DNA of 64,000 nt from contig LJSH01000005.1 of the NCBI GenBank assembly GCA_001314625.1, positions 58,285 through 122,284 of the forward strand, in the 5' to 3' direction. Positions 1-64,000 of this stretch are shown piece after piece; the first letter of the stretch is position 1, and every line of letters starts with the position of its first letter. This DNA comes from Oceanicaulis sp. HLUCCA04 (lineage in GTDB: Bacteria; Pseudomonadota; Alphaproteobacteria; Caulobacterales; Maricaulaceae). A program made the translations under genes and the position numbers. The notes under the pieces were generated by a model. That model was not told the DNA's origin. It searched no databases and saw only the letters and a program-made list of their open reading frames with translations.

Positions 1-25
1 CCCCCCCTCGGCCCTTCGGGCCACT

Positions 26-43
26 CCCCCCGTGAACGGGGGG
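26..43. repeat. Short palindrome upstream of the portal gene
   Basis: A run of six C, the spacer GTGAAC and a run of six G form a perfect inverted repeat. It follows another short GC-rich inverted repeat (GGCCCTTCGGGCC). It lies between the window edge and the portal start, so it would sit between the terminase (outside the window) and portal genes. It resembles dispersed intergenic palindromes; no T-run follows, so it is not called a terminator. Confidence 0.5.
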
Positions 44-88
44 AGAAAGAGACACGCGTTAAACGCTAAGCCAAAAAGAGAAAACACC

Positions 89-1252
89 ATGCTAGGACAA
101 TGGTTTGGACTGCAGCGCAAGAGCGCGGGCAGGCTGGTGGCGCTGTCACTGTCTCCGCGCGCGGCGTGGAGCCCGCGCGACTATGCGGCCCTGGCGCGCG
201 AAGGGTTTGGCCAGAACGCGGTGGCCCATCGCTGTATCCGCCTGATTGCGGAGGCTGTTGGCGCCGTGCCGCTGCGCGTTGAAGGACGCGGATCGGGCGC
301 TGACCGGGTTCGCGCCTTGCTGGCTCGGCCCAATCCCGACCAGACCGGCGTTGAATTGCTGGAAACGTTTCATGGCCATCTGCAAGTGGCCGGCAATGCC
401 TATCTGGAGATCGCCGAAGGCTTTGACGGGCCGTCGGGCCTGTTTGTGCTGCGCCCGGACCGGGTGCGCGTGATGCCGGGGCCGAAAGGCTGGGCGGACG
501 GTTGGGAATACCGCAATGGTGCCGACCGGCGCGTGATCGAGCGTGACCGGGCGAGCGGCAAAAGCCCGGTCCTGCACCTGAAACTCTTTCACCCGTCGGA
601 TGATCATTACGGCCTGCCGCCGCTGGAAGCGGCCGCGCGCGCGGTCGATATCCATAATGCGGGCGGGGCATGGGCCAAGGCCCTGCTGGACAATGCGGCC
701 CGGCCCTCCGGCGCTCTGGTGGTGACATCGAAAGACGGCTCTGAAGCGCGCCTGACAGACCAGCAATACCACCGCCTGAAAGACGAGCTGGAGACCCTGC
801 ATTCCGGTCCCGCCAATGCCGGGCGGCCTCTGCTGCTGGAAGGCGGGCTCGACTGGAAGCCGATGGGCCATTCACCCGCCGAGATGGATTTCATCGCCGC
901 ACGGCGCGAGGCCGCGCGCGAGATTGCGCTCGCCTTTGGTGTGCCGCCCATGATGCTCGGTCTGCCCGGTGACAATACCTACGCCAACTACCGCGAGGCG
1001 AATCTGGCCTTCTACCGCCAGACGATATTGCCGCTGGCGCGCAAGACGGCAGACGCGCTGGCCGGCTGGCTGGAGCCCTGGCTGGCCGGGGGATTTGCGA
1101 TTGCGCCCGACGAGGATGCGCTGCCCGCCCTGTCCGAAGAACGTCTGGCCCGTTGGCAGCGCATCGGCGCTGCCGATTTCCTCATCGACACTGAAAAACG
1201 TGCCCTGCTGGGGCTGAACTCCAAACCCGATGATGGAGACGAATATGACTGA
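89..1252 (+). CDS. GTA/phage portal protein (HK97 type, GTA gp3)
   Basis: About 387 aa. Portal proteins form the dodecameric ring at one capsid vertex through which DNA is packaged and ejected. Typical HK97-family portal features are visible: the N-terminal VAHRCIRLIAEAVG segment, the RPNPDQTG motif, the LHLKLFHPSDDHYGLPPLEAA segment and the ALAFGVPPMMLGLPGDNTYANYREA motif near residue 300. ATG 89 is preferred over GTG 32 because a purine-rich AAAAAGAGAAAA stretch precedes it and family members start with a similar MLGxWF. The stop overlaps the next small gene. Its place ahead of protease and capsid genes matches Rhodobacter-type GTA clusters. Identification as GTA rather than active prophage rests on the whole gene order. 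Confidence 0.95.
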   Translation: MLGQWFGLQRKSAGRLVALSLSPRAAWSPRDYAALAREGFGQNAVAHRCIRLIAEAVGAVPLRVEGRGSGADRVRALLARPNPDQTGVELLETFHGHLQVAGNAYLEIAEGFDGPSGLFVLRPDRVRVMPGPKGWADGWEYRNGADRRVIERDRASGKSPVLHLKLFHPSDDHYGLPPLEAAARAVDIHNAGGAWAKALLDNAARPSGALVVTSKDGSEARLTDQQYHRLKDELETLHSGPANAGRPLLLEGGLDWKPMGHSPAEMDFIAARREAAREIALAFGVPPMMLGLPGDNTYANYREANLAFYRQTILPLARKTADALAGWLEPWLAGGFAIAPDEDALPALSEERLARWQRIGAADFLIDTEKRALLGLNSKPDDGDEYD

Positions 1253-1490
1253 ACGCCCGTCACACTGGCGCGTAGACCGGCAGATCACGCTGGGTGTGCT
1301 GGTCACGCTCGCTTTGCAAACCGCAGGCGGGCTGATCTGGGCCGGCGCCACCTCGGAACGCATCCGCCATCTGGAATTGCGCGTCGAGGCGACCGCCCCG
1401 GTCTATGAACGCATCGCCCGGCTGGAGGAGAACTCCGCCTATACCCGCCTGGCGCTGGAGCGCATCGAAAGCCGTCTGGCGGGGGAGTAA
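1245..1490 (+). CDS. Small GTA-cluster membrane protein between portal and protease (g3.5 position)
   Basis: About 81 aa. One hydrophobic segment (residues ~15-35, ITLGVLVTLALQTAGGLIWA) is followed by a charged helical region (ERIRHLELRVEATAP...ARLEENSAYTRLALERIESRL) likely to form a coiled coil. ATG 1245 is chosen over ATG 1230 because GGAGA at 1235-1239 is well spaced. It overlaps the portal stop (ATGACTGA), so translation is probably coupled. The position matches the small g3.5 gene of GTA clusters, whose function is not settled. No enzymatic motif is seen. Confidence 0.75.
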   Translation: MTERPSHWRVDRQITLGVLVTLALQTAGGLIWAGATSERIRHLELRVEATAPVYERIARLEENSAYTRLALERIESRLAGE

Positions 1491-1540
1491 ATCCACCTCC
1501 CCTCGTCGTTCCCGCGCATCCGCGCGTCGCTGCGGGCAAT

Positions 1541-1670
1541 CCCCGACCGCGAGCGGGGACCCATGGGAAATCACGACGGCTGGAAAAATGGATCCCGGGT
1601 CAAGCCCGGGAACCCGGTTGAGAGGCTCGGCGCTAGAATCCGGGGTCCCGGTCCCTGAGCCGGGACCCAC
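1541..1670. repeat. Dispersed GGATCCCGGGTCAAGCCCGGG-type repeat, copy 1
   Basis: The 1491-1745 gap has no convincing gene. It carries two stem-forming units: one around 1541-1613 (GCGGGGACCCA ... GGATCCCGGGTCAAGCCCGGG) and a second at 1642-1669 (GGGTCCCGGTCCCTGAGCCGGGACCC). The same units with a similar ~30-base spacer recur at 3617-3698 (inverted) and 50536-50623. A third hairpin with CCCCGGA...TCCGGGG arms lies at 1679-1703. These are REP-like intergenic elements common in this bacterial group. Confidence 0.8.
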
Positions 1671-1745
1671 ACTTTTCACCCCCGGATCGCTTCGCGTCCG
1701 GGGTTTCATCTTTTCAAGAGACCCCAACAAGAAGGAGGCTGTCAG

Positions 1746-2237
1746 ATGACAGCAGATGACGGCTCGGGCGCAAGGCTCGAGATCGCCGGCTATGCCAGCG
1801 TGTTCGATACCGAGGATTATTCCGGTGACATCATCCGGCGCGGCGCGTTTGCAGGCAGCCTAGCCACGCGCGGCGCAGCCGGTATCCGCATGCTTTTCCA
1901 GCACGACGCGGAAGAACCCGTCGGCGTGTGGGACGAGATTTATGAAGATGAGCGCGGGCTGTATGTGCGCGGCCATCTGACCGGCACCACTACCCGCAGC
2001 GCGGCGACGGCAGCCCTGATCCGCGAAGGCGCGGTGGACGGCCTGTCCATCGGCTTCCGGGCGTTGTCTGAGACGGCTCGTCCGGGCGGCAAGGGCCGCA
2101 TCCTGACGCAGGTGGATCTGTGGGAAATCTCCATCGTCACCTTCCCGATGGCCGAGGGCGCGCGCCTCGACATCGTGCCGCCGGCCGCGCCTGCCGCCCA
2201 GCCCGTCGAAGCCTTTCTCGACAGCGTTCTGGCCTGA
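1746..2237 (+). CDS. GTA/HK97 prohead protease (GTA gp4)
   Basis: About 163 aa. Prohead proteases cleave the N-terminal delta domain of the capsid protein during maturation. The hallmark pattern is present: IAGYASVFDTEDYSGDIIRRGAF at the N-terminus, the catalytic-His region MLFQHDAEEPVGVWDEI, and the VDGLSIGFRAL Ser motif followed by the DLWEISIVTFPM segment. A good AAGGAGG site lies just upstream of ATG 1746. It directly precedes the major capsid gene, its substrate. Length is typical of the family. Confidence 0.95.
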   Translation: MTADDGSGARLEIAGYASVFDTEDYSGDIIRRGAFAGSLATRGAAGIRMLFQHDAEEPVGVWDEIYEDERGLYVRGHLTGTTTRSAATAALIREGAVDGLSIGFRALSETARPGGKGRILTQVDLWEISIVTFPMAEGARLDIVPPAAPAAQPVEAFLDSVLA

Positions 2238-2279
2238 CCTCCCCCGTCTCCCATCCCTGACCGACACGAAGGAACCCTC

Positions 2280-3494
2280 ATGTCCCGTGAAACCAAGATG
2301 AGTGCGCCGAACACGCAAACCCGCGCGGCGCTGCACGATTTCCTCTCCGCGTTCGAGCGCTTCAAGAGCGCCAATGACCAGCGCCTGTCCGACATCGAGA
2401 AGCGCAAGAGCGCCGATGTGCTGCTGGAGGAGAAGGTGGCGCGCATCGACGCGGCGCTGACCCGTCAGAAAGCGGCGCTGGACCGCATGGCCGTTGACGC
2501 CACGCGGCCCGCCATCGGCCAGGAGCGCAAGGGTGGAGCCCGTCCCGGCTGGCAGGCCTATCTGCGGCGCGGCGATGCAGCCGCCCTGATTGAGGCCAAG
2601 GCCCTGTCTGCGGGCAGTCCGGGCGATGGCGGCTATGTCGCTCCGCCGGAAACCGAAGCGATGATCAACCGCCTTCTGGCGGGCGTCTCGCCGATCCGGG
2701 CGATTTCATCTGTGCGCCAGACGACCAGCCATACGTTCAGGAAGCCCGTCAGCCTGGGCGGCGCTGTGGCCGGCTGGTCTGCCGAGACCGGCGCACGCAC
2801 GGAGACAGGCACGCCCGACATCACGCTGGTGGAGTTCCCCACCGCCGAGCTCTACGCCATGCCGGCCGCAACGCCGGTGATCCTGGACGATGCGCTGGCC
2901 GATGTGGACCAGTGGCTTGCCGAGGAAGTGCGCGATGTCTTCGCCGCCGAAGAGGGCAAGGCCTTCGTTTCGGGGTCGGGCACCAACCAGCCGAAAGGTT
3001 TCCTGTCCTACACCAAGGAGCCGGAAGGCACGCAAGGCTGGGGCGAGATCGGCTATGTCGCCACCGGCGCTGCGGGTGATTTTGGTTCTGATCCGGTCGA
3101 TGCGCTGATCGACCTTATCTATGCGCCCGCGACCGGCTACCGCGCCAATGCGCGCTTTGTGATGAACCGGCAGAGCGTGTCGCGTATCCGCAAGCTGAAG
3201 GACACGGACGGCAATTATATCTGGCAACCGGCGCAAAATGCCGGTCAGGAGGCAAGCCTGATGGGCTATCCGCTGACCGAGGCCGAAGACATGCCCGATA
3301 TCGGCGCCGATGCGTTTGCGATTGCCTTTGGCGATTTCCAGCGCGGCTATCTGGTGGTTGACCGCCAGGGTATCGAGGTCCTGCGCGATCCCTATTCGGC
3401 GAAACCCTATGTGCTTTTCTACACCACCAAGCGTGTGGGCGGCGGCGTGCAAGACTTCAACGCCATCAAGCTCATGAAGTTTGGGGAGAGTTAG
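2280..3494 (+). CDS. GTA/HK97 major capsid protein (GTA gp5)
   Basis: About 404 aa. The N-terminal ~100 residues are charged and helical (FKSANDQRLSDIEKRKSADVLLEEKVARIDAAL), matching the delta/scaffold domain removed by the protease. The HK97 core follows, with GDGGYVAPPE, the P-domain and the conserved QPKGFLSY motif near residue 240; the C-terminus reads TKRVGGGVQDFNAIKLMKF. It is preceded by an AAGGA ribosome site and follows the protease with a 42-base gap. It builds the capsid shell. The size fits GTA capsids. Confidence 0.97.
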   Translation: MSRETKMSAPNTQTRAALHDFLSAFERFKSANDQRLSDIEKRKSADVLLEEKVARIDAALTRQKAALDRMAVDATRPAIGQERKGGARPGWQAYLRRGDAAALIEAKALSAGSPGDGGYVAPPETEAMINRLLAGVSPIRAISSVRQTTSHTFRKPVSLGGAVAGWSAETGARTETGTPDITLVEFPTAELYAMPAATPVILDDALADVDQWLAEEVRDVFAAEEGKAFVSGSGTNQPKGFLSYTKEPEGTQGWGEIGYVATGAAGDFGSDPVDALIDLIYAPATGYRANARFVMNRQSVSRIRKLKDTDGNYIWQPAQNAGQEASLMGYPLTEAEDMPDIGADAFAIAFGDFQRGYLVVDRQGIEVLRDPYSAKPYVLFYTTKRVGGGVQDFNAIKLMKFGES

Positions 3495-3616
3495 TAGGCC
3501 GGCTTTCTGGTTCCGCAGTCCATCCGGGCTGCGATATTCCGCGAAAAGTCGCGGGTGCGCAGTCGCGCTTGCAGGCCGCAAAGCGGCCTGATTGCTGTTG
3601 GCGATTGCCTTTCAAC

Positions 3617-3698
3617 CGGGGCCCCGGGCTTGACCCGGGGTCCATATTTCCAAGCCTCGTGGTTTCGCGTGGATCCCGGCTCGGGGGCCGGGACCCCG
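3617..3698. repeat. Dispersed repeat, copy 2 (inverted orientation)
   Basis: Contains GCCCCGGGCTTGACCCGGGG and GGATCCCGGCTCGGGGGCCGGGACCC separated by about 30 bases. This is the reverse complement of the copy-1 arrangement at 1541-1670. It occupies the 3495-3769 gap between capsid and adaptor genes; no supported gene lies in this gap. Confidence 0.8.
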
Positions 3699-3769
3699 GC
3701 GGAGAGTTTGGCAGCCTATCTGCAGAATTCTCGATAGCACCCCTCTCAACATTCCAAGGAACACATCCC

Positions 3770-4369
3770 ATGGGACTTCAAACGCTCGGGCCCGCGCCCG
3801 CAGCGCTGTTAAGCCTGTCTGAGGCCAAAGCCTGGCTGCGTGTGGGCCATGCCAGTGAAGACACGGCCATCACGGCGCTCATCACTACGGCCACCGCGCG
3901 CGTGGAGGCCGAGACGGGCCGGGCGCTGCTGACCCGCACGTTCCGCGAAACACTCGATAGCTGGCACCCGCGCCGGCTGTCGGGCTGTGGCTCGGCCTTC
4001 GCGCTGGCGGTTGCCCCTGCCGTCAGCGTGGAGGCCGTGCGCACCTTTGACCGGGCAGGCGAGGAGACGCTCTGGGATGAGGCGGAGTATCGCGTTGACA
4101 CATCCGCAGACCCCGGACGCCTGATCGCGCGGGCACCGTTTGCGTTTCCGAGGCCCGGCCGGCTGGCGGCGGGGATCGAGATCGATTTTTCCGCAGGCTA
4201 TGGCGAGACGGCCGCCGATGTCCCGCCTGCCCTGATCGAAGCGATCTTGCGTCTGGTGGCAGAGGGCTATGCGGCCAGCGAACCCGCGCTCGCGGCGGGA
4301 CGCGGCCCTGCCAGACTGCCCGAAACCGTCGATAGCCTTTTACGGCCGTTCCGGCAGGTGCGGCTATGA
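3770..4369 (+). CDS. GTA head-tail connector/adaptor protein (gp6-like)
   Basis: About 199 aa. The N-terminal LSLSEAKAWLRVGHASEDTAITALITTATARVEAETGRALLTRTF is the signature of phage gp6-like head-tail connectors, which sit under the portal ring. The frame stays open upstream into repeat DNA, but ATG 3770 is chosen because an AAGGA site (3756-3760) precedes it at the right spacing. It overlaps the next gene by four bases (ATGA). The g7 stopper gene that usually follows in Rhodobacter is absent here. Confidence 0.88.
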   Translation: MGLQTLGPAPAALLSLSEAKAWLRVGHASEDTAITALITTATARVEAETGRALLTRTFRETLDSWHPRRLSGCGSAFALAVAPAVSVEAVRTFDRAGEETLWDEAEYRVDTSADPGRLIARAPFAFPRPGRLAAGIEIDFSAGYGETAADVPPALIEAILRLVAEGYAASEPALAAGRGPARLPETVDSLLRPFRQVRL

Positions 4370-4773
4370 GCGCGGACATGGCCCTCCAGGCTGGGCTTCT
4401 CGCCCATCTGGCCGCCGATTCCGGGGTGCAGGCGCTCACGGGTGACCCGCCCCGGCTCTATGACCGCGCACCGGCGGGCGCGCCTTATCCGTATCTATCT
4501 CTCGGCCGTCATGAAAGCCGTCCGCTTGATGGCGATGACACGTCGTTGAGTGAGCACCGCCTGACCGTGCATGTGTGGACGCGCCGTCAGGCCTTTGGCG
4601 AGCTCAAAGCGATCACCGGAGCGGTATCGGCCGCCCTGCACAATGCGGCCTTCAGTCTCGATGGCGGCTACCGCCTCGTCCTGTGCCAGATCGTCTACAC
4701 GGACCATTTCGAGGGAGCCGACACCCGCTCTGTCCACGGGCTGGTGCGGGTCAGGGCGCTGTTGGGCACATGA
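4366..4773 (+). CDS. GTA tail terminator, DUF3168 family (GTA gp8)
   Basis: About 135 aa. DUF3168 features are clear: LQAGLLAHLAADSGVQALTG, PRLYDRAPAGAPYPYLSLG, and LTVHVWTRRQAFGELKAITGAVSAALH. Proteins of this family cap the tail tube where it meets the head. It is translationally coupled to the adaptor gene (ATGA overlap). It is the last head/neck gene before the AT-rich insertion. Confidence 0.9.
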   Translation: MSADMALQAGLLAHLAADSGVQALTGDPPRLYDRAPAGAPYPYLSLGRHESRPLDGDDTSLSEHRLTVHVWTRRQAFGELKAITGAVSAALHNAAFSLDGGYRLVLCQIVYTDHFEGADTRSVHGLVRVRALLGT

Positions 4774-4828
4774 AACGATTGCGTGACTTGTCTTGCTATG
4801 CGACTGTTGCAGTACATGGGGGCACAAT

Positions 4829-5374
4829 ATGTCTTTTGATAATTACGTTAGTCTATTTACTGCCATAGGAACTATGGTCTCTGCTTTTGCGGCTGTTTCT
4901 CTAGGTGTTTATGCGGTTTTAACAAATATTTCTGAAAGAAATAATTCGGTAAAATTTGAGAGCATCTCTTTCATACGTTCGATGGCGACTGAAGCCGTAA
5001 TCATTCAAATGTTTGAAGAATTAAGAAAGGTACGCCACTACGTGGAATCTCACAAAATTCCGATAAGTTATAAAGAAATGCAAATTGAAGTTAGTATCGA
5101 AAACTCTGTTCTAAATTTTGATAATGTTATCAAAAAGACTCTGAACTATTATGAAGTAGCCTGCATTGGAGTGAAGCGAGGTGCGCTACATGAGGAAATA
5201 ATCAAAGATTGGTGGGGCGACGCGATAGTGGCTGACTGGATCGATCTGCAGCAATACGTGTATGATGCCCGGAAGGCCTTAGACTATGACGAGTTGTACA
5301 TCGAGGTCGAGCGCCATGTGCGCCGCTGGGTAAAGCCCGGACGCGCTGGCGAGTTGCTCCCCGCAAAGCGCTAG
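4829..5374 (+). CDS. AT-rich foreign gene inside the GTA cluster; possible DUF4760-like membrane protein
   Basis: About 181 aa, starting MSFDNYVSLF after a GGGGG stretch at 4818-4822. One N-terminal membrane helix (residues ~8-34, LFTAIGTMVSAFAAVSLGVYAVLTNI) is followed by a soluble helical region rich in Lys, Glu and Ile. The body (about 4829-5200) is far more AT-rich than its neighbours: the 60 bases from 4921 and from 5101 are each about 27-28% GC, whereas the flanks are near 65%. The last ~100 bases are GC-rich again. The architecture resembles DUF4760-type proteins, but this was not tested. It has no counterpart in standard GTA clusters and is probably a horizontally acquired cargo ('moron'-like) gene. 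Function unknown. Confidence 0.75.
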   Translation: MSFDNYVSLFTAIGTMVSAFAAVSLGVYAVLTNISERNNSVKFESISFIRSMATEAVIIQMFEELRKVRHYVESHKIPISYKEMQIEVSIENSVLNFDNVIKKTLNYYEVACIGVKRGALHEEIIKDWWGDAIVADWIDLQQYVYDARKALDYDELYIEVERHVRRWVKPGRAGELLPAKR

Positions 5375-5397
5375 CAGCGCAGATATCCCGCTCCATC

Positions 5398-5423
5398 AAA
5401 GCCGCCCCCGGGGCGGCTTTTTT
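5398..5423 (+). terminator. Intrinsic terminator after the inserted gene, inside the GTA cluster
   Basis: GCCGCCCCCGGGGCGGC forms a near-perfect GC-rich stem at 5401-5417, flanked by AAA on the left and six T on the right. It lies 24 bases after the stop of the AT-rich gene and about 40 bases before the major tail protein start. It should stop much of the transcription arriving from the head genes or the inserted gene. Confidence 0.8.
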
Positions 5424-5461
5424 CATGCCCGAAACCAAAGATCCCAAGAGGAGTAAAGCCC

Positions 5462-5878
5462 ATGAGCGCCCAGGCAGGACGCGACATGCTCATCAAGCTC
5501 GGCAATGGCGCGAGCGAGGAGAGCTTTTCCAGTGTGGCGGGTCTGCGCGCCAAAGCGCTCAGCCTGAATGCGCGCACGATTGACGCCACCCACGCCGATA
5601 GCCCCGGCCAGTGGCGCGAGCTGATCGCCGGCGCCGGCGTGAAGACCGCCGCCGTCACGGGCACGGGCATTTTCCTCTCCGGCGAGGGAGATAGCGCCAT
5701 AAGGCAGGCCTTCTTTGCCGGTTCCACGCCCAATTTCCAGCTTGTCATCCCGGAGTTCGGGATCATCGAGGGCGCGTTCGCGATCAGCGCGCTGGAATAT
5801 GCCGGACGCCATGATGGCGAGGCGACCTTCTCCATCTCGCTGACGTCTGCCGGCGCGCTCAGCTTCGAGGCGCTTTAG
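5462..5878 (+). CDS. GTA major tail protein (gp9)
   Basis: About 138 aa, the phage-tail-tube (TIGR02126-type) family: MSAQAGRDMLIKLGNG near the start, then FSSVAGLRAKALSLNARTIDATHADSPGQWRELI and GVKTAAVTGTGIFLSGEGDSAIRQAF. These proteins form the hexameric rings of the tail tube. A strong AAGAGGAGT ribosome site precedes ATG 5462. It is the first gene after the terminator and begins the uninterrupted tail block. Confidence 0.93.
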   Translation: MSAQAGRDMLIKLGNGASEESFSSVAGLRAKALSLNARTIDATHADSPGQWRELIAGAGVKTAAVTGTGIFLSGEGDSAIRQAFFAGSTPNFQLVIPEFGIIEGAFAISALEYAGRHDGEATFSISLTSAGALSFEAL

Positions 5879-5880
5879 CC

Positions 5881-6165
5881 ATGGTCAACCGGCAACGCGG
5901 CGAAGTGATTCTGGAGGTGAGGGGGGAGCACCATGTGCTCTGCCTGACACTGGGCGCGCTTGCTGAAATCGAAACGCTGACCGGCGCAGGCGATATGACC
6001 GAGATTGGTCCGAAGCTCGCCGGTCTTGATGCCAATGGCATGCTGGCACTGCTCTCGATCCTTCTGCGTGCGGGTGGAAACACGGTGGATGCGCGCCAGC
6101 TCGCCATCACGCCTGCCAACGCCGCAAAAGCCATTGCGCAAGCGTTCGAGGCTGCGGCGCAATGA
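5881..6165 (+). CDS. GTA gp10, tail assembly protein (gene transfer agent family)
   Basis: About 94 aa. The sequence NRQRGEVILEVRGEHHVLCLTLGALAEIETLTGAGDM is typical of the GTA-gp10 family, likely a tail assembly chaperone acting on the tape measure protein. It starts 3 bases after the gp9 stop and overlaps the next gene (ATGA). The predicted helical end (NAAKAIAQAFEAAA) fits the family. Confidence 0.85.
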   Translation: MVNRQRGEVILEVRGEHHVLCLTLGALAEIETLTGAGDMTEIGPKLAGLDANGMLALLSILLRAGGNTVDARQLAITPANAAKAIAQAFEAAAQ

Positions 6166-6377
6166 GTGGCCGCTGGGCGGAGTGGTTTGCCTTTGCTGTC
6201 CGGCATCTCGGCCTGACGCCCGGCCAGTTCTGGGCGCTGTCTTTGAGTGAATGGCGCGCGCTGGCGTATCCCGCCGCGCCAGTTTCAGACCTGCCGGATC
6301 CGGCGGCCTTGCGCGCGCTGGCCGCGCGCTTTCCCGACAGAATTTCGACCATGAAAGGCATCGACCATGCAGGATAA
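6162..6377 (+). CDS. GTA tail assembly chaperone (g10.1; rcc01693-type small protein)
   Basis: About 71 aa. The pattern WAEWFAFAVRHLGLTPGQFWALSLSEWRAL matches the small phage tail assembly chaperone seen between gp10 and the tape measure gene in GTA clusters. It overlaps gp10 at its start and the tape measure gene at its end (6367-6377), so the three are probably translationally coupled. Confidence 0.85.
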   Translation: MSGRWAEWFAFAVRHLGLTPGQFWALSLSEWRALAYPAAPVSDLPDPAALRALAARFPDRISTMKGIDHAG

Positions 6378-6867
6378 TGACCGCCTGGATGCCGCCGCGC
6401 TTTCCAGTGCCGCACGCGAGGCCGAAGAGGCCGCCATGTCCGTCTCCCGGGCGTTTGAACGCACCGGCGACGATATTGCCCGTGCCATGGAGCGCGCGGC
6501 GCGTTCGGGTTCCCTCTCCATTCACTCCATGGTGGAGGAGGTGCTGCAATCGCTGGCGCGCATCGCGCTTGACCGTCTCATCATCAACCCGCTGGGCCAG
6601 ATGCTGGGCCAGCAGATTGCAGGCATTACCGGCCAGCGCGCAGAGGGCGGTCCGGTGCTGGCCGGGCAGAGCTATCTGGTGGGAGAGCGGGGCCCTGAAA
6701 TGTTCACGCCCATGGCCAATGGCGCGGTTATTCCCGGCGGCAGAGTGCCCGTTATCAATATCGCCATCCACGCCAGCGGCGACGCGGCCAGCGCCGTGCG
6801 GCGCAGTGAAAGTCAGATCGCGGCCAGTCTGGCGCGGGCGGTGCGGGCAGGGAGCGAACGGCTATGA
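6367..6867 (+). CDS. GTA tape measure protein (gp11), short form
   Basis: About 166 aa. The C-terminal half carries the tape-measure signature (RAEGGPVLAGQSYLVGERGPEMFTP...NGAVIPG) with a helical N-terminal region. Tape measure length sets tail length, so a protein this short implies a short tail, as in Rhodobacter GTA particles (family members are roughly 200 aa, so this one is on the short side). It overlaps the genes on both sides. Confidence 0.9.
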   Translation: MQDNDRLDAAALSSAAREAEEAAMSVSRAFERTGDDIARAMERAARSGSLSIHSMVEEVLQSLARIALDRLIINPLGQMLGQQIAGITGQRAEGGPVLAGQSYLVGERGPEMFTPMANGAVIPGGRVPVINIAIHASGDAASAVRRSESQIAASLARAVRAGSERL

Positions 6868-7484
6868 GCGCGTTTCACGATGTCCTGTTTCCGCTCAGCG
6901 TTGGCCTCGGCGCGCGCGGCGGGCCTGAACGCTTCACCGAGATTGTCGAGCTCGCAAGCGGCGCAGAGGAGCGCAACACCCCTTGGGCCCATTCACGCCG
7001 CCGCTGGGATGCCGGGCCGGGTGTGCGGTCACTGGATGATTTTGCGCTTCTGACAGCCTTCTTCGAGGCGCGCCGGGGCCGGCTTCACGCCTTCCGCTTC
7101 CGCGATCCTGCCGATCATGCCTCGTGCCTGCCATCCGGACAGGTGAATGCGGGCGACCAGCTCCTGGGCCTTGGCGACGGGACGCGCACCCGCTTTGCGC
7201 TGGTCAAGCGCTATGGCGAGGGAGAGGGCGCTTATCTGCGCCCGATTGCCCTGCCGGTAGCGGCCAGCGTGCTTGTTGCGATGGATGGAGAGGCGGCCGG
7301 TTTCACGCTTGATGGCGGCGATATTGTTCTCGATGAGCCTGCCGCCGACGGCGCGGCCGTCACCGCCGGCTTTCAGTTTGATGTGCCAGTCCGCTTCGAC
7401 ACCGACTCTCTGGAAATCACGCTCGATGCGTTCCGTGCCGGCGCGATTGTCAGCGTGCCGCTGGTGGAGGTGAGGCTGGGGTGA
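6864..7484 (+). CDS. GTA distal tail protein, DUF2460 (gp12)
   Basis: About 206 aa. The sequence FHDVLFPLSVGLGARGGPERFTEIVELASGAEERNTPWAHSRRRWDAG and FFEARRGRLHAFRFRDPADHASC is diagnostic of DUF2460 (TIGR02217), the distal tail protein that joins tube and baseplate. It overlaps gp11 by four bases. Length and position match GTA g12. Confidence 0.95.
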   Translation: MSAFHDVLFPLSVGLGARGGPERFTEIVELASGAEERNTPWAHSRRRWDAGPGVRSLDDFALLTAFFEARRGRLHAFRFRDPADHASCLPSGQVNAGDQLLGLGDGTRTRFALVKRYGEGEGAYLRPIALPVAASVLVAMDGEAAGFTLDGGDIVLDEPAADGAAVTAGFQFDVPVRFDTDSLEITLDAFRAGAIVSVPLVEVRLG

Positions 7485-7489
7485 TCTCT

Positions 7490-7606
7490 CCCCTGTCATC
7501 CTCCGGCTGAGCGTAAGCGAGGTCCGGGGGACCCATTCCTGCAACGACCGTACAAGCGGAACTTCTCCGGCCTGGGTCACCCGCATAAAGCGGGTGACGA
7601 CAGCTG
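7490..7606. repeat. Intergenic palindromic repeats of a second type
   Basis: The 7485-7640 gap holds GTCATCCTCCGGCTGAGCG followed by GGTCCGGGGGACCC, then GTCACCCGCATAAAGCGGGTGAC at 7577-7599. These are stem-forming repeat units related in style to, but different in sequence from, the copies at 1541, 3617 and 50536. They interrupt an otherwise tightly packed tail operon. Confidence 0.65.
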
Positions 7607-7640
7607 AGAGGGTTGGCAAATCAAGCAATGGATATTCCCC

Positions 7641-8522
7641 ATGCTCTCCCTTCCCCCTGCCATGCAGGCCGCGCTGGATAGCGGCGTGACGACATTGGCC
7701 TGGTGCTGGCTGATCACGCGCGCAGACGGCGAGCGCCTCGGCTTTACCGACCATGATGGCGCGTTGCTGCTGGAAGGTGTTTCCTGCGAACCGGCGAGCG
7801 GGCTGGCCCCGGCTCCCATCCGCAGCGAGACGGGCAGTCCCGCACGCGGCGCGGCGTTCGGTATTGTCAGTTCGCAGCGGGTCAGCGCCGCCGATATCGC
7901 CAATGGGCTTTATGACGCGGCCCGGGTGGAAGTGTGGCGGACTGACTGGAGCGATCCGGACACCCGCGTGCGCGTCTTTACAGGCGAGATCGGCGAAATA
8001 CGCCGCGCGGGAGCGGCGTTCGAGGTGGAGCTGGCGGGTCTTTCCGCCCGGCTTAACAGGCGCATTGGCCGCGTGTTCGCCAAAACCTGCGATGCGGAGC
8101 TGGGCGATGCGCGCTGCGGGGTAGACACAACGCTCCCGGCATTCAGCGCCCAAGGTGTGGTTGCGGGCGTGATCAGCGCCAGCGGATTTGCCGCCACCGG
8201 TCTGGACGGGTTTGCGCCGGGCTGGTTCACCCATGGCAGGCTGGTCTGGCTGACGGGCGGTAATGCGGGCGGTGTGGCCCGGGTGCAGACACATGGCCTA
8301 GTCGATGATGGTACGCGGATTTCGCTGGCCTGGCCTCCGGCTCACGCCGTGCTGGCAGGTGACAGCTTTGAAATTGTGGCCGGGTGCGATGGCCGCGCAG
8401 AGACCTGCCGTGAAAAGTTTGCCAATTTTGCCCGTTTCCGCGGCTGTCCGCATATTCCCGGCAACGACGTTCTGATCCGCCATGCCGGGTCGGAAGCTGT
8501 GCGTGATGGCGGGCGGCGATGA
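7641..8522 (+). CDS. GTA hub protein, DUF2163 / BR0599 family (gp13)
   Basis: About 293 aa. The N-terminal DUF2163 is visible (LAWCWLITRADGERLGFTDHDG, GAAFGIVSSQRVSAADIANGLYDAARVEVWRTDW). The C-terminal BR0599 part carries paired cysteines (FAKTCDAELGDARCGVD; GCDGRAETCREKFANFARFRGCPHIPG), which in GTA gp13 have been reported to bind an iron-sulfur cluster. It forms the baseplate hub. It overlaps gp14 by four bases. Confidence 0.95.
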   Translation: MLSLPPAMQAALDSGVTTLAWCWLITRADGERLGFTDHDGALLLEGVSCEPASGLAPAPIRSETGSPARGAAFGIVSSQRVSAADIANGLYDAARVEVWRTDWSDPDTRVRVFTGEIGEIRRAGAAFEVELAGLSARLNRRIGRVFAKTCDAELGDARCGVDTTLPAFSAQGVVAGVISASGFAATGLDGFAPGWFTHGRLVWLTGGNAGGVARVQTHGLVDDGTRISLAWPPAHAVLAGDSFEIVAGCDGRAETCREKFANFARFRGCPHIPGNDVLIRHAGSEAVRDGGRR

Positions 8523-8965
8523 GCTGGTGCGACTCTGCGTTCCGGGCCAGCATCGTTACAGAGGCGCGCCAATGGATCGGCACGCCTTATCATCATCAGG
8601 CAAGCCGCAAGGGCGCAGGCACAGACTGTCTGGGCCTGGTGCGCGGGGTGTGGCGGACACTGATCGGCCCGGAGCCGGAAGGCTTGCCCGCCTACACGCC
8701 CGACTGGGCCGAGCGCGCAGGCGAGGATGCCCTGCTGGCAGCCTTGAAACGCCATTTCGTCATCCGGGACGTGGCGCCTGCCCGGCCCGGCGATGTGCTG
8801 CTGTTTCGCATCCGGACCGGCGGGCCATCGCGCCATTGCGCGATCCTCACCGCGCCTGAAACCGTCATTCACGCCTGGCAGGGCCGCGCAGTCGCCGAGA
8901 CACCGCTGGACGGCTTCTGGCGAAAGCGGATCAGCGCCGTTGCCGCCTTCCCCATGCCTGGCTGA
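8519..8965 (+). CDS. GTA NlpC/P60 peptidase (gp14)
   Basis: About 148 aa. NlpC/P60 cysteine peptidase with catalytic Cys37 in GTDCLGLVRGVW and His106 in GGPSRHCAIL. It is thought to cut peptidoglycan peptides during GTA DNA delivery. The length is typical of the family. It is coupled to gp13 by an ATGA overlap and followed 25 bases later by the megatron gene. Confidence 0.95.
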   Translation: MSWCDSAFRASIVTEARQWIGTPYHHQASRKGAGTDCLGLVRGVWRTLIGPEPEGLPAYTPDWAERAGEDALLAALKRHFVIRDVAPARPGDVLLFRIRTGGPSRHCAILTAPETVIHAWQGRAVAETPLDGFWRKRISAVAAFPMPG

Positions 8966-8990
8966 CCGTTTTCCACTGAAGGAATTTCTC

Positions 8991-11900
8991 ATGGCCCAGA
9001 TGGCCTTTGCTGCAGGCGCCCGCCTGGCGGCCGGAACCTTGCGCATGCTGACCGCGCAAGGTGTTGCACGGCTGTTTTCCAATGGCGGGCAGGAAACTGC
9101 CCGGCCAGAGGGTCTGGATATCCAGACCTCCACCGAAGGCAGCGCCGTGCCAAGGGTCTATGGCCGGATGCGCCTGTCCGGACAGGTGATCTGGGCGTCC
9201 CGCTTTCGTGAGACGAAGGTGAAAGACCAACGTTCGGGCAAGGGCGCGGGCGCATCCTCGCGCAGCTATACCTACTCGGTCAGCTTTGCCGTTGCGCTGT
9301 GCGAGGGACCGATTGCGGGCGTGGGGCGCATCTGGGCCAATGGCGCGCCGCTCGATACCGGGCACATCACCATGCGGGTCCATACTGGCGGCGAGGATCA
9401 GCAGCCTGATCCGCTGATCGCCATGATCGAGGGCGATGCCAATGCTCCTGCCTATAAGGGGCTGGCCTATGTGGTCTTTGAAGATCTGCCACTTGATGAG
9501 TACGGCCTGCGCATCCCGCAGCTGAGCTTTGAAGTTCTGGGCGGCGGTGCTGCGCCAGAATCCGGATCGCTGGAAAGCCTTGTTGAAGGTGTATGCCTGA
9601 TCCCGGCCTCGGGAGAGTTTGCCTACGCCGCAGAGCCTGTCATGCGCGAGATCGCCGACGGACGTGACGCGCCGGAAAACGTGCATGTGCTGCGTGCTGA
9701 TACCAATATCGAGGCGGCGCTGGATGACCTCGCCATACGCCTGCCTGAATGCCGTTCGGTCGCGCTGGTGACGGCATGGATCGGCACCGATCTGCGCTGC
9801 GGCGTGTGCCAGATACGCCCCGGCGTGGAATCCTTTGACAAGATGACGCGTCCTGACGCCTGGAGCGCGGGCGGAGCCTCGCGTGAGAACGGGCATCTGA
9901 TCAGTGGCGGGCCGGATGCGCCGGTCTATGGCGGCACGCCGTCTGACCGCAGCGTGATTCAGGCCATTCAGCTTCTCAAAGCCCGCGGCTACAAGGTGGT
10001 GCTCTATCCCTTCATCCTGATGGACGTGCCGCCGGGCAATGGTTTGCCGGACCCCTATGGCGGGGCAGAGCAGGCGGCATTTCCCTGGCGTGGACGCATT
10101 ACCTGTCATCCCGCCGCCGGCCAGATGGAGAGTGTTGATGCCAGCGCTGCGGCCGCCGCGCAGGTCGCAGACTTTTTCGGCACGGTCAGCGCCAGCGATT
10201 TTGGCGTGTCAGCAGGGCAGGTGAGCTATTCCGGCCCGGATGAATGGCGCTTTTCGCGCTTCATCCTGCACCATGCGGCCCTGGCGGCAGCGGCGGGCGG
10301 CGTGGACGCTTTCCTGATCGGGTCGGAAATGCGCGGCCTGACAACGGTGCGCGCGGCCTCCGGCGATTATCCGGCGACGGCGCATTTGCAAACCCTGGCC
10401 GGGCAGGCGCGGGCGCTGTTGGGCGCGGGCTCGAAAATCTCCTATGCCGCCGACTGGTCGGAGTACTGGGGCCATGCGCCCGGCGGGGGCGAGCGCCGCT
10501 TTCATCTCGATCCGCTCTGGGCCGATGCCAATATCGATTTCGTCGGGCTGGACTGGTATGTCCCGCTGGCCGACTGGAGGGATCCAACAGACCATCTCGA
10601 TGCGGTGGCCGGTTTCACGTCGATTCATGATCCTGACTATCTGGGCTCGCAGATCGAGGGCGCCGAAGGGTTTGACTGGTATTATGCCAGCCAAGCCGAC
10701 CGTGAAGGCCAGGTGCGCACCCCCATCACGGACGGGCAGGGAGAGCCGTGGATATGGCGCTACAAGGATTTGCGCAGCTGGTGGAGCCAGGCCCATCATG
10801 AGCGTGACGAAGACGGTGTCCGCCTGGCCTCTGCGACGCCGTGGATACCGCAGTCCAAGCCGTTTGCCTTCATCGAGTATGGCTGCCCGGCTGTCGACAA
10901 GGGCGCCAACCAGCCCAATGTCTTCATCGATCCGAAAAGCTCGGAAAGTTTTGCGCCCTATTTCTCAAGTGCCACGCGCGACGACGTGATCCAGCGGCGC
11001 TATATCGAGGCGCTGATGGGCTATTGGCAGGGTCCCAATAATCCGGTGTCTGCGGTCTATGGCGCGCCGATGGTGGATCTGTCGCTTTGTCATGCCTGGA
11101 CATGGGATGCGCGGCCCTTTCCCGAATTTCCGGCCCTGTCATCGGTCTGGGATGACGGCGCGAACTGGCAGCTTGGCCATTGGCTGACAGGGCGCGCCGG
11201 ACAATCCGGCCTTGCGCGCGTTGTCGCTGACATCGCTGCAGAGGCAGGCGTTCCATCCATCGACACGTCCAGCCTTGACGCCATCGTGTCCGGTCTTGTG
11301 ATTGAAGGCGGTGAACGGGCTCGCGATGTGCTGGCCCGGCAGGGGGCGCTCTACGGGTTTGATGTCGTGGACAGGGCCGGCGGCGTGGCTGCCCTTGCGC
11401 GGTCAGGACGGGTCTCGCATGTCGTCGACGCCGCCATGTGCGTGCGTGAGGGCTCGCGCCCGCCGGTCACGATTACACATGAAGCACAGGCCGGGCGTGT
11501 GCGCGAAGTGCGCATCTCTCACATCGCTGATGACGACGCCTATAGCGCGGCCGTCGCTTCCGCGCGCGGGCTGGATGCGGCGGTAGAGGGCGTAGCCGGA
11601 TTGGGTTTGCGTATCCTGGCCGATGGCGCGCAGGTGCGCGGCTGGGCGGAAACCATGCTGGCCACCGATGACGCCAGCGCAATCAGTGTCGATCTTGTGC
11701 TGCCCCCATCCATGCTGGCTCTGGAGGCGGGCGACACGATACGCCTAGCCGGAGAGGGCGGTGTTGAGGGGCCACTGATGGCGGCCAGTCTGGACGGCAT
11801 AACAGCGCGTCAGGCCGGGCTGCTGCCGGTCGCTGCGCGCCGTCCCGTTCTGGCAGGCACACAGCCTGCCGCGCGCGTATCCGAGGCTGTGCCCCCGTCG

Positions 11901-12821
11901 AGACCGGTTCTGGTGGCGCTCGATCTCCCCATACTGCCGGGCGACACGGGTGAGCAGGGTGGAATCCGGGTAGCCGCCTACGCCTTCCCATGGCCAGGGC
12001 CTGTGACCATTCATGCCGGACCGGACGCAATGTCTGCAACACCCCGGCTGGAGCTGGAACGCCCGGCCAGTCTTGGCCGTCTTGATGCAGAGCTGCCACC
12101 CGGGTTTGAAGGCCGCTGGGATCGCTCTGCCGTCATGGATATCACGCTGTTTGATGGCGCGCTGGAAAGCGTTGACCGGCTGTCCGCGCTGGCGGGGATC
12201 AACCAGCTTGCTGTCGAAGGGGCTGACGGATGGGAAGTCATCCAGTTTGCGAGCGCCGAGCTGACCGGCCCGTCGCAATGGCAGCTGCGCGATCTGGTCC
12301 GGGGGATTGGCGGCAGCGTGATGGGCGGGGCCGCTGCGGGTGCGCGGCTGGTCGTACTGGACGGGTCGGTCGGCGTGCTGCCTCTTGGCAGCAATGCGCT
12401 GGATGCACCGCTTGTGCTGGTGGGCGTGCCTGCAGGACGCACACTCGATGACGTCTCAACGCGTCAGATCGAGACAGTTTATGCAGGGGTGGAGTACTGC
12501 CCGCTTGCGCCCGTACACTTGCAGGCGCGCTGGCAGGCAGGCGGGCTCTCCTTAAGCTGGATCCGCCGCACGCGCCTTGATGGTGATGCCTGGGGCGCTG
12601 GCGAGGTGCCGCTCGGCGAGGCGGAGGAGCGCTACCGCGTGGAACTCCGCGACCATGAGAATGCCCTGCTGTGGGAGGCTGAATCCACCACGCCCTCCAT
12701 CCTTGTCCCTTCGGGAACCGCTGATCTCCTGCCTGCGGGCACGTACTGGCAGGTGGCGCAAATCTCCGCGCGGACAGGTGCGGGGCAGCGGGCGAGTGCA
12801 GCTCTGCCCGCCCTCTTGTAG
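8991..12821 (+). CDS. GTA baseplate multidomain 'megatron' protein (gp15)
   Basis: About 1276 aa. The middle region holds the GTA TIM-barrel-like glycoside-hydrolase-type domain (residues ~400-740: YKVVLYPFILMDVPPGNGLPD, FLIGSEMRGLTTV, ISYAADWSEYWG, FVGLDWYVPLADW), and the C-terminal part matches the phage tail/host specificity module. ATG 8991 is chosen over an upstream ATG because GAAGGAATTTCTC precedes it and the N-terminus MAQMAFAAGARLAAG is typical. It closes the GTA structural cluster. It forms the tail tip fibre and receptor-binding assembly and may degrade peptidoglycan or capsule. Confidence 0.95.
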   Translation: MAQMAFAAGARLAAGTLRMLTAQGVARLFSNGGQETARPEGLDIQTSTEGSAVPRVYGRMRLSGQVIWASRFRETKVKDQRSGKGAGASSRSYTYSVSFAVALCEGPIAGVGRIWANGAPLDTGHITMRVHTGGEDQQPDPLIAMIEGDANAPAYKGLAYVVFEDLPLDEYGLRIPQLSFEVLGGGAAPESGSLESLVEGVCLIPASGEFAYAAEPVMREIADGRDAPENVHVLRADTNIEAALDDLAIRLPECRSVALVTAWIGTDLRCGVCQIRPGVESFDKMTRPDAWSAGGASRENGHLISGGPDAPVYGGTPSDRSVIQAIQLLKARGYKVVLYPFILMDVPPGNGLPDPYGGAEQAAFPWRGRITCHPAAGQMESVDASAAAAAQVADFFGTVSASDFGVSAGQVSYSGPDEWRFSRFILHHAALAAAAGGVDAFLIGSEMRGLTTVRAASGDYPATAHLQTLAGQARALLGAGSKISYAADWSEYWGHAPGGGERRFHLDPLWADANIDFVGLDWYVPLADWRDPTDHLDAVAGFTSIHDPDYLGSQIEGAEGFDWYYASQADREGQVRTPITDGQGEPWIWRYKDLRSWWSQAHHERDEDGVRLASATPWIPQSKPFAFIEYGCPAVDKGANQPNVFIDPKSSESFAPYFSSATRDDVIQRRYIEALMGYWQGPNNPVSAVYGAPMVDLSLCHAWTWDARPFPEFPALSSVWDDGANWQLGHWLTGRAGQSGLARVVADIAAEAGVPSIDTSSLDAIVSGLVIEGGERARDVLARQGALYGFDVVDRAGGVAALARSGRVSHVVDAAMCVREGSRPPVTITHEAQAGRVREVRISHIADDDAYSAAVASARGLDAAVEGVAGLGLRILADGAQVRGWAETMLATDDASAISVDLVLPPSMLALEAGDTIRLAGEGGVEGPLMAASLDGITARQAGLLPVAARRPVLAGTQPAARVSEAVPPSRPVLVALDLPILPGDTGEQGGIRVAAYAFPWPGPVTIHAGPDAMSATPRLELERPASLGRLDAELPPGFEGRWDRSAVMDITLFDGALESVDRLSALAGINQLAVEGADGWEVIQFASAELTGPSQWQLRDLVRGIGGSVMGGAAAGARLVVLDGSVGVLPLGSNALDAPLVLVGVPAGRTLDDVSTRQIETVYAGVEYCPLAPVHLQARWQAGGLSLSWIRRTRLDGDAWGAGEVPLGEAEERYRVELRDHENALLWEAESTTPSILVPSGTADLLPAGTYWQVAQISARTGAGQRASAALPALL

Positions 12822-12880
12822 GGGTGCCCGCAGCACGCCACATCGCCAAGCGGTGAAAGCGCTGCTATCTGATCTGCACC

Positions 12881-13786
12881 ATGATGAACCCGTATGCGAT
12901 TCTGGGCGTTTCGGAACGCGCCACTGCGGACGAGATCCGCAAGGCCTATCGCCGTCTGGCGAAGGAGCTGCATCCTGATGCACGCCCCGGCGACAAGGCC
13001 GCAGAGGAACGCTTCAAACAGGTCAGCCAGGCGTTCAAGCTATTGTCCGACCCGGAGCAGCGTGCGCGCTTTGACCGCGGCGAGGTGGACGCATCAGGGC
13101 AGGAACGCCCGCCCTTCCACTACAGGTCAAGGCCCGGAGCCGGGCCCGGCCAGCGCGGTCCGCAGGGCCGGTTTGAAGATATTGGCGACATTTTCGCTGA
13201 TCTGTTCGCGGCGCAGAATGCGGGTGGGCAAAGACGACGCCCGGCGCCCGAAAAGGGCGCGGATATCCGCACCAACGTCACCGTGTCATTGCCAGAGGCG
13301 GTGCTCGGCACGCGCAAGCGCGTGTCGCTGCCGGGCGGGCGGGCGCTTGACCTGACCATCCCTGCGGGTGTCGGCGAGGGGCAGGTGCTCAGGCTGAAAG
13401 GGCAGGGGCAAAGTTCGCTCTCCGGTGGTCCGGCCGGCGCGCTGCTGGTCGAGATAAAGATTGCGCCTCACCCTTATTTCCGGCGCGAAGGCGATGACAT
13501 ACGCCTCGATCTGCCCATTTCGCTGAAAGAGGCGGTGCTGGGCGGACAGGTGCGCGCGCCGACGCTGGACGGTGATGTGGAAGTGCGTATTCCCGCCGGC
13601 GCCAGTTCGGGCTCGGTCCTGCGCCTGAAAGGGCGCGGTGTGCCGAAGGCGGGCAGCGGACAGCGCGGCGACCAGCTTATCCGCCTGATGATTGATCTGC
13701 CGTCGGGTGACCCCGAGCTGGAAGATTTCGCCGAAAGCTGGCGCCCGCCGACGGGATACGACCCGCGCAGGCGTTTGAAGGGGTGA
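12881..13786 (+). CDS. J-domain co-chaperone, CbpA/DnaJ type II (no zinc finger)
   Basis: About 301 aa (or 300 from the second ATG). The N-terminal J domain is complete with HPD at residues 31-33. A Gly/Pro/Arg-rich linker follows, and then two DnaJ C-terminal substrate-binding domains (ADIRTNVTVSLPEAVLGTRKRVSLPGG...GDDIRLDLPISLKEAVLGGQVRAPTLDG). There is no CxxCxGxG zinc domain, so it is the CbpA-like class that partners DnaK. It starts 60 bases after the GTA cluster in the same direction. No strong ribosome site is seen. Whether it is part of GTA expression is unknown. Confidence 0.9.
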   Translation: MMNPYAILGVSERATADEIRKAYRRLAKELHPDARPGDKAAEERFKQVSQAFKLLSDPEQRARFDRGEVDASGQERPPFHYRSRPGAGPGQRGPQGRFEDIGDIFADLFAAQNAGGQRRRPAPEKGADIRTNVTVSLPEAVLGTRKRVSLPGGRALDLTIPAGVGEGQVLRLKGQGQSSLSGGPAGALLVEIKIAPHPYFRREGDDIRLDLPISLKEAVLGGQVRAPTLDGDVEVRIPAGASSGSVLRLKGRGVPKAGSGQRGDQLIRLMIDLPSGDPELEDFAESWRPPTGYDPRRRLKG

Positions 13787-13876
13787 TGCATATCCCCTTG
13801 GCCCGGGGTGTGCATGTCTGCAGAATGACACGTCTGTTCAGATGAGGTTCAGCGCCCAGGTGCGAAACATGCCGTC

Positions 13877-14203
13877 ATGATGAAACGCTATGCCCTTCTC
13901 CTGATCTGCCTGACCGCCTTTGCGGCGTCCGATGCCCATGCGTCGAACGCTGCAGGCGAGGCCCAGGCTTTTGATCCTCGTTCGCGCTACTCGGCTGACG
14001 AGGCGCGCAACCAGAGCCAGTCGGGCAATGTGGTGCCGGCGCGCGTTGCCATCGACAATGTGCGCAACCGGTATCCGGGCGCGCAGGTTCTTGATGTGGA
14101 ACTCGTTCGCTCGGGATCACCCTACTACATCGTGAAAATACTCACCCAGGATGGCCGCCGCATCGATGTGCGCGTGGACGCCGTGACCGGGCGGGTCATG
14201 TAA
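13877..14203 (+). CDS. Exported PepSY-domain protein
   Basis: About 108 aa. A signal peptide (MKRYALLLICLTAFAASDAHA) leads into a short linker and a PepSY domain (residues ~45-108, ARVAIDNVRNRYPGAQVLDVELVRSG...YIVKILTQDGRRIDVRVDAVTGRVM). PepSY domains are periplasmic and often affect peptidases or sensor kinases. It lies 31 bases upstream of an OmpR-type response regulator and kinase, a common arrangement, so it is probably a periplasmic accessory of that system. Confidence 0.88.
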   Translation: MMKRYALLLICLTAFAASDAHASNAAGEAQAFDPRSRYSADEARNQSQSGNVVPARVAIDNVRNRYPGAQVLDVELVRSGSPYYIVKILTQDGRRIDVRVDAVTGRVM

Positions 14204-14234
14204 TGGCTGTGCCTTACTCAAGGGAGTTTGCCCA

Positions 14235-14921
14235 ATGCGTGCTCTGATAGTCGAGGATGATCCCGACCTTCGCCGCCAGCTGAAAGATGTGCTGGACCAT
14301 TCGGGCTATGCTGTTGACGAGGCGGGTGACGGCGAAGAAGGCTGGTTCATGGGCGATACCGAGCCTTATGACGCCGTCGTGCTCGATCTGGGCCTGCCCC
14401 GCCTTGACGGGGTGAGTGTTCTGGAACGCTGGCGCACGGCTGGCCGCGACTTTCCGGTGCTGATCCTGACGGCGCGTGACCGCTGGAGCGAGAAAGTGGC
14501 CGGGTTTGACGCGGGCGCGGACGATTATCTGACCAAGCCCTTCCATCCGGAGGAATTGCTGGCCCGCCTGCGCGCCCTGACTCGCCGCGCGGCCGGACAT
14601 GCCACCTCGACCATCGAAATGGGCGATCTGTCGGTGGATACGCGCGGCGCGCGGGTATTTGTCGGCGATCAGCTGGTCAAGCTGACCTCTCACGAGTTTC
14701 GTATCCTGTCCTACATGATCCATCATCGCGAGCGCGTGATCTCGCGCACCGAGCTGGTCGAGCATATTTACGATCAGGATTTCGACCGTGATTCCAATAC
14801 GATAGAGGTATTTGTCGGCCGCCTTCGCAAGAAGATCGGGACTGACCGGATCGAGACCGTGCGCGGGCTGGGCTATCGGCTTGTCTCGCCCGGCACGGCG
14901 TCGCGGGCCAAGGCCGGGTGA
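14235..14921 (+). CDS. OmpR/PhoP-family response regulator
   Basis: About 228 aa. Receiver domain residues 1-115 with the phospho-accepting Asp51 (YDAVVLDLGLPRLDG), acidic ED at 7-8 and Lys in DDYLTKPFHPEELLARL. A winged-helix DNA-binding domain follows (VFVGDQLVKLTSHEFRILSYMI...EVFVGRLRKKIG...VRGLGYRL). It overlaps the kinase gene (GTGA). The ribosome site is AAGGGAG. It probably responds to an envelope signal together with the upstream PepSY protein. Confidence 0.95.
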   Translation: MRALIVEDDPDLRRQLKDVLDHSGYAVDEAGDGEEGWFMGDTEPYDAVVLDLGLPRLDGVSVLERWRTAGRDFPVLILTARDRWSEKVAGFDAGADDYLTKPFHPEELLARLRALTRRAAGHATSTIEMGDLSVDTRGARVFVGDQLVKLTSHEFRILSYMIHHRERVISRTELVEHIYDQDFDRDSNTIEVFVGRLRKKIGTDRIETVRGLGYRLVSPGTASRAKAG

Positions 14922-16339
14922 GCCCCGGCAGCAGTGACCTCCTGATTGAACGCGGTTCGCTGCTCAGGCGGCTGAGCCTTCTGGCGCTCGGCTGGGGTGT
15001 GATCCTGCTGGCGGTGGGCGCGGTATCCCTGACGGCCGTGTTCCGGCAGACGGTTCTGACCGATCTGGATAACCGGCAAGCCAGCATTGCCGAATTTCTG
15101 CTGATCCAGCTCGAGGCGACGCCCGATGGCGGCGTAGCCCTGACGCGCGATCTTCTGGACCCCCGCTTTGGCCAGGTCTTCTCCGGCCGCTATTGGCAGG
15201 TTAGCGAGGCAGACGGGGCGGCGGACGCCGAACCCATCGAGCGCTCGCGCTCGCTATGGGATGAAACGATACGGATTTCAGACAGCTTGCGGGCTGAGGC
15301 GATAGACGCCAATGGCCAGCCCGTCGCGGGTAATGCAGCCGGCCCTGATGGAGAGCCCTTGCGGCTGTCGGTGCGCGCGGTCCTGCTGCCAGGCCGCGAA
15401 AGCCCGGTCATCATCATTGCTGCCGAGGACCGCCGGCCGTCCGACCGCCGGGTCTGGACATTTGGCCTTGCCGCCGCCGGACTGCTCGCGGGGTTTGCTA
15501 TCCTGCTGGCGGTGGGTGTGGTTGTGCAGGTACGCGTCGGCCTGTCGCCGGTCCTGAAATTGCGCCGTGCGGTAGCGCGGGTGCGTGACGGAGAAACCCA
15601 GAAGATTTCGGGCGAATTCCCCTCCGAGATGATGCCGCTGGCCAACGAGCTGAACGCGCTGATCGATCATTCCCGCGAAGTGGTGGAGCGCGCCCGCACC
15701 CATGTCGGCAATCTGGCCCATGCGCTCAAGACGCCGATCACGGTTCTGTCCAATGAGGCGCGCGGCGACGAGACCCGTCTCGGCGATCTTGTCCGCCGCC
15801 AGTCGGAGGCCATGACGGCGCAGGTCGATCACCATTTGCGCCGCGCCCGCGCCGCTGCGAATGCCAAGGCAATCGGAGCCCGCACGCCCGTGAACGAGGT
15901 GCTTGACGATCTGGGCCGGACGCTGCGGCGCATTTATGCGCGCCGGGGTATTACGCTGGACTGGCAGGTGGATGGCGAGCCCGTGTTCCGTGGCGAACGC
16001 CAGGACCTAGAAGACCTTACCGGCAATCTGATGGACAATGCCTGCAAGTGGGCGCAGGCGAATGTCCGGGTGAGCGCAGCCCATGCTGGTGATAACACCA
16101 TTGTGCTGACCGTCGAGGATGACGGACCCGGCCTTGACCCCGAGGCGCGCGAACGCGTGCTGGGACGGGGCGTCCGGCTCGATGAGCAGGCACCCGGAAC
16201 GGGCTTCGGCCTTTCCATCGTCAGCGATCTCGTCAAGGCCTATGGCGGAGAGCTGGCGCTGGATGTCAGCCCGCTCGGCGGCCTGCGCGCAAGCCTCACC
16301 CTGCCTGGCGTGGTGCGCACAGGCGAAACGCGCCATTAA
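14918..16339 (+). CDS. Sensor histidine kinase, PhoQ-like, partner of the preceding regulator
   Basis: About 473 aa from a GTG start that overlaps the regulator stop. Two membrane helices (residues ~22-45 and ~187-210) enclose a periplasmic sensor of ~140 aa. A HAMP-like linker leads to HisKA with the phospho-accepting His268 (NLAHALKTPITVL), and an HATPase domain shows GNLMDNACKWAQ, DDGPGL and GTGFGLSIV. This HALKTPL-type H-box is typical of PhoQ/QseC-like kinases. Forms a two-component system with the gene at 14235. Confidence 0.95.
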   Translation: MSPGSSDLLIERGSLLRRLSLLALGWGVILLAVGAVSLTAVFRQTVLTDLDNRQASIAEFLLIQLEATPDGGVALTRDLLDPRFGQVFSGRYWQVSEADGAADAEPIERSRSLWDETIRISDSLRAEAIDANGQPVAGNAAGPDGEPLRLSVRAVLLPGRESPVIIIAAEDRRPSDRRVWTFGLAAAGLLAGFAILLAVGVVVQVRVGLSPVLKLRRAVARVRDGETQKISGEFPSEMMPLANELNALIDHSREVVERARTHVGNLAHALKTPITVLSNEARGDETRLGDLVRRQSEAMTAQVDHHLRRARAAANAKAIGARTPVNEVLDDLGRTLRRIYARRGITLDWQVDGEPVFRGERQDLEDLTGNLMDNACKWAQANVRVSAAHAGDNTIVLTVEDDGPGLDPEARERVLGRGVRLDEQAPGTGFGLSIVSDLVKAYGGELALDVSPLGGLRASLTLPGVVRTGETRH

Positions 16340-16387
16340 CCGCAAAATGTGACGGTAGACGCTGGTAATCCGGTCCCGGCCGCAAGA

Positions 16388-17725
16388 ATGACGACGCTGA
16401 CACCCGCCAAGATTGCTCAACTTCGTGCTCTGATGAGCGCGATGCCCGCGGCATTGTCGGCGCGGATTGTCGACGCGACCGCGTCCGGTGACGAGGCGAT
16501 GGGCCAGCTTCTCGCCGCTTGCACTAAAAGTGCAGAAGCCTATGCGCGCGAACGGTTTTTCGCGCCCCTGGCGCCGCTCAGCCTAGATCCGGCACATGCC
16601 CGGCCATCTCTGGCCCACATACCGCCTGCCATGCTGGACACGGTATGGCGCTGGCTGGACGAGATACTGGCACCGGAAATTGCCGCCGATATGCGAAAAC
16701 GCTGCGCCAACCCGCTGATGCCGGCGGATACGCGCGCAGAAGACCTGCTGCGGGCTGACGCATCCGCGCGCATCACTCGGGCCATCGAAACGGTCAAGGA
16801 TGATCCGCGTGCGCACAAGCAGCTTCGCCACCGGCTCGGTGTCAGCGATTTTCGCGCGGTGCGCGACCTTGCCACCATATTGCGGGCGGCCCCGGTCCTG
16901 CGTGAGGCGCTGGCAGATATCCCTCTGTCCATATCCGAGCTTGACGAAGAGCTCTCGCAGACTTTGCGCGACAGATATGATGAGGCCTGCGGCAAAGACC
17001 CCGATGCGGGTGTCTGGCTCTTGTATCTTGTGATGGCGCGCCTGGTCCGGCCCTGGGCAATCTTGCGGGTATTCGAGAAGATTGTGCGCCGCGACGACGA
17101 CTTTCTTCTCTCGCGCACCGATGTCGCCGCGATAGGCGACGCGTTGCTGGAGGATGCGGCCTTTCATGTCAGCGGGTTTGCCGGCATTCCCTCCAGCGTC
17201 GAGACTGCTCAGGAAATGGCCGCCGCGCTCACGCAATTTGCTACTGTTACGGTGGGCATGAGCAGGGAGATCGGCATACGCAAGGATGGCGGCTGGGGCC
17301 GCCAGATCATGGCGTTGCGCCAACGCGCGTCCACGCAGATGGAGGCCATTCACGGCGCGGCCCTGACACAGCTCGACAAGACCGTGCCCGATCCGCACAA
17401 GCACTTGCCTGCGCGTCTGAAGTTGACCGGGGATGCTTTGGAGGCGGCAACAGAACGTATGGAGGTTTTCTGTGTCTTCCTGCGCCTGACCCGCGATGAC
17501 GCCTCGCGCGCCGCTGTCGGAGGCGCACACGCTGCCGTACTCGACCGGATAAGCCAGCGCGTTGATATGGCATCAGAAGTCCTGTTGGCGCAGATGCGCT
17601 CAAGTCCGGGTGATGGGCTGCTCACCGAACGGGCCGCCGTCCTCGCCCGGCTGATGAATGCCTTTGGCCAGCAGGAGAGCGCAGCGGTCTTCCTGCGCCG
17701 AGCTGCCGCAGCCCGGGCCGCGTGA
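16388..17725 (+). CDS. Uncharacterised ~445 aa helical protein
   Basis: The frame is open from GTG 16349 (458 aa) but ATG 16388 (MTTLTPAKIAQLRALMSAMPAA) is an equally good start; neither has a strong ribosome site. The predicted protein is almost all alpha-helix, without signal peptide, membrane segments or Cys motifs, and I do not recognise a catalytic motif. It follows the kinase gene by tens of bases in the same direction, so it may be co-transcribed with the two-component system. Codon use matches its neighbours. Probably a lineage-restricted cytoplasmic protein; function unknown. Confidence 0.8.
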   Translation: MTTLTPAKIAQLRALMSAMPAALSARIVDATASGDEAMGQLLAACTKSAEAYARERFFAPLAPLSLDPAHARPSLAHIPPAMLDTVWRWLDEILAPEIAADMRKRCANPLMPADTRAEDLLRADASARITRAIETVKDDPRAHKQLRHRLGVSDFRAVRDLATILRAAPVLREALADIPLSISELDEELSQTLRDRYDEACGKDPDAGVWLLYLVMARLVRPWAILRVFEKIVRRDDDFLLSRTDVAAIGDALLEDAAFHVSGFAGIPSSVETAQEMAAALTQFATVTVGMSREIGIRKDGGWGRQIMALRQRASTQMEAIHGAALTQLDKTVPDPHKHLPARLKLTGDALEAATERMEVFCVFLRLTRDDASRAAVGGAHAAVLDRISQRVDMASEVLLAQMRSSPGDGLLTERAAVLARLMNAFGQQESAAVFLRRAAAARAA

Positions 17726-17765
17726 ACCGCTTTATCCGGCGCTACAGGCGGCCTATGTAGACGCC

Positions 17766-18416
17766 ATGAGCCCAAAACCTCCCATCGCCCTGGAAGACCG
17801 AGCGCTGTCGGGCGCGCGCCTCACCTCGCCCAGCGCGGGACGCAATCGCGACGTCATTGCCCGCACGCTGTCCGAAATATTGCGGCCCGGTGCGCGGGTG
17901 CTGGAGATTGCCAGCGGAACCGGTGAGCATGCGCTCGCTTGCGTGCGCGCACGTTCCGACATTGGCTGGCAGCCCAGCGATCCTGATGCCGCCTCCAGGG
18001 CGAGTATTGATGACTGGGCTCGCGAGGCAGAGGGGCGGATCGCGCCCGCGCTTGATCTGGACACCACCGTCGCGGATTGGCAGGACGCGGTTTCCGGCCC
18101 TGTGACGTCGGTGTTCTGCGCGAACATGATCCATATTGCGCCGTGGGAGGCTGCAATCGGACTTGTGGAAGGCTGCTCGGCGCTGCTGAAGGAGGGCGGG
18201 CAACTGATCTTCTACGGGCCGTTTCTCGAAGGCAGCGGCAGTGCCGCGTCCAATCTGGACTTTGATGCCAGTTTGAAGTCGCGCGACCCGCGCTGGGGCG
18301 TGCGCGCGCTGGAGGAGGTGCAGGCACTGGCCGCACGCCATGGCTTCGCGCTGAAACAGCGCATCGCCATGCCTGCCAGCAATCTCACCCTGATTTTCGA
18401 GAAGGGCGCGTCATGA
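17766..18416 (+). CDS. DUF938 SAM-dependent methyltransferase-like protein
   Basis: About 216 aa. A Rossmann-type motif I (ARVLEIASGTGEHALACV) and the DUF938-specific stretches (SAGRNRDVIARTL, GWQPSDPDAASRASIDDW, VFCANMIHIAPWEA, LIFYGPFLEGS) are clear. ATG 17766 gives the family's usual length; the longer upstream frame overlaps the previous gene. It overlaps ccmI by four bases (ATGA), so it is translated with the cytochrome c maturation genes. Its substrate is unknown. Confidence 0.9.
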   Translation: MSPKPPIALEDRALSGARLTSPSAGRNRDVIARTLSEILRPGARVLEIASGTGEHALACVRARSDIGWQPSDPDAASRASIDDWAREAEGRIAPALDLDTTVADWQDAVSGPVTSVFCANMIHIAPWEAAIGLVEGCSALLKEGGQLIFYGPFLEGSGSAASNLDFDASLKSRDPRWGVRALEEVQALAARHGFALKQRIAMPASNLTLIFEKGAS

Positions 18417-19369
18417 TCGTGCTCACGCTGATCATCGCGGCACTGGGCGTCGGTGTCGCCATGTGGATTGCTTCGCCTCTCGCGCGCAACGCGGCCAGCG
18501 CCAGGCATCGCCTGATTGCGTTCGGTGTCATGGCGGTTCTGGCGACCGGCGCGCTTGGCGTTTACGTGACCGGCGGACAGCCCGGACTTGAAGGGCGTCC
18601 CTATGCCGCCACCGAGGCGCGTCTGGCCGCGACGCCGCCCGAAGAGCTGAACCCCCAGGAGCAGGAAGAGCGCCTGCGCGCCATCGTGCGCCGCGAGCCG
18701 GACAATCCCGAAGCCCTGGCATTGCTTGGCCGGTTTCTGGCCTTCGACGGACGTCATCTTGAAGCCATCGCCATGCTGGAGCGCTCCTTGCGTATCGATG
18801 AGGATGCGCGTGTCTTTTCCGATCTGGGGCAGGCTCTGGTTGATCTGAACGAGGGTAGTGTGACGCCCGAGGCCGAGCGCGCCTTTGAGGCGGCGCTTGC
18901 ACTCGACCCTTCTCTGCCGGAGCCGGCGTTTTTCCTGGGCTCGGCGGCCTATGATGCCGGCGACCGGGCCGAAGCGCTCCGGCTCTGGGCGGGCATCGTT
19001 TCACGCTTGCCAGAAGACAATCCGTTCCGTCAGGCGATTGCAGTGCGCGCCGCAGACCTGCTTTCGCGCCCGGCGGGTGGCCCGCAGGCCCTTGATCCTG
19101 CCACGATTGACCCCGATGAAGACCCTGACGCGATGGTGGCACGAATGGTCGCAGGGCTCGAGGCTGGACTTGAGGCCGATCCTGATGATCTATCGGGCTG
19201 GATGGTGCTGGCGCGGGTTCGCGCCGTAAGGGATGATCGTGACGGAGCCCGCGCGGCGATAGCCCAGGCGCGGGCGCGTTCTGGCGGCGATGCCGGGATA
19301 AGCGCTATTCTTGATGCGCTGGAAAACGCCGGCCAGCTGGCTTCCGGACCGGAGGGTGAAACCGAGTGA
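18413..19369 (+). CDS. ccmI: Cytochrome c biogenesis protein CcmI (CycH)
   Basis: About 318 aa. Two N-terminal membrane helices (residues ~2-22 and ~38-56) are followed by TPR-type helical repeats (LALLGRFLAFDGRHLEAIAMLERSLRIDEDARVFSDLGQALVDLN; FEAALALDPSLPEPAFFLGSAAYDAGDRAEALRLW). CcmI chaperones apocytochrome c to the CcmF-CcmH haem ligation complex in the periplasm. First in the ccmI-ccmE-ccmF-ccmH run, each gene overlapping the next. Confidence 0.93.
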   Translation: MIVLTLIIAALGVGVAMWIASPLARNAASARHRLIAFGVMAVLATGALGVYVTGGQPGLEGRPYAATEARLAATPPEELNPQEQEERLRAIVRREPDNPEALALLGRFLAFDGRHLEAIAMLERSLRIDEDARVFSDLGQALVDLNEGSVTPEAERAFEAALALDPSLPEPAFFLGSAAYDAGDRAEALRLWAGIVSRLPEDNPFRQAIAVRAADLLSRPAGGPQALDPATIDPDEDPDAMVARMVAGLEAGLEADPDDLSGWMVLARVRAVRDDRDGARAAIAQARARSGGDAGISAILDALENAGQLASGPEGETE

Positions 19370-19863
19370 TAAAGTCGCGCAAACGTCTCTGGGTCGTTCT
19401 GGCCTCTGCCGGTGTACTGGTATCGGCCGGCGTGCTGGCAGGTTTTGCCTTGCGCGATGCGATGACATTTTTCCACTCACCGGCCATGGTCGCCGAAAGC
19501 CCGCCTCTGCCCGGCCAGCGCGTGCGGGTTGGCGGTCTTGTCGTTGAGGGCTCGGTTGAGCGCCCTGCTTCCGGGGGTGCTGGCTTCACTGTTACCGACA
19601 CGATTGCCGATATTCGTATCAGCTATGCAGGGTCCTTGCCCGACCTGTTCCGCGAAGGGCAGGGCATCGTGGCAGAAGGGACTTTTGATGAGTCCGGCCT
19701 GTTTGTTGCCAGCCGGGTGCTGGCCAAGCACGATGAAGCCTATATGCCGCCTGAAGTCGCCTCGTCTCTGGCGAGCGCCGAGGCACAAGGCGCGTTGCCG
19801 GGCGCAGCGGGGCGCGATGCGTGGACTATCGGGCAGGCGCGCATCGGGCAAGGCCGCTCATGA
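19366..19863 (+). CDS. ccmE: Cytochrome c haem chaperone CcmE
   Basis: About 165 aa from a GTG start overlapping the ccmI stop. One N-terminal membrane anchor (residues ~8-28) precedes the periplasmic OB-fold domain. The covalent haem-binding His122 lies in AKHDEAYMPPEV with conserved Tyr126. CcmE receives haem from CcmC and passes it to CcmF. Length is typical. Confidence 0.96.
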   Translation: MIKSRKRLWVVLASAGVLVSAGVLAGFALRDAMTFFHSPAMVAESPPLPGQRVRVGGLVVEGSVERPASGGAGFTVTDTIADIRISYAGSLPDLFREGQGIVAEGTFDESGLFVASRVLAKHDEAYMPPEVASSLASAEAQGALPGAAGRDAWTIGQARIGQGRS

Positions 19864-21788
19864 TTGCTGAGCTTGGCCGGTTTCTGATAGCGCTCGCACT
19901 AATTGCTTCCATTGCGCAAATGGCGCTCGGCTGGGTTGGCGCGGCGCAAGGCGGACGTTCTGCCTATGCTCAGGCGGGCCGCACGGCGAGCCTTGCTGCT
20001 CTGGTGACATCGGCTGGCGCCTTTGCCCTGCTGATCGTGGCGTTCATCCAGTCAGATTTCTCCATCGCATACGTCGCGGGCCATTCCCATGTCGACAAGC
20101 CCCTCTTCTACAAGGTGGCAGCCGCATGGGGCGGACATGAAGGCTCGATGCTGCTCTGGTGCCTGATCCTGGCGCTATTCGGGTTCGGCCTGACGCGGAT
20201 CGGCCCGGCAGAGCCGGCCTTCCGGGCGCGTTCGGTCAGCCTCCAGGCGCTTTTGCAATCGCTTTTCTTCGGCTTTCTGGTGTTCGCGTCCAACCCGTTT
20301 GACCGGCTGGACCCGGCGCCGCTGCAAGGCCGTGACCTCAATCCGATCCTGCAAGACCCGGCCCTCGCCATTCATCCGCCGCTTCTCTATCTGGGCTATG
20401 TCGGCCTGTCCGCGGCCTTCGCGATTGCCGCAGCCGGTCTGATCCAGAAAGTGTCCGGGCGCGAGATTGCGCGGGCGCTCCGGCCATGGGCTACCGGGGC
20501 CTGGGCCAGTCTAACTGCCGGTATCGCGCTGGGCTCCTGGTGGGCCTATTACGAGCTGGGCTGGGGCGGCTGGTGGTTCTGGGATCCGGTAGAAAACGCG
20601 AGCTTCATGCCGTGGCTGCTGGGTGCGGCGCTGGTTCACTCAGCAATAGCTACCGAGAAACGCGGCGCCTTTCCCGGCTGGACGGTCTTCCTGGCGTTGC
20701 TGGCCTATGTCCTGTCCATACTCGGTGCTTTTCTGGTGCGCTCAGGCGTCATTACCTCGGTCCACGCCTTCGCGCTCGACCCAGAGCGCGGCGTCTGGAT
20801 TCTGGCCATGCTGGGCGTGTCGGCGGTATCCGGATTTGGCCTCTTTGCCGCGCGTGCCGGTCAGCTGGGTGAAGGTGACGGGTTCGAGCCGACCAGCCGG
20901 GAGGCGTTCATTGGCGCAAACAATCTCCTGCTGGCAGCTGCTGCGGGCGTTGTCCTGGTAGGAACGCTCTATCCGCTGTTCGTCGAGCTTCTCGGCGGCG
21001 CGCCTGTCTCTGTCGGCGCACCCTATTTCGACGCGGCGGCCACCCCCTTGCTGATCTTGACGCTTCTTCTGGTGCCGCTGGCACCCTTTCTGCCCTGGAC
21101 CAATGGCGGGGCAAGGCCTGCGCTCAAACAGATGCGGGCTGCCTTCGCGCTGGTGCCGGTGGCTGCCGCCGGAGTGGCACTTGTCTGGTTTGGCGCGCCA
21201 TTGCTGGCTGTAACGGGCGGCGCTCTGGGTGTGTGGGCGATGGCGGGAGCGGCGATGGATGCCTTTAACGCAATGCCGCTGGCCAGGACGCGCGCGCTGA
21301 AATTCGCCGCCGCCGGGCGCGCAATGGCGCATGCGGGGGTGGGCTTTCTTGCTCTGGGCGCAGCGGCGGATGCTTCGCGGCCGGCTGATGTCAACATCGC
21401 GCTTGGACGCGGGGAAAGCATCGAGATCGCAGGGCGCACGCTGACGCTGGCCGAGATACGCCGCGCCGACGGCGCAAACTATCTGGCCGACCGTGCCAGG
21501 ATCGACGTATCGGGCGGCAGATCGATAAGCCCGGAGCGGCGCTATTACTGGGCCGCCGACACCCATACGCGCGAGGTGGGGCTGGGATCATCGATAACCG
21601 GTGACCTTTATGTCTCCATCGGCGAGGCGCGTCCGCGCGAGGATGGCAGCGCCGCCTATGAGATCCGCGCCGCGTTTCACCCGCTGGTGTGGATGCTGGG
21701 CCTTGGTGCATTCCTGATCGTGCTGGGCGGATTTTCGGCGCTCACCGCGCAGATACTGACCCGCCGCCAACGCGGAGCGCAGGCATGA
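19860..21788 (+). CDS. ccmF: Cytochrome c haem lyase subunit CcmF
   Basis: About 642 aa from ATG 19860, which overlaps the ccmE stop (ATGA). A polytopic inner-membrane protein with many hydrophobic helices. The WWD haem-handling motif is present (WGGWWFWDPVENASFMPWLLGAALVHS), and conserved His residues occur around GHSHVDKPLFYKVAAAWGGHEGSMLLW and DPALAIHPPLLYLGYVG. It attaches haem to apocytochrome c with CcmH and CcmI. It overlaps ccmH. Confidence 0.97.
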   Translation: MIAELGRFLIALALIASIAQMALGWVGAAQGGRSAYAQAGRTASLAALVTSAGAFALLIVAFIQSDFSIAYVAGHSHVDKPLFYKVAAAWGGHEGSMLLWCLILALFGFGLTRIGPAEPAFRARSVSLQALLQSLFFGFLVFASNPFDRLDPAPLQGRDLNPILQDPALAIHPPLLYLGYVGLSAAFAIAAAGLIQKVSGREIARALRPWATGAWASLTAGIALGSWWAYYELGWGGWWFWDPVENASFMPWLLGAALVHSAIATEKRGAFPGWTVFLALLAYVLSILGAFLVRSGVITSVHAFALDPERGVWILAMLGVSAVSGFGLFAARAGQLGEGDGFEPTSREAFIGANNLLLAAAAGVVLVGTLYPLFVELLGGAPVSVGAPYFDAAATPLLILTLLLVPLAPFLPWTNGGARPALKQMRAAFALVPVAAAGVALVWFGAPLLAVTGGALGVWAMAGAAMDAFNAMPLARTRALKFAAAGRAMAHAGVGFLALGAAADASRPADVNIALGRGESIEIAGRTLTLAEIRRADGANYLADRARIDVSGGRSISPERRYYWAADTHTREVGLGSSITGDLYVSIGEARPREDGSAAYEIRAAFHPLVWMLGLGAFLIVLGGFSALTAQILTRRQRGAQA

Positions 21789-22156
21789 TCGCAGCCCTGC
21801 TCATGGCACTGGCCCTGCAAGCCTCCACCGGTCTTGCCCCGCAGGAGGAAGCGCGTGCGCAGAACCTGATGCGCGAAGTGCGCTGCATGGTTTGCGCTGG
21901 CGAGTCGGTTCTCGATTCCAGCGCTCCGATGGCCGGTGACATGCGCCGCTTTATCCGGGAGGAGATTGCGGCAGGGCGTGACGACGAAGCCGTGCGCGGG
22001 GCACTGGTCTCGCGCTTTGGTCATGAAGTGCTGATGCGCCCGCCTGTCGAAACCCGCACCTTGCCGCTCTGGCTGGCGCCTGTGATTTTCCTGCTGATTG
22101 GCGGATCGCTCCTCATTGGCGCCATGCGGCGAAAAGCCGTCAGGGACCGCTTGTAA
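21785..22156 (+). CDS. ccmH: Cytochrome c maturation protein CcmH (CycL)
   Basis: About 123 aa. An N-terminal signal-like segment, the redox motif RCMVC (Cys34 and Cys37), and a C-terminal membrane helix (LPLWLAPVIFLLIGGSLLIGA) give the usual short alphaproteobacterial CcmH. It reduces the apocytochrome disulfide before haem ligation. The ATGA overlap with ccmF sets the start. The ccmG thioredoxin and ccmABCD are not in this window, which is normal for this class of organisms. Confidence 0.95.
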   Translation: MIAALLMALALQASTGLAPQEEARAQNLMREVRCMVCAGESVLDSSAPMAGDMRRFIREEIAAGRDDEAVRGALVSRFGHEVLMRPPVETRTLPLWLAPVIFLLIGGSLLIGAMRRKAVRDRL

Positions 22157-22211
22157 GCCCGTCTGCCTTGCCGGACACTGTGCTTCGAAGCGAGGCGCGA
22201 GGAGGATGGCA

Positions 22212-23426
22212 ATGCGAACGGAAAAGCTGGAATTTGAGGGCAGTCAGGGGGTCATGCTGTCGGCCCGGCTGGACCGGCCCAAAGCGCCGCCGCGCGGCTA
22301 TGCTCTCTTCGCCCACTGCTTTTCGTGCTCCAAGGACACGCTGGCGGCATCGCGTCTCGCCCGCGCGCTGGCCGCTGACGGCGTGGCTGTCCTCCGGTTT
22401 GATTTTACCGGGCTTGGTCATTCGGATGGCGATTTCGCCAATACGAATTTTTCGTCCAATGTCGATGATCTGGTCCGCGCCGCTGACTATCTGCGTGAAA
22501 CGCGAGAAGCGCCTGGCATACTGATAGGGCATTCACTGGGCGGCGCAGCGGTGCTGGTCGCCGCTGCGAAAATTCCTGAAGTCAAAGCGGTAGTCACCAT
22601 CGGAGCCCCTGCCGACGCCGCTCATGTCGAAAAGCAATTCACCGCCAGTGTCGATGATATTGTCCGCGACGGGCAGGCCAGCGTGCAACTGGCCGACAGG
22701 CCCTTCATGATCCGCAAGCAATTCCTCGACGATATTGCCGGCCAGAATGTGTTGAAGGCGGCAGCCGGGCTGGACGCGGCCTTGCTGGTGGCCCACGCGC
22801 CGCGCGACGAGACGGTGGGTATCGAAAACGCCACGCGGCTTTTCGTGGCCGCAAAACATCCCAAGAGCTTCCTCAGCCTCGATAACGCCGATCACCTGCT
22901 GACCAGGGCGGAAGATTCCGCCCATGCTGCGAATGTCATTGCCGCATGGGCAGATCGCTACGCCTTCCATGATCCCTTGCCTGAAGCGCCAGAGGCGCCG
23001 CCGGGCAATAATTCGGCTCTCGTGCAGGAGACCGGCAAGGGCAAGTATCTGAGCTGGGCGTCTACCGGGGAGGCACGCTTTCTGGTCGACGAGCCTGAAA
23101 GTCTTGGCGGATTTGACGCTGGCCCTGCGCCGTTCCAGCTCCTCTCCTCGGCCCTGGCCGCCTGCACGACGATCACCTTGCGCATGTATGCCGGCCGCAA
23201 GGGCTGGGCGTTGGGGCGTATCTCCACCACCGTAACCCATGCCAAGCAGGATCGGGATGACGGCCAGCCTGAACGCGATGTGTTTTCCCGTGCCATCACG
23301 GTGGAGGGCGGTGTCAGCGCCGAGCAGGCCGAGAAGCTTTTGGAGATCGCCAACAAATGTCCGGTCCACCGGACGCTCGAACGCAGTTCCCACATCGATA
23401 CAGCCTATGCCGACGGGCAGGGCTGA
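22212..23426 (+). CDS. Fused alpha/beta hydrolase - OsmC family protein
   Basis: About 404 aa. The N-terminal ~240 residues form an alpha/beta hydrolase (YALFAHCFSCSKDTLAASRLARALA, nucleophile in LIGHSLGGAAVLVAAA, acid/His region DNADHLLTRAEDS). The C-terminal ~140 residues are OsmC-like, with the reactive Cys motifs SALAACTTITLRMYAGRKGW and NKCPVHRTLE, so a peroxide-reducing role is likely. GGAGG at 22201-22205 sits directly against ATG 22206 but at ideal distance from ATG 22212, so the second start is chosen. This two-domain fusion is known in proteobacteria. The physiological substrate is unknown. Confidence 0.92.
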   Translation: MRTEKLEFEGSQGVMLSARLDRPKAPPRGYALFAHCFSCSKDTLAASRLARALAADGVAVLRFDFTGLGHSDGDFANTNFSSNVDDLVRAADYLRETREAPGILIGHSLGGAAVLVAAAKIPEVKAVVTIGAPADAAHVEKQFTASVDDIVRDGQASVQLADRPFMIRKQFLDDIAGQNVLKAAAGLDAALLVAHAPRDETVGIENATRLFVAAKHPKSFLSLDNADHLLTRAEDSAHAANVIAAWADRYAFHDPLPEAPEAPPGNNSALVQETGKGKYLSWASTGEARFLVDEPESLGGFDAGPAPFQLLSSALAACTTITLRMYAGRKGWALGRISTTVTHAKQDRDDGQPERDVFSRAITVEGGVSAEQAEKLLEIANKCPVHRTLERSSHIDTAYADGQG

Positions 23427-23564
23427 CGCCCTTTAACATTACAGCTTCGTCACCATTTGGTAATAGAGCGTAGAACCTGACAACGTCATGAAGGCCGTCA
23501 GGGACGCGTTGGCTTTGCCCTTGCAGGCAGAGCTGCACCACATCGAACCGCCAGAGGAATTCTC

Positions 23565-25049
23565 ATGATGTCACCACGCGCCATTCGTTCGCTTCTGATC
23601 CCTGCCCTGCTCGCGGGCAGTGTCTGCCTGATGCCGCTGGACCTTGCTCCGAGCGCGTCGGCCCAGGCCACACGCAACGCCGCGTCCATGCCGCCGGACA
23701 CACCGATGTCGTTTGCCGATCTGATCGAGCGGGTCAGCCCCGCCGTCGTCTCCATCGAGGCGGCCGGCAGCGTTGATCCGCGCGGCGTGCCGGACATGTC
23801 GGAGATTCCGCCGCAGTTTCGTGAGTTCTTTGAACGATTTGGCGGGCAGGGCGCTCCGTCCCAGCCGCGTGAGCGCCGCTCTCAGGGCTCCGGTTTCTTC
23901 ATTTCCGCTGACGGCCTTCTGGTTACCAATGAGCACGTGATCTCCGGCTCCAGCGAGATCACGGTGACACTTGCTGACGGCTCTGAATTCGAGGCAGACG
24001 TGGTGGGCCGCGATGCCGCGACCGATATCGCGTTGCTGCGCGTTGACGGCGAAGGCCGCGAATTTGCGCATGTCAATCTCGACCGCACGCCGTCAGTGCG
24101 CGTGGGCGACTGGGTTGTCGCTGTGGGCAATCCGTTCGGCCTTGGCGGTACGGCAACGGCGGGTATCGTGTCGGCCATCGGGCGGCCGCTGGGCAATACG
24201 CAGCTTTATACGAATTTCCTGCAGATTGATGCGCCCATCAACCGGGGCAATTCCGGCGGACCGGCCTTTGACCTCAATGGCAATGTGGTCGGTGTGAACT
24301 CGGCGATCTTCTCGCCCACCGGCGGCAATGTCGGCATCGGCTTTGCCATCCCGTCCGATCTGGCCGCCTCTGTTGTGGATCAGTTGATCGATGGCGGCGA
24401 GGTCCGCCGTGGATATCTGGGGATCGCACCACAATCGCTGACGCCTGATCTGGCCGAGAGCCTTGGCCTGCCCCGTGACCGCAGGGGTGTGCTGGTCGCC
24501 GAAGTTATTGCCGGAACACCGGCGGCCGAGGGCGGGCTTCGCAATGGTGATGTCATCATCCGCATCGACAACGAGACGGTGAATGAGCAGCGTGAACTGT
24601 TCCAGCGTATCGGTTCGGTCCCGCCGGGCGAGCGTGTTGACCTGCGCGTGATCCGCGATGGCCGTGAACGCACCGTGACCGTGCGGCTGTCTGAACGTCC
24701 CGATGAGGAGACCGCCGGCAGCACCAGCCCCGAAGCACAGCCCTCGCGTGACGAGGTCTTCGGAATGGTTCTGGCCCCGGCCGATGACGAGACACGCGAC
24801 AGGGTTGGTGTGACCGGCTCGCGCGGCCTGCTCGTCAGTAGTGTCCGGCCAGACTCAGAAGCCGCACGGCGCGATATCCGTGAGGGCGATCTGATCCTCG
24901 AAGCTGGCGGCAGCGATGTCAGCAGTTTGGAAGACCTGCAGGCGGCTGTCGCCACAGCCCGCGAAAGCAACCGCAACGCGGTGCTGGTGCTGGTTGCCCG
25001 CCAGCAAGGCGGGGTGCGCTACGTCGCGCTTCGGCTGGAATCTGAATAG
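23565..25049 (+). CDS. degP: Periplasmic serine protease DegP/HtrA (Do family)
   Basis: About 494 aa. Signal peptide residues 1-33, ending near SASAQA. A trypsin-like domain carries the catalytic triad His124 (VTNEHVISG), Asp154 (ATDIALLRV) and Ser230 (RGNSGGPAFD), followed by two PDZ domains (VLVAEVIAGTPAAEGGLRNGDVI; LLVSSVRPDSEAARRDIREGDLI). It degrades and refolds damaged envelope proteins. An AGAGGAATT site precedes the start. A two-component pair follows in the same direction after 33 bases. Confidence 0.96.
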   Translation: MMSPRAIRSLLIPALLAGSVCLMPLDLAPSASAQATRNAASMPPDTPMSFADLIERVSPAVVSIEAAGSVDPRGVPDMSEIPPQFREFFERFGGQGAPSQPRERRSQGSGFFISADGLLVTNEHVISGSSEITVTLADGSEFEADVVGRDAATDIALLRVDGEGREFAHVNLDRTPSVRVGDWVVAVGNPFGLGGTATAGIVSAIGRPLGNTQLYTNFLQIDAPINRGNSGGPAFDLNGNVVGVNSAIFSPTGGNVGIGFAIPSDLAASVVDQLIDGGEVRRGYLGIAPQSLTPDLAESLGLPRDRRGVLVAEVIAGTPAAEGGLRNGDVIIRIDNETVNEQRELFQRIGSVPPGERVDLRVIRDGRERTVTVRLSERPDEETAGSTSPEAQPSRDEVFGMVLAPADDETRDRVGVTGSRGLLVSSVRPDSEAARRDIREGDLILEAGGSDVSSLEDLQAAVATARESNRNAVLVLVARQQGGVRYVALRLESE

Positions 25050-25082
25050 GCGTCCACTCACTCTGGATCGGGAGCTCCGGAC

Positions 25083-25754
25083 ATGCGCATTCTCATCATG
25101 GAAGACGACAAGCAGGTAGCGGCTTTCATGTGCCGCGGCCTGCGTGAAGCAGGGCATGTCTGCGACGCCGCCCATGACGGGGAAGATGGTCTGGAGATGG
25201 CGCGTGACGGCCAGTACGACGTGCTGGTGGTCGACCGCATGATGCCGCGCCGGGACGGACTGTCCGTGATTGAGACACTCAGGGCTGAAGGAATGGCGAC
25301 CCCCATCCTCATTCTCTCTGCCCTGGGCGAGGTGGATGACCGGGTGGACGGCCTCAAATCGGGCGCTGATGATTATCTGGTCAAGCCCTATGCCTTTGCC
25401 GAACTGCTGGCCCGCGTGGAGGTGCTGGCGCGGCGGCGTGATCCCGGCTCTGTCCAGACCCAGCTGTCGGTCGGTGATCTTGAAATGGACTTGCTGGCGC
25501 GCACGGTGAAGCGCGGCGGCGAAGATGTCCTGCTTCAGCCGCGTGAGTTCCGCCTTCTGGAATTTCTCATGCGTCATGCCGGCCAGGTAGTGACGCGCAC
25601 CATGCTGCTGGAAAAGGTCTGGGACTATCATTTTGACCCTCAGACCAATGTGATCGACGTGCACATCTCGCGGCTTCGCTCCAAGATCGACAAGCCTTTC
25701 GGCTCGACCATGCTGCACACGGTGCGCGGAGCCGGTTACCGGCTGCAGGCGTGA
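25083..25754 (+). CDS. OmpR-family response regulator downstream of degP
   Basis: About 223 aa. Receiver domain with Asp51 (YDVLVVDRMMPRRDG), then SALGEVDDRVDGLKSGADDYLVKPYAFAELLARVEVLARR, and a winged-helix output domain (LQPREFRLLEFLMRHAGQVVTRTMLLEKVWDYHFDPQTNVIDVHISRLRSKID). It overlaps the kinase gene (GTGA). The organisation suggests degP and this pair share a transcript; the regulator may control envelope quality genes. Confidence 0.95.
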   Translation: MRILIMEDDKQVAAFMCRGLREAGHVCDAAHDGEDGLEMARDGQYDVLVVDRMMPRRDGLSVIETLRAEGMATPILILSALGEVDDRVDGLKSGADDYLVKPYAFAELLARVEVLARRRDPGSVQTQLSVGDLEMDLLARTVKRGGEDVLLQPREFRLLEFLMRHAGQVVTRTMLLEKVWDYHFDPQTNVIDVHISRLRSKIDKPFGSTMLHTVRGAGYRLQA

Positions 25755-27205
25755 GCAGCGTCGCGCAGCCAGCCCCGGACGTGGAGGGCAGCAGATTCAT
25801 TCTGCCATCCTTTGCCCGCACGACGGCCTTCCGCCTGACCTTGCTGTCGGCCGCCTTGTTCGCGTTCTCCAGCTTTGTGATCCTGGCGCTGGTCTACGCG
25901 GCGACCGTGACGGCCGGTGTGCGCCGGGCCGACAATGCGATTGCGCAGGAAAGCATCGCCATCGAGGCGCGCTTTCGCGCTGAAGGGCCGGCGGCGGCCA
26001 ATCGCTATATCGTGCAGCGCTCCGTCGCGGGCGGCGAGTTTCTATATCTCCTGAACCAGCCTTCCGGCCGGCGCCTTTCCGGCAATATATCCAATCTCCC
26101 CTCAACCCGGCCTGATGATCAGGGGCGCGTACGCTTTACCTATGAACGCGCGCGGGTCGGCGGACAGAGCACGGCAGAGCCCAGCCGGGCCGCCCGCGGC
26201 CTCATCAGCAATCTGGAGGGCGGATACACCCTCTTCGTCGGTCTGGATGTGGAGGATGAGGCCCGCTTTGTGACCTACATCCTTAACTCGGTGCTCATCG
26301 CCTCCGGTCTGGCCGTTGCGATGGGCATCGTCTCAGGCGCACTTGTCAGCCGCCGCTTTTCGCGCCGTCTGGATGATATCAATGCGGCGGCGCGCGAAGT
26401 GATGGCCGGCCGTTTGCAGAGCCGCGCTCCGCGCAATTTCTCCGGAGATGAGCTCGATGATCTGGCGTCGAATTTCAATGACATGCTGGACCGGGTTGAA
26501 CGTCTCATGCAGCGCATGCGCTCGGCCGGCGATTCCATCGCCCATGACTTGCGCCTGCCATTGACGCGGATGCGCGGCCGCCTGGAATCCGCCCTTGTGG
26601 ATGCGGGCGATCTGGCCGACCGGGAGGCCGCCCTTGCGCAGGCCATTTCCGACGCTGACGAACTTCTCAAAACCTTCAACGCGGTCCTGTCTCTGTCGCG
26701 CCTTCAGACAGGCGAACGCCGGCGGGCATTCGAAACGCTTGATCTGGCCGCCATCATCGCCGATGTCGCCGAGCTGTATGAACCGGTTTGCGAGGAGACA
26801 GGTCACGAGTTTGCCGTGGATGCCGCCGATGGCCTGACCATTCTGGGCGACCGGGAGCTGGTTGCGCAGGCTACCGCCAATCTTGTCGACAACGCCATCA
26901 AGTACACGCCCGAAGGCGGGGCGATCATGCTGCGCGTGCGCTCGACATCAAGCGGCGCGGTGGAACTGTCGGTCACAGATACCGGCCCTGGTATCGCGCC
27001 AGAGGAACGCCCGCGCGTGCTGGAGCGGTTTGTCCGCCTGGAAGCCAGCCGCAACTTGCCCGGTGTGGGACTGGGGCTGTCGCTGGTGCAGGCCATTGCC
27101 GAAGTGCATGGCGCAGAATTATCTCTGGACGATGGACCCGGAGCGTCCAATGGCGATGGAACCGGGCTGCGCATCGCCTTGCTGTTTCCGCGCCATCGCG
27201 CTTGA
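25751..27205 (+). CDS. Sensor histidine kinase paired with the degP-linked regulator
   Basis: About 484 aa from a GTG start overlapping the regulator. Two membrane helices (residues ~28-55 and ~176-200) flank a ~120 aa periplasmic sensor. HAMP is followed by HisKA with His265 (DSIAHDLRLPLTRM), and the HATPase domain shows LVDNAIKYTPEGG, DTGPGI and GVGLGLSLV. The DLRLPLTRMR-type H-box is typical of OmpR-linked kinases in this group. Confidence 0.95.
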   Translation: MSSVAQPAPDVEGSRFILPSFARTTAFRLTLLSAALFAFSSFVILALVYAATVTAGVRRADNAIAQESIAIEARFRAEGPAAANRYIVQRSVAGGEFLYLLNQPSGRRLSGNISNLPSTRPDDQGRVRFTYERARVGGQSTAEPSRAARGLISNLEGGYTLFVGLDVEDEARFVTYILNSVLIASGLAVAMGIVSGALVSRRFSRRLDDINAAAREVMAGRLQSRAPRNFSGDELDDLASNFNDMLDRVERLMQRMRSAGDSIAHDLRLPLTRMRGRLESALVDAGDLADREAALAQAISDADELLKTFNAVLSLSRLQTGERRRAFETLDLAAIIADVAELYEPVCEETGHEFAVDAADGLTILGDRELVAQATANLVDNAIKYTPEGGAIMLRVRSTSSGAVELSVTDTGPGIAPEERPRVLERFVRLEASRNLPGVGLGLSLVQAIAEVHGAELSLDDGPGASNGDGTGLRIALLFPRHRA

Positions 27206-27247
27206 TACGCTTGCCATCAGGGCAGCGAGCGGGCCAGTTTGCAGCCC

Positions 27248-30115
27248 ATGAAGACCCCCATTTCCCAGCTCATATCCGTCAGATTGCCTGTGCTCGATCC
27301 CGTGCAGGCTGAACGCGCCCGCGCGGCGATTGCGCCCGGCGCGCTGGAGCCCTGGCCAACGCAATTTCTTGATGCGGTGATGTCGGCCTCGCCCTATCTG
27401 GCGCGGCTTATGGCAAAGCGTGCTGACACGTTGCGCGCACTTGCCGAAATGCCGCCTCATGCATTGGTCGAAACGGCGAGCGAATGCGCGCGAACGGCGT
27501 GTGGCGAAACCAGCGAGGCTGACGCCATGCGTGTGCTTCGCGAAGCGAAGATGGATGTCCATCTGATTACGGCGCTGGCCGATCTCTCTGGCGCGTGGAC
27601 CTTGCGGGAGACCACAGCAGCCCTGTCCTCATTTGCAGACGCCGCGCTTCACGGCGCGCTGGGATTTGCCGCCCGCGAGATGGGGCTGGCTGGCGAGGAT
27701 GGTGCGATACCGGGTTATGCGGTGCTCGCGCTGGGCAAGCTGGGCACGCAAAGCCTGAATTATTCATCCGATATCGATCTGGTTATCGTCTGGGAGGCCG
27801 GCCGGTTTGTTGTGCCGGAGGGCAAGGAGCCGCAAAAGCTCGCGACGCGCCTCGCCCAGCGGCTGGTCCGGCTGATGAGCGAGCCCACGGCAGACGGATA
27901 TGTCTTTCGCACAGATTTGCGCCTGCGCCCTGATCCGTCGTCCACGCCGCTGGCTGTCAATGGGGATATGGCCCGCCATTATTTCGAGGCGGTCGGCCAG
28001 AACTGGGAGCGGGCGGCCTATGCAAAGGCGCGTGCGGTGGCCGGTGATATCGAAACAGGCAAGTCGTTTATCCGCGATCTGGACCCTTTCATCTGGCGGC
28101 GCACGCTGGACTTTGCGGCGGTGGAAGACATTCGCGCTCTGGCCAAGCAGATACAGGCAGTGGGCAAACGCGCAGAGCTTAACGTGGCCGGCCACGACCT
28201 GAAGCTGGGACTGGGCGGTATCCGGGAGGTGGAGTTTTACGCCCAGGTGCTCCAGCTGGTGTTTGGCGGCCGGAAGAACGAGGTGCGTGCTGCCGGTACG
28301 CTCAGCGCGCTGGAAGCCTTGTCAGCCGCGCAGCTTGTCGAGCCGGAAACGGCGGTGATGCTGGGCGATGCCTACACCTTCCTGCGCCATGCCGAGCACC
28401 GCATCCAGATGCTCGATGACGAGCAGACCCAGACGCTTCCCGCTGACCCCCAGCGCCGGACGCGCGTGGCGGCATTGGCCGGATTTGACACGCTGGAGCG
28501 CTTTGACGAGCGGGTGCGCGATACGCTGCGCGCCATCCATAACGCGTTCTCCGAGCAATTTGAGGATGGCGAGAGCCTGGCGACCCGTGAAGGCAGTCTG
28601 GTGCTTACCGGCGTCGAACCCACACCCGATACGCTTGCAACATTGTCGCGCCTCGGCTTTTCCGATCCGGTGCGGATTTGGAACCAGCTGGCGGGCTGGG
28701 CGGCCGGCAGGGCGCGGGCGGCGCGCACCGAGCGGGCAAGGCGGCTGTTCTCGCGCCTCGCTCCACGGCTGGTCGAAGCGATCGGCGCAACCGGAGATGC
28801 CGACGCCGCCTTTGCCCGATTTTCTGCCTTCTTTGAGGGCCTGCCGTCCGGCGTGCAGCCCTTGTCGCTGCTGGCGGCCCACCCTGCGCTGGCTGACGAG
28901 CTGATTTCCATTCTGGGGCTCGCCCCGCGTCTTTCCAGCGAGATCGGCAAGCGTCCGGCCTTGCTCGACGTCATGCTGGAGCCCGCCTTCACGGCGCCCT
29001 TGTCGGAAGCCGAAACTGGCGCGGATGTGCTCAATGACCGCCTCAGCCGGGCACCGGGATTCGAGGACGCGATGAATGTCGCGCGCCGGTTTGTCCGCGA
29101 AGAGCGTTTGCGTATCGGTGCGCAGCTTCTGCTGGGGCGTGCCAGTGCCAGTGACGCAGCCCGCGCGTATTCGGTCCTGGCCCGCCAGAGCGTTCAGGCG
29201 ATGGCAGAAGCCGCCGAGGCGCAAATGATCCGCCGTCATGGCAAGCCGCCCGGCCAGTGGCATGTTCTGGGGATGGGAAAGCTGGGCGGCGGGGAATTGT
29301 CAGCCGACTCCGATCTCGATCTCATTGTCGTGTACGAACCCGAAGCCGAACAGTCAGAAGGTGGTCAGCCGCTGGATACGCCGGTCTGGTTTACGCGCTT
29401 CACCCAGCGCCTTGTCTCGGCCCTGTCCGCGCCGACCGAGGAGGGTTTGCTCTATCCGGTCGATCTGGCGCTGCGCCCGTCAGGCTCGGCAGGCCCGGTG
29501 GCGGTCGCGCTGAAGCGGTTTGAGACCTATTACCGCGAGGAAGCCTGGGTCTGGGAGCGCATGGCGATGACGCGTGCCAGCCTTGTCGCCTCAAGCGGCG
29601 ACGGCATGCGCGTCAGGGCGGCGATTGCACAAGCCATCAACGGCCACACCTTGAACCCGGCCGAGGTGTGCATGGCGGCCCGTGATATGCGCGTGCGCCT
29701 GGAGCGCGACAAGCCGGCGGCATCGTCCTGGGATCTGAAGCTGCGCGAAGGCGGGCTTCTGGATATCGAGTTCACGGCGCAGGCCGGGCTTGTCGCCAGA
29801 CGGCTGGGCGGGGTGCCAGCGACACGAAGCGCACTGGAGACACTTGCCGCCGATGGATGGCTGACGCCGGGAGATGCCCGCGAGCTCAGCGCGGCGCACA
29901 GCCTCTATGAGGCGGTGACCCAGCTGACGCGGCTTGCGCATGGCAGCGGATTTGACCCGCGCGATGCCAGCGAGCCGTTTGCCCGGCGTCTGGCACGCGC
30001 TGCCGGGTGCAGCGATCTGGCCGCGCTCAAGGATCGTGTGGAGGAATGCGCCAGCGCAACCCGGCGCATTTTTATCTCGACAACAGAAAAAATCTCACAC
30101 GCGGGCGACGGATAG
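27248..30115 (+). CDS. glnE: Bifunctional glutamine synthetase adenylyltransferase/deadenylase GlnE
   Basis: About 955 aa from ATG 27248 (a TTG at 27239 gives 958). Two nucleotidyltransferase domains are visible: the deadenylase half with GYAVLALGKLGTQSLNYSSDIDLVIVWE and the adenylylase half with VLGMGKLGGGELSADSDLDLIVVY, each followed by a GlnD-type helical domain (LKLGLGGIREVEFYAQ; WDLKLREGGLLDIEF). It tunes glutamine synthetase by adding or removing AMP in response to PII. Length is typical. Confidence 0.97.
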   Translation: MKTPISQLISVRLPVLDPVQAERARAAIAPGALEPWPTQFLDAVMSASPYLARLMAKRADTLRALAEMPPHALVETASECARTACGETSEADAMRVLREAKMDVHLITALADLSGAWTLRETTAALSSFADAALHGALGFAAREMGLAGEDGAIPGYAVLALGKLGTQSLNYSSDIDLVIVWEAGRFVVPEGKEPQKLATRLAQRLVRLMSEPTADGYVFRTDLRLRPDPSSTPLAVNGDMARHYFEAVGQNWERAAYAKARAVAGDIETGKSFIRDLDPFIWRRTLDFAAVEDIRALAKQIQAVGKRAELNVAGHDLKLGLGGIREVEFYAQVLQLVFGGRKNEVRAAGTLSALEALSAAQLVEPETAVMLGDAYTFLRHAEHRIQMLDDEQTQTLPADPQRRTRVAALAGFDTLERFDERVRDTLRAIHNAFSEQFEDGESLATREGSLVLTGVEPTPDTLATLSRLGFSDPVRIWNQLAGWAAGRARAARTERARRLFSRLAPRLVEAIGATGDADAAFARFSAFFEGLPSGVQPLSLLAAHPALADELISILGLAPRLSSEIGKRPALLDVMLEPAFTAPLSEAETGADVLNDRLSRAPGFEDAMNVARRFVREERLRIGAQLLLGRASASDAARAYSVLARQSVQAMAEAAEAQMIRRHGKPPGQWHVLGMGKLGGGELSADSDLDLIVVYEPEAEQSEGGQPLDTPVWFTRFTQRLVSALSAPTEEGLLYPVDLALRPSGSAGPVAVALKRFETYYREEAWVWERMAMTRASLVASSGDGMRVRAAIAQAINGHTLNPAEVCMAARDMRVRLERDKPAASSWDLKLREGGLLDIEFTAQAGLVARRLGGVPATRSALETLAADGWLTPGDARELSAAHSLYEAVTQLTRLAHGSGFDPRDASEPFARRLARAAGCSDLAALKDRVEECASATRRIFISTTEKISHAGDG

Positions 30116-30185
30116 GGCGGGGTGGCTCCGTTAGACGCGGTGCAGAGGGACACCTGCTCACCGAAACAATCGGAGATACCAAGCC

Positions 30186-30785
30186 ATGAAAGATTCCCTG
30201 AAACTGGCCGTTGCCGCATTGGCGCTCGGCTTTACCGCCCTGCCGGCCATGACTGCCGGCGCCTTTGCAGAAACCGCCGTGCAGGAAGCGGGCGCCGGTG
30301 AACGCGGCGAGCATCGCGGCGGCCGCTGGGGTCACCGCCGCGGCCATCGTGGCCACCATGCCAGCCCGGAAGCCTTCGCAGAGCGCATGAGCCAGATCGA
30401 CGCCAATAGCGATGGCACGATCACACGCGCGGAATTCCAGGCCAGTCACAGCGCCATGTTTGACCGCATGGATGTGAACAATGACGGTGTTGCCAACGCG
30501 GCTGACCGTGAATTGCTGCGCGAGCTGTGGGTAGAGTTTGCCGCCGAGCGCGGTGTTGACGTCGGTGCCGGACATCGTCCGGGCCGTCGTGGCGGTGACC
30601 GCGAGATCAGCCGGGCAGACTTCGAAGCGCGCGGCAATACGATGTTTGACCGCATGGCGGGCGAGGGTAATGATTCAGTCACCATCGCAGCGCTGCAGGA
30701 ACGCCGTGAGGAGATGCGCGGCCGCTGGCAGGAGCGCCGTGAGCAATGGCGTAGCCGCCGGGAAGATCGCCGTAGCCGCGACTAG
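30186..30785 (+). CDS. Exported EF-hand calcium-binding-like protein
   Basis: About 199 aa. Signal peptide residues 1-29 is followed by a His/Gly/Arg-rich stretch (residues ~38-58). Two EF-hand loops are clear: DANSDGTITRAEF and DVNNDGVANAAD. A degenerate repeat (ISRADFEARGNTMFDRM) follows, and the tail is Arg/Glu/Trp-rich. Likely periplasmic. It is immediately followed by an ECF sigma gene, and its His/Arg-rich region resembles the tail of the Spy-like protein at 31884, suggesting a shared metal-linked envelope role. Confidence 0.88.
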   Translation: MKDSLKLAVAALALGFTALPAMTAGAFAETAVQEAGAGERGEHRGGRWGHRRGHRGHHASPEAFAERMSQIDANSDGTITRAEFQASHSAMFDRMDVNNDGVANAADRELLRELWVEFAAERGVDVGAGHRPGRRGGDREISRADFEARGNTMFDRMAGEGNDSVTIAALQERREEMRGRWQERREQWRSRREDRRSRD

Positions 30786-30793
30786 GCTGGCGA

Positions 30794-31468
30794 TTGAATG
30801 AAACCATTGTTGTCAGGGAGGCGTCCATCCGGCCGGTTCTGCGTGTCATTACCGGATCGGGACCAGGCGCCGCCCCTGACAGCGATGCCGCCCTTGCGCG
30901 CGCGCTGTCGCGCGGCGACAGGGTGGTCATGCAGGACTTCATCGCCCGCAGCCTGCCGAAGATCACAGGAATTGCGCGGCGCCTGCTCGGCGATAACAGT
31001 GAGGCGGAAGACGTCGCTCAGGAAACCTACCTCAAGGTATGGCGCAATGCAGACAAATGGTCTGAGCGAGGTGTGAGATTTGATAGCTGGGTGATGAGGA
31101 TTGCGGTCAATCTTTGTTATGACCGTCTCAGAAAGCGCCGCGAATTGGCCTTGCCGGAGGGGTTTGAACGTGAGGACCCGGAGCCCGGCGCAGAGGCCAT
31201 CCTGGCCGGTAAGGACAGCCGGAGCGCCGTGCTGGCGGCGGTGGCAGGCCTGCCGGACCGTCAAAGACTGGCGCTGGAACTTTGTCATTTTCAGGAACTG
31301 GGCAATGGCGCGGCAGCCGAGATAATGGAGATCAGCGTGGAAGCGATTGAGTCCCTTCTTTCCCGAGCGCGGCGCACCTTGCGCGAACGCCTTGCGCCCG
31401 AAGCGGGGGATCTGCTCGATACGCTTAGCCGCAGCCGAAGGGACGACAGCCGGGGAGAGCCGATATGA
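30794..31468 (+). CDS. ECF-type RNA polymerase sigma factor
   Basis: About 224 aa. Region 2 (FIARSLPKITGIARRLLGDNSEAEDVAQETYLKVWRNADKW...SWVMRIAVNLCYDRLRKRR) and region 4 (LPDRQRLALELCHFQELGNGAAAEIMEISVEAIESLLSRARRTLRERL) are well conserved. The start is uncertain: TTG 30794 is the first in-frame candidate after the previous gene, with a weak ribosome site, and the first ~25 residues are not conserved-looking. The overlapping downstream gene (ATGA) is a probable anti-sigma factor. Confidence 0.92.
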   Translation: MNETIVVREASIRPVLRVITGSGPGAAPDSDAALARALSRGDRVVMQDFIARSLPKITGIARRLLGDNSEAEDVAQETYLKVWRNADKWSERGVRFDSWVMRIAVNLCYDRLRKRRELALPEGFEREDPEPGAEAILAGKDSRSAVLAAVAGLPDRQRLALELCHFQELGNGAAAEIMEISVEAIESLLSRARRTLRERLAPEAGDLLDTLSRSRRDDSRGEPI

Positions 31469-31887
31469 ATAAGGAGCGGTTTTTCGAAATCCTGAGTGCC
31501 TATGGCGCAGATCCGGCCCGCTGGCCGACGGGTGAACGCGCCGCTGCCCTTGCGTTTAAAGAGGCACACCCGGATACGGCATTCGCCCTGCAAAATGATG
31601 CGGCGCGGCTGGATGATGCGCTCGAGATGGCTCGCCTCGCGCCGCCGCCGGCCGGTCTGCAGGCTGCGATCCTCGCTGCCGGTCAGGCAGAGACGCGGTT
31701 TGCGCCCTCCTGGGCGCGGCTGGCAGCGGTACTGGCGTTGAGCGCGGGTCTGGGCCTTGGCTGGGCTGGTGCCGGGATGAGCGGTGCCAGTGAGGGCGAC
31801 GCTGCTTATGCGCTGGCGTTTTCCAGCCTGGAAGAACCGGCTTTCGATGAGGTGAACGATTTTCTGGGTGATGAGGCGAGCCAATGA
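31465..31887 (+). CDS. Probable membrane anti-sigma factor
   Basis: About 140 aa. A soluble N-terminal part (MNKERFFEILSAYGADPARWPTGERAAALAF) is followed by one membrane helix (residues ~85-105, WARLAAVLALSAGLGLGWAGAGM) and a short periplasmic tail. The AYGADPxRWP start recurs in small proteins next to ECF sigma genes in alphaproteobacteria. It overlaps the sigma gene (ATGA at 31465) and the next gene (31884). Anti-sigma role is inferred from layout. Confidence 0.75.
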   Translation: MNKERFFEILSAYGADPARWPTGERAAALAFKEAHPDTAFALQNDAARLDDALEMARLAPPPAGLQAAILAAGQAETRFAPSWARLAAVLALSAGLGLGWAGAGMSGASEGDAAYALAFSSLEEPAFDEVNDFLGDEASQ

Positions 31888-32441
31888 GCTGGTTTGAAGG
31901 GCGGCGCTTCTGGATTGCGCTACTCGTCGTGTCGCTGGGCGCCAACGGTGTACTGGCGGGCATTGTCGCCCGTGGCGCGTTCGTGTCCGCCTCTGCCGGG
32001 GAGGAGCGCGAGCGCCCGGCCATAGCCCGCGGCCGGTTCAGCCCGCGCAGCTTCATTGCCGCGCTCCCCGAGGACCGGCGCGCGAGCGCCCGCAATGAGC
32101 TGCGCAATGGCCTCAGAGAGCTGCGGCCCCTGTTCTCCGAACTGATCGGCCAGCGCCGGGAGCTCAACGCCCTGCTGCGCGCCGAGACGTTCGACGAGGC
32201 TGCCGTACTCGAAGTGATGGCTGAAATCCGGGCCATTCGCGCACGCCTTGATGCCGGCGGGGAAGCCATCATCGTCGACATAGTTTCCGACCTTGATCCG
32301 GAAGTGCGCAGCCGCGCGCTGGAGGCGGCCTACGGATCAGGCGGGCCGCAAACCGGCCGCCGGGGCGGGCCGCGCCATGAGCGCAGACATGATGAGGGCA
32401 GGCGCGGTGAACATCATCGCGAACGGGCCGGAGACGAGTGA
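31884..32441 (+). CDS. Spy/CpxP/ZraP-like periplasmic heavy-metal sensor protein
   Basis: About 185 aa. One N-terminal membrane anchor (residues ~8-30) leads to a helical periplasmic domain (LPEDRRASARNELRNGLRELRPLFSELIGQRRELNALLRAETFDEAAVLEVMAEIRAIRARLD) typical of the heavy-metal-resistance/Spy-like superfamily. The C-terminus (last ~30 residues) is rich in His, Arg and Gly, which could bind metal. Overlaps the anti-sigma gene. Converges with the PleC-like gene one base after its stop. Confidence 0.85.
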   Translation: MSWFEGRRFWIALLVVSLGANGVLAGIVARGAFVSASAGEERERPAIARGRFSPRSFIAALPEDRRASARNELRNGLRELRPLFSELIGQRRELNALLRAETFDEAAVLEVMAEIRAIRARLDAGGEAIIVDIVSDLDPEVRSRALEAAYGSGGPQTGRRGGPRHERRHDEGRRGEHHRERAGDE

Positions 32442-34979
32442 CTACTCGGCGGCCTCGTTGATGGCCTCGCTGCCTTCGCCATTTCTGCCGGCCTGAAGGG
32501 CGGGAATGGTGAAGGAGATGGTGGTGCCCTTGCCCAGCACCGAGTCGATACGCAGCTCGCCGCCATGCAATTCGATCAGTGATTTGGACAGCGCCAGCCC
32601 CAGGCCGGAGCCTTGATAACTCTTGGAGTGCTGGCTTTCGATCTGCTCGAAAGGACGCCCGAGGCGGGGCAGGTCCTCTTCGGCGATGCCAATTCCGGTA
32701 TCGGCCACCTGCAGCACAATCCCGTCTGCCGCCTCAAATCCCCGCACGAAGATACGGCCACCTTGAGGCGTGAACTTCACCGCATTCGACAGAAGGTTCA
32801 GCAGGATCTGCTTGAGCGCGCGCGGATCGGCCTCGACTTCGGGAAGATCGGCGCATTCTGTGCGCACCTGCAGGCTTTTCTCCTGCACCCGTGCGCCGAT
32901 GAAGCGCACACACTGGGCAATTATTTCTGCGGGGTCCAGCGGCTCGGTCTGCAAGGTCAGCTTGCCTGCCTCGATCTTCGACATGTCCAGAATGTCATTG
33001 ATGAGCGAGAGCAGATGCCCCCCGGAATTGTGGATGTCACCGGCGTATTCAATGTAGCGGTCATGGCCGAGCGGCCCGAAAATCTGCTTCTGCATCATCT
33101 CGGAGAAGCCGATGATGGCGTTCAGCGGCGTGCGCAGCTCGTGGCTCATATTGGCCAGAAACTCCGATTTTGAGCGATTGGCCTCTTCGGCGCGCAGCTT
33201 TTCCTCGTGATGGCTCTTGGCAAGCCCCTCGATCTGGCGGGACGATTCCTCCAGCTCGTTATAGGACTGGCGCAACTGCTCCTGATTGTCGCGCAGCTCG
33301 CCTTCCTGCTGTTTTAGCAGGGTAATATCAGCGCCCACACTGACCAGTCCGCCATCAACGGTCTGACGCTCTGAATAGTGCAGCCAGCGCCCGTCAGTCA
33401 GCTCCATCTGGAAAGATTCACCATCGTTCTCGGTTGAATGCACGTCGGCAATGGCGGCGGCGGCGGCGGCTTCCACGGCCTCATAGGCCATGCCGGGGCG
33501 GATTGAGCCCTCCGGCAGGTTGAAGAAATCGCGGAATTTGCGGTTCCACAAAACCAGACGGCGCCGGGAGTCCCAAAGGGCAAAGCTCTCGGTCATGGAT
33601 TCCAGCGCCGCACGGAGCCGCGTCTCGGCAGCGATGACCCGCTTCTGCGCGCCTTTGCGTTCGGTCACGTCGATGGCAACGCCGACCAGCCGATGACCGG
33701 GGCCAGCGCCCTCTGCGGCCAGCGGCCGGCCCCGCATCTGCACCCAGACGGCCAGGTTCTGGGCCCGTACTTCCAGATCGACTTCCTCGGCGCGCGAAGC
33801 GGCACGGATAGCCGTGCGCAGGCGCGAACGGTCTTCTCCCGACAGCAGCTGCAGGAAGTCAGGCCCGGACATCTGTGCGGCATCGGGCAGGCCGAGCATC
33901 CGCGCAAACGAATCGGTGATGAACACCGCGTCCGTCTCCAGGTCCCAGTCCCAGACCCCGCACCGCGCGCCTTCAATGGCCAGTCTGAACCGGCGCTCGG
34001 AATCCTGAAGCCGCGCTTCGGTCTTTTTCAGTGCGCCGGTCTGCATCAGCAGGACCACATAGAAGGCGATGGCGGTGAATAGCGGTCCGAAAAACAGCAA
34101 GGCATGGAAGATAAGCGTCATGTTCCAGGCCGTTGAATCCAGTCCGGCCGGACCGATGGCGTATACGTATAGCGGCGCATCACGCAGGCGCGCCACGCCC
34201 AGCACTTGCTCGGTCCCGCCGATCCGCGCGCCTGTCAGCGCGCCGCCTCCTGCATCGCCCAAGGCCCGCGCATCGCGGGTTTGCAGGCCGAAGCGCTCTG
34301 CCGCCAGCGGTGCGCCGGCCACAGCCGCTTCAGGATAGAGGGCGAGCGTGCGCCCAAGATTGTCTGTGAGAACAGCGATGCGCGACGTCCCGTCTGCGCT
34401 CATCAGGTCTGAGGGCGCAGCAAAAGCCAGAAGCGTGCCGACACGCTGGTCCGCCATCGGTATCGGCGCAGCAAGAACGACGTGGCTGCTCTCGCCCGCG
34501 ATACCGGCAATCCATTGCGGGCCACCCAGCGCGGCATCTGCGGCTGCAGCCAGGTCAGCCGGTATCGCGCCTGCGGTCAGCGGCTCGCTTCCCGGCAGCC
34601 ACAGCGCTGCGCCGGATACATGGGCCGATCGCGCAATAGCCTCCACAATGGCTGTCTGGCCGCTATCGGTGTCTGCCGGACCTGACAGGCTGGCTGAGGC
34701 AAAGCTGAGCGCTCCGCGTATCTCTGACAAGCGCCCCGAAACACTTTCCGCGATGAAGGCCGCGCTGCGCACTTGCCGGCTCTCGGCTTCGGCGCGTGCG
34801 GATGACCACTCCATCTGCAGCTTGGCCCAGATGACCGTGCCGAACACGCCAGCAAAAACGACGAGGAAAAGCAGGACAAGCCGGGACAAGCGTGTGCGGC
34901 CGGCGGCAGGCCCGTCCACGGCCGACCGTCCGGGCGGGCGCCGTGCTTCGGCTTTGCGCGCGGTCCGGGCTCGAATCAT
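32442..34979 (-). CDS. pleC: PAS-domain sensor histidine kinase, PleC-like
   Basis: About 845 aa. Two membrane helices (residues ~33-54 and ~288-310) enclose a large periplasmic domain. PAS domains follow (~325-450 and ~460-570), then a coiled coil, HisKA with His613 (ANMSHELRTPLNAIIGFSEMMQ...FGPLG) and an HATPase domain ending GSGLGLALSKSLIELHGG. The HELRTPLNAIIGFSE pattern and the length (Caulobacter PleC is ~842 aa with His610) fit PleC, which acts as DivK phosphatase/kinase in the CtrA pathway. Other DivJ/PleC-family kinases are possible. No receiver domain. Confidence 0.75.
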   Translation of the reverse strand: MIRARTARKAEARRPPGRSAVDGPAAGRTRLSRLVLLFLVVFAGVFGTVIWAKLQMEWSSARAEAESRQVRSAAFIAESVSGRLSEIRGALSFASASLSGPADTDSGQTAIVEAIARSAHVSGAALWLPGSEPLTAGAIPADLAAAADAALGGPQWIAGIAGESSHVVLAAPIPMADQRVGTLLAFAAPSDLMSADGTSRIAVLTDNLGRTLALYPEAAVAGAPLAAERFGLQTRDARALGDAGGGALTGARIGGTEQVLGVARLRDAPLYVYAIGPAGLDSTAWNMTLIFHALLFFGPLFTAIAFYVVLLMQTGALKKTEARLQDSERRFRLAIEGARCGVWDWDLETDAVFITDSFARMLGLPDAAQMSGPDFLQLLSGEDRSRLRTAIRAASRAEEVDLEVRAQNLAVWVQMRGRPLAAEGAGPGHRLVGVAIDVTERKGAQKRVIAAETRLRAALESMTESFALWDSRRRLVLWNRKFRDFFNLPEGSIRPGMAYEAVEAAAAAAIADVHSTENDGESFQMELTDGRWLHYSERQTVDGGLVSVGADITLLKQQEGELRDNQEQLRQSYNELEESSRQIEGLAKSHHEEKLRAEEANRSKSEFLANMSHELRTPLNAIIGFSEMMQKQIFGPLGHDRYIEYAGDIHNSGGHLLSLINDILDMSKIEAGKLTLQTEPLDPAEIIAQCVRFIGARVQEKSLQVRTECADLPEVEADPRALKQILLNLLSNAVKFTPQGGRIFVRGFEAADGIVLQVADTGIGIAEEDLPRLGRPFEQIESQHSKSYQGSGLGLALSKSLIELHGGELRIDSVLGKGTTISFTIPALQAGRNGEGSEAINEAAE

Positions 34980-35030
34980 CCCGTCCAGAATAGGGTTGCA
35001 CGATGGTAAACGTCCAGCCGCGCGAGGCTA

Positions 35031-35585
35031 TTATTCGGCAGCCTCACGCCGCGCGTCACCGGCTTCACCGGGCCGGGCGCGCACGGTGCGCACCGTCTCG
35101 GACATCTGACGGGCCAGCCCGACCATTTCCGGTCCGCATTCGGGGTTGTCGGCAACCGCGCGCGCCATCGCTTCGGCCAGTGCCAGAAGGCGCGGCGCTT
35201 GAGAGATAAGGCGCGCTTGCGCCTCGACGCGGTGGGGGTCGCGATCATATTCAGCGCCCGGTGTCCGCCAGCCGCCCCAGTTCTGCTGATCGGTCACGAC
35301 GACCGGATAGGTGCCCGGAAAGGGATGGTGGGCGCATTCTTCGGGCGTTTGCCATTTGTTGGCAGCACGCAATACGCGCCAGTTGCTGCCCGTGCTCTCG
35401 CCACCATTATCTTCCACGGAGAGTTCGTGGGTCTGGAAGTCACGGCCCAGCCCGCAATCGTAGAAGACCTTTACCGGCTCCTCCACATCGCGGACCCATT
35501 GCGGCTTGACCTTCTCTACAAGCGCCCACGTGCCGACCGGATGGACGAACACGCGCTGGTGTTTGTGAAAGATGGCCTTCGCCAT
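35031..35585 (-). CDS. Conserved hypothetical protein
   Basis: About 184 aa. It starts MAKAIFHKHQRVFVHPVGTWALVEKVKPQWVRDVEEPVKVFYDCGLGR, a stretch I associate with conserved alphaproteobacterial proteins of unknown function, and the middle holds NWGGWRTPGAEYDRDP. No signal peptide or membrane helix. It lies about 50 bases upstream of the PleC-like gene on the same strand, so the two may be co-transcribed. The C-terminal ~30 residues are low-complexity. Confidence 0.85.
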   Translation of the reverse strand: MAKAIFHKHQRVFVHPVGTWALVEKVKPQWVRDVEEPVKVFYDCGLGRDFQTHELSVEDNGGESTGSNWRVLRAANKWQTPEECAHHPFPGTYPVVVTDQQNWGGWRTPGAEYDRDPHRVEAQARLISQAPRLLALAEAMARAVADNPECGPEMVGLARQMSETVRTVRARPGEAGDARREAAE

Positions 35586-35670
35586 GACAGGCTCTCCGCG
35601 TTTCTCGCTCCAGAGGCGAAATCACGGGCACTTTACGCGAGCCGGTTTAGAGCGGCGTTAAGGAGCGTGG

Positions 35671-35710
35671 TTAACGCGCCGTTTCCACGGAAGTGAAAAC
35701 GGCGCGTCTT
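35671..35710. repeat. Inverted repeat between two minus-strand genes
   Basis: ACGCGCCGTTT and AAACGGCGCGT arms flank a short CCACGGAAGTGA loop. It sits just after the stop of the DUF4349 gene on the minus strand, so it may act as a terminator, but there is no clear T-run. Confidence 0.5.
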
Positions 35711-35716
35711 GTCCGC

Positions 35717-36649
35717 TCAGGGCTTCGCAGCTGCCTTCCTGCGTTTGCGGCGCACGAGAAGCCAGCGGATGAGGAAGATGGCGGGAATAGCCAGTAACAG
35801 CCAGGGCAGGATCATCGCCACGAACAGGATGACGGCGGCAACGCCTTGCGACAGTGTGTCGGTAAAGTCTGCAAGTGCTTCCATGATCGGGTTGAAGCGG
35901 ACCGGCGAGGTCTGGCTGACAATGGGCTGGTAGTGCAGCGTCAGGCGGGAGGTCTCCACCCGGGTACGCAAGGCGGCGATGACGCTGGCGCGCGCATCAA
36001 TATCGGCCTGAACCCGCGACAATTCGCGTTCCACGGCGAGGACGTCCGTCATCGGTCCGTCATTGGTCTCCAGCAGCGTCTGCAGCCGGTCACGCAGGGC
36101 CGTCTGGGCCCGCAGGCGGGCTTCGCCATCGACAATCTGGGTGGTCAGATCGTCTACGCTGGTATTCTGGCTCTGGATATTGCCTCCAGCGTCGTCGACC
36201 TCGGCGGCCAGTCCGGCGCGGAAAGTCTCGATCCAGTCCGGCCGGGCCCGGATATCCAGCGATCCCGAAGGGCGTTCGCCATCCGGATCATTGATCGTCG
36301 CGTTGATGACGCGGCAGACATTGCCACCGGCTGCGGCGCAGGCTTCCTGATGTTCGCGGTGAACCTGCGCCAGGGCTCGGGCTGGCAGGCGCAGGCCATA
36401 ATTGTGAGAGTAGGCGAGCAGGACGGCCTGCTCAGCCTGAGGTCCGCCACCATCTGGAGATGGTAATGGAGCCGCGGGCGGAGGCGGTGGAGGCGGCGGT
36501 GCCGAAGACCGCATCGCCGCGCCGACCGTAATCTGGTCTGCGGCTTCCTCATAAGCCGGTTCGAGGCCTTGATCGCGGCTGTCCGGAGCATCACAGGCAC
36601 TTAGTGCCAGAGCAAAGGCTGCAACCGCAGCGATTTGACGAAAACACAT
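35717..36649 (-). CDS. DUF4349 lipoprotein
   Basis: About 310 aa. A lipoprotein signal with lipobox LSAC (Cys19) is followed by a Pro-rich linker (about nine prolines near residue 55). DUF4349 features include an extracytoplasmic helical coiled coil (residues ~165-235: DLTTQIVDGEARLRAQTALRDRLQTLL; LAVERELSRVQADIDARASVIAALRTRV). A C-terminal membrane helix (residues ~270-300) and basic tail close it. Function unknown; usually an envelope protein. Confidence 0.9.
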   Translation of the reverse strand: MCFRQIAAVAAFALALSACDAPDSRDQGLEPAYEEAADQITVGAAMRSSAPPPPPPPPAAPLPSPDGGGPQAEQAVLLAYSHNYGLRLPARALAQVHREHQEACAAAGGNVCRVINATINDPDGERPSGSLDIRARPDWIETFRAGLAAEVDDAGGNIQSQNTSVDDLTTQIVDGEARLRAQTALRDRLQTLLETNDGPMTDVLAVERELSRVQADIDARASVIAALRTRVETSRLTLHYQPIVSQTSPVRFNPIMEALADFTDTLSQGVAAVILFVAMILPWLLLAIPAIFLIRWLLVRRKRRKAAAKP

Positions 36650-36752
36650 GAATGTTCACTCCCCGATTCTCATACTGATGAGTACTCCCGGGCGAAGTGT
36701 GTGCCGTCAAATGTGGCAGCCGCAAGACCAGCGGGCTGGGTATTCTTTATTG

Positions 36753-37019
36753 TCAGACGAATTCGCCACTCAGCCTGCGCCGCTCAAGTGCCAGCGCGCC
36801 GCGGATGAGGATCACTGTCAGGATGATGGCACCGATAACGGCAAGGCCTTCGCCGATTTCAATGACCAGCAAGGGCAGTCCCAGCATCATGCCCAGCGCC
36901 CAGATGACGGCCGCGACGGTCAGAAAGCCGGTGATCGAGATAAACAGCGAGCCCGTCACAGCCGCCAGGACGGCGTGAACGGTAAGCCGCGCCATAGCTG
37001 CGGCGGTATGGGTGGTCAT
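36753..37019 (-). CDS. Small membrane protein with two helices
   Basis: About 88 aa from the ATG complementary to 37017-37019, chosen because GGAG precedes it at the right distance. Two hydrophobic helices (residues ~15-40 and ~45-72) are followed by a basic tail. No family recognised. It is divergent from the 37228 gene. The opposite-strand frame at 36648-37172 is a shadow of this gene. Confidence 0.65.
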   Translation of the reverse strand: MTTHTAAAMARLTVHAVLAAVTGSLFISITGFLTVAAVIWALGMMLGLPLLVIEIGEGLAVIGAIILTVILIRGALALERRRLSGEFV

Positions 37020-37227
37020 TGGGTGCTCCGACAAAAGAACGCTCAAAAAATATCGCGTGCAAGAAGGCCGGCCAGCCTCCGCCGCGCACCAGGATATTTG
37101 GCGATGAAGCGGGTTCTGGAAAAGAGGTCATGTGCGCAACTGCTCAACGGCAGGGAATCGGCTAGAAGATGAAGCAGGAAGCCATTTTGCGATGCCGCAG
37201 GCGGCCTCTCAGGAAAGGGTTGTAACA

Positions 37228-37530
37228 ATGAGTGATGCACCGCTTGGCTCGAAGGCAAACCCTTCGCAGTTCGACTGCCTGCCGGATCTGGCGGACGATG
37301 AGCCCTATTTCGTGATCCGGGCGCACGACCCGCTTTCCAACGCGCTGGTGGAGCTTCACGCCTATATCGGTGCTGGTCAGGCGGGCGCTGCCCACAACAA
37401 GCTGGCCGAGATCATGGCGCTGACATCGGATCGTCCTCCGCGCCCTTCGGGATCGCCCAAATACCGGGAAACCTTCGCCATTTCTGGCGCGATGGAGCGC
37501 TGGCGGCGCAACGATACCGGTTCGCACTGA
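37228..37530 (+). CDS. Small conserved hypothetical protein upstream of fliQ
   Basis: About 100 aa starting MSDAPLGSKANPSQFDCLPDLADDEPYFVIRAHDPLSNALVELHAYIGAGQAGAAHNKLAEIMAL. It is soluble and lacks cysteine motifs. The start is chosen at an ATG with an AGGAAAGGG ribosome site. It lies 87 bases upstream of fliQ; the CtrA box at 37537 separates them. Function unknown. Confidence 0.8.
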   Translation: MSDAPLGSKANPSQFDCLPDLADDEPYFVIRAHDPLSNALVELHAYIGAGQAGAAHNKLAEIMALTSDRPPRPSGSPKYRETFAISGAMERWRRNDTGSH

Positions 37531-37536
37531 CTGGCG

Positions 37537-37551
37537 TTAACGCGCGTTTAA
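37537..37551. promoter_or_regulatory. CtrA box upstream of fliQ
   Basis: TTAA-CGCGCGT-TTAA is a perfect TTAA-N7-TTAA CtrA-binding motif. A third TTAA follows at 37558-37561 (N6 spacing). It is about 67 bases before the fliQ start. In Caulobacter, CtrA activates the class II flagellar fliQR operon through such boxes. Motif seen directly; binding is inferred. Confidence 0.85.
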
Positions 37552-37617
37552 CCTTTCTTAACCGACTCACGATTGTGTGGGGTGCGAACGGTAACGGGAT
37601 CAGAAGGAACCCGCTTC

Positions 37618-37881
37618 ATGACTGGCGCAGATGCACTCGATGTCGGGCGTGAAGCCATCTGGACCATGCTGGCAATGGCCGCGCCGATCATGATGGTGGG
37701 GCTGGCGGTTGGCCTGATCATCGCGCTGTTTCAGGCCCTGACGCAGGTTCAGGAAATGACACTGGTCTTCGTGCCAAAGATCATCGCGATCTTTCTAGCG
37801 CTGGTGGTGTTCATGCCGCTGATGGGCGCTGTGCTGGGCACATTCATGACCAATATTGCGGACAGAATCGCGGCAGGCTGA
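37618..37881 (+). CDS. fliQ: Flagellar export protein FliQ
   Basis: About 87 aa with two membrane helices (residues ~18-40 and ~50-72). The signature pattern MMVGLAVGLIIALFQALTQVQEMTLVFVPKI is present. FliQ is part of the export gate of the flagellar type III secretion system with FliR, FliP and FlhB. ATG 37618 has an AAGGA site; earlier in-frame starts lie in the CtrA promoter region. Followed by fliR after 7 bases. Confidence 0.97.
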   Translation: MTGADALDVGREAIWTMLAMAAPIMMVGLAVGLIIALFQALTQVQEMTLVFVPKIIAIFLALVVFMPLMGAVLGTFMTNIADRIAAG

Positions 37882-37888
37882 TGCCGCG

Positions 37889-38647
37889 ATGACTATCACC
37901 TTTGACCTGCCCGCCATTGTTTTTGCCGCCGCGCTGGTATTCGCCCGCATGGGGGCGATCCTCATGCTGTTGCCGGGCTTTGGCGAGCCGGGCTTTCCCA
38001 TCCGTATCCGTCTGTCGTTTGCGCTGGCATTTTCGTTCGCGATCGGGCCGGTTGTTGCCCCGCTTCTGCCTGCGCAGCCCGATACGCTGGCCGGTCTCGC
38101 CGGATATGTGGCGGGTGAGGCAATAATCGGGCTGATGATCGGGGGCGTGGCACGCATGCTGTTGTCGTCGGCGTCGGTGGCCGGACAGGTTATCGGCTAT
38201 CAGAGCGGCCTTGCCATGGCGCAGGCCTTTGACCCCGCCCAAGGGCAGACCGGCGCCTTGCCGGCAACGTTTCTCAACCTGCTTTTCATCGTGCTGATCT
38301 TCACGACGAATGTTCATCACTTGCTGCTGCAGGCGGCGGCAGGCTCCTACATGCTGATGCCGGCGGGCGAGGTGCCGATGTGGGGCGACGCGGCCGGATG
38401 GGCGCTCGACCTGTTCATCAGCGCGTTCAATATCGGCATTCAGCTCGCCTCGCCGCTGATCCTGTTCGGGCTGATCTTCTATCTGGGGCTTGGCGTGCTG
38501 TCGCGGATGATGCCGCAAGTACAGATTTTCTTCGTGGCCATGCCTATCAACATACTGATCGGCTTTACGATCTTCGCCATCGCGCTGGGTACGATGGCGA
38601 TGGTCTGGCTGGAACGCCTCGAAGCCTTCACCGCAACGCTGATGTGA
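37889..38647 (+). CDS. fliR: Flagellar export protein FliR
   Basis: About 252 aa, almost entirely hydrophobic with about six helices. Patterns such as FARMGAILMLLPGFGEPGFPIRIRLSFALAFS, VIGYQSGLAMAQAFDPAQGQTGALPATFLNLLFIVLIF and GVLSRMMPQVQIFFVAMPINILIGF define the FliR family. Export gate component. Seven bases separate it from flhB. Confidence 0.97.
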   Translation: MTITFDLPAIVFAAALVFARMGAILMLLPGFGEPGFPIRIRLSFALAFSFAIGPVVAPLLPAQPDTLAGLAGYVAGEAIIGLMIGGVARMLLSSASVAGQVIGYQSGLAMAQAFDPAQGQTGALPATFLNLLFIVLIFTTNVHHLLLQAAAGSYMLMPAGEVPMWGDAAGWALDLFISAFNIGIQLASPLILFGLIFYLGLGVLSRMMPQVQIFFVAMPINILIGFTIFAIALGTMAMVWLERLEAFTATLM

Positions 38648-38654
38648 GGATCAC

Positions 38655-39722
38655 ATGGCAGAAGGTGAGGACAAGAGCGAAAAGACCGAACCGCCAAGCC
38701 AGCGAAAGCTGGACAAGGCGCGCGAGAAGGGCGATGTGCCCAAATCGCAGGAAATTCCCGCCTGGTTCATTCTGGCGGCCGGTCTGGGCGTGCTGGCAGC
38801 GTTCGGCCCGGCCATGGGCACGGGCCTGACGCGGGAATTGTCTGTTTTCCTGTCAAAGCCGCATGAAATTTCGCTGGACGGGACCGGCGCGCTGACCGTT
38901 ACGGCTGCCGCCGTGATGAAAGTGGTCATGGTGATGGGGCTGGCCTTCGGTGCCATCCTGGCTGCGGCACTGGCCGGTCATTTCGTCCAGCATGGCCTGA
39001 TTTTCACCACGTCGAAAATGGAGCCCAAGCTGAGCAAGCTCAATCCGGTCGAGGGGGCAAAGCGCATTCTGGGGCCGCAAGGCTGGGTCAATTTCCTCAA
39101 AGGGCTCGCCAAGATGACGCTGGTGGCGATTGCCATCACGATTGTCCTGTGGCCCCGCATGGACTTGCTGGCCAGCCTCCCTGCCGTTGCGCCCGGCCAG
39201 CTCCTCGTCCTGTTTCGCGAGATCGCCATTCAGCTGATGCTGGCGGCGCTGGCGGTATTCTCCGTCATCGCGCTGGCCGACTACATCTTCCAGCGCCAGC
39301 AATTCTATGACCGCAACAAGATGAGCCACCGCGAAATCCGCGACGAATTCAAGGAATCCGAAGGCGATCCAATGGTGCGCGCGCGCTTGCGCCAGATCCG
39401 CCAGGAGCGGGCCAGAAAGCGCATGATGGCCGCCGTGCCCGAAGCCGCTGTCGTGATCACCAACCCGACCCACTACGCCGTGGCGCTCAAATACGAGCAG
39501 GGCGTCACAGCCGCGCCGATCTGTGTCGCCAAGGGGGTTGAGGCCGTCGCGCTGAAAATCCGCGAAATCGCCGAGGAAAATGGCGTTCCCATCGTTGAAG
39601 ACCCGCCGCTGGCACGCGCGCTGCACGCCAGCGTGGATCTGGACGAGGTCATTCCGCCCGAGCAATTCGCCGCCGTCGCCAAGGTGATTGGCTATGTGCT
39701 GTCGCTCAAGAAACGGCGCTAG
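38655..39722 (+). CDS. flhB: Flagellar export switch protein FlhB
   Basis: About 355 aa. It begins with EKTEPPSQRKLDKAREKGDVPKSQE, followed by four membrane helices and the cytoplasmic domain with the autocleavage NPTH site (Asn270-His273, VVITNPTHYAVAL). FlhB switches export from rod-hook to filament substrates. Last gene of the fliQ-fliR-flhB operon; convergent with alaS. Confidence 0.97.
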   Translation: MAEGEDKSEKTEPPSQRKLDKAREKGDVPKSQEIPAWFILAAGLGVLAAFGPAMGTGLTRELSVFLSKPHEISLDGTGALTVTAAAVMKVVMVMGLAFGAILAAALAGHFVQHGLIFTTSKMEPKLSKLNPVEGAKRILGPQGWVNFLKGLAKMTLVAIAITIVLWPRMDLLASLPAVAPGQLLVLFREIAIQLMLAALAVFSVIALADYIFQRQQFYDRNKMSHREIRDEFKESEGDPMVRARLRQIRQERARKRMMAAVPEAAVVITNPTHYAVALKYEQGVTAAPICVAKGVEAVALKIREIAEENGVPIVEDPPLARALHASVDLDEVIPPEQFAAVAKVIGYVLSLKKRR

Positions 39723-39756
39723 GCACAGCGCCGTCACTGGCGCGCTGCCCGCCTCG

Positions 39757-42423
<2,667 letters not shown>

Positions 42424-42539
42424 GGCGGGCTCCGCTCGTTTCGATTTTTCACTCACTGGTAACGCACATATACGAACGGGCGCCCGGCCAAGCCAAGCGC
42501 CCGTCGCAATGAAAAGCGGTTCGTAGCTGCGTTGAAGCC

Positions 42540-43628
42540 CTATCCGGCCGCTTCTGCCGCATCCTCAATGTCATCATCCGCGCTCGGACCGACCAGCATT
42601 TCCTCAGCGATCAGGCCCGCACTGGAGCGAATCTGGTTTTCGATCTTTTCCGCCATGTCGGGATTATCGAGCAGGAATTTGCGGGCATTCTCCCGGCCCT
42701 GACCGATCCGTTCGGAATCGTGAGAGTACCAGGAGCCCGACTTTTCGATGATCCCGGCCTTGACCCCCAGATCAATCACCTCGCCCATGCGCGAGATGCC
42801 TTCGCCATAGAGAATGTCGAATTCGACCTCCCGGAAGGGCGGCGCCACCTTGTTCTTGACCACTTTGACGCGGGTCTGGTTGCCGATAACTTCGTCGCGG
42901 TCCTTGATGGCACCGATACGGCGAATGTCGAGACGCACCGAGGAATAGAATTTCAGCGCATTGCCGCCGGTCGTCGTTTCAGGATTACCGAACATCACCC
43001 CGATCTTCATGCGGATCTGGTTGATGAAAATGACCAGGCAGTTCGACTTGGAGATCGAGCCGGTAAGCTTGCGCAATGCCTGGCTCATCAGGCGGGCCTG
43101 AAGACCCGGCAGGCTGTCACCCATATCGCCTTCAAGCTCGGCGCGCGGCGTGAGTGCGGCCACCGAATCGATCACCAGCACATCGATGGCGCCGGAGCGC
43201 ACGAGTGTATCGGTGATCTCGAGCGACTGTTCCCCGGTATCGGGCTGGGAGACCAGCAATTCACTGACATCGACGCCCAGCTTGCGCGCATAGACCGGGT
43301 CGAGCGCGTGCTCGGCATCAACGAAGGCGCACACACCGCCGCGCTTTTGCGCCTCGGCAATGCAATGAAGCGCCAGGGTCGTCTTGCCGGAGCTTTCCGG
43401 GCCATAGATTTCCACGACCCGTCCTTTGGGAAGGCCACCGACGCCCAGCGCGATATCAAGGCCGAGCGAGCCAGTGGATACCGCTTCGATATTCTGGTTC
43501 GGGCGGGCACCAAGCTTCATGACCGAGCCTTTGCCGAACTGCCGGTCGATCTGTGTAAGCGCGGCTTCAAGAGCCTTGGACTTGTCCATATCGGTGTCTT
43601 TCACCAGTCGGATTGCGGAAGATGCCAT
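42540..43628 (-). CDS. recA: Recombinase RecA
   Basis: About 362 aa. The Walker A motif ([16 protein letters not shown]), Walker B region ([23 protein letters not shown]) and DNA-binding loop ([28 protein letters not shown]) are complete, and the C-terminus is acidic. It mediates homologous recombination and LexA cleavage. A LexA box lies about 80 bases upstream. In GTA producers RecA is also needed for incoming DNA recombination. Confidence 0.98.
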
Positions 43629-43709
43629 TGGTTCGGTTCCCTTATTTCACGCATTGCCTGGATGGGCAAACGCGCTGGATTGAGGGAATTTGTACCGCAT
43701 TTGTTCACA

Positions 43710-43724
43710 GAACACAAGCGGAAC
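43710..43724 (-). promoter_or_regulatory. LexA (SOS) box upstream of recA
   Basis: GAAC-ACAAGCG-GAAC (GTTC-N7-GTTC on the gene strand) is the exact direct-repeat LexA operator of alphaproteobacteria. It sits 82 bases before the recA start. Indicates SOS control of recA. Confidence 0.88.
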
Positions 43725-43753
43725 ATTAACCGGCCCTATGCCGGATTGATAAG

Positions 43754-46339
43754 CTAGCGTCCGAGTTCGTCTTTTACCCGCTGCGCAAGGGCTTCGAGGC
43801 TGAATGGCTTGGGCAGGAACGAGATGTCGAGATCGTCGGACAGCGTGTGAGAGAAGTGCTCCTCGGCATAGCCGGAAATGAAAATGATCCGCGCATCGCC
43901 CAGATAGTCCGCAGCCGCTTTCAGCAGGCCAGGCCCGTCCAGCCCCGGCATGACGACATCGGAGATGATCAGATCAAAACCGCCCGGGCGCTCTTCGAGA
44001 ATCGCCAGCGCCTCCTCGCCGTCTTCGGCCTCGTCGACTTCATAGCCCCGGTTTTTCAGCGTCAGGGCCGTAATGCTGCGCACCGGCGCCTCGTCCTCGA
44101 CCAGCAGGATGCGTCCGCGCCCGGCCTGGTCTGCGGGTTTGCGTTGTACCGGCACTTCGGCTTTGCGCGTTTCGGTGCGGGCGATTTCGTCGGCATCGGG
44201 AATGTGTTCGGGCAGATAGATGGAGAAGGTTGTGCCTTCGCCCGGCGTGGAGCGGGCAAACAGGAAGCCGGAAGATTGCTTGACGATGCCGTAGACGGTG
44301 GCGAGGCCAAGCCCTGTGCCCTTGCCTGCCTCTTTGGTTGTGAAGAAGGGCTCGAAAATCTTCGCCAGCGTGTCGGCATCCATCCCGCAGCCTTCATCGG
44401 CGATGTGGATGGCGGCCCAGGCGCCGTCCTTCACGTCCGGTGCGCCTGCGGCCCGCACCTCTGCCGCATCAACGCGGTCGGTGGAGATGGTCAGCGTGCC
44501 GCGCCCCTTCGCGGCCATGGCATCGCGCGCGTTGGTGGCCAGGTTCATCAGTGCGTTGGCCAGCTCATCCTTGTCGATTCGCACCAGCGGCACGCCCCGC
44601 CCATGGCGGACTTCGACGCGCATCCATTCTTCCACGCTCTGACGCACAAGATGGACCGCGTCGGCGAGCGTTTCGGTAAGGTCCACGGTTTCAACGCGCA
44701 GGGTCTGTTTGCGGGCAAAGGCCAGAAGATGCTTGATGCGCCCGGCAGCCGTTGCCACGACACCATTGATTTTCTGCAGGTCAGGATAGGCCGGATCACC
44801 AACCGGATGGCGCAGGAGAAGATTGTCTGTGTTCAGCCGGATAGCGGTCAGGAAATTGTTGAAATCGTGCGCGACGCGGGCCACCAGCTCGCCCACCGCT
44901 TTGAGTTTTTGTGCCTGCGCGTACTGGCCCTCAAGCTCGCGGAACGCCGTGATGTCGACCACATAGGCAGCCCGCTTGCCAGAGCGTGCAGGCGACAGGA
45001 ACAGGTGGACATCGCGCGAGCCATCCGCCGATTTCAGCTTCAGCGCTACCGGCTCGGCGCGGCCCGACATCGCGGTCGCAAACGCATCCTCGCGATTATC
45101 GCCTGTGCTCCAGTCGAACAATTCCTCGAACTTCATGCCGGGTATGGCGGTGCCACCCGATAGCTGGACCAGCGCTGGATTGGCATCTTCGATAATGGAT
45201 TGCTGGGGATCAGACCCTTCCAGACGGGCCACACCGAACGGCGCGCTGGCGAACATGTCGTCAAACGTGCGGCCCGTGCGCCCGCCGGTATGCTGGGCAA
45301 TCACCTGGGCGACGCCGGGCGGCGTGCCGGCAGCGGTCAGCCCGTAGACAACCGCCCGTGCGCGCGCCGGGCGCCCTTCATCCCATTCCACGGCCAGCGT
45401 GATCGGGCTTTCGACACCTTCACGCGCCAGCAGGCGCGCATCCAGCCGGATAATGCCCTTGTCGCCGCGCGTCTTGAGGAAACTTCTGGCCATGTCACCG
45501 GCCAGAAAATCCTTCACTTTCAGCGCCTGGCCTTCCGGCACGTCCAGCCACGCCCGCAGTGTTGCGTTGGCAGACAGAACACGCCCCTCGCCATCGGCCA
45601 GGAACAGCCCCACGGGCGCATGTTCGGCCCAGTCCGGTGTGCCAGGTTCCGCGTCCAGAGCCTCGCTGGCCCGGATTTCGGCAAAGCGCCACAATGCGCC
45701 GCCAGCTGGCACCGGATCCACCGATACGCTGAAGACGCCGCCGCCGGATTCGCCCAGGGCGCTCAGGGTTTCGCGCGCCGCCTGGCCTGCGGTTGCAGCG
45801 CGCGACAGCCGGTAGAGCGCGCCGCCCGAGCTGCCCGGCCACAAACGGTCAGGCGCGGGCAGGGTGACGCCAGCCGTCAGCGGCATCACGGTCTTGGCCA
45901 GCTTGCGATAGGCCGCATTGGCCCAGGCGGTACGCCCGCGTGCATCAGTAACCAGCATGGGCTCTGCGGCAGCATCAATGGCCGCGCTGACCAGCGCATC
46001 GGCTTTGGGGCGCACCACCGGCTCGATGCGCAAGGAGCGCGCAGCGCTTTCACCTGCCGCAACGGCAAACATCAGGATGAACGCCACGAAGGCGATGCCC
46101 GACAACAGCACAAAGCCATGCCATCCAGCGGTGGAGGCGGCCACCAGCGAGAAACCGGCGGCTCCCAGTGCCAGCAGTCCTGCCACCCAGAACACCGTGC
46201 GTGCCAGCAAGGTGACGCGGCTCTGGCGCTCTTTGGGCAGTGACGCCTTGCGCACCGAGACAGGCCCGGTTTCAGCCGCATCGTCCGGCTGGCTCTTCTT
46301 GGCAGGCTTTCTGGTGCGGGCGGGGGCATCAGTCATCAC
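43754..46339 (-). CDS. cckA: Hybrid histidine kinase CckA
   Basis: About 861 aa. Two N-terminal membrane helices (residues ~46-66 and ~73-94) precede PAS-like domains (~115-240, ~250-340 and ~360-460). HisKA follows with His491 in [24 protein letters not shown], then HATPase with [20 protein letters not shown] and a C-terminal receiver with Asp794 ([14 protein letters not shown]). The HDFNN box, receiver and position near recA and fliQR-flhB match Caulobacter CckA, the phosphodonor for CtrA via ChpT. It is ~170 aa longer than the Caulobacter protein because of an extra PAS-like region. Confidence 0.9.
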
Positions 46340-46458
46340 GGCACTCCGTGCGGGGAAAGCGATTCGGCCTATGGTTTGACCGATTCAGGTTAACCAGTTT
46401 TCCGCGCGCTGACGAAATCTTCTGCCATGGCGTGTGCTGGCGGATACGCGGGAACAGG

Positions 46459-48596
<2,138 letters not shown>

Positions 48597-48600
<4 letters not shown>

Positions 48601-50450
48601 GCGTCCACTCCCGTGGCTCGCGCGGCCAGCCGTGCATCCTCCAGCGCGTCAGAGCGCAGATGGATCGCGTGATCAATCGCGGCATCGGCCGGTGCGCTGC
48701 CGCGCTGTCCGGCCAGCCAGACGGCCTTTGCACCGGCTGATTTGAGTGCCCCGGCCAGCCCGGCCGCATGCTCGGCATACGCTGCATCGGTCCCGCAGAT
48801 GACCGCGAGGGCAGAGCCTGACGTCTTGAAACCGTCCACACACGCCTGCGGTCCCTCATAGACCGTTGCAGGCAGGGTACGCAGCCCGGCCACGCCCAGC
48901 CGGTTGGTGGCAAATCCTGCGCGGGCGTTGAATTCGGAGAGACTGCCAAGCGTGGCCAGAAATACCGGCTTCGGTGCGGCCGCTTCGACCTTGGCCCGGA
49001 TGGCCTCGAACGGTGCGGCGATGCGCATCGCAGCGGGGAGGGGAACCGCGTCTACCGGCGTCCCGCTGAATGCCGAACCCTCGGCGGCGGGCGGCGCATA
49101 GGCAGTATTGTCCGATTTCAGAGTGCGCGGGTCGAGATCGGGGTAAGCGGTGACGCCTGTGACCGGTTCCTTGCCCTTTGCCGCCAGATCGATCAGCCCA
49201 TTGGCGGCTTTTTCAATGTCGGTTCTCCAGGCATCAGAACGCAGCGCCGCGCTGGCCCCGCCAAGGCCGATAATGCGCTGCATCTCGCTCCAGGCGGCTT
49301 CGGCGAGGCGATGGGACAAAGTCTCGTGCAGATAGCTGCCGCCTGCCGGGTCATTGACCAGGCCGGCATGGGTCTCTTCAGCCAGCAAGATATGCAGATT
49401 GCGCGCGAGGCGGCGCGAGAAGGCGGTGGAGCGTCCCAGTGGCCGTGTCATCGGCGTGATGGTCAGCGCGTCTGCGCCGCCAGCCGTACCGGCAAAGCCC
49501 GCACAGGCCGCGCGGACAAGATTGGTCCAGGGATCTACGCCTGAGAGCCCTCGCTCGGCGGTGGTGACGTGGAGGTACAGCGCCGCGCGGTCATCAGTAA
49601 CGGCCCACGCATCCATGATTTGAGCCCAGACGAGGCGCATCGCGCGCAGCTTGGCAATGGTCAGGTGAATATCCGTATCGGCGGCCAGCTCGACCTCGAT
49701 CGTGGCCGCAGCGTCACCGGCATCCCAGCCCGACGCCACCAGATGCTCGATCGTCTCAGCGGCGCTGGCGGCAGCAAAGCCCAGTTCCTGCACTTCCGTT
49801 CCGCCGGCCTCGAAAACTGCACGCCCATCAGCCCGGAAAGCCCTGAGGGCAGGTGAAACAGCGCGTGCCTCTGCCGCCAGGGCTATGCGCTTGCCGGCCT
49901 GTTCGCCCAGCGCCGCCGAAAGGCCCAGCCCGCCGCCCGCTATTGCGCGGCACGATTTCAGGACGGCCAGCAGCATCCCGGCAACCTCGATGTCCCATAT
50001 GCCCGCCCTGACATGGACCGGCGCGAGGTCCAGCATGACGTCACGCAGGACCGATTCCAGCTCGTCCGGGGTGCGCGCCGCGATTCCTGCCTTGCCGGAC
50101 GGGTCGATCTCAAGTGTGATCTCGCTCGCTCCACCGGCCAGATCGGCGAGGATCGCCCCATTGGCTTCACGCGGACCGGGTGTGTCGTGTGCCTGGCGCA
50201 TGGCCCAGGGCAAATAGGCGTCGCGCGCCAGCGCGCGCCCGCGCGTGAAGGGAGCGGCACCGGGCAGTGCCGGATCACCTTGCGCCGTGTTGTGGGGCGC
50301 AAACAGCGGACCGCGCGCGATATTATCGCGGGTATGGCGGGCCAGCGTCTCGGGAGTTTTGCCCGCCAGCGCCTTCTGCGCGAGTTCTTCCCAGGCATCC
50401 GCCGAGGCGGGCGCGAATCCGTCAGCGAAGGGTGTGATTGGGTTCTTCAT
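48597..50450 (-). CDS. mutA: Methylmalonyl-CoA mutase small subunit
   Basis: About 617 aa. The family barrel is present, with [44 protein letters not shown] and [18 protein letters not shown], but the C-terminal cobalamin-like domain has no DxHxxG, as usual for the catalytically inactive beta subunit. Forms the alpha-beta mutase with the overlapping gene. First gene of the operon; promoter side is the 50451-50754 gap. Confidence 0.93.
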
Positions 50451-50535
50451 GGAGCCAGTGACTATACCGGCAAGGCGTCAGAGGGAAGTTCCCTGCAGCA
50501 AGCGGCTGCTCAACGTATGCAACAATGCAGACACA

Positions 50536-50623
50536 CCCGGGGTCCCCGCCCCCAAGCGGGGACCCAGAGCTACACCGGAAACCGTCAGAAAAGATGGATC
50601 CCCGGTCAAGCCGGGGAACCCGG
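50536..50623. repeat. Dispersed repeat, copy 3
   Basis: Contains GGTCCCCGCCCCCAAGCGGGGACCC and, about 30 bases on, GGATCCCCGGTCAAGCCGGGG. Same arrangement as the copy at 1541-1613. The 50451-50754 gap contains this repeat and the pilin terminator; no gene is seen. Confidence 0.85.
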
Positions 50624-50682
50624 ATAATTTCTAATGTCAGTGCCGGATGGACGGTACTAGCAACGGACACCCCCCAAAACTG

Positions 50683-50709
50683 AAAAGGCCGCCCCTCGAG
50701 GGGGCGGCC
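50683..50709 (-). terminator. Terminator of the pilin gene
   Basis: On the minus strand GGCCGCCCCCTCGAGGGGCGGCC is followed by TTTT. A strong GC-rich stem with T-run, located 45 bases after the pilin stop. Confidence 0.85.
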
Positions 50710-50754
50710 CATCCAGCCGACTTTTGGGTCGGGATTTTCTACGACCGGCTAGTC

Positions 50755-50919
50755 CTAGCCAAGCTCGTCAGAAACCGTCTCGAAGGTGCCTTCAAGGCCG
50801 GTGCCCAGAGCGGTCACAGCCGTGATGATCACAACGGCGATAAGGGCGGCGATCAGACCATATTCAATGGCCGTGGCGCCCGATTCGTCTTTGAAGAAAC
50901 GCGATACCAGATTTTTCAT
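50755..50919 (-). CDS. pilA: Flp-family type IVb pilin
   Basis: About 54 aa. A short basic leader (MKNLVSRFFKDESG) is followed by the Flp pilin core with Glu19-Tyr20 (+5/+6) in ATAIEYGLIAALIAVVIITAVTALG. Processing is expected after Gly14 by a CpaA prepilin peptidase. It forms tight-adherence (Flp) pili. The start has an AAGGAGT site. The cpa/tad assembly genes are not in the window. A CtrA box lies about 155 bases upstream, as expected for Caulobacter-type pilA. Confidence 0.95.
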   Translation of the reverse strand: MKNLVSRFFKDESGATAIEYGLIAALIAVVIITAVTALGTGLEGTFETVSDELG

Positions 50920-51073
50920 CCCACTACTCCTTGTTTGTTTAGCTCGCTGGCTGCCCAGGAGCCAAGCCATCCCGACCCGTCCTGAACGTGATGCGAGTAA
51001 ACACCGGGGACTGTTTCAGTCCGGTAAAAATTCGTGCTTTATTTTTGGTAAATTACTGAAATAATTGGTATAG

Positions 51074-51088
51074 TTAAGGCGCGGTTAA
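51074..51088. promoter_or_regulatory. CtrA box upstream of the pilin gene
   Basis: TTAA-GGCGCGG-TTAA is a perfect TTAA-N7-TTAA CtrA motif. It is in the 50920-51223 gap, which otherwise holds an AT-rich stretch (around 51025-51070) that may contain the promoter and 5' leader. Both neighbouring genes read leftward, so it can only serve the pilin gene directly. CtrA-dependent pilA expression is established in Caulobacter. Confidence 0.82.
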
Positions 51089-51223
51089 ATTTCGGCGCTC
51101 TCGATATCGCGAAACCCCGTAACCGCGAAGCGGTATCCGGGGCCTGTTTCGGGATCGTCCTGTACAAGGTTCCGGATGGCCCAGCGGGCCTGCGGGAGTT
51201 CATGGCAGCGGGCAAAAAATCGC

Positions 51224-52027
51224 CTAGCCGGTGAATTCCTGCCAGCTCTGGCGCACGCCCAGCCGGTAGAAGACCGCTTCCCAGTGCGCGCGAAGGGCGG
51301 CGCGCTGTTCCGGGGTCCAGCCCGGGCGGTCGACAAAGGATATTTCCAGCTCGACGCCGCGCAGCGCCGTGCCGTACTGGCTTTCCACCTGCCGGGCGAT
51401 GACAGCCGGATCAGGCAGGCGGCCGGCGAGATCGCCTCTTGCCTGGCCATAGACCGAGTAGAGCGGGGAGTTCTGCAACATGTCCGAGACAAGCACGATG
51501 CGCCGCTGCGCTACCGAGGCATCAAATCCGGCTTCCTGCGTCAGACCGGCAAGCGCCTCGATAATCGGGCTCTGCGGGGCCTCCTTCGGGCGGACCAGAT
51601 CGGCGAGGGCGCGCTGCAAGGGCCGCTCGAAAAGCGACTGATAGCGCGCTTCGACCCGGTTGGGATTGCGGTAGAGCGGGTTGATCTGCTCACCACGTCC
51701 CGGATTGCACAGCGAAAAGCGATTGGTGTGGGTCAGCTCACCGCGCTCATCCAGCTCGAACAGGGAGAACCGCTCGCCAATCGCCAGCCGGTCGCGCGTT
51801 TGCAGGGCCATCGCCTCAATGCGGCTGGCCTGAGCGGGCGAGTAAAGGTCGGTCTTGTCGATTACCAGCACGCTGTGAGACGGGACCGCGCCGACAAGGC
51901 ATAGTGTCTCCGGATCGTATTCTTCCGGCTGGAGCACCAGCGCCGCATAGCTTATCGCGCCCAGCACTCCGGCCACGGCCACCATGTTGAACAGGCCAAC
52001 AAGATCCTTGCCTCTCATGCGCTTCAA
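51224..52027 (-). CDS. Uncharacterised membrane-anchored protein with a vWA-like segment
   Basis: About 267 aa (264 from the second ATG at 52018). One membrane helix near the N-terminus (residues ~9-32, LVGLFNMVAVAGVLGAISYAALVL) is followed by a soluble domain. SHSVLVIDKTDLYSPAQASRIEAMAL resembles a vWA-type first strand with a DxTDxxS-like metal site, and AQRRIVLVSDMLQNSPLYSVYG resembles a later strand with a conserved Asp. I infer a vWA-like fold; this is not certain. It follows the membrane protein at 52068 by 40 bases on the same strand. Function unknown. Confidence 0.75.
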   Translation of the reverse strand: MKRMRGKDLVGLFNMVAVAGVLGAISYAALVLQPEEYDPETLCLVGAVPSHSVLVIDKTDLYSPAQASRIEAMALQTRDRLAIGERFSLFELDERGELTHTNRFSLCNPGRGEQINPLYRNPNRVEARYQSLFERPLQRALADLVRPKEAPQSPIIEALAGLTQEAGFDASVAQRRIVLVSDMLQNSPLYSVYGQARGDLAGRLPDPAVIARQVESQYGTALRGVELEISFVDRPGWTPEQRAALRAHWEAVFYRLGVRQSWQEFTG

Positions 52028-52067
52028 GCCCCCTTGCTAACGGTGCCCCCGCACCATGTAAGTGAGA

Positions 52068-53105
52068 TTAGCCCGGAAAGGGCGGCTTGTCCTCACGGGC
52101 ACCCGGATGGGCGCTGTGCCGGGCCGCATCGTCCTGGAAATCTGCCGCTTCGCGGTGACGGCCAAGGGCACGCTGGGTCTGTTCAGCGAAATAGGCGTCG
52201 ATATCGAGCTTGAGCTGGACGGCATCTTCATACGTGCTGCTGCCGACCGTATTGCTGACGCCGCTGGGCTCGCTGCTGCGATCGAGCGGCACCTGCTTGA
52301 TGATAGCCGCAAGGTGCGCTGCCGAGCGGATGGCCCGGCGCTGCACGGCGCCATAGCCGATCAGACGGTCGTCGAAGGTCGCGCCCTTGAACGCGGCAAT
52401 CGCCGCAAAGGTGATGCCCAGAATGAAGAGCAGCAAGGCCTCGAGCGTCTCGAAGGGCTGGAAGGTCAGCGCGCGGGTGACCGGGGCGAGGATTTCGCCA
52501 CTGGCGGCCAGCGTGCCCGATGCGATCATGGCCTCATTGATTTCCAGCAGATCGCGATAATGCGCCGCAGAGAAATTCAGGAAGATCACGAAACACAGCG
52601 CAATCGGAACGCCGACCAGTGCCGCGGCAAATGAGAATGGCCGGTCGGGGTTGGACAGGCTGCGCAGACCCATGAAGCCGATCAGGAAGAAAGCCGCGAT
52701 GACGTTGGTGAACGCCACGGTGATCGCCTGTATCCAGCCGCCCAGAAGTCCCAGATCGGACGCCTTGGAGAAGAAATAGGCATTGGCCAGCCCCTCAAAC
52801 AGGATGAGGGCGGCGAGAATCGAGAAGTGCATGATGTGGCTGTCAGGGTATTGCGCCGCGCGCTGTACCCAGCGATCGGGCGGCAAGGCACCGCCGAACA
52901 TCCGGCCTCGTGTGGCACGAAAGTCCAGATAGGCATTGAAATCGCCCGTTGCGCGGTAAAAGGCGTCACTGAGCCGGTCGACGATCTGATGTGTCTTCTG
53001 ATCGATACGGCTGATCTCTCTCACCTCTCCTGAAGTATTGGCGCCAATCGTGCGGTAGTAAGGGCGCCGGCGAGCGGTGGAATCTGTAACATCATGCGTA
53101 GCCAT
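52068..53105 (-). CDS. Uncharacterised polytopic membrane protein, partner of the 51224 gene
   Basis: About 345 aa. The cytoplasmic N-terminal ~115 residues are followed by two or three membrane helices around residues 115-190 (HFSILAALILFEGLANAYFF; AITVAFTNVIAAFFLIGFMGL; AAALVGVPIALCFVIFLNFSAAHY). Another hydrophobic segment lies near residues 245-270 (LEALLLFILGITFAAIAAF). The tail is charged and helical. A good GGAGG-rich ribosome site precedes it. It forms an apparent two-gene operon with the vWA-like gene. No family named with confidence. Confidence 0.75.
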   Translation of the reverse strand: MATHDVTDSTARRRPYYRTIGANTSGEVREISRIDQKTHQIVDRLSDAFYRATGDFNAYLDFRATRGRMFGGALPPDRWVQRAAQYPDSHIMHFSILAALILFEGLANAYFFSKASDLGLLGGWIQAITVAFTNVIAAFFLIGFMGLRSLSNPDRPFSFAAALVGVPIALCFVIFLNFSAAHYRDLLEINEAMIASGTLAASGEILAPVTRALTFQPFETLEALLLFILGITFAAIAAFKGATFDDRLIGYGAVQRRAIRSAAHLAAIIKQVPLDRSSEPSGVSNTVGSSTYEDAVQLKLDIDAYFAEQTQRALGRHREAADFQDDAARHSAHPGAREDKPPFPG

Positions 53106-53278
53106 GAGGAGGCCCCCCTCCGTTAAGTTTTCAACCCGCGTTAACCCTAGGGACCCAACACGTCAGGACTTGGACAGAATAAGGCATTTTTGGACAGATC
53201 GCGGCAGAAACGGGGCAGGCTTCTTGTAATTTGCCCGCGACCCGGCAAGCTGTCGGCCTGTTCAGCGGGAGTTCTGTT

Positions 53279-55003
53279 ATGAGTGACAATCTGATTGCGT
53301 CGAGACGGTCCGTATTGGGGCTGATGGCCGGCGGTGCCGCCGGGCTGGCGGGCGGGTCCAGCTTCCCGGCAAACGCGGCGCAGGATGTGTCGGCCAGCAC
53401 TGTCGCCTGCGCCGAGCCGCTTTTTGCGGTTACTTATACCGATGAGGAACGCGCCCAGATGGTGCGGACCATGGAGAACTGGACCGCTCGTGTAGAGGCC
53501 TTGCGCGCTCATGGCCGGCCCAATTCGCTGGCGCCTGCGCACACGTTCGACCCGCGCCTGCCCGGACGGGATGCGCGCGCGCAAGGCAATTCGGTCACGG
53601 GATCGCCGTGGCGCAGCGACGTGCGCCCGCAATCGGCGGAAGACATCGCCTTTGCCTCCGTCTGGCAGCAAGCGGCGTGGATGGAGCGCGGATGGCTGAA
53701 CTCGGTTGAGCTGACGCAGATTTATCTGGACCGGATAGGGCGCCACGCCGGTCAGCTGGAATGCTTTATCACCGTTACGGCCGACCGGGCCCTGCAGGAG
53801 GCGCAGGCGCGCGATGCCGAACGGGCGGCAGGCCGGTTGCGGGGGCCGCTGCATGGCATTGCCTACGCTCTGAAGGATATTGTCGACGTGGCTGACCTGC
53901 CGGCCACCTGGGGTGCGACGCCCTACCGCGACCGCGTTGCGCAGGAGACGGCCTTTATCGCTGCCCGGCTGGCGGAATCAGGGGCGGTGTTGTTGGGCAA
54001 GACGAGTGTCGGCGCGCTCGCCTTCGGAGACATCTGGTTTGACGGCGTATGCCGCAACCCGTTCAATCCCGAGGAAGGCTCGTCGGGATCCTCGGCCGGA
54101 TCGGCGTCGGCCACGGCGGCGGGTCTGTGTAGCTTCTCGATAGGCACCGAAACGCTGGGGTCCATTGTCTCGCCGTCACACAGATGCGGCACGGCCGGAC
54201 TGCGCCCGACATTCGGGCGCGTAGCCCGTAGCGGCGCCATGGCCCTGAGCTGGACTTTGGACAAGATCGGGCCGATTACCCGTCACGTCGCCGATACGGC
54301 GCTGGTGCTCGCAGCGATAAACGGCGCTGACGCGGGTGATCCGGCATCGCTCGATCACGGGTTTGAATGTGATTTTTCCAATCAGTTTTCCGGTCTGCGG
54401 CTGGGCTATAACCCGCAATGGCTGGAGCAGGGACACGCGCTGGACCGGGAAGCCTTTGATATAGCCCGGTCACTGGACGTTGAGCTGGTTCCTTTCGAGC
54501 TGGAGGCCATGCCCTATGACGCCTTGCTGCTTGAGCTGGAAGCGGAGGCTGCCGCCGCGTTTGAAGAGCTTTCCCTGTCGGGAGACGACGCGCTGATGCG
54601 CTGGCAGGATGATGCCGCTTGGCCCAACACGTTCCGCCGCGCCCGCTTCATCAGCGGTGTCGATCTGGTCAATGCTGGCCGGCTGCGCCGCCAGGTGATG
54701 ACCATGATGGCTGAAAAGATGAGCGAGGTGGACGCAGTAATTGCGCCGAACTTTGCCGGCAACATGCTGCTGGCCACCAATTTCACGGGCCATCCCCAGC
54801 TGGCCTTGCGGGCGGGCTTTCATGACCAGCCGACACGCACGCTGTTTGGCGCCCCGGCCGATGAGAGCGGTGAGACCCATTCGGTGCCGTATGCGACAAG
54901 CCTTTGGGCGCCGCTGTTTGAAGAGGGCACCCTGGTCGCACTCGGACATGTGCTGGAACAACGCCTTGGTGCCGCCAGCCAGCGGCCGCCCTTGTTCAGC
55001 TGA
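53279..55003 (+). CDS. Tat-exported amidase (amidase signature family)
   Basis: About 574 aa. The Tat signal has SRRSVLGL near residues 9-16 and an AxA-type end. The amidase signature with the Ser-Ser-Lys triad is complete: Lys in GIAYALKDIVD and the Ser pair in EEGSSGSSAGSASATAAGLCSFSIGTETLGSI. A ~110 aa N-terminal domain precedes the catalytic core, making it longer than common GatA-like enzymes. ATG 53279 has a GGGAG site. Likely a periplasmic amide hydrolase; substrate unknown. A glutathione S-transferase gene follows in the same direction. Confidence 0.92.
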   Translation: MSDNLIASRRSVLGLMAGGAAGLAGGSSFPANAAQDVSASTVACAEPLFAVTYTDEERAQMVRTMENWTARVEALRAHGRPNSLAPAHTFDPRLPGRDARAQGNSVTGSPWRSDVRPQSAEDIAFASVWQQAAWMERGWLNSVELTQIYLDRIGRHAGQLECFITVTADRALQEAQARDAERAAGRLRGPLHGIAYALKDIVDVADLPATWGATPYRDRVAQETAFIAARLAESGAVLLGKTSVGALAFGDIWFDGVCRNPFNPEEGSSGSSAGSASATAAGLCSFSIGTETLGSIVSPSHRCGTAGLRPTFGRVARSGAMALSWTLDKIGPITRHVADTALVLAAINGADAGDPASLDHGFECDFSNQFSGLRLGYNPQWLEQGHALDREAFDIARSLDVELVPFELEAMPYDALLLELEAEAAAAFEELSLSGDDALMRWQDDAAWPNTFRRARFISGVDLVNAGRLRRQVMTMMAEKMSEVDAVIAPNFAGNMLLATNFTGHPQLALRAGFHDQPTRTLFGAPADESGETHSVPYATSLWAPLFEEGTLVALGHVLEQRLGAASQRPPLFS

Positions 55004-55029
55004 ACCGGCCAGATCGGGAGCCCGCGACG

Positions 55030-55665
55030 ATGACAATCACGTTTTACGATTGTGCCACGGCGCCCAGCCCGCGCCGCGCCCGGATGATTCTCGCGGAAAA
55101 GCGGGTGGAGGTCACTACAGTCCAGATCGATTTGCGCAGCGGCCAGCAATTCTCCGATGCCTTCCGCGCCATAAATCCGGCCTGTACGGTACCGGTTCTG
55201 GTTACGCCGGAAGGCGAAGCGCTGTGCGATAATGCCTCCATCGCGCGCTGGCTGGAGGAGGTTTACCCGGACCCGCCGCTGATGGGAGTTGGCCCTGTCG
55301 GCAAGGCGCGGGTGGCCGAATGGCTGTGGCGCGCGGAATTCGAGGGCCTGATGGCCGTCATGGAAGTCCTGCGCAACAGCTCTAAAGCGATGGCTGACCG
55401 TGCCTTGCCGGGACCTCACCGTGTGGCCCAGATAGCCGAGCTGGCCGAGCGTGGCCGCGAACGGGCCCGGCGCTTCATGGGCGTTCTGGATGCCCGGCTG
55501 GCAGACACGCCCTGGCTTGCCGGCGACGTGTTTTCAGTCGCCGATATTGCGGCGTTTGTTTTCGTCGAGTTTGCCGGCTGGGTGAAGATCGTGCCGGACG
55601 GCGGCCATGCGGCGCTTGCTGGCTGGCTTGAAGCGGTGCGGGCGAGGCCGTCAGCTGCCGCCTGA
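55030..55665 (+). CDS. Glutathione S-transferase
   Basis: About 211 aa. The thioredoxin-like N-terminal domain has FYDCATAPSPRRARMILAEK and the glutathione-site segment CTVPVLVTPEGEALCDNASIARWLEE; an all-helical C-terminal domain follows (WLAGDVFSVADIAAFVFVEFAGWV). Lies 26 bases after the amidase stop, so co-transcription is likely. Cytosolic; substrate not predictable. Confidence 0.92.
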   Translation: MTITFYDCATAPSPRRARMILAEKRVEVTTVQIDLRSGQQFSDAFRAINPACTVPVLVTPEGEALCDNASIARWLEEVYPDPPLMGVGPVGKARVAEWLWRAEFEGLMAVMEVLRNSSKAMADRALPGPHRVAQIAELAERGRERARRFMGVLDARLADTPWLAGDVFSVADIAAFVFVEFAGWVKIVPDGGHAALAGWLEAVRARPSAAA

Positions 55666-55762
55666 ATTGCTGCAATGGCGTAGTATTGTTCGCGGACGCA
55701 GTAGATAGTTTCATTTTCAACAAATAATGCTGTGCAGAACTGCGTGTCAGTTTTGCAACAGA

Positions 55763-55780
55763 AAGTCGGCTTTCCGACTT
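55763..55780. repeat. Perfect 7-4-7 palindrome upstream of the first TonB receptor
   Basis: AAGTCGG-CTTT-CCGACTT. It lies about 150 bases before the receptor start, in a 268-base gap that also contains two TTGCAACA/TGCAACAA motifs (55753-55760 and 55883-55890). Could be an RNA hairpin or operator; no regulator can be named. Confidence 0.5.
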
Positions 55781-55933
55781 CACCAACGCAAATCGGCCAC
55801 TTATCGGGCCTGCGCCCGGCTTTGCACGCTTTTACTTGTGGTGCGGATCAGACAAGCTTGACAGTACAGAGCTATATTGCACTGCAACAAATATATCCCG
55901 GGCGGGGCTTCGGGAGCGGGAGGAGCGAACGCT

Positions 55934-58132
55934 ATGAAAGTTTCATTGATGCGGATGGTTTTGCTGGCGGCGGCATCGCCACTTGTCTTCACGGCAGGTG
56001 TGCAGGCGCAAAGTGCCAGCGAAGCCCTGCGCGAAGTCATCACCATCACCGGTACGAAGCGCCCCGATGGCGTGGCCGTCCAGGACGTGCCTGTAGCGGT
56101 AACCGCGTTCAGCGGTGACCAGCTCGCGGCGCTCCAGTACCAGGACATCAGCTCGCTGAGCTATGTGATCCCCAACGTGCAGTTTGAAGATATCGGCACC
56201 GCCCCGACTATCGCGAACTTCTCGATCCGGGGCCTTGGCATCAACAGCTCGATCCCCGCCATTGACCCGACTGTCGGCTACTTCGTCGACGAGATCTACT
56301 ACGGCATCAATGCCGGCGTTGTGGTCGATAATTTCGACATTGAGGGAATTGAGGTTCTGCGCGGGCCACAGGGCGTGCTGTTCGGGCGTAACGTGACGGG
56401 CGGCGCCGTGGTCGTGAGCACCACGACCCCCACCGACGAGTTTCGTTTCAACGGTCGCGTTGGCGTCGAAACGGGTCTGCGCTGGGTTGCATCGGGTGTG
56501 GTCTCCGGCCCGTTTTCCGAGCACGTCTCTGCCAAGCTTGCGGTCTATCACAGTGATGACGAAGGCTGGTTCACCAACCAGTTCGACGATTCCCAGCATG
56601 GCGCCAACGAAGTTACCATTATTCGCCCGGCCTTCGCCCTGAGGCCGAACGACTCGCTCGAATTCCTGTTGCGTTTTGAGTATGGCGAGACCGAAGGCGA
56701 CGGTCCTGCCGGTCAGAACCACGTCAACGGTTCGGGCGTTGGCGGGCTTTTCGAGCGTGGCACGTTTGATTTCGCCATTGACGAGCCGGGCTTCTCGCGG
56801 GCCGATTGGCGTCAGGCTGGCTTCGAGACCAATATCGATGTCGATTTCGGCAACGGTACGATTACCAACGTTCTCGGCTGGCGTGACTATGACAGCGAGT
56901 CGCTTGGCGACATTGATGCATTGCCAATCTTCGGGTTCCACGCGCCGTCCTCGCTGGTGCAGAATCAGTGGTCGAACGAGCTGCGCTATGCGGGCACGTT
57001 CGGGAATGTCGATGTCACGACCGGCCTGTTCTATTTCGATCAGACGATTGAATACGTCGAGCAACGTCTTATCGGGGGCGGCGCGCTCAATTTGCGAGGC
57101 GGTGGCACAATTGACCACTCCACATGGGGTGTGTTTGCCAACTTTGACATTCGTGCAACGGAGCGCCTGACTTTCAGCCTGGGTGGTCGCTATTCTGGCG
57201 AAGACAAGGATGCACGCATCCAGACCCTTCTGCCCGGCACGGCTTGTGTTGTGGGCCAAGGCTGTACGGTTACGGCCGGCAATCCGGGGGCGTTCATTGA
57301 TTCGGACAGCTGGTCGTCATTTGCCCCGCGCGTCGGCGTTCAGTACCGCTATAATGATGTCAGCCAGGTTTATGCGAGCTGGTCACAGGGCTATCGTTCC
57401 GGCGGCTATAACTTCCGCAACACCACGCCCAACCCCGCTATCACACCCGGACCGTTCGACGAGGAGCGTGTTGACTCCTTCGAGGTGGGTCTGAAAACGG
57501 ACCTCGCCGATGGCAATGTCCGTCTGAACTTTGCTGCATTCCACAATAATATCAGCGATATGCAGCGTGAGATCAACCAGTCGGACCCGATAGTCGGTGT
57601 GGTTCAGATTATCCGCAACACGGCAGATGCCACCATCCAGGGTCTGGAATTTGAAGGCCGCTTCTTCATCGGGGAGAATACGCTGCTGACAACCCAGGTC
57701 GGTTACCTCGACGGCAGCTATGACAGTGTCATATTCGATCTGAACGGGGACGGCGTTATCAATGCTGCTGATCTGGCGCTCGATATTCCAAGGCTTGCGC
57801 CCTGGACCTACGGAGTCAGCCTGTATCACGATGTTCCGCTCAACCTGTTCGGTGGATCAACCTTGACAGGGTCGATTAGCTATAACTACCGCGACCGGAA
57901 CGCTTATACCGACGACAATCGCGGCTTTTTCGATGCGGCCGGGATCTGGGATGCGGGCCTGTCGCTGGAGTTCAACGAGGGCAGGCATGTCCTCGCCCTT
58001 TACGGCAAGAACCTGTCTGACGAAGTGACCTACGGTAACGATACGCAGCTGCCTGCAACGCTGGGTGGCGGCACGTTCTCACCGCTCAACCGGGGCCGCG
58101 TAATTGGACTCGAGTTCCGTATCCGGAACTAG
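55934..58132 (+). CDS. TonB-dependent outer-membrane receptor 1
   Basis: About 732 aa. Signal peptide (MKVSLMRMVLLAAASPLVFTAGVQAQ), TonB-box-like/plug region (REVITITGTKRPDGVAVQDVPVAVTAFSG...TIANFSIRGLG...GIEVLRGPQGVLFGRNVTGGAVVV), then a beta barrel ending in an aromatic-rich C-terminus (LGLEFRIRN-type end). Start set by GGGAGGAGCG before ATG 55934. Substrate unknown: iron chelators, vitamins or plant glycans/aromatics are all used by this class in Caulobacterales. A strong terminator follows. Confidence 0.95.
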   Translation: MKVSLMRMVLLAAASPLVFTAGVQAQSASEALREVITITGTKRPDGVAVQDVPVAVTAFSGDQLAALQYQDISSLSYVIPNVQFEDIGTAPTIANFSIRGLGINSSIPAIDPTVGYFVDEIYYGINAGVVVDNFDIEGIEVLRGPQGVLFGRNVTGGAVVVSTTTPTDEFRFNGRVGVETGLRWVASGVVSGPFSEHVSAKLAVYHSDDEGWFTNQFDDSQHGANEVTIIRPAFALRPNDSLEFLLRFEYGETEGDGPAGQNHVNGSGVGGLFERGTFDFAIDEPGFSRADWRQAGFETNIDVDFGNGTITNVLGWRDYDSESLGDIDALPIFGFHAPSSLVQNQWSNELRYAGTFGNVDVTTGLFYFDQTIEYVEQRLIGGGALNLRGGGTIDHSTWGVFANFDIRATERLTFSLGGRYSGEDKDARIQTLLPGTACVVGQGCTVTAGNPGAFIDSDSWSSFAPRVGVQYRYNDVSQVYASWSQGYRSGGYNFRNTTPNPAITPGPFDEERVDSFEVGLKTDLADGNVRLNFAAFHNNISDMQREINQSDPIVGVVQIIRNTADATIQGLEFEGRFFIGENTLLTTQVGYLDGSYDSVIFDLNGDGVINAADLALDIPRLAPWTYGVSLYHDVPLNLFGGSTLTGSISYNYRDRNAYTDDNRGFFDAAGIWDAGLSLEFNEGRHVLALYGKNLSDEVTYGNDTQLPATLGGGTFSPLNRGRVIGLEFRIRN

Positions 58133-58187
58133 TATAACTGACTTGGTAAACCCGATATCGGTCAAAAAGAACCGTCAGGGAGGAGGG

Positions 58188-58217
58188 AAAGGCCGGGGCA
58201 TCTGCCCCGGCCTTTTT
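58188..58217 (+). terminator. Terminator after TonB receptor 1
   Basis: AAAGGCCGGGGCA-TC-TGCCCCGGCC followed by TTTTT. Very strong GC stem with T-run, 55 bases past the stop. The rest of the 58133-58531 gap is intergenic; see the palindrome at 58318. Confidence 0.92.
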
Positions 58218-58317
58218 CCGTTCGGGCCACCGGCGGCTTGGCTGCAGGGCGGCGCATCATTTTCGCCCCCCCGCGTCCGATAGGGCGTTCGCTATCGCAG
58301 CATAAGCGCCGTCGATA

Positions 58318-58335
58318 CGTTACGGTTTCGTAACG
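58318..58335. repeat. Perfect 7-4-7 palindrome upstream of the second TonB receptor
   Basis: CGTTACG-GTTT-CGTAACG, the same arm and loop lengths as the palindrome before receptor 1 though of different sequence. It lies about 200 bases before receptor 2 in the 399-base gap, which also carries TTGCAACAA at 58482-58490. Possible operator or leader hairpin. Confidence 0.5.
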
Positions 58336-58531
58336 CAGCTGCGTGTTCGCGACGCAACACGTTGAGCGCGAGCGCAGCAATTCAGCGTTCGATCCGCGGC
58401 TTTTGGTCTCGATTTGCCGTGCTCCCTCTTCCTATTCACGCGAATGAGGACAGGTTGTCGCCAACGTGGCGCAATGCTGCGTTGCAACAAGAAATGCGGA
58501 CGCTCCCCGTCCGGCATTCGCGGAGGAAAAC

Positions 58532-61078
58532 ATGAACATGAAATCCGTGCGCGCGGCCCTTCTCGCCGCTGCCTCGCCCATCGTCCTTGCTGGCGCAGTC
58601 CATGCACAGTCTGAAGACGCGCCCGGCGCCCAGCGCCAGGTCGAAGTGATCACCGTTACGGCCCAGCAGCGCGAGCAGAGCCTGCAGGATGTGCCGATAG
58701 CGGTGTCCGCGTTCAACCAGGCCCAGCTTGAGAACTCAGGCATCCAGGACATCAAGGACCTGATCGTTCTTGCTCCGGGTCTGATGGTTACGTCGACCCA
58801 ATCGGAAACCATTACCACGGCGCGCGTGCGCGGCGTGGGCACGGTGGGCGACAATTTCGGCCTTGAAAGCTCGGTGGGCGTTTATATCGATGGCGTGTTC
58901 CGCGCCCGCAATGGCGTTGGTTTCGGCGATCTGGGCGAGCTGGAGCGCATCGAGGTGCTGCGCGGTCCGCAAGGCACGCTGTTCGGCAAGAACACTTCGG
59001 CCGGTGTGCTCAATATCATCACGCAGCAGCCGGAATTTGAGTTTGGTGGTCAGGCAGAGCTCCAGGTCGGCAATTACGATCTGCGCCGTCTGTCCGGCTC
59101 GATCACAGGCCCAATTGTCGAAGACCAGCTGGCCTTCCGCCTGTTCGCAGTCACCAATCAGCGTGACGGCTTTACCGATCTGAATCTGCGCCAGGGCGGC
59201 ACGACGACCGTCGCCGATTCTGAAAATCAGGATTACTACTCTGTCCGTGGCCAGCTTCTGTGGACGCCGAGCGCTACCGTGACAGGGCGGCTCATTGCGG
59301 ACTTCTCTGACCGCAGCGAGTTCTGCTGCTCGGCCGTCCAGTGGGACTATGACCCCACCATCGCCGGTATTGTCGGCCAGCTCGGCGGTCAGGTGCTCAG
59401 CCCGGCTGATCCCTCCGCCCGGCAGGCATTTGCCAATACGCCCTACCAGCAGGACGTGACCGACTGGGGTCTGTCGGCCGAGTTTGACGTCGATTTCGAT
59501 TCGGCGACGCTCACCTCCATCACGGCGTTCCGCCACTGGGAGAATGAGCGCACGCAGGATATTGACTATTCCGGTCTGGATATCGCCTCGCGTCTGGACG
59601 GCAATTTCACCGATCTTGACCGTTTCAGCCAGGAATTCCGCCTGCAGGGCGTGCGCGGCAATCTCGACTGGCTGGTCGGCGGTTTCTACTCGCACGAGGA
59701 GCTGGAACTGGGTGATGCGATCCGCTTCGGCTCGCAGTGGGAGCCCTTCCTTGGCATTCTCCTGACGGCCAGCGGCACGCCGTCGCCGGCAGGCGTCAGC
59801 CAGACCATTTCCAACCTGACGCAGGGCGCTGTGAACATCCCTGTAGGTTCGGCCATCCCGGCCGGCACCGGTGTCAATCAGGACATCTACAATCAGGAAG
59901 CCACCAGCTGGGCCGCCTTCACCCACAACACCTATGCCTTTACCGACCGTTTCTCGGTGACGGCGGGCCTGCGCTACACGCGTGAGGAGAAGGATCTGAC
60001 GGCCAGCTTCTCGACCAACTCTCCAGCCGCCTGCGCCGCTCTGGAAGGGGCGTTCGGGTTTGATCCGGTCTCCGGCTGGGTTCAGGCAGGAACGGCCAAC
60101 AACCTGCCGCAGGCCACCATTACCGGCGGCGCGGTGGCCATTGGCAATATCTGCCTGCCCTATGCCCGGTCTGGCCTTGACGGCACGGGCTATGACCAGT
60201 CGCGCACCGATGAGGAAGTCTCAGGCACGCTGCGTGCCCAGTTCGACCTCACCGATGAGGTGATGATCTATGGCGGCTATTCGCGCGGCTTCAAGGCGGG
60301 CGGATTCAACCTTGACCGCCAGTTCAATGGCCCGGTGACGGCCGGTGTCGGTTACACCGATGTCGACACCTCGTTTGCGCCAGAGACGATCTCCGCCTGG
60401 GAAGCGGGCTTCAAGTCGACCCTGTTTGCCAACAGCCTCCAGCTGAACGGCAACTTCTTCTACCAGGACATTGAGGACTTCCAGCTCAACACGTTCAACG
60501 GCACGGCGTTCGTGGTGGAGTCGGTGGACGAGGCACGCTCCTACGGCGCGGAGTTCGACTTCCTCTGGCTCACCCCGGTTGAAGGCCTCGATGTCTCGGG
60601 CGGCTACGCTTATGTCGATACCGAGTATCAAACGATCACGACCGCTGATCCGCTGATCGCGGCGCTGGAGGGCGAGAGCTTCTCATTGTCGCCGGAGAAC
60701 TTTCTGAACCTCGCCGTCAATTTCGAGCATGATCTCGGCAATAACCTGATCACCCGGATGGGCCTCGATGCGCGCTATGTGTCGGGCTACAACACGGGCT
60801 CGGACAATGACCCGGAGAAGTTCCAGGAGTCCTTCACGACGCTCAATGCCCGTATCGGCCTTGGCTCGAATGACGAGCGCTGGTTCCTCGAGCTGTGGGG
60901 CCGTAACCTCACCGACGAGACCTATGCCCAAGTCGCGTTTGACGCCTTCGCGCAAGGCCGCCGGGGCACGGCGGGCGCCGATGGCGGGGAGTGGACCCAG
61001 CCGCGCAACAATGCCAGCTATGCTGCCTTCCTGGGTGCCCCGCGCACCTATGGCGTGACGCTGCGTACGCGCTTCTAG
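58532..61078 (+). CDS. TonB-dependent outer-membrane receptor 2
   Basis: About 848 aa from ATG 58532 with a GGAGG site. Signal peptide (MNMKSVRAALLAAASPIVLAGAVHAQ), plug domain (VEVITVTAQQREQSLQDVPIAVSAFNQAQLENSG...RIEVLRGPQGTLFGKNTSAGVLNIITQQP), then a large beta barrel ending GVTLRTRF, a typical aromatic C-terminal residue for outer-membrane insertion. It resembles receptor 1 in plug motifs but is ~115 aa longer. Substrate unknown. Confidence 0.95.
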   Translation: MNMKSVRAALLAAASPIVLAGAVHAQSEDAPGAQRQVEVITVTAQQREQSLQDVPIAVSAFNQAQLENSGIQDIKDLIVLAPGLMVTSTQSETITTARVRGVGTVGDNFGLESSVGVYIDGVFRARNGVGFGDLGELERIEVLRGPQGTLFGKNTSAGVLNIITQQPEFEFGGQAELQVGNYDLRRLSGSITGPIVEDQLAFRLFAVTNQRDGFTDLNLRQGGTTTVADSENQDYYSVRGQLLWTPSATVTGRLIADFSDRSEFCCSAVQWDYDPTIAGIVGQLGGQVLSPADPSARQAFANTPYQQDVTDWGLSAEFDVDFDSATLTSITAFRHWENERTQDIDYSGLDIASRLDGNFTDLDRFSQEFRLQGVRGNLDWLVGGFYSHEELELGDAIRFGSQWEPFLGILLTASGTPSPAGVSQTISNLTQGAVNIPVGSAIPAGTGVNQDIYNQEATSWAAFTHNTYAFTDRFSVTAGLRYTREEKDLTASFSTNSPAACAALEGAFGFDPVSGWVQAGTANNLPQATITGGAVAIGNICLPYARSGLDGTGYDQSRTDEEVSGTLRAQFDLTDEVMIYGGYSRGFKAGGFNLDRQFNGPVTAGVGYTDVDTSFAPETISAWEAGFKSTLFANSLQLNGNFFYQDIEDFQLNTFNGTAFVVESVDEARSYGAEFDFLWLTPVEGLDVSGGYAYVDTEYQTITTADPLIAALEGESFSLSPENFLNLAVNFEHDLGNNLITRMGLDARYVSGYNTGSDNDPEKFQESFTTLNARIGLGSNDERWFLELWGRNLTDETYAQVAFDAFAQGRRGTAGADGGEWTQPRNNASYAAFLGAPRTYGVTLRTRF

Positions 61079-61102
61079 GTTTGCGTCAAACCTTGAAACG
61101 GG

Positions 61103-61132
61103 AAGGGCCGGAGCATTGCTCCGGCCCTTTTT
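61103..61132 (+). terminator. Terminator after TonB receptor 2
   Basis: AAGGGCCGGAGCA-T-TGCTCCGGCCC followed by TTTTT. Also positioned to serve the convergent regulator gene ending at 61142 (minus strand AAGG tail is weaker). Confidence 0.92.
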
Positions 61133-61141
61133 GTTGTCTGC

Positions 61142-62554
61142 CTAGCTGAACGCAAATGGCGCTATGGGCCGGGTATGCGGTTCGATCTTCAGATGGCGCT
61201 GCAAGGGCGGGAAGGCACGCTGCGGGCACGACTCCCGTTCACACAGGCGGCAGGTCAGGCCGATGCCGACAGGCTCAGCGGGAAAGGGCGTGCGCGCGAG
61301 CCGGCCTGCGTGTTTTGCCTCGCACCCCAGCACAATCGTGTGCAGGGCCGCACCGCCACCGGGCAAGGGGCGCGAGACGGCCCGTGTCATCGAGATATAG
61401 GTGCTGCCGCCGGGCAGCTCGATCGCATGGGTATGGGTACGCTCTGGCATACGGAACGCGTCATGGATCGGCCAGCGCGGACATCCGCCGCCTGATCTTG
61501 CAAACGGAATGACCCCGCCGCCAAAGCGTTTGGTGACATTGCCAGCCTGGTCGATACGCATGAGGAAAAAGGGCACGCCGCGCCGTGCCGGGCGGTTCAG
61601 CGTGGTCAGGCGATGCGCAGCCTGTTCATAGCTGACGCCAAAGCGGTGGCTCAACGCGTCGCCATCATAGCCGGTTGCTTCGGCTGCCTGGTAAAAGCCG
61701 TCATAGGGCATCAGCAGCGCGGCGGCGGTATAACCGGCGAGATTGGCTCTCAGAAGCCGCGCGGCCACCGGGTCGGGCAGTGCTGCGCGCATCACCAGCG
61801 AATCGAGCACATCCGCGCAATCGAGAAGCACCATGGTCAGCGCGGTCTGAAAGTCCTTGCCTGCTGGCGACAGCAGCTCTGACAGCAATAGCTTGCGTGC
61901 GTGAAAGTCGAACCGGCGCAGCGTGCCGCCCATCACATCATCATCGTAAACGCGCACCGCTGCGCCATGCTGGCGGCGCAGATAGTCATGCATCCCCTGA
62001 ACGCGCCCCAGCTCGTCCAGACGGGCGGTTTCGCGCAGCGCATCCGCGGCATCTTCCAGCTGCGGGAAATGGTTCTGCGCGTTGTCCAGCGCATCGCGCA
62101 CGGTCTCCAGTGGGAGGAGCGAGCCGCTGGCTGCGATATTGCCGTCTGCAAGGCGCGAGGCCAGTTCTGCCGCGCTGCCTTGCGCCTCCCGATAGGCCTG
62201 GAACAGCCTTGCCATGGCTTCGGCGGCGCGCGGGTGGGCATCCGCCAGATCGCGGATATCGCGCTGGTCCAGCTCAACCCCTTTCAGGACAGGATCGCCC
62301 AGCGCCTCGGTCAGGTCGGTTAGTGTCTGACGATCCGATTCAGCCGCAAAGCTGCGCACATCCACATCATGGCTGTCGGCCAGCGCCAGCAGGACGCGCG
62401 CTGTTACCGGGCGCTGATTGCGCTCCAGCAAGGTCAGATAGCTGGCGGAAATGCCGAGCGTTTCGGCAAACTCGGCTTGCGACAGGCCAAGCTCGCGCCG
62501 CAAACGGCGCAGCCGCGCGCCCGCATACAGTTTCTCCTGTTGGCCAGCATCCAT
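61142..62554 (-). CDS. XRE-family short-chain-acyl transcriptional regulator (RamB/PrpR/ScfR type)
   Basis: About 470 aa from ATG 62554. An N-terminal XRE helix-turn-helix (GARLRRLRRELGLSQAEFAETLGISASYLTLLERNQRPVTARVLLALA) is followed by an IrrE-like/ImmA region and the C-terminal DUF2083-type domain with a Cys cluster (LTCRLCERESCPQRAFPPL). Family members sense acyl-CoA states and control acetate or propionate genes; RamB controls aceA in corynebacteria. It is divergent from isocitrate lyase, so aceA is the likely target. Confidence 0.9.
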   Translation of the reverse strand: MDAGQQEKLYAGARLRRLRRELGLSQAEFAETLGISASYLTLLERNQRPVTARVLLALADSHDVDVRSFAAESDRQTLTDLTEALGDPVLKGVELDQRDIRDLADAHPRAAEAMARLFQAYREAQGSAAELASRLADGNIAASGSLLPLETVRDALDNAQNHFPQLEDAADALRETARLDELGRVQGMHDYLRRQHGAAVRVYDDDVMGGTLRRFDFHARKLLLSELLSPAGKDFQTALTMVLLDCADVLDSLVMRAALPDPVAARLLRANLAGYTAAALLMPYDGFYQAAEATGYDGDALSHRFGVSYEQAAHRLTTLNRPARRGVPFFLMRIDQAGNVTKRFGGGVIPFARSGGGCPRWPIHDAFRMPERTHTHAIELPGGSTYISMTRAVSRPLPGGGAALHTIVLGCEAKHAGRLARTPFPAEPVGIGLTCRLCERESCPQRAFPPLQRHLKIEPHTRPIAPFAFS

Positions 62555-62707
62555 CGAAGCAACTCCACATGTATGAATAATTACAACCATACAATATGAG
62601 TTGCATCAATACGCTACACGCATTCCGCTTTTATGTGCGCCATTCTGTGCGATTGCCGGTTCAACCGTGTATGAACCCTACAAGTTTAATCAAGAAGGAG
62701 GTCAGCC

Positions 62708-64000
62708 ATGACCACATTCTACGATCTCGTTCCCGCCGCCGCACCCGGCCGTTTCGACGGCATTGAGCGCAACTACACGCCTGAAGAGGTCATCAAGTTG
62801 CGCGGGTCTGTGCAGATCAGCCACACGCTGGCCGAGCGCGGCGCTGCGCGCCTTTGGCAGCTTTTGAACAGCGAGCCCTACATCAACGCGCTGGGTGCCC
62901 TGTCCGGCAATCAGGCCATGCAAATGGTGCGCGCGGGTCTCAAAGCAATCTATCTTTCCGGCTGGCAGGTGGCCGCTGATGCCAACACCGCCGGTGCCAT
63001 GTATCCTGACCAGTCGCTCTACCCGGCCAATTCGGCTCCCGAGCTGGCGCGCAAGATCAACCGCACGCTTCAGCGCGCCGACCAGATCGAAGTGTCAGAA
63101 AACGGCAAGGCCAGCCGTGACTGGTTCGCGCCAATCGTGGCCGACGCCGAAGCCGGCTTTGGCGGCACGCTGAACTGCTTTGAAATCATGAAAGCCTTCA
63201 TCGAGGCGGGCGCTGCCGGCGTCCATTTCGAGGACCAGGTGGCAGCCGAGAAGAAATGCGGGCATCTGGGCGGCAAGGTGCTGATCCCGACCAGCCAGCA
63301 CGAGCGTAACCTCAATGCGGCGCGGCTGGCTGCCGACATCATGGGCGTGCCCACGATCACGGTCGCCCGTACGGACGCTGAAAGCGCTACCCTGATCAAC
63401 TCCGATATTGATGAACGCGATCACGAATTCATCGATTTCGATGCAGGCCGTACAGCGGAAGGCTTCTTCCGCCTGAAAAGCGGCGTGGGCGTGGAACACT
63501 GCATCAAGCGGGGCCTGGCCTATGCCAAAGTGGCAGACCTTCTGTGGTGGGAGACCTCCAAGCCTAACCTGGAAGAGGCCAAGCGCTTCGCCGAGGCCAT
63601 CCAGAAAGCCCATCCTGGCAAGATGATGGCCTATAACTGCTCGCCCTCGTTCAACTGGGAAGCCAATCTGGACAAGGCCACGATCGAGACCTACCAGCGC
63701 GAGCTGGGTGCGATGGGCTACAAGTTCCAGTTCGTTACCCTGGCCGGTTTCCACCAGCTCAATTTCGGCATGTTCGAGCTGGCCCGGGGTTACAAGGACC
63801 GCGGCATGGGCGCGTATTCCGAATTGCAACAGGCCGAGTTTGCTGCCGAAAAAGACGGCTACACCGCCACGCGCCACCAGCGCGAAGTGGGCACCGGCTA
63901 TTTCGACAAGGTGAACCTCACCCTGTCTGGCGGCAATGCCTCGACGACCGCCATGGGCGAAAGCACGGAAACGGCTCAGTTCAAGGCAAGCGCTGCGGAG
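62708..64000 (+). CDS. aceA: Isocitrate lyase, cut by the right edge
   Basis: Open to the window end without stop (431 codons), so only a few C-terminal residues are missing judged by the usual ~430-435 aa. Catalytic Cys184 in the [10 protein letters not shown] motif, the metal-site stretch [13 protein letters not shown], and NCSPSFNW are all present. It splits isocitrate to succinate and glyoxylate in the glyoxylate shunt. An excellent AAGGAGG site precedes ATG 62708. The 153-base region between it and the divergent regulator should hold both promoters and the operator. Confidence 0.97.

Follow-up and report, generated by a model that had tools for sequence, protein, structure and literature searches.

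The junction between genes g8 and g9 in the gene transfer agent (GTA) clusters of what seems to be the family Maricaulaceae recurrently holds extra cargo, and the histories of this cargo and of the GTA disagree. In the window, by which we mean the whole analyzed stretch of 64,000 nucleotides from Oceanicaulis sp. HLUCCA04, the present occupant is a gene for a DUF4760 membrane protein (P0001). We consider it rather probable that the junction is a moron slot, in which cargo with its own terminator would be tolerated through anti-terminated GTA transcription, and that the cargo would probably consist of addiction or defense genes. Single-gene moron logic is known; DUF4760 and toxin–antitoxin-like cassettes alternating in one GTA junction are not described in the literature searched.

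The occupant of the junction in the window

The junction and its surroundings comprise the following features.

4366–4773, + strand: g8, tail terminator/completion gene and left edge of the slot (PF11367, gp17; E 1e-33); its stop codon lies directly before the insert
4774–4828, + strand: cassette leader of 55 nt, from the g8 stop to the P0001 start
4829–5374, + strand: DUF4760 membrane protein gene (P0001), 181 aa, ATG at 4829, stop at 5374
4847–4933, + strand: predicted membrane-spanning segment of P0001, residues 7–35 (Kyte-Doolittle mean >1.6)
5400–5423, + strand: intrinsic terminator closing the cassette, with stem AGCCGCCC, loop CCG, stem GGGCGGCT and then a T run
5449–5453, + strand: AGGAG ribosome-binding site of g9, read from the sequence
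5462–5878, + strand: g9, major tail (tube) protein gene and right edge of the slot (PF06199, E 1.8e-40)
5881–6165: g10 (PF11836, "GTA-gp10")

The conserved head–tail gene order, together with the GTA-type g10, identifies the cluster as RcGTA-type, and small- and large-terminase-like ORFs were recognized by eye upstream of the window. Agents of this type make particles carrying random host DNA, as this one may also do. An earlier note on this DNA had described an AT-rich gene for a membrane-anchored protein between g8 and g9, in a span (4774–5397) that runs from the g8 stop to nearly the terminator. The ORF is real and has the length and the neighbors given there, with one hydrophobic segment. 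Its composition deviates as claimed, with a GC content of 0.29–0.39 over 4800–5199 (150-nt windows; lowest 0.29) vs about 0.60–0.73 in the flanks (~0.65). The guess of a DUF4760-like protein was also right: P0001 matches PF15956 (DUF4760) at E 2.5e-21 and 76.7 bits against a gathering cut-off of 25, over positions 2–141 of the 141-position profile. The gene is present in a single copy in its genome and is the only gene of its cassette, with no adjacent antidote gene of the kind that marks a toxin–antitoxin system. A scan for sigma-70-type promoters reported no such site in the leader (4774–4828), which also holds neither a micro-ORF nor repeats.

DUF4760 is a little-studied membrane protein family, whose name occurs in one paper of the literature searched, in a gene table, and other resources add little on P0001. 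PADLOC-DB 2.0.0 returned 0 defense families at E up to 1, and neither NCBIfam nor the PDB gave a relative. The AF2 model (mean pLDDT 82.8) found nothing at E <= 0.001 in the PDB or BFVD by Foldseek; the best PDB match had E 3.0, and the best BFVD match (A0A3G8F6F1) had E 0.0059 and TM 0.60. The best VIA Z was 5.2, which is not informative for a helical protein, and the structure offered no clue from its fold. The PHROG match is PHROG 2284, a group without assigned function, and five Acinetobacter phages carry a distant DUF4760 (27% identity to the protein of genome G010). Kinship to SLATT or ToxN proteins was rejected, as Pfam listed, at E <= 1, only DUF4760 and DUF6098, the latter below its cut-off. 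The note's proposal of a defense or exclusion gene is plausible, but PADLOC offered no match.

Occupancy of the junction within and outside the family

Profiles of the window's GTA genes served to measure the g8–g9 interval, and a slot was called filled when it exceeded the median by >250 nt. A first survey of 99 family genomes, 70 with g9, was extended to 137 genomes, 97 with g9 (27 new regions; the count leaves out a second, weak g9-like place in G081). The junction was filled in 15 of the first 70 and in two of the 27 added regions, which makes 17/97, with inserts of 0.37–2.0 kb. The other 80 were not enlarged by >250 nt, in agreement with the note's statement that there is usually no extra gene at this place; in G690, the interval is 232 nt, with no evident gene.

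Several unrelated kinds of cargo occupy the filled slots. Nine of the 97 hold DUF4760 (G000, G010, G030, G044, G046, G052, G075, G098 and G691), five a pair of DUF4258 and MqsA-like helix–turn–helix (HTH) genes (G029, G034, G079, G087 and G695), and one each a HicAB-like pair (G049), two antisense membrane genes (G089) and a 0.37-kb remnant (G041). Toxin–antitoxin-like pairs consequently account for six of the 17. The six genomes of the window's genus alone show DUF4760, a HicAB-like pair, a DUF4258/MqsA-like pair, a remnant and two empty junctions (28 nt in G014 and 24 nt in G059), and P0001 is in none of the other five. The DUF4258 assignment (PF14076) comes from Pfam for the proteins of G029 and G087 and for a third one common to G034 and G695, and the remainder were assigned by likeness. 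The two MqsA-like HTH proteins tested (G029 and G034) scored 57.3 and 60.0, just below the NCBIfam cut-off of 61.8, and the others were likewise assigned by likeness. In G049, the HicB-like partner reached 37.7 bits in Pfam (cut-off 27), while HicA had no match in Pfam, NCBIfam or the PDB and was assigned by eye. A palindrome, TATCACGGTGATA, lies just upstream of the DUF4258 gene in the four cassettes inspected (L004, L016, L022 and L024), in one of them with a single change, and is likely an autoregulatory operator.

Outside the family, long intervals were rare. A class survey of 387 genomes gave 48 with g9 including the window's, and in 37 of the 39 others with g8 and g9 on one contig the two matches were <=230 nt apart; the exceptions were G344 (854 nt) and G343 (3,553 nt). 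Among the best 80 of at least 588 named loci, 74 gave g8 and g9, and three were filled, all with DUF4760. These are Marinicauda pacifica P-1 km-3, Maricaulis maris DSM 4734 and MAG bin.34, probably the same loci as G030, G075 and G052. The best 80 g9 matches in IMG/VR, in which GTAs and phages are unsorted, included 73 with g8 and g9 and five intervals >205 nt. One was on a contig identical to the window (L248), and two held no convincing gene (L268, 251 nt; L288, 213 nt). In the other two, a GTA-like cluster (L312) had a nucleotidyltransferase–HEPN pair (PF01909 and PF05168, both above cut-off), and L324 had TerB (PF05099) with a terminator. The L312 junction also holds a long antisense transporter-like ORF.

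A second IMG/VR search, with one conserved peptide pattern of the slot DUF4760s (16 stretches), found four relatives, and all four were GTA clusters with DUF4760 at g8–g9; the window and G075 each have an identical copy among them. As a side observation, the "viral" contigs L216, L217, L218 and L219 are GTA clusters, one of which is identical to the window's in the genes compared, so virus collections include GTA loci. Separately, DUF4760 also occurs between g4 and g5 of a Brevundimonas GTA (L154:1683-2072), a second GTA junction for this protein family.

The g8–g9 junction is one of three much-used ones. Junctions enlarged by >250 nt numbered 1/59 for g3–g3.5, 6/59 for g3.5–g4, 2/63 for g4–g5, 14/66 for g5–g6, 0/69 for g6–g8, 15/70 for g8–g9, 6/67 for g9–g10, 0/66 for g10–g10.1, 0/64 for g10.1–g11, 0/64 for g11–g12, 14/65 for g12–g13 and 1/64 for g13–g14. 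The g14–g15 junction was enlarged in 17/51, the window included, although these distances may depend on how the long g15 frame was cut. With g5–g6 and g12–g13 enlarged equally often, the note's premise that GTA conservation makes cargo unusual is too strong for this family. What sets g8–g9 apart, as far as can be read by eye in the part of the junction sequences listed, is the kind of cargo; among those listed, no toxin–antitoxin pairs were noticed at other enlarged junctions. At g12–g13, eight GTA clusters (L112, L114, L117–L120, L125 and L126) have a secreted-looking SRPBCC/AHSA1-like gene with Pfam scores just below cut-off. At g5–g6 (capsid/g6), small antisense membrane-protein-like ORFs were seen by eye in L110, L111, L116, L119, L123, L127 and L130–L132, and the one tested matched no Pfam family.

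Cassette anatomy and exchange

The cargo forms a unit, mostly of 0.7–1.25 kb, that starts straight after the g8 stop and, if sense-oriented, is closed by a strong intrinsic terminator. With g9 starts approximated by a fixed length, a hairpin terminator precedes g9 in 18/19 filled slots, or in 16/17 once two contigs that duplicate others are set aside, and in none of 55 empty ones, against a background of 64 hairpins in 789,656 nt of the remainder of these loci (0.081 per kb). The one filled slot without it is G089, with antisense cargo. The hairpin lies about 25–71 nt before g9 and is similar across cargo types (in most, AGCCGCC...GGGCGGCT or ACCGCC...GGCGGT, followed by a T run), consistent with an exchange of cargo between shared borders. 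Insert GC was below flank GC in 19/19, with a median difference of 0.10. In G049 (L003), the g8–g9 linker TTTTCAACC... stands at both ends of the HicAB-like insert, possibly a scar of insertion or recombination.

Most DUF4760 cassettes have a second element. In seven of 11 distinct slot cassettes (G010, G030, G046, G052, G075, L217 and L219), a micro-ORF with EGT[NS]R repeats lies between g8 and DUF4760. Its 19–36 codons come with a ribosome-binding stretch rich in purines and encode two to four [EG]G[TSI][NS]R repeats; six of the seven have the C-terminus EG[TI][NS]R. The order in these cassettes is micro-ORF, intrinsic terminator and DUF4760, with a leader of about 340–480 nt, so that terminators flank DUF4760 on both sides; the scan caught six of the seven micro-ORF hairpins, and that of G052 is visible in the sequence. 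Variation among the repeat codons is synonymous, and a very short alignment of two related copies gives dN 0.042 and dS 0.94. Short leaders without a micro-ORF are found in G044, G098, G691 and the window, whose allele either lost the micro-ORF or never had one.

The micro-ORF was not found near 26 other DUF4760 loci, including the Brevundimonas one, some of which have little upstream DNA. A loose pattern gave one match among them, GASR repeats on the opposite strand in L033, which we took as chance. The exact pattern matched in IMG/VR only on two contigs, both slot GTAs. A micropeptide search of 99 family genomes, not exhaustive in that it missed the known slot micro-ORFs of G030 and G052, gave 22 genomes with a match at E <= 1. 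Those of G010, G075 and G046 were in the slot. Six weak matches in G065 (E 0.002–0.03) lay in one 234-codon frame and were dismissed after a motif check found no micropeptide, and the remaining matches had E above 0.05.

Trees and pairwise comparisons bear on how these cassettes move. On a GTA tree built by a quick method from eight concatenated GTA proteins (74 rows), all filled slots fall into one 34-row clade, with 19 filled and 15 empty; the best tree requires 10 switches between filled and empty, 9 of which the starred branches force, and 15 switches of cargo state. Between close relatives, the unit is present or absent and is replaced by unrelated units (DUF4760, DUF4258/MqsA-like or HicAB-like). 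For example, L219 (filled) and G026 (empty) share 92–98% DNA identity in their GTA genes and differ by a clean ~1 kb, and the window agrees in DNA with its nearest non-identical row, L217, at 84–88% in GTA genes but at only 55% in DUF4760, for which dS was not computable. Across genera, several pairs resemble each other in the fast-evolving DUF4760 at least as closely as in the GTA proteins (54% vs 50% for G052 and G010). An AU test rejected a DUF4760 clade of genus code g10 (p 0.0037) and, more weakly, one of genus code g5 (p 0.041), the groups having been defined by genus code once a first tree had been inspected. The DUF4760 tree was made after dropping seven distant or partial rows, an eighth (L226) not being recovered by the profile, and the AU test further left out five long rows and the duplicate L218. 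The pattern of a gene present in most relatives with matching phylogeny, which the note had named as what would speak against it, is thus not the one observed, and its suggestion of a moron-like gene in a GTA junction fits the conflict in phylogeny and the five sister genomes without the gene.

The slot DUF4760s also form one side of a branch against 18 other DUF4760s, with support that is not strong (84/77). Such a grouping is what long residence and exchange within the slot might leave. Because they group together, the note's "recently acquired" can be true of the window allele at most. Where measurable, DUF4760 is under purifying selection (dN/dS 0.065 for L218–L219), as are the flanking GTA genes (dN/dS 0–0.25).

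Explanations and relation to known systems

In the window, an extra gene lies between genes that are adjacent in relatives, has a composition unlike its neighbors and carries its own terminator. Within a single late operon, a terminator would shut off g9–g15 in the absence of anti-termination, and it is from this that we infer a moron arrangement. In ordinary cells, the terminator would insulate g9–g15 from transcription of the cargo. In GTA-producing cells, by analogy with GafZ of Caulobacter, anti-terminated RNA polymerase may read through at least partly, so that the cargo would not abolish particle production. Cassettes would move by homologous recombination between shared flanks (g8, the terminator and g9). 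With less assurance, we suggest that the DUF4760 protein is a putative inner-membrane effector of an addiction or abortive-defense type, whose benefit would go to the cell or cluster and not to the GTA particle; this first guess comes from its company in the slot, namely type II toxin–antitoxin-like pairs and the nucleotidyltransferase–HEPN pair of L312. In C. crescentus, GafZ anti-terminates past terminators including rrnB T1, yet only part of the polymerases pass, and even in the presence of GafYZ reporter activity fell about 8-fold at terGTA (PMC11150451, excerpt). Since anti-termination is only partial there, carrying a terminator within the operon may come at a cost. Other points also count against the moron-slot reading. 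Independent expression is a defining trait of morons, and no promoter is evident before the window gene, whose allele lacks the micro-ORF as well. P0001 has no match in PADLOC or NCBIfam, HicA was assigned by eye, and the tested MqsA-like proteins stay just below cut-off. In G089 the antisense cargo has no terminator, and neither its membrane genes nor TerB in L324 are toxin–antitoxin genes.

A bolder version, which we hold tentatively, is that GTA clusters of this family harbor addiction cassettes that would punish loss of the cluster. These would comprise toxin–antitoxin pairs and a new two-part system of EGT[NS]R micropeptide, terminator and DUF4760 membrane effector, and would pass between lineages through homologous recombination, GTA-borne or otherwise. 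The GTA, supposedly selfless and inherited vertically, would then be kept partly by selfish passengers, and anti-termination through both terminators would couple the cassette to GTA production.

It is unlikely, in our view, that the slot is filled because the DUF4760 protein serves the GTA itself, being expressed with the late operon and aiding release, membrane lysis or exclusion of incoming GTAs or phages. The same strand and place in distant genera, the grouping of slot DUF4760s, their purifying selection, the membrane segment of P0001 and the lack of a visible promoter of its own in the window would all suit such a role, as would the C. crescentus GTA, which has no canonical holin–endolysin (PMC13236601, excerpt). 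However, DUF4760 occurs in only nine of 97 family GTAs and is missing in close sisters with selected GTA genes, toxin–antitoxin pairs that would not have such a role replace it, and terminators stand on both sides of it in seven of 11 distinct cassettes.

Somewhat less likely still, the cargo could be mobile accessory DNA of an ordinary kind, functionally unconnected with the GTA and among its members, in small transcription units that survive at a junction crossed by anti-terminated transcription. Extra DNA at g5–g6, g12–g13, g9–g10 and g3.5–g4, including the antisense membrane genes and the SRPBCC-like gene, is what this would lead one to expect, as is TerB in L324. The two equally enlarged junctions and the partial anti-termination in Caulobacter make this explanation slightly stronger and the moron-slot reading slightly weaker. 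It is hard to square with the toxin–antitoxin-like pairs in six of 17 filled family slots and in L312, when none were noticed by eye at the other enlarged junctions listed, and with the grouping of slot DUF4760s apart from 18 others. Finally, a one-off recent foreign insertion, as the note's lone inserted gene would have been, might explain the strong AT-richness and the absence from five same-genus genomes, but is very improbable and was rejected in view of eight more family genomes and three more IMG/VR loci (one identical to G075) that have DUF4760 in this position, and of a slot that recurs and also holds toxin–antitoxin pairs.

The moron-slot reading has precedents in part. Tab, a moron of Pseudomonas phage JBD26, is likewise an extra gene in a late structural operon and helps the host; the prophage expresses Tab constitutively, and a counter-protein to it exists (PMC10884400, excerpt). 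Unlike a phage, the GTA here cannot spread itself, its cargo alternates with toxin–antitoxin pairs, and the window copy has no evident sigma-70-type promoter. Gene order is shared with RcGTA-like head–tail clusters and their phage relatives, in which the counterparts of g6–g10 vary and genes are inserted at certain loci; the available text of that study concerns phages and does not describe recurrent toxin–antitoxin or DUF4760 cargo in GTAs (PMC11409702). The CcGTA operon also has a strong terminator inside it, bypassed by GafZ, but this one is repeat-based and follows the first gene, whereas here a hairpin closes the cargo at g8–g9 (PMC11150451, excerpt). DUF4258 is a RelE/ParE-superfamily toxin family with MqsA fusions, and its type II modules resemble the adjacent PF14076 and MqsA-like HTH genes in five sister slots, with a palindrome upstream in the four inspected; they differ in that the slot pairs lie inside a GTA cluster and that the tested HTH proteins fall just under the NCBIfam cut-off (PMC11980606, excerpt).

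The type III toxin–antitoxin system ToxIN consists of repeats, a terminator and an effector gene, with a nucleotide-repeat RNA as the antitoxin and a ToxN-family toxin. The same order is seen in seven of 11 distinct slot DUF4760 cassettes, but the slot repeats are conserved as peptide rather than as nucleotides (dN and dS above), and the effector is no relative of ToxN by Pfam. Only DUF4760 is above the Pfam cut-off and the window copy has no repeats, so a type III assignment is not made. In the excerpts of literature searched on GTAs with toxin–antitoxin systems, morons, head–tail insertions, addiction or superinfection, and Maricaulis or Oceanicaulis (including PMC9632790 and PMC11841831), the recurrent g8–g9 slot is not described.

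The persistence of GTAs despite the death of producer cells is a puzzle. A docking site for toxin–antitoxin or defense cassettes would offer a testable selfish answer, as deletion of the cluster would cost the antidote or the defense. The moron-slot reading also predicts anti-terminated GTA transcription in this family, as in Caulobacter, and the findings draw attention to DUF4760, with its conserved micropeptide neighbor, in a GTA setting. Although GTA clusters are regarded as tightly inherited, this one offers interchangeable and probably self-serving genes a place to dock.
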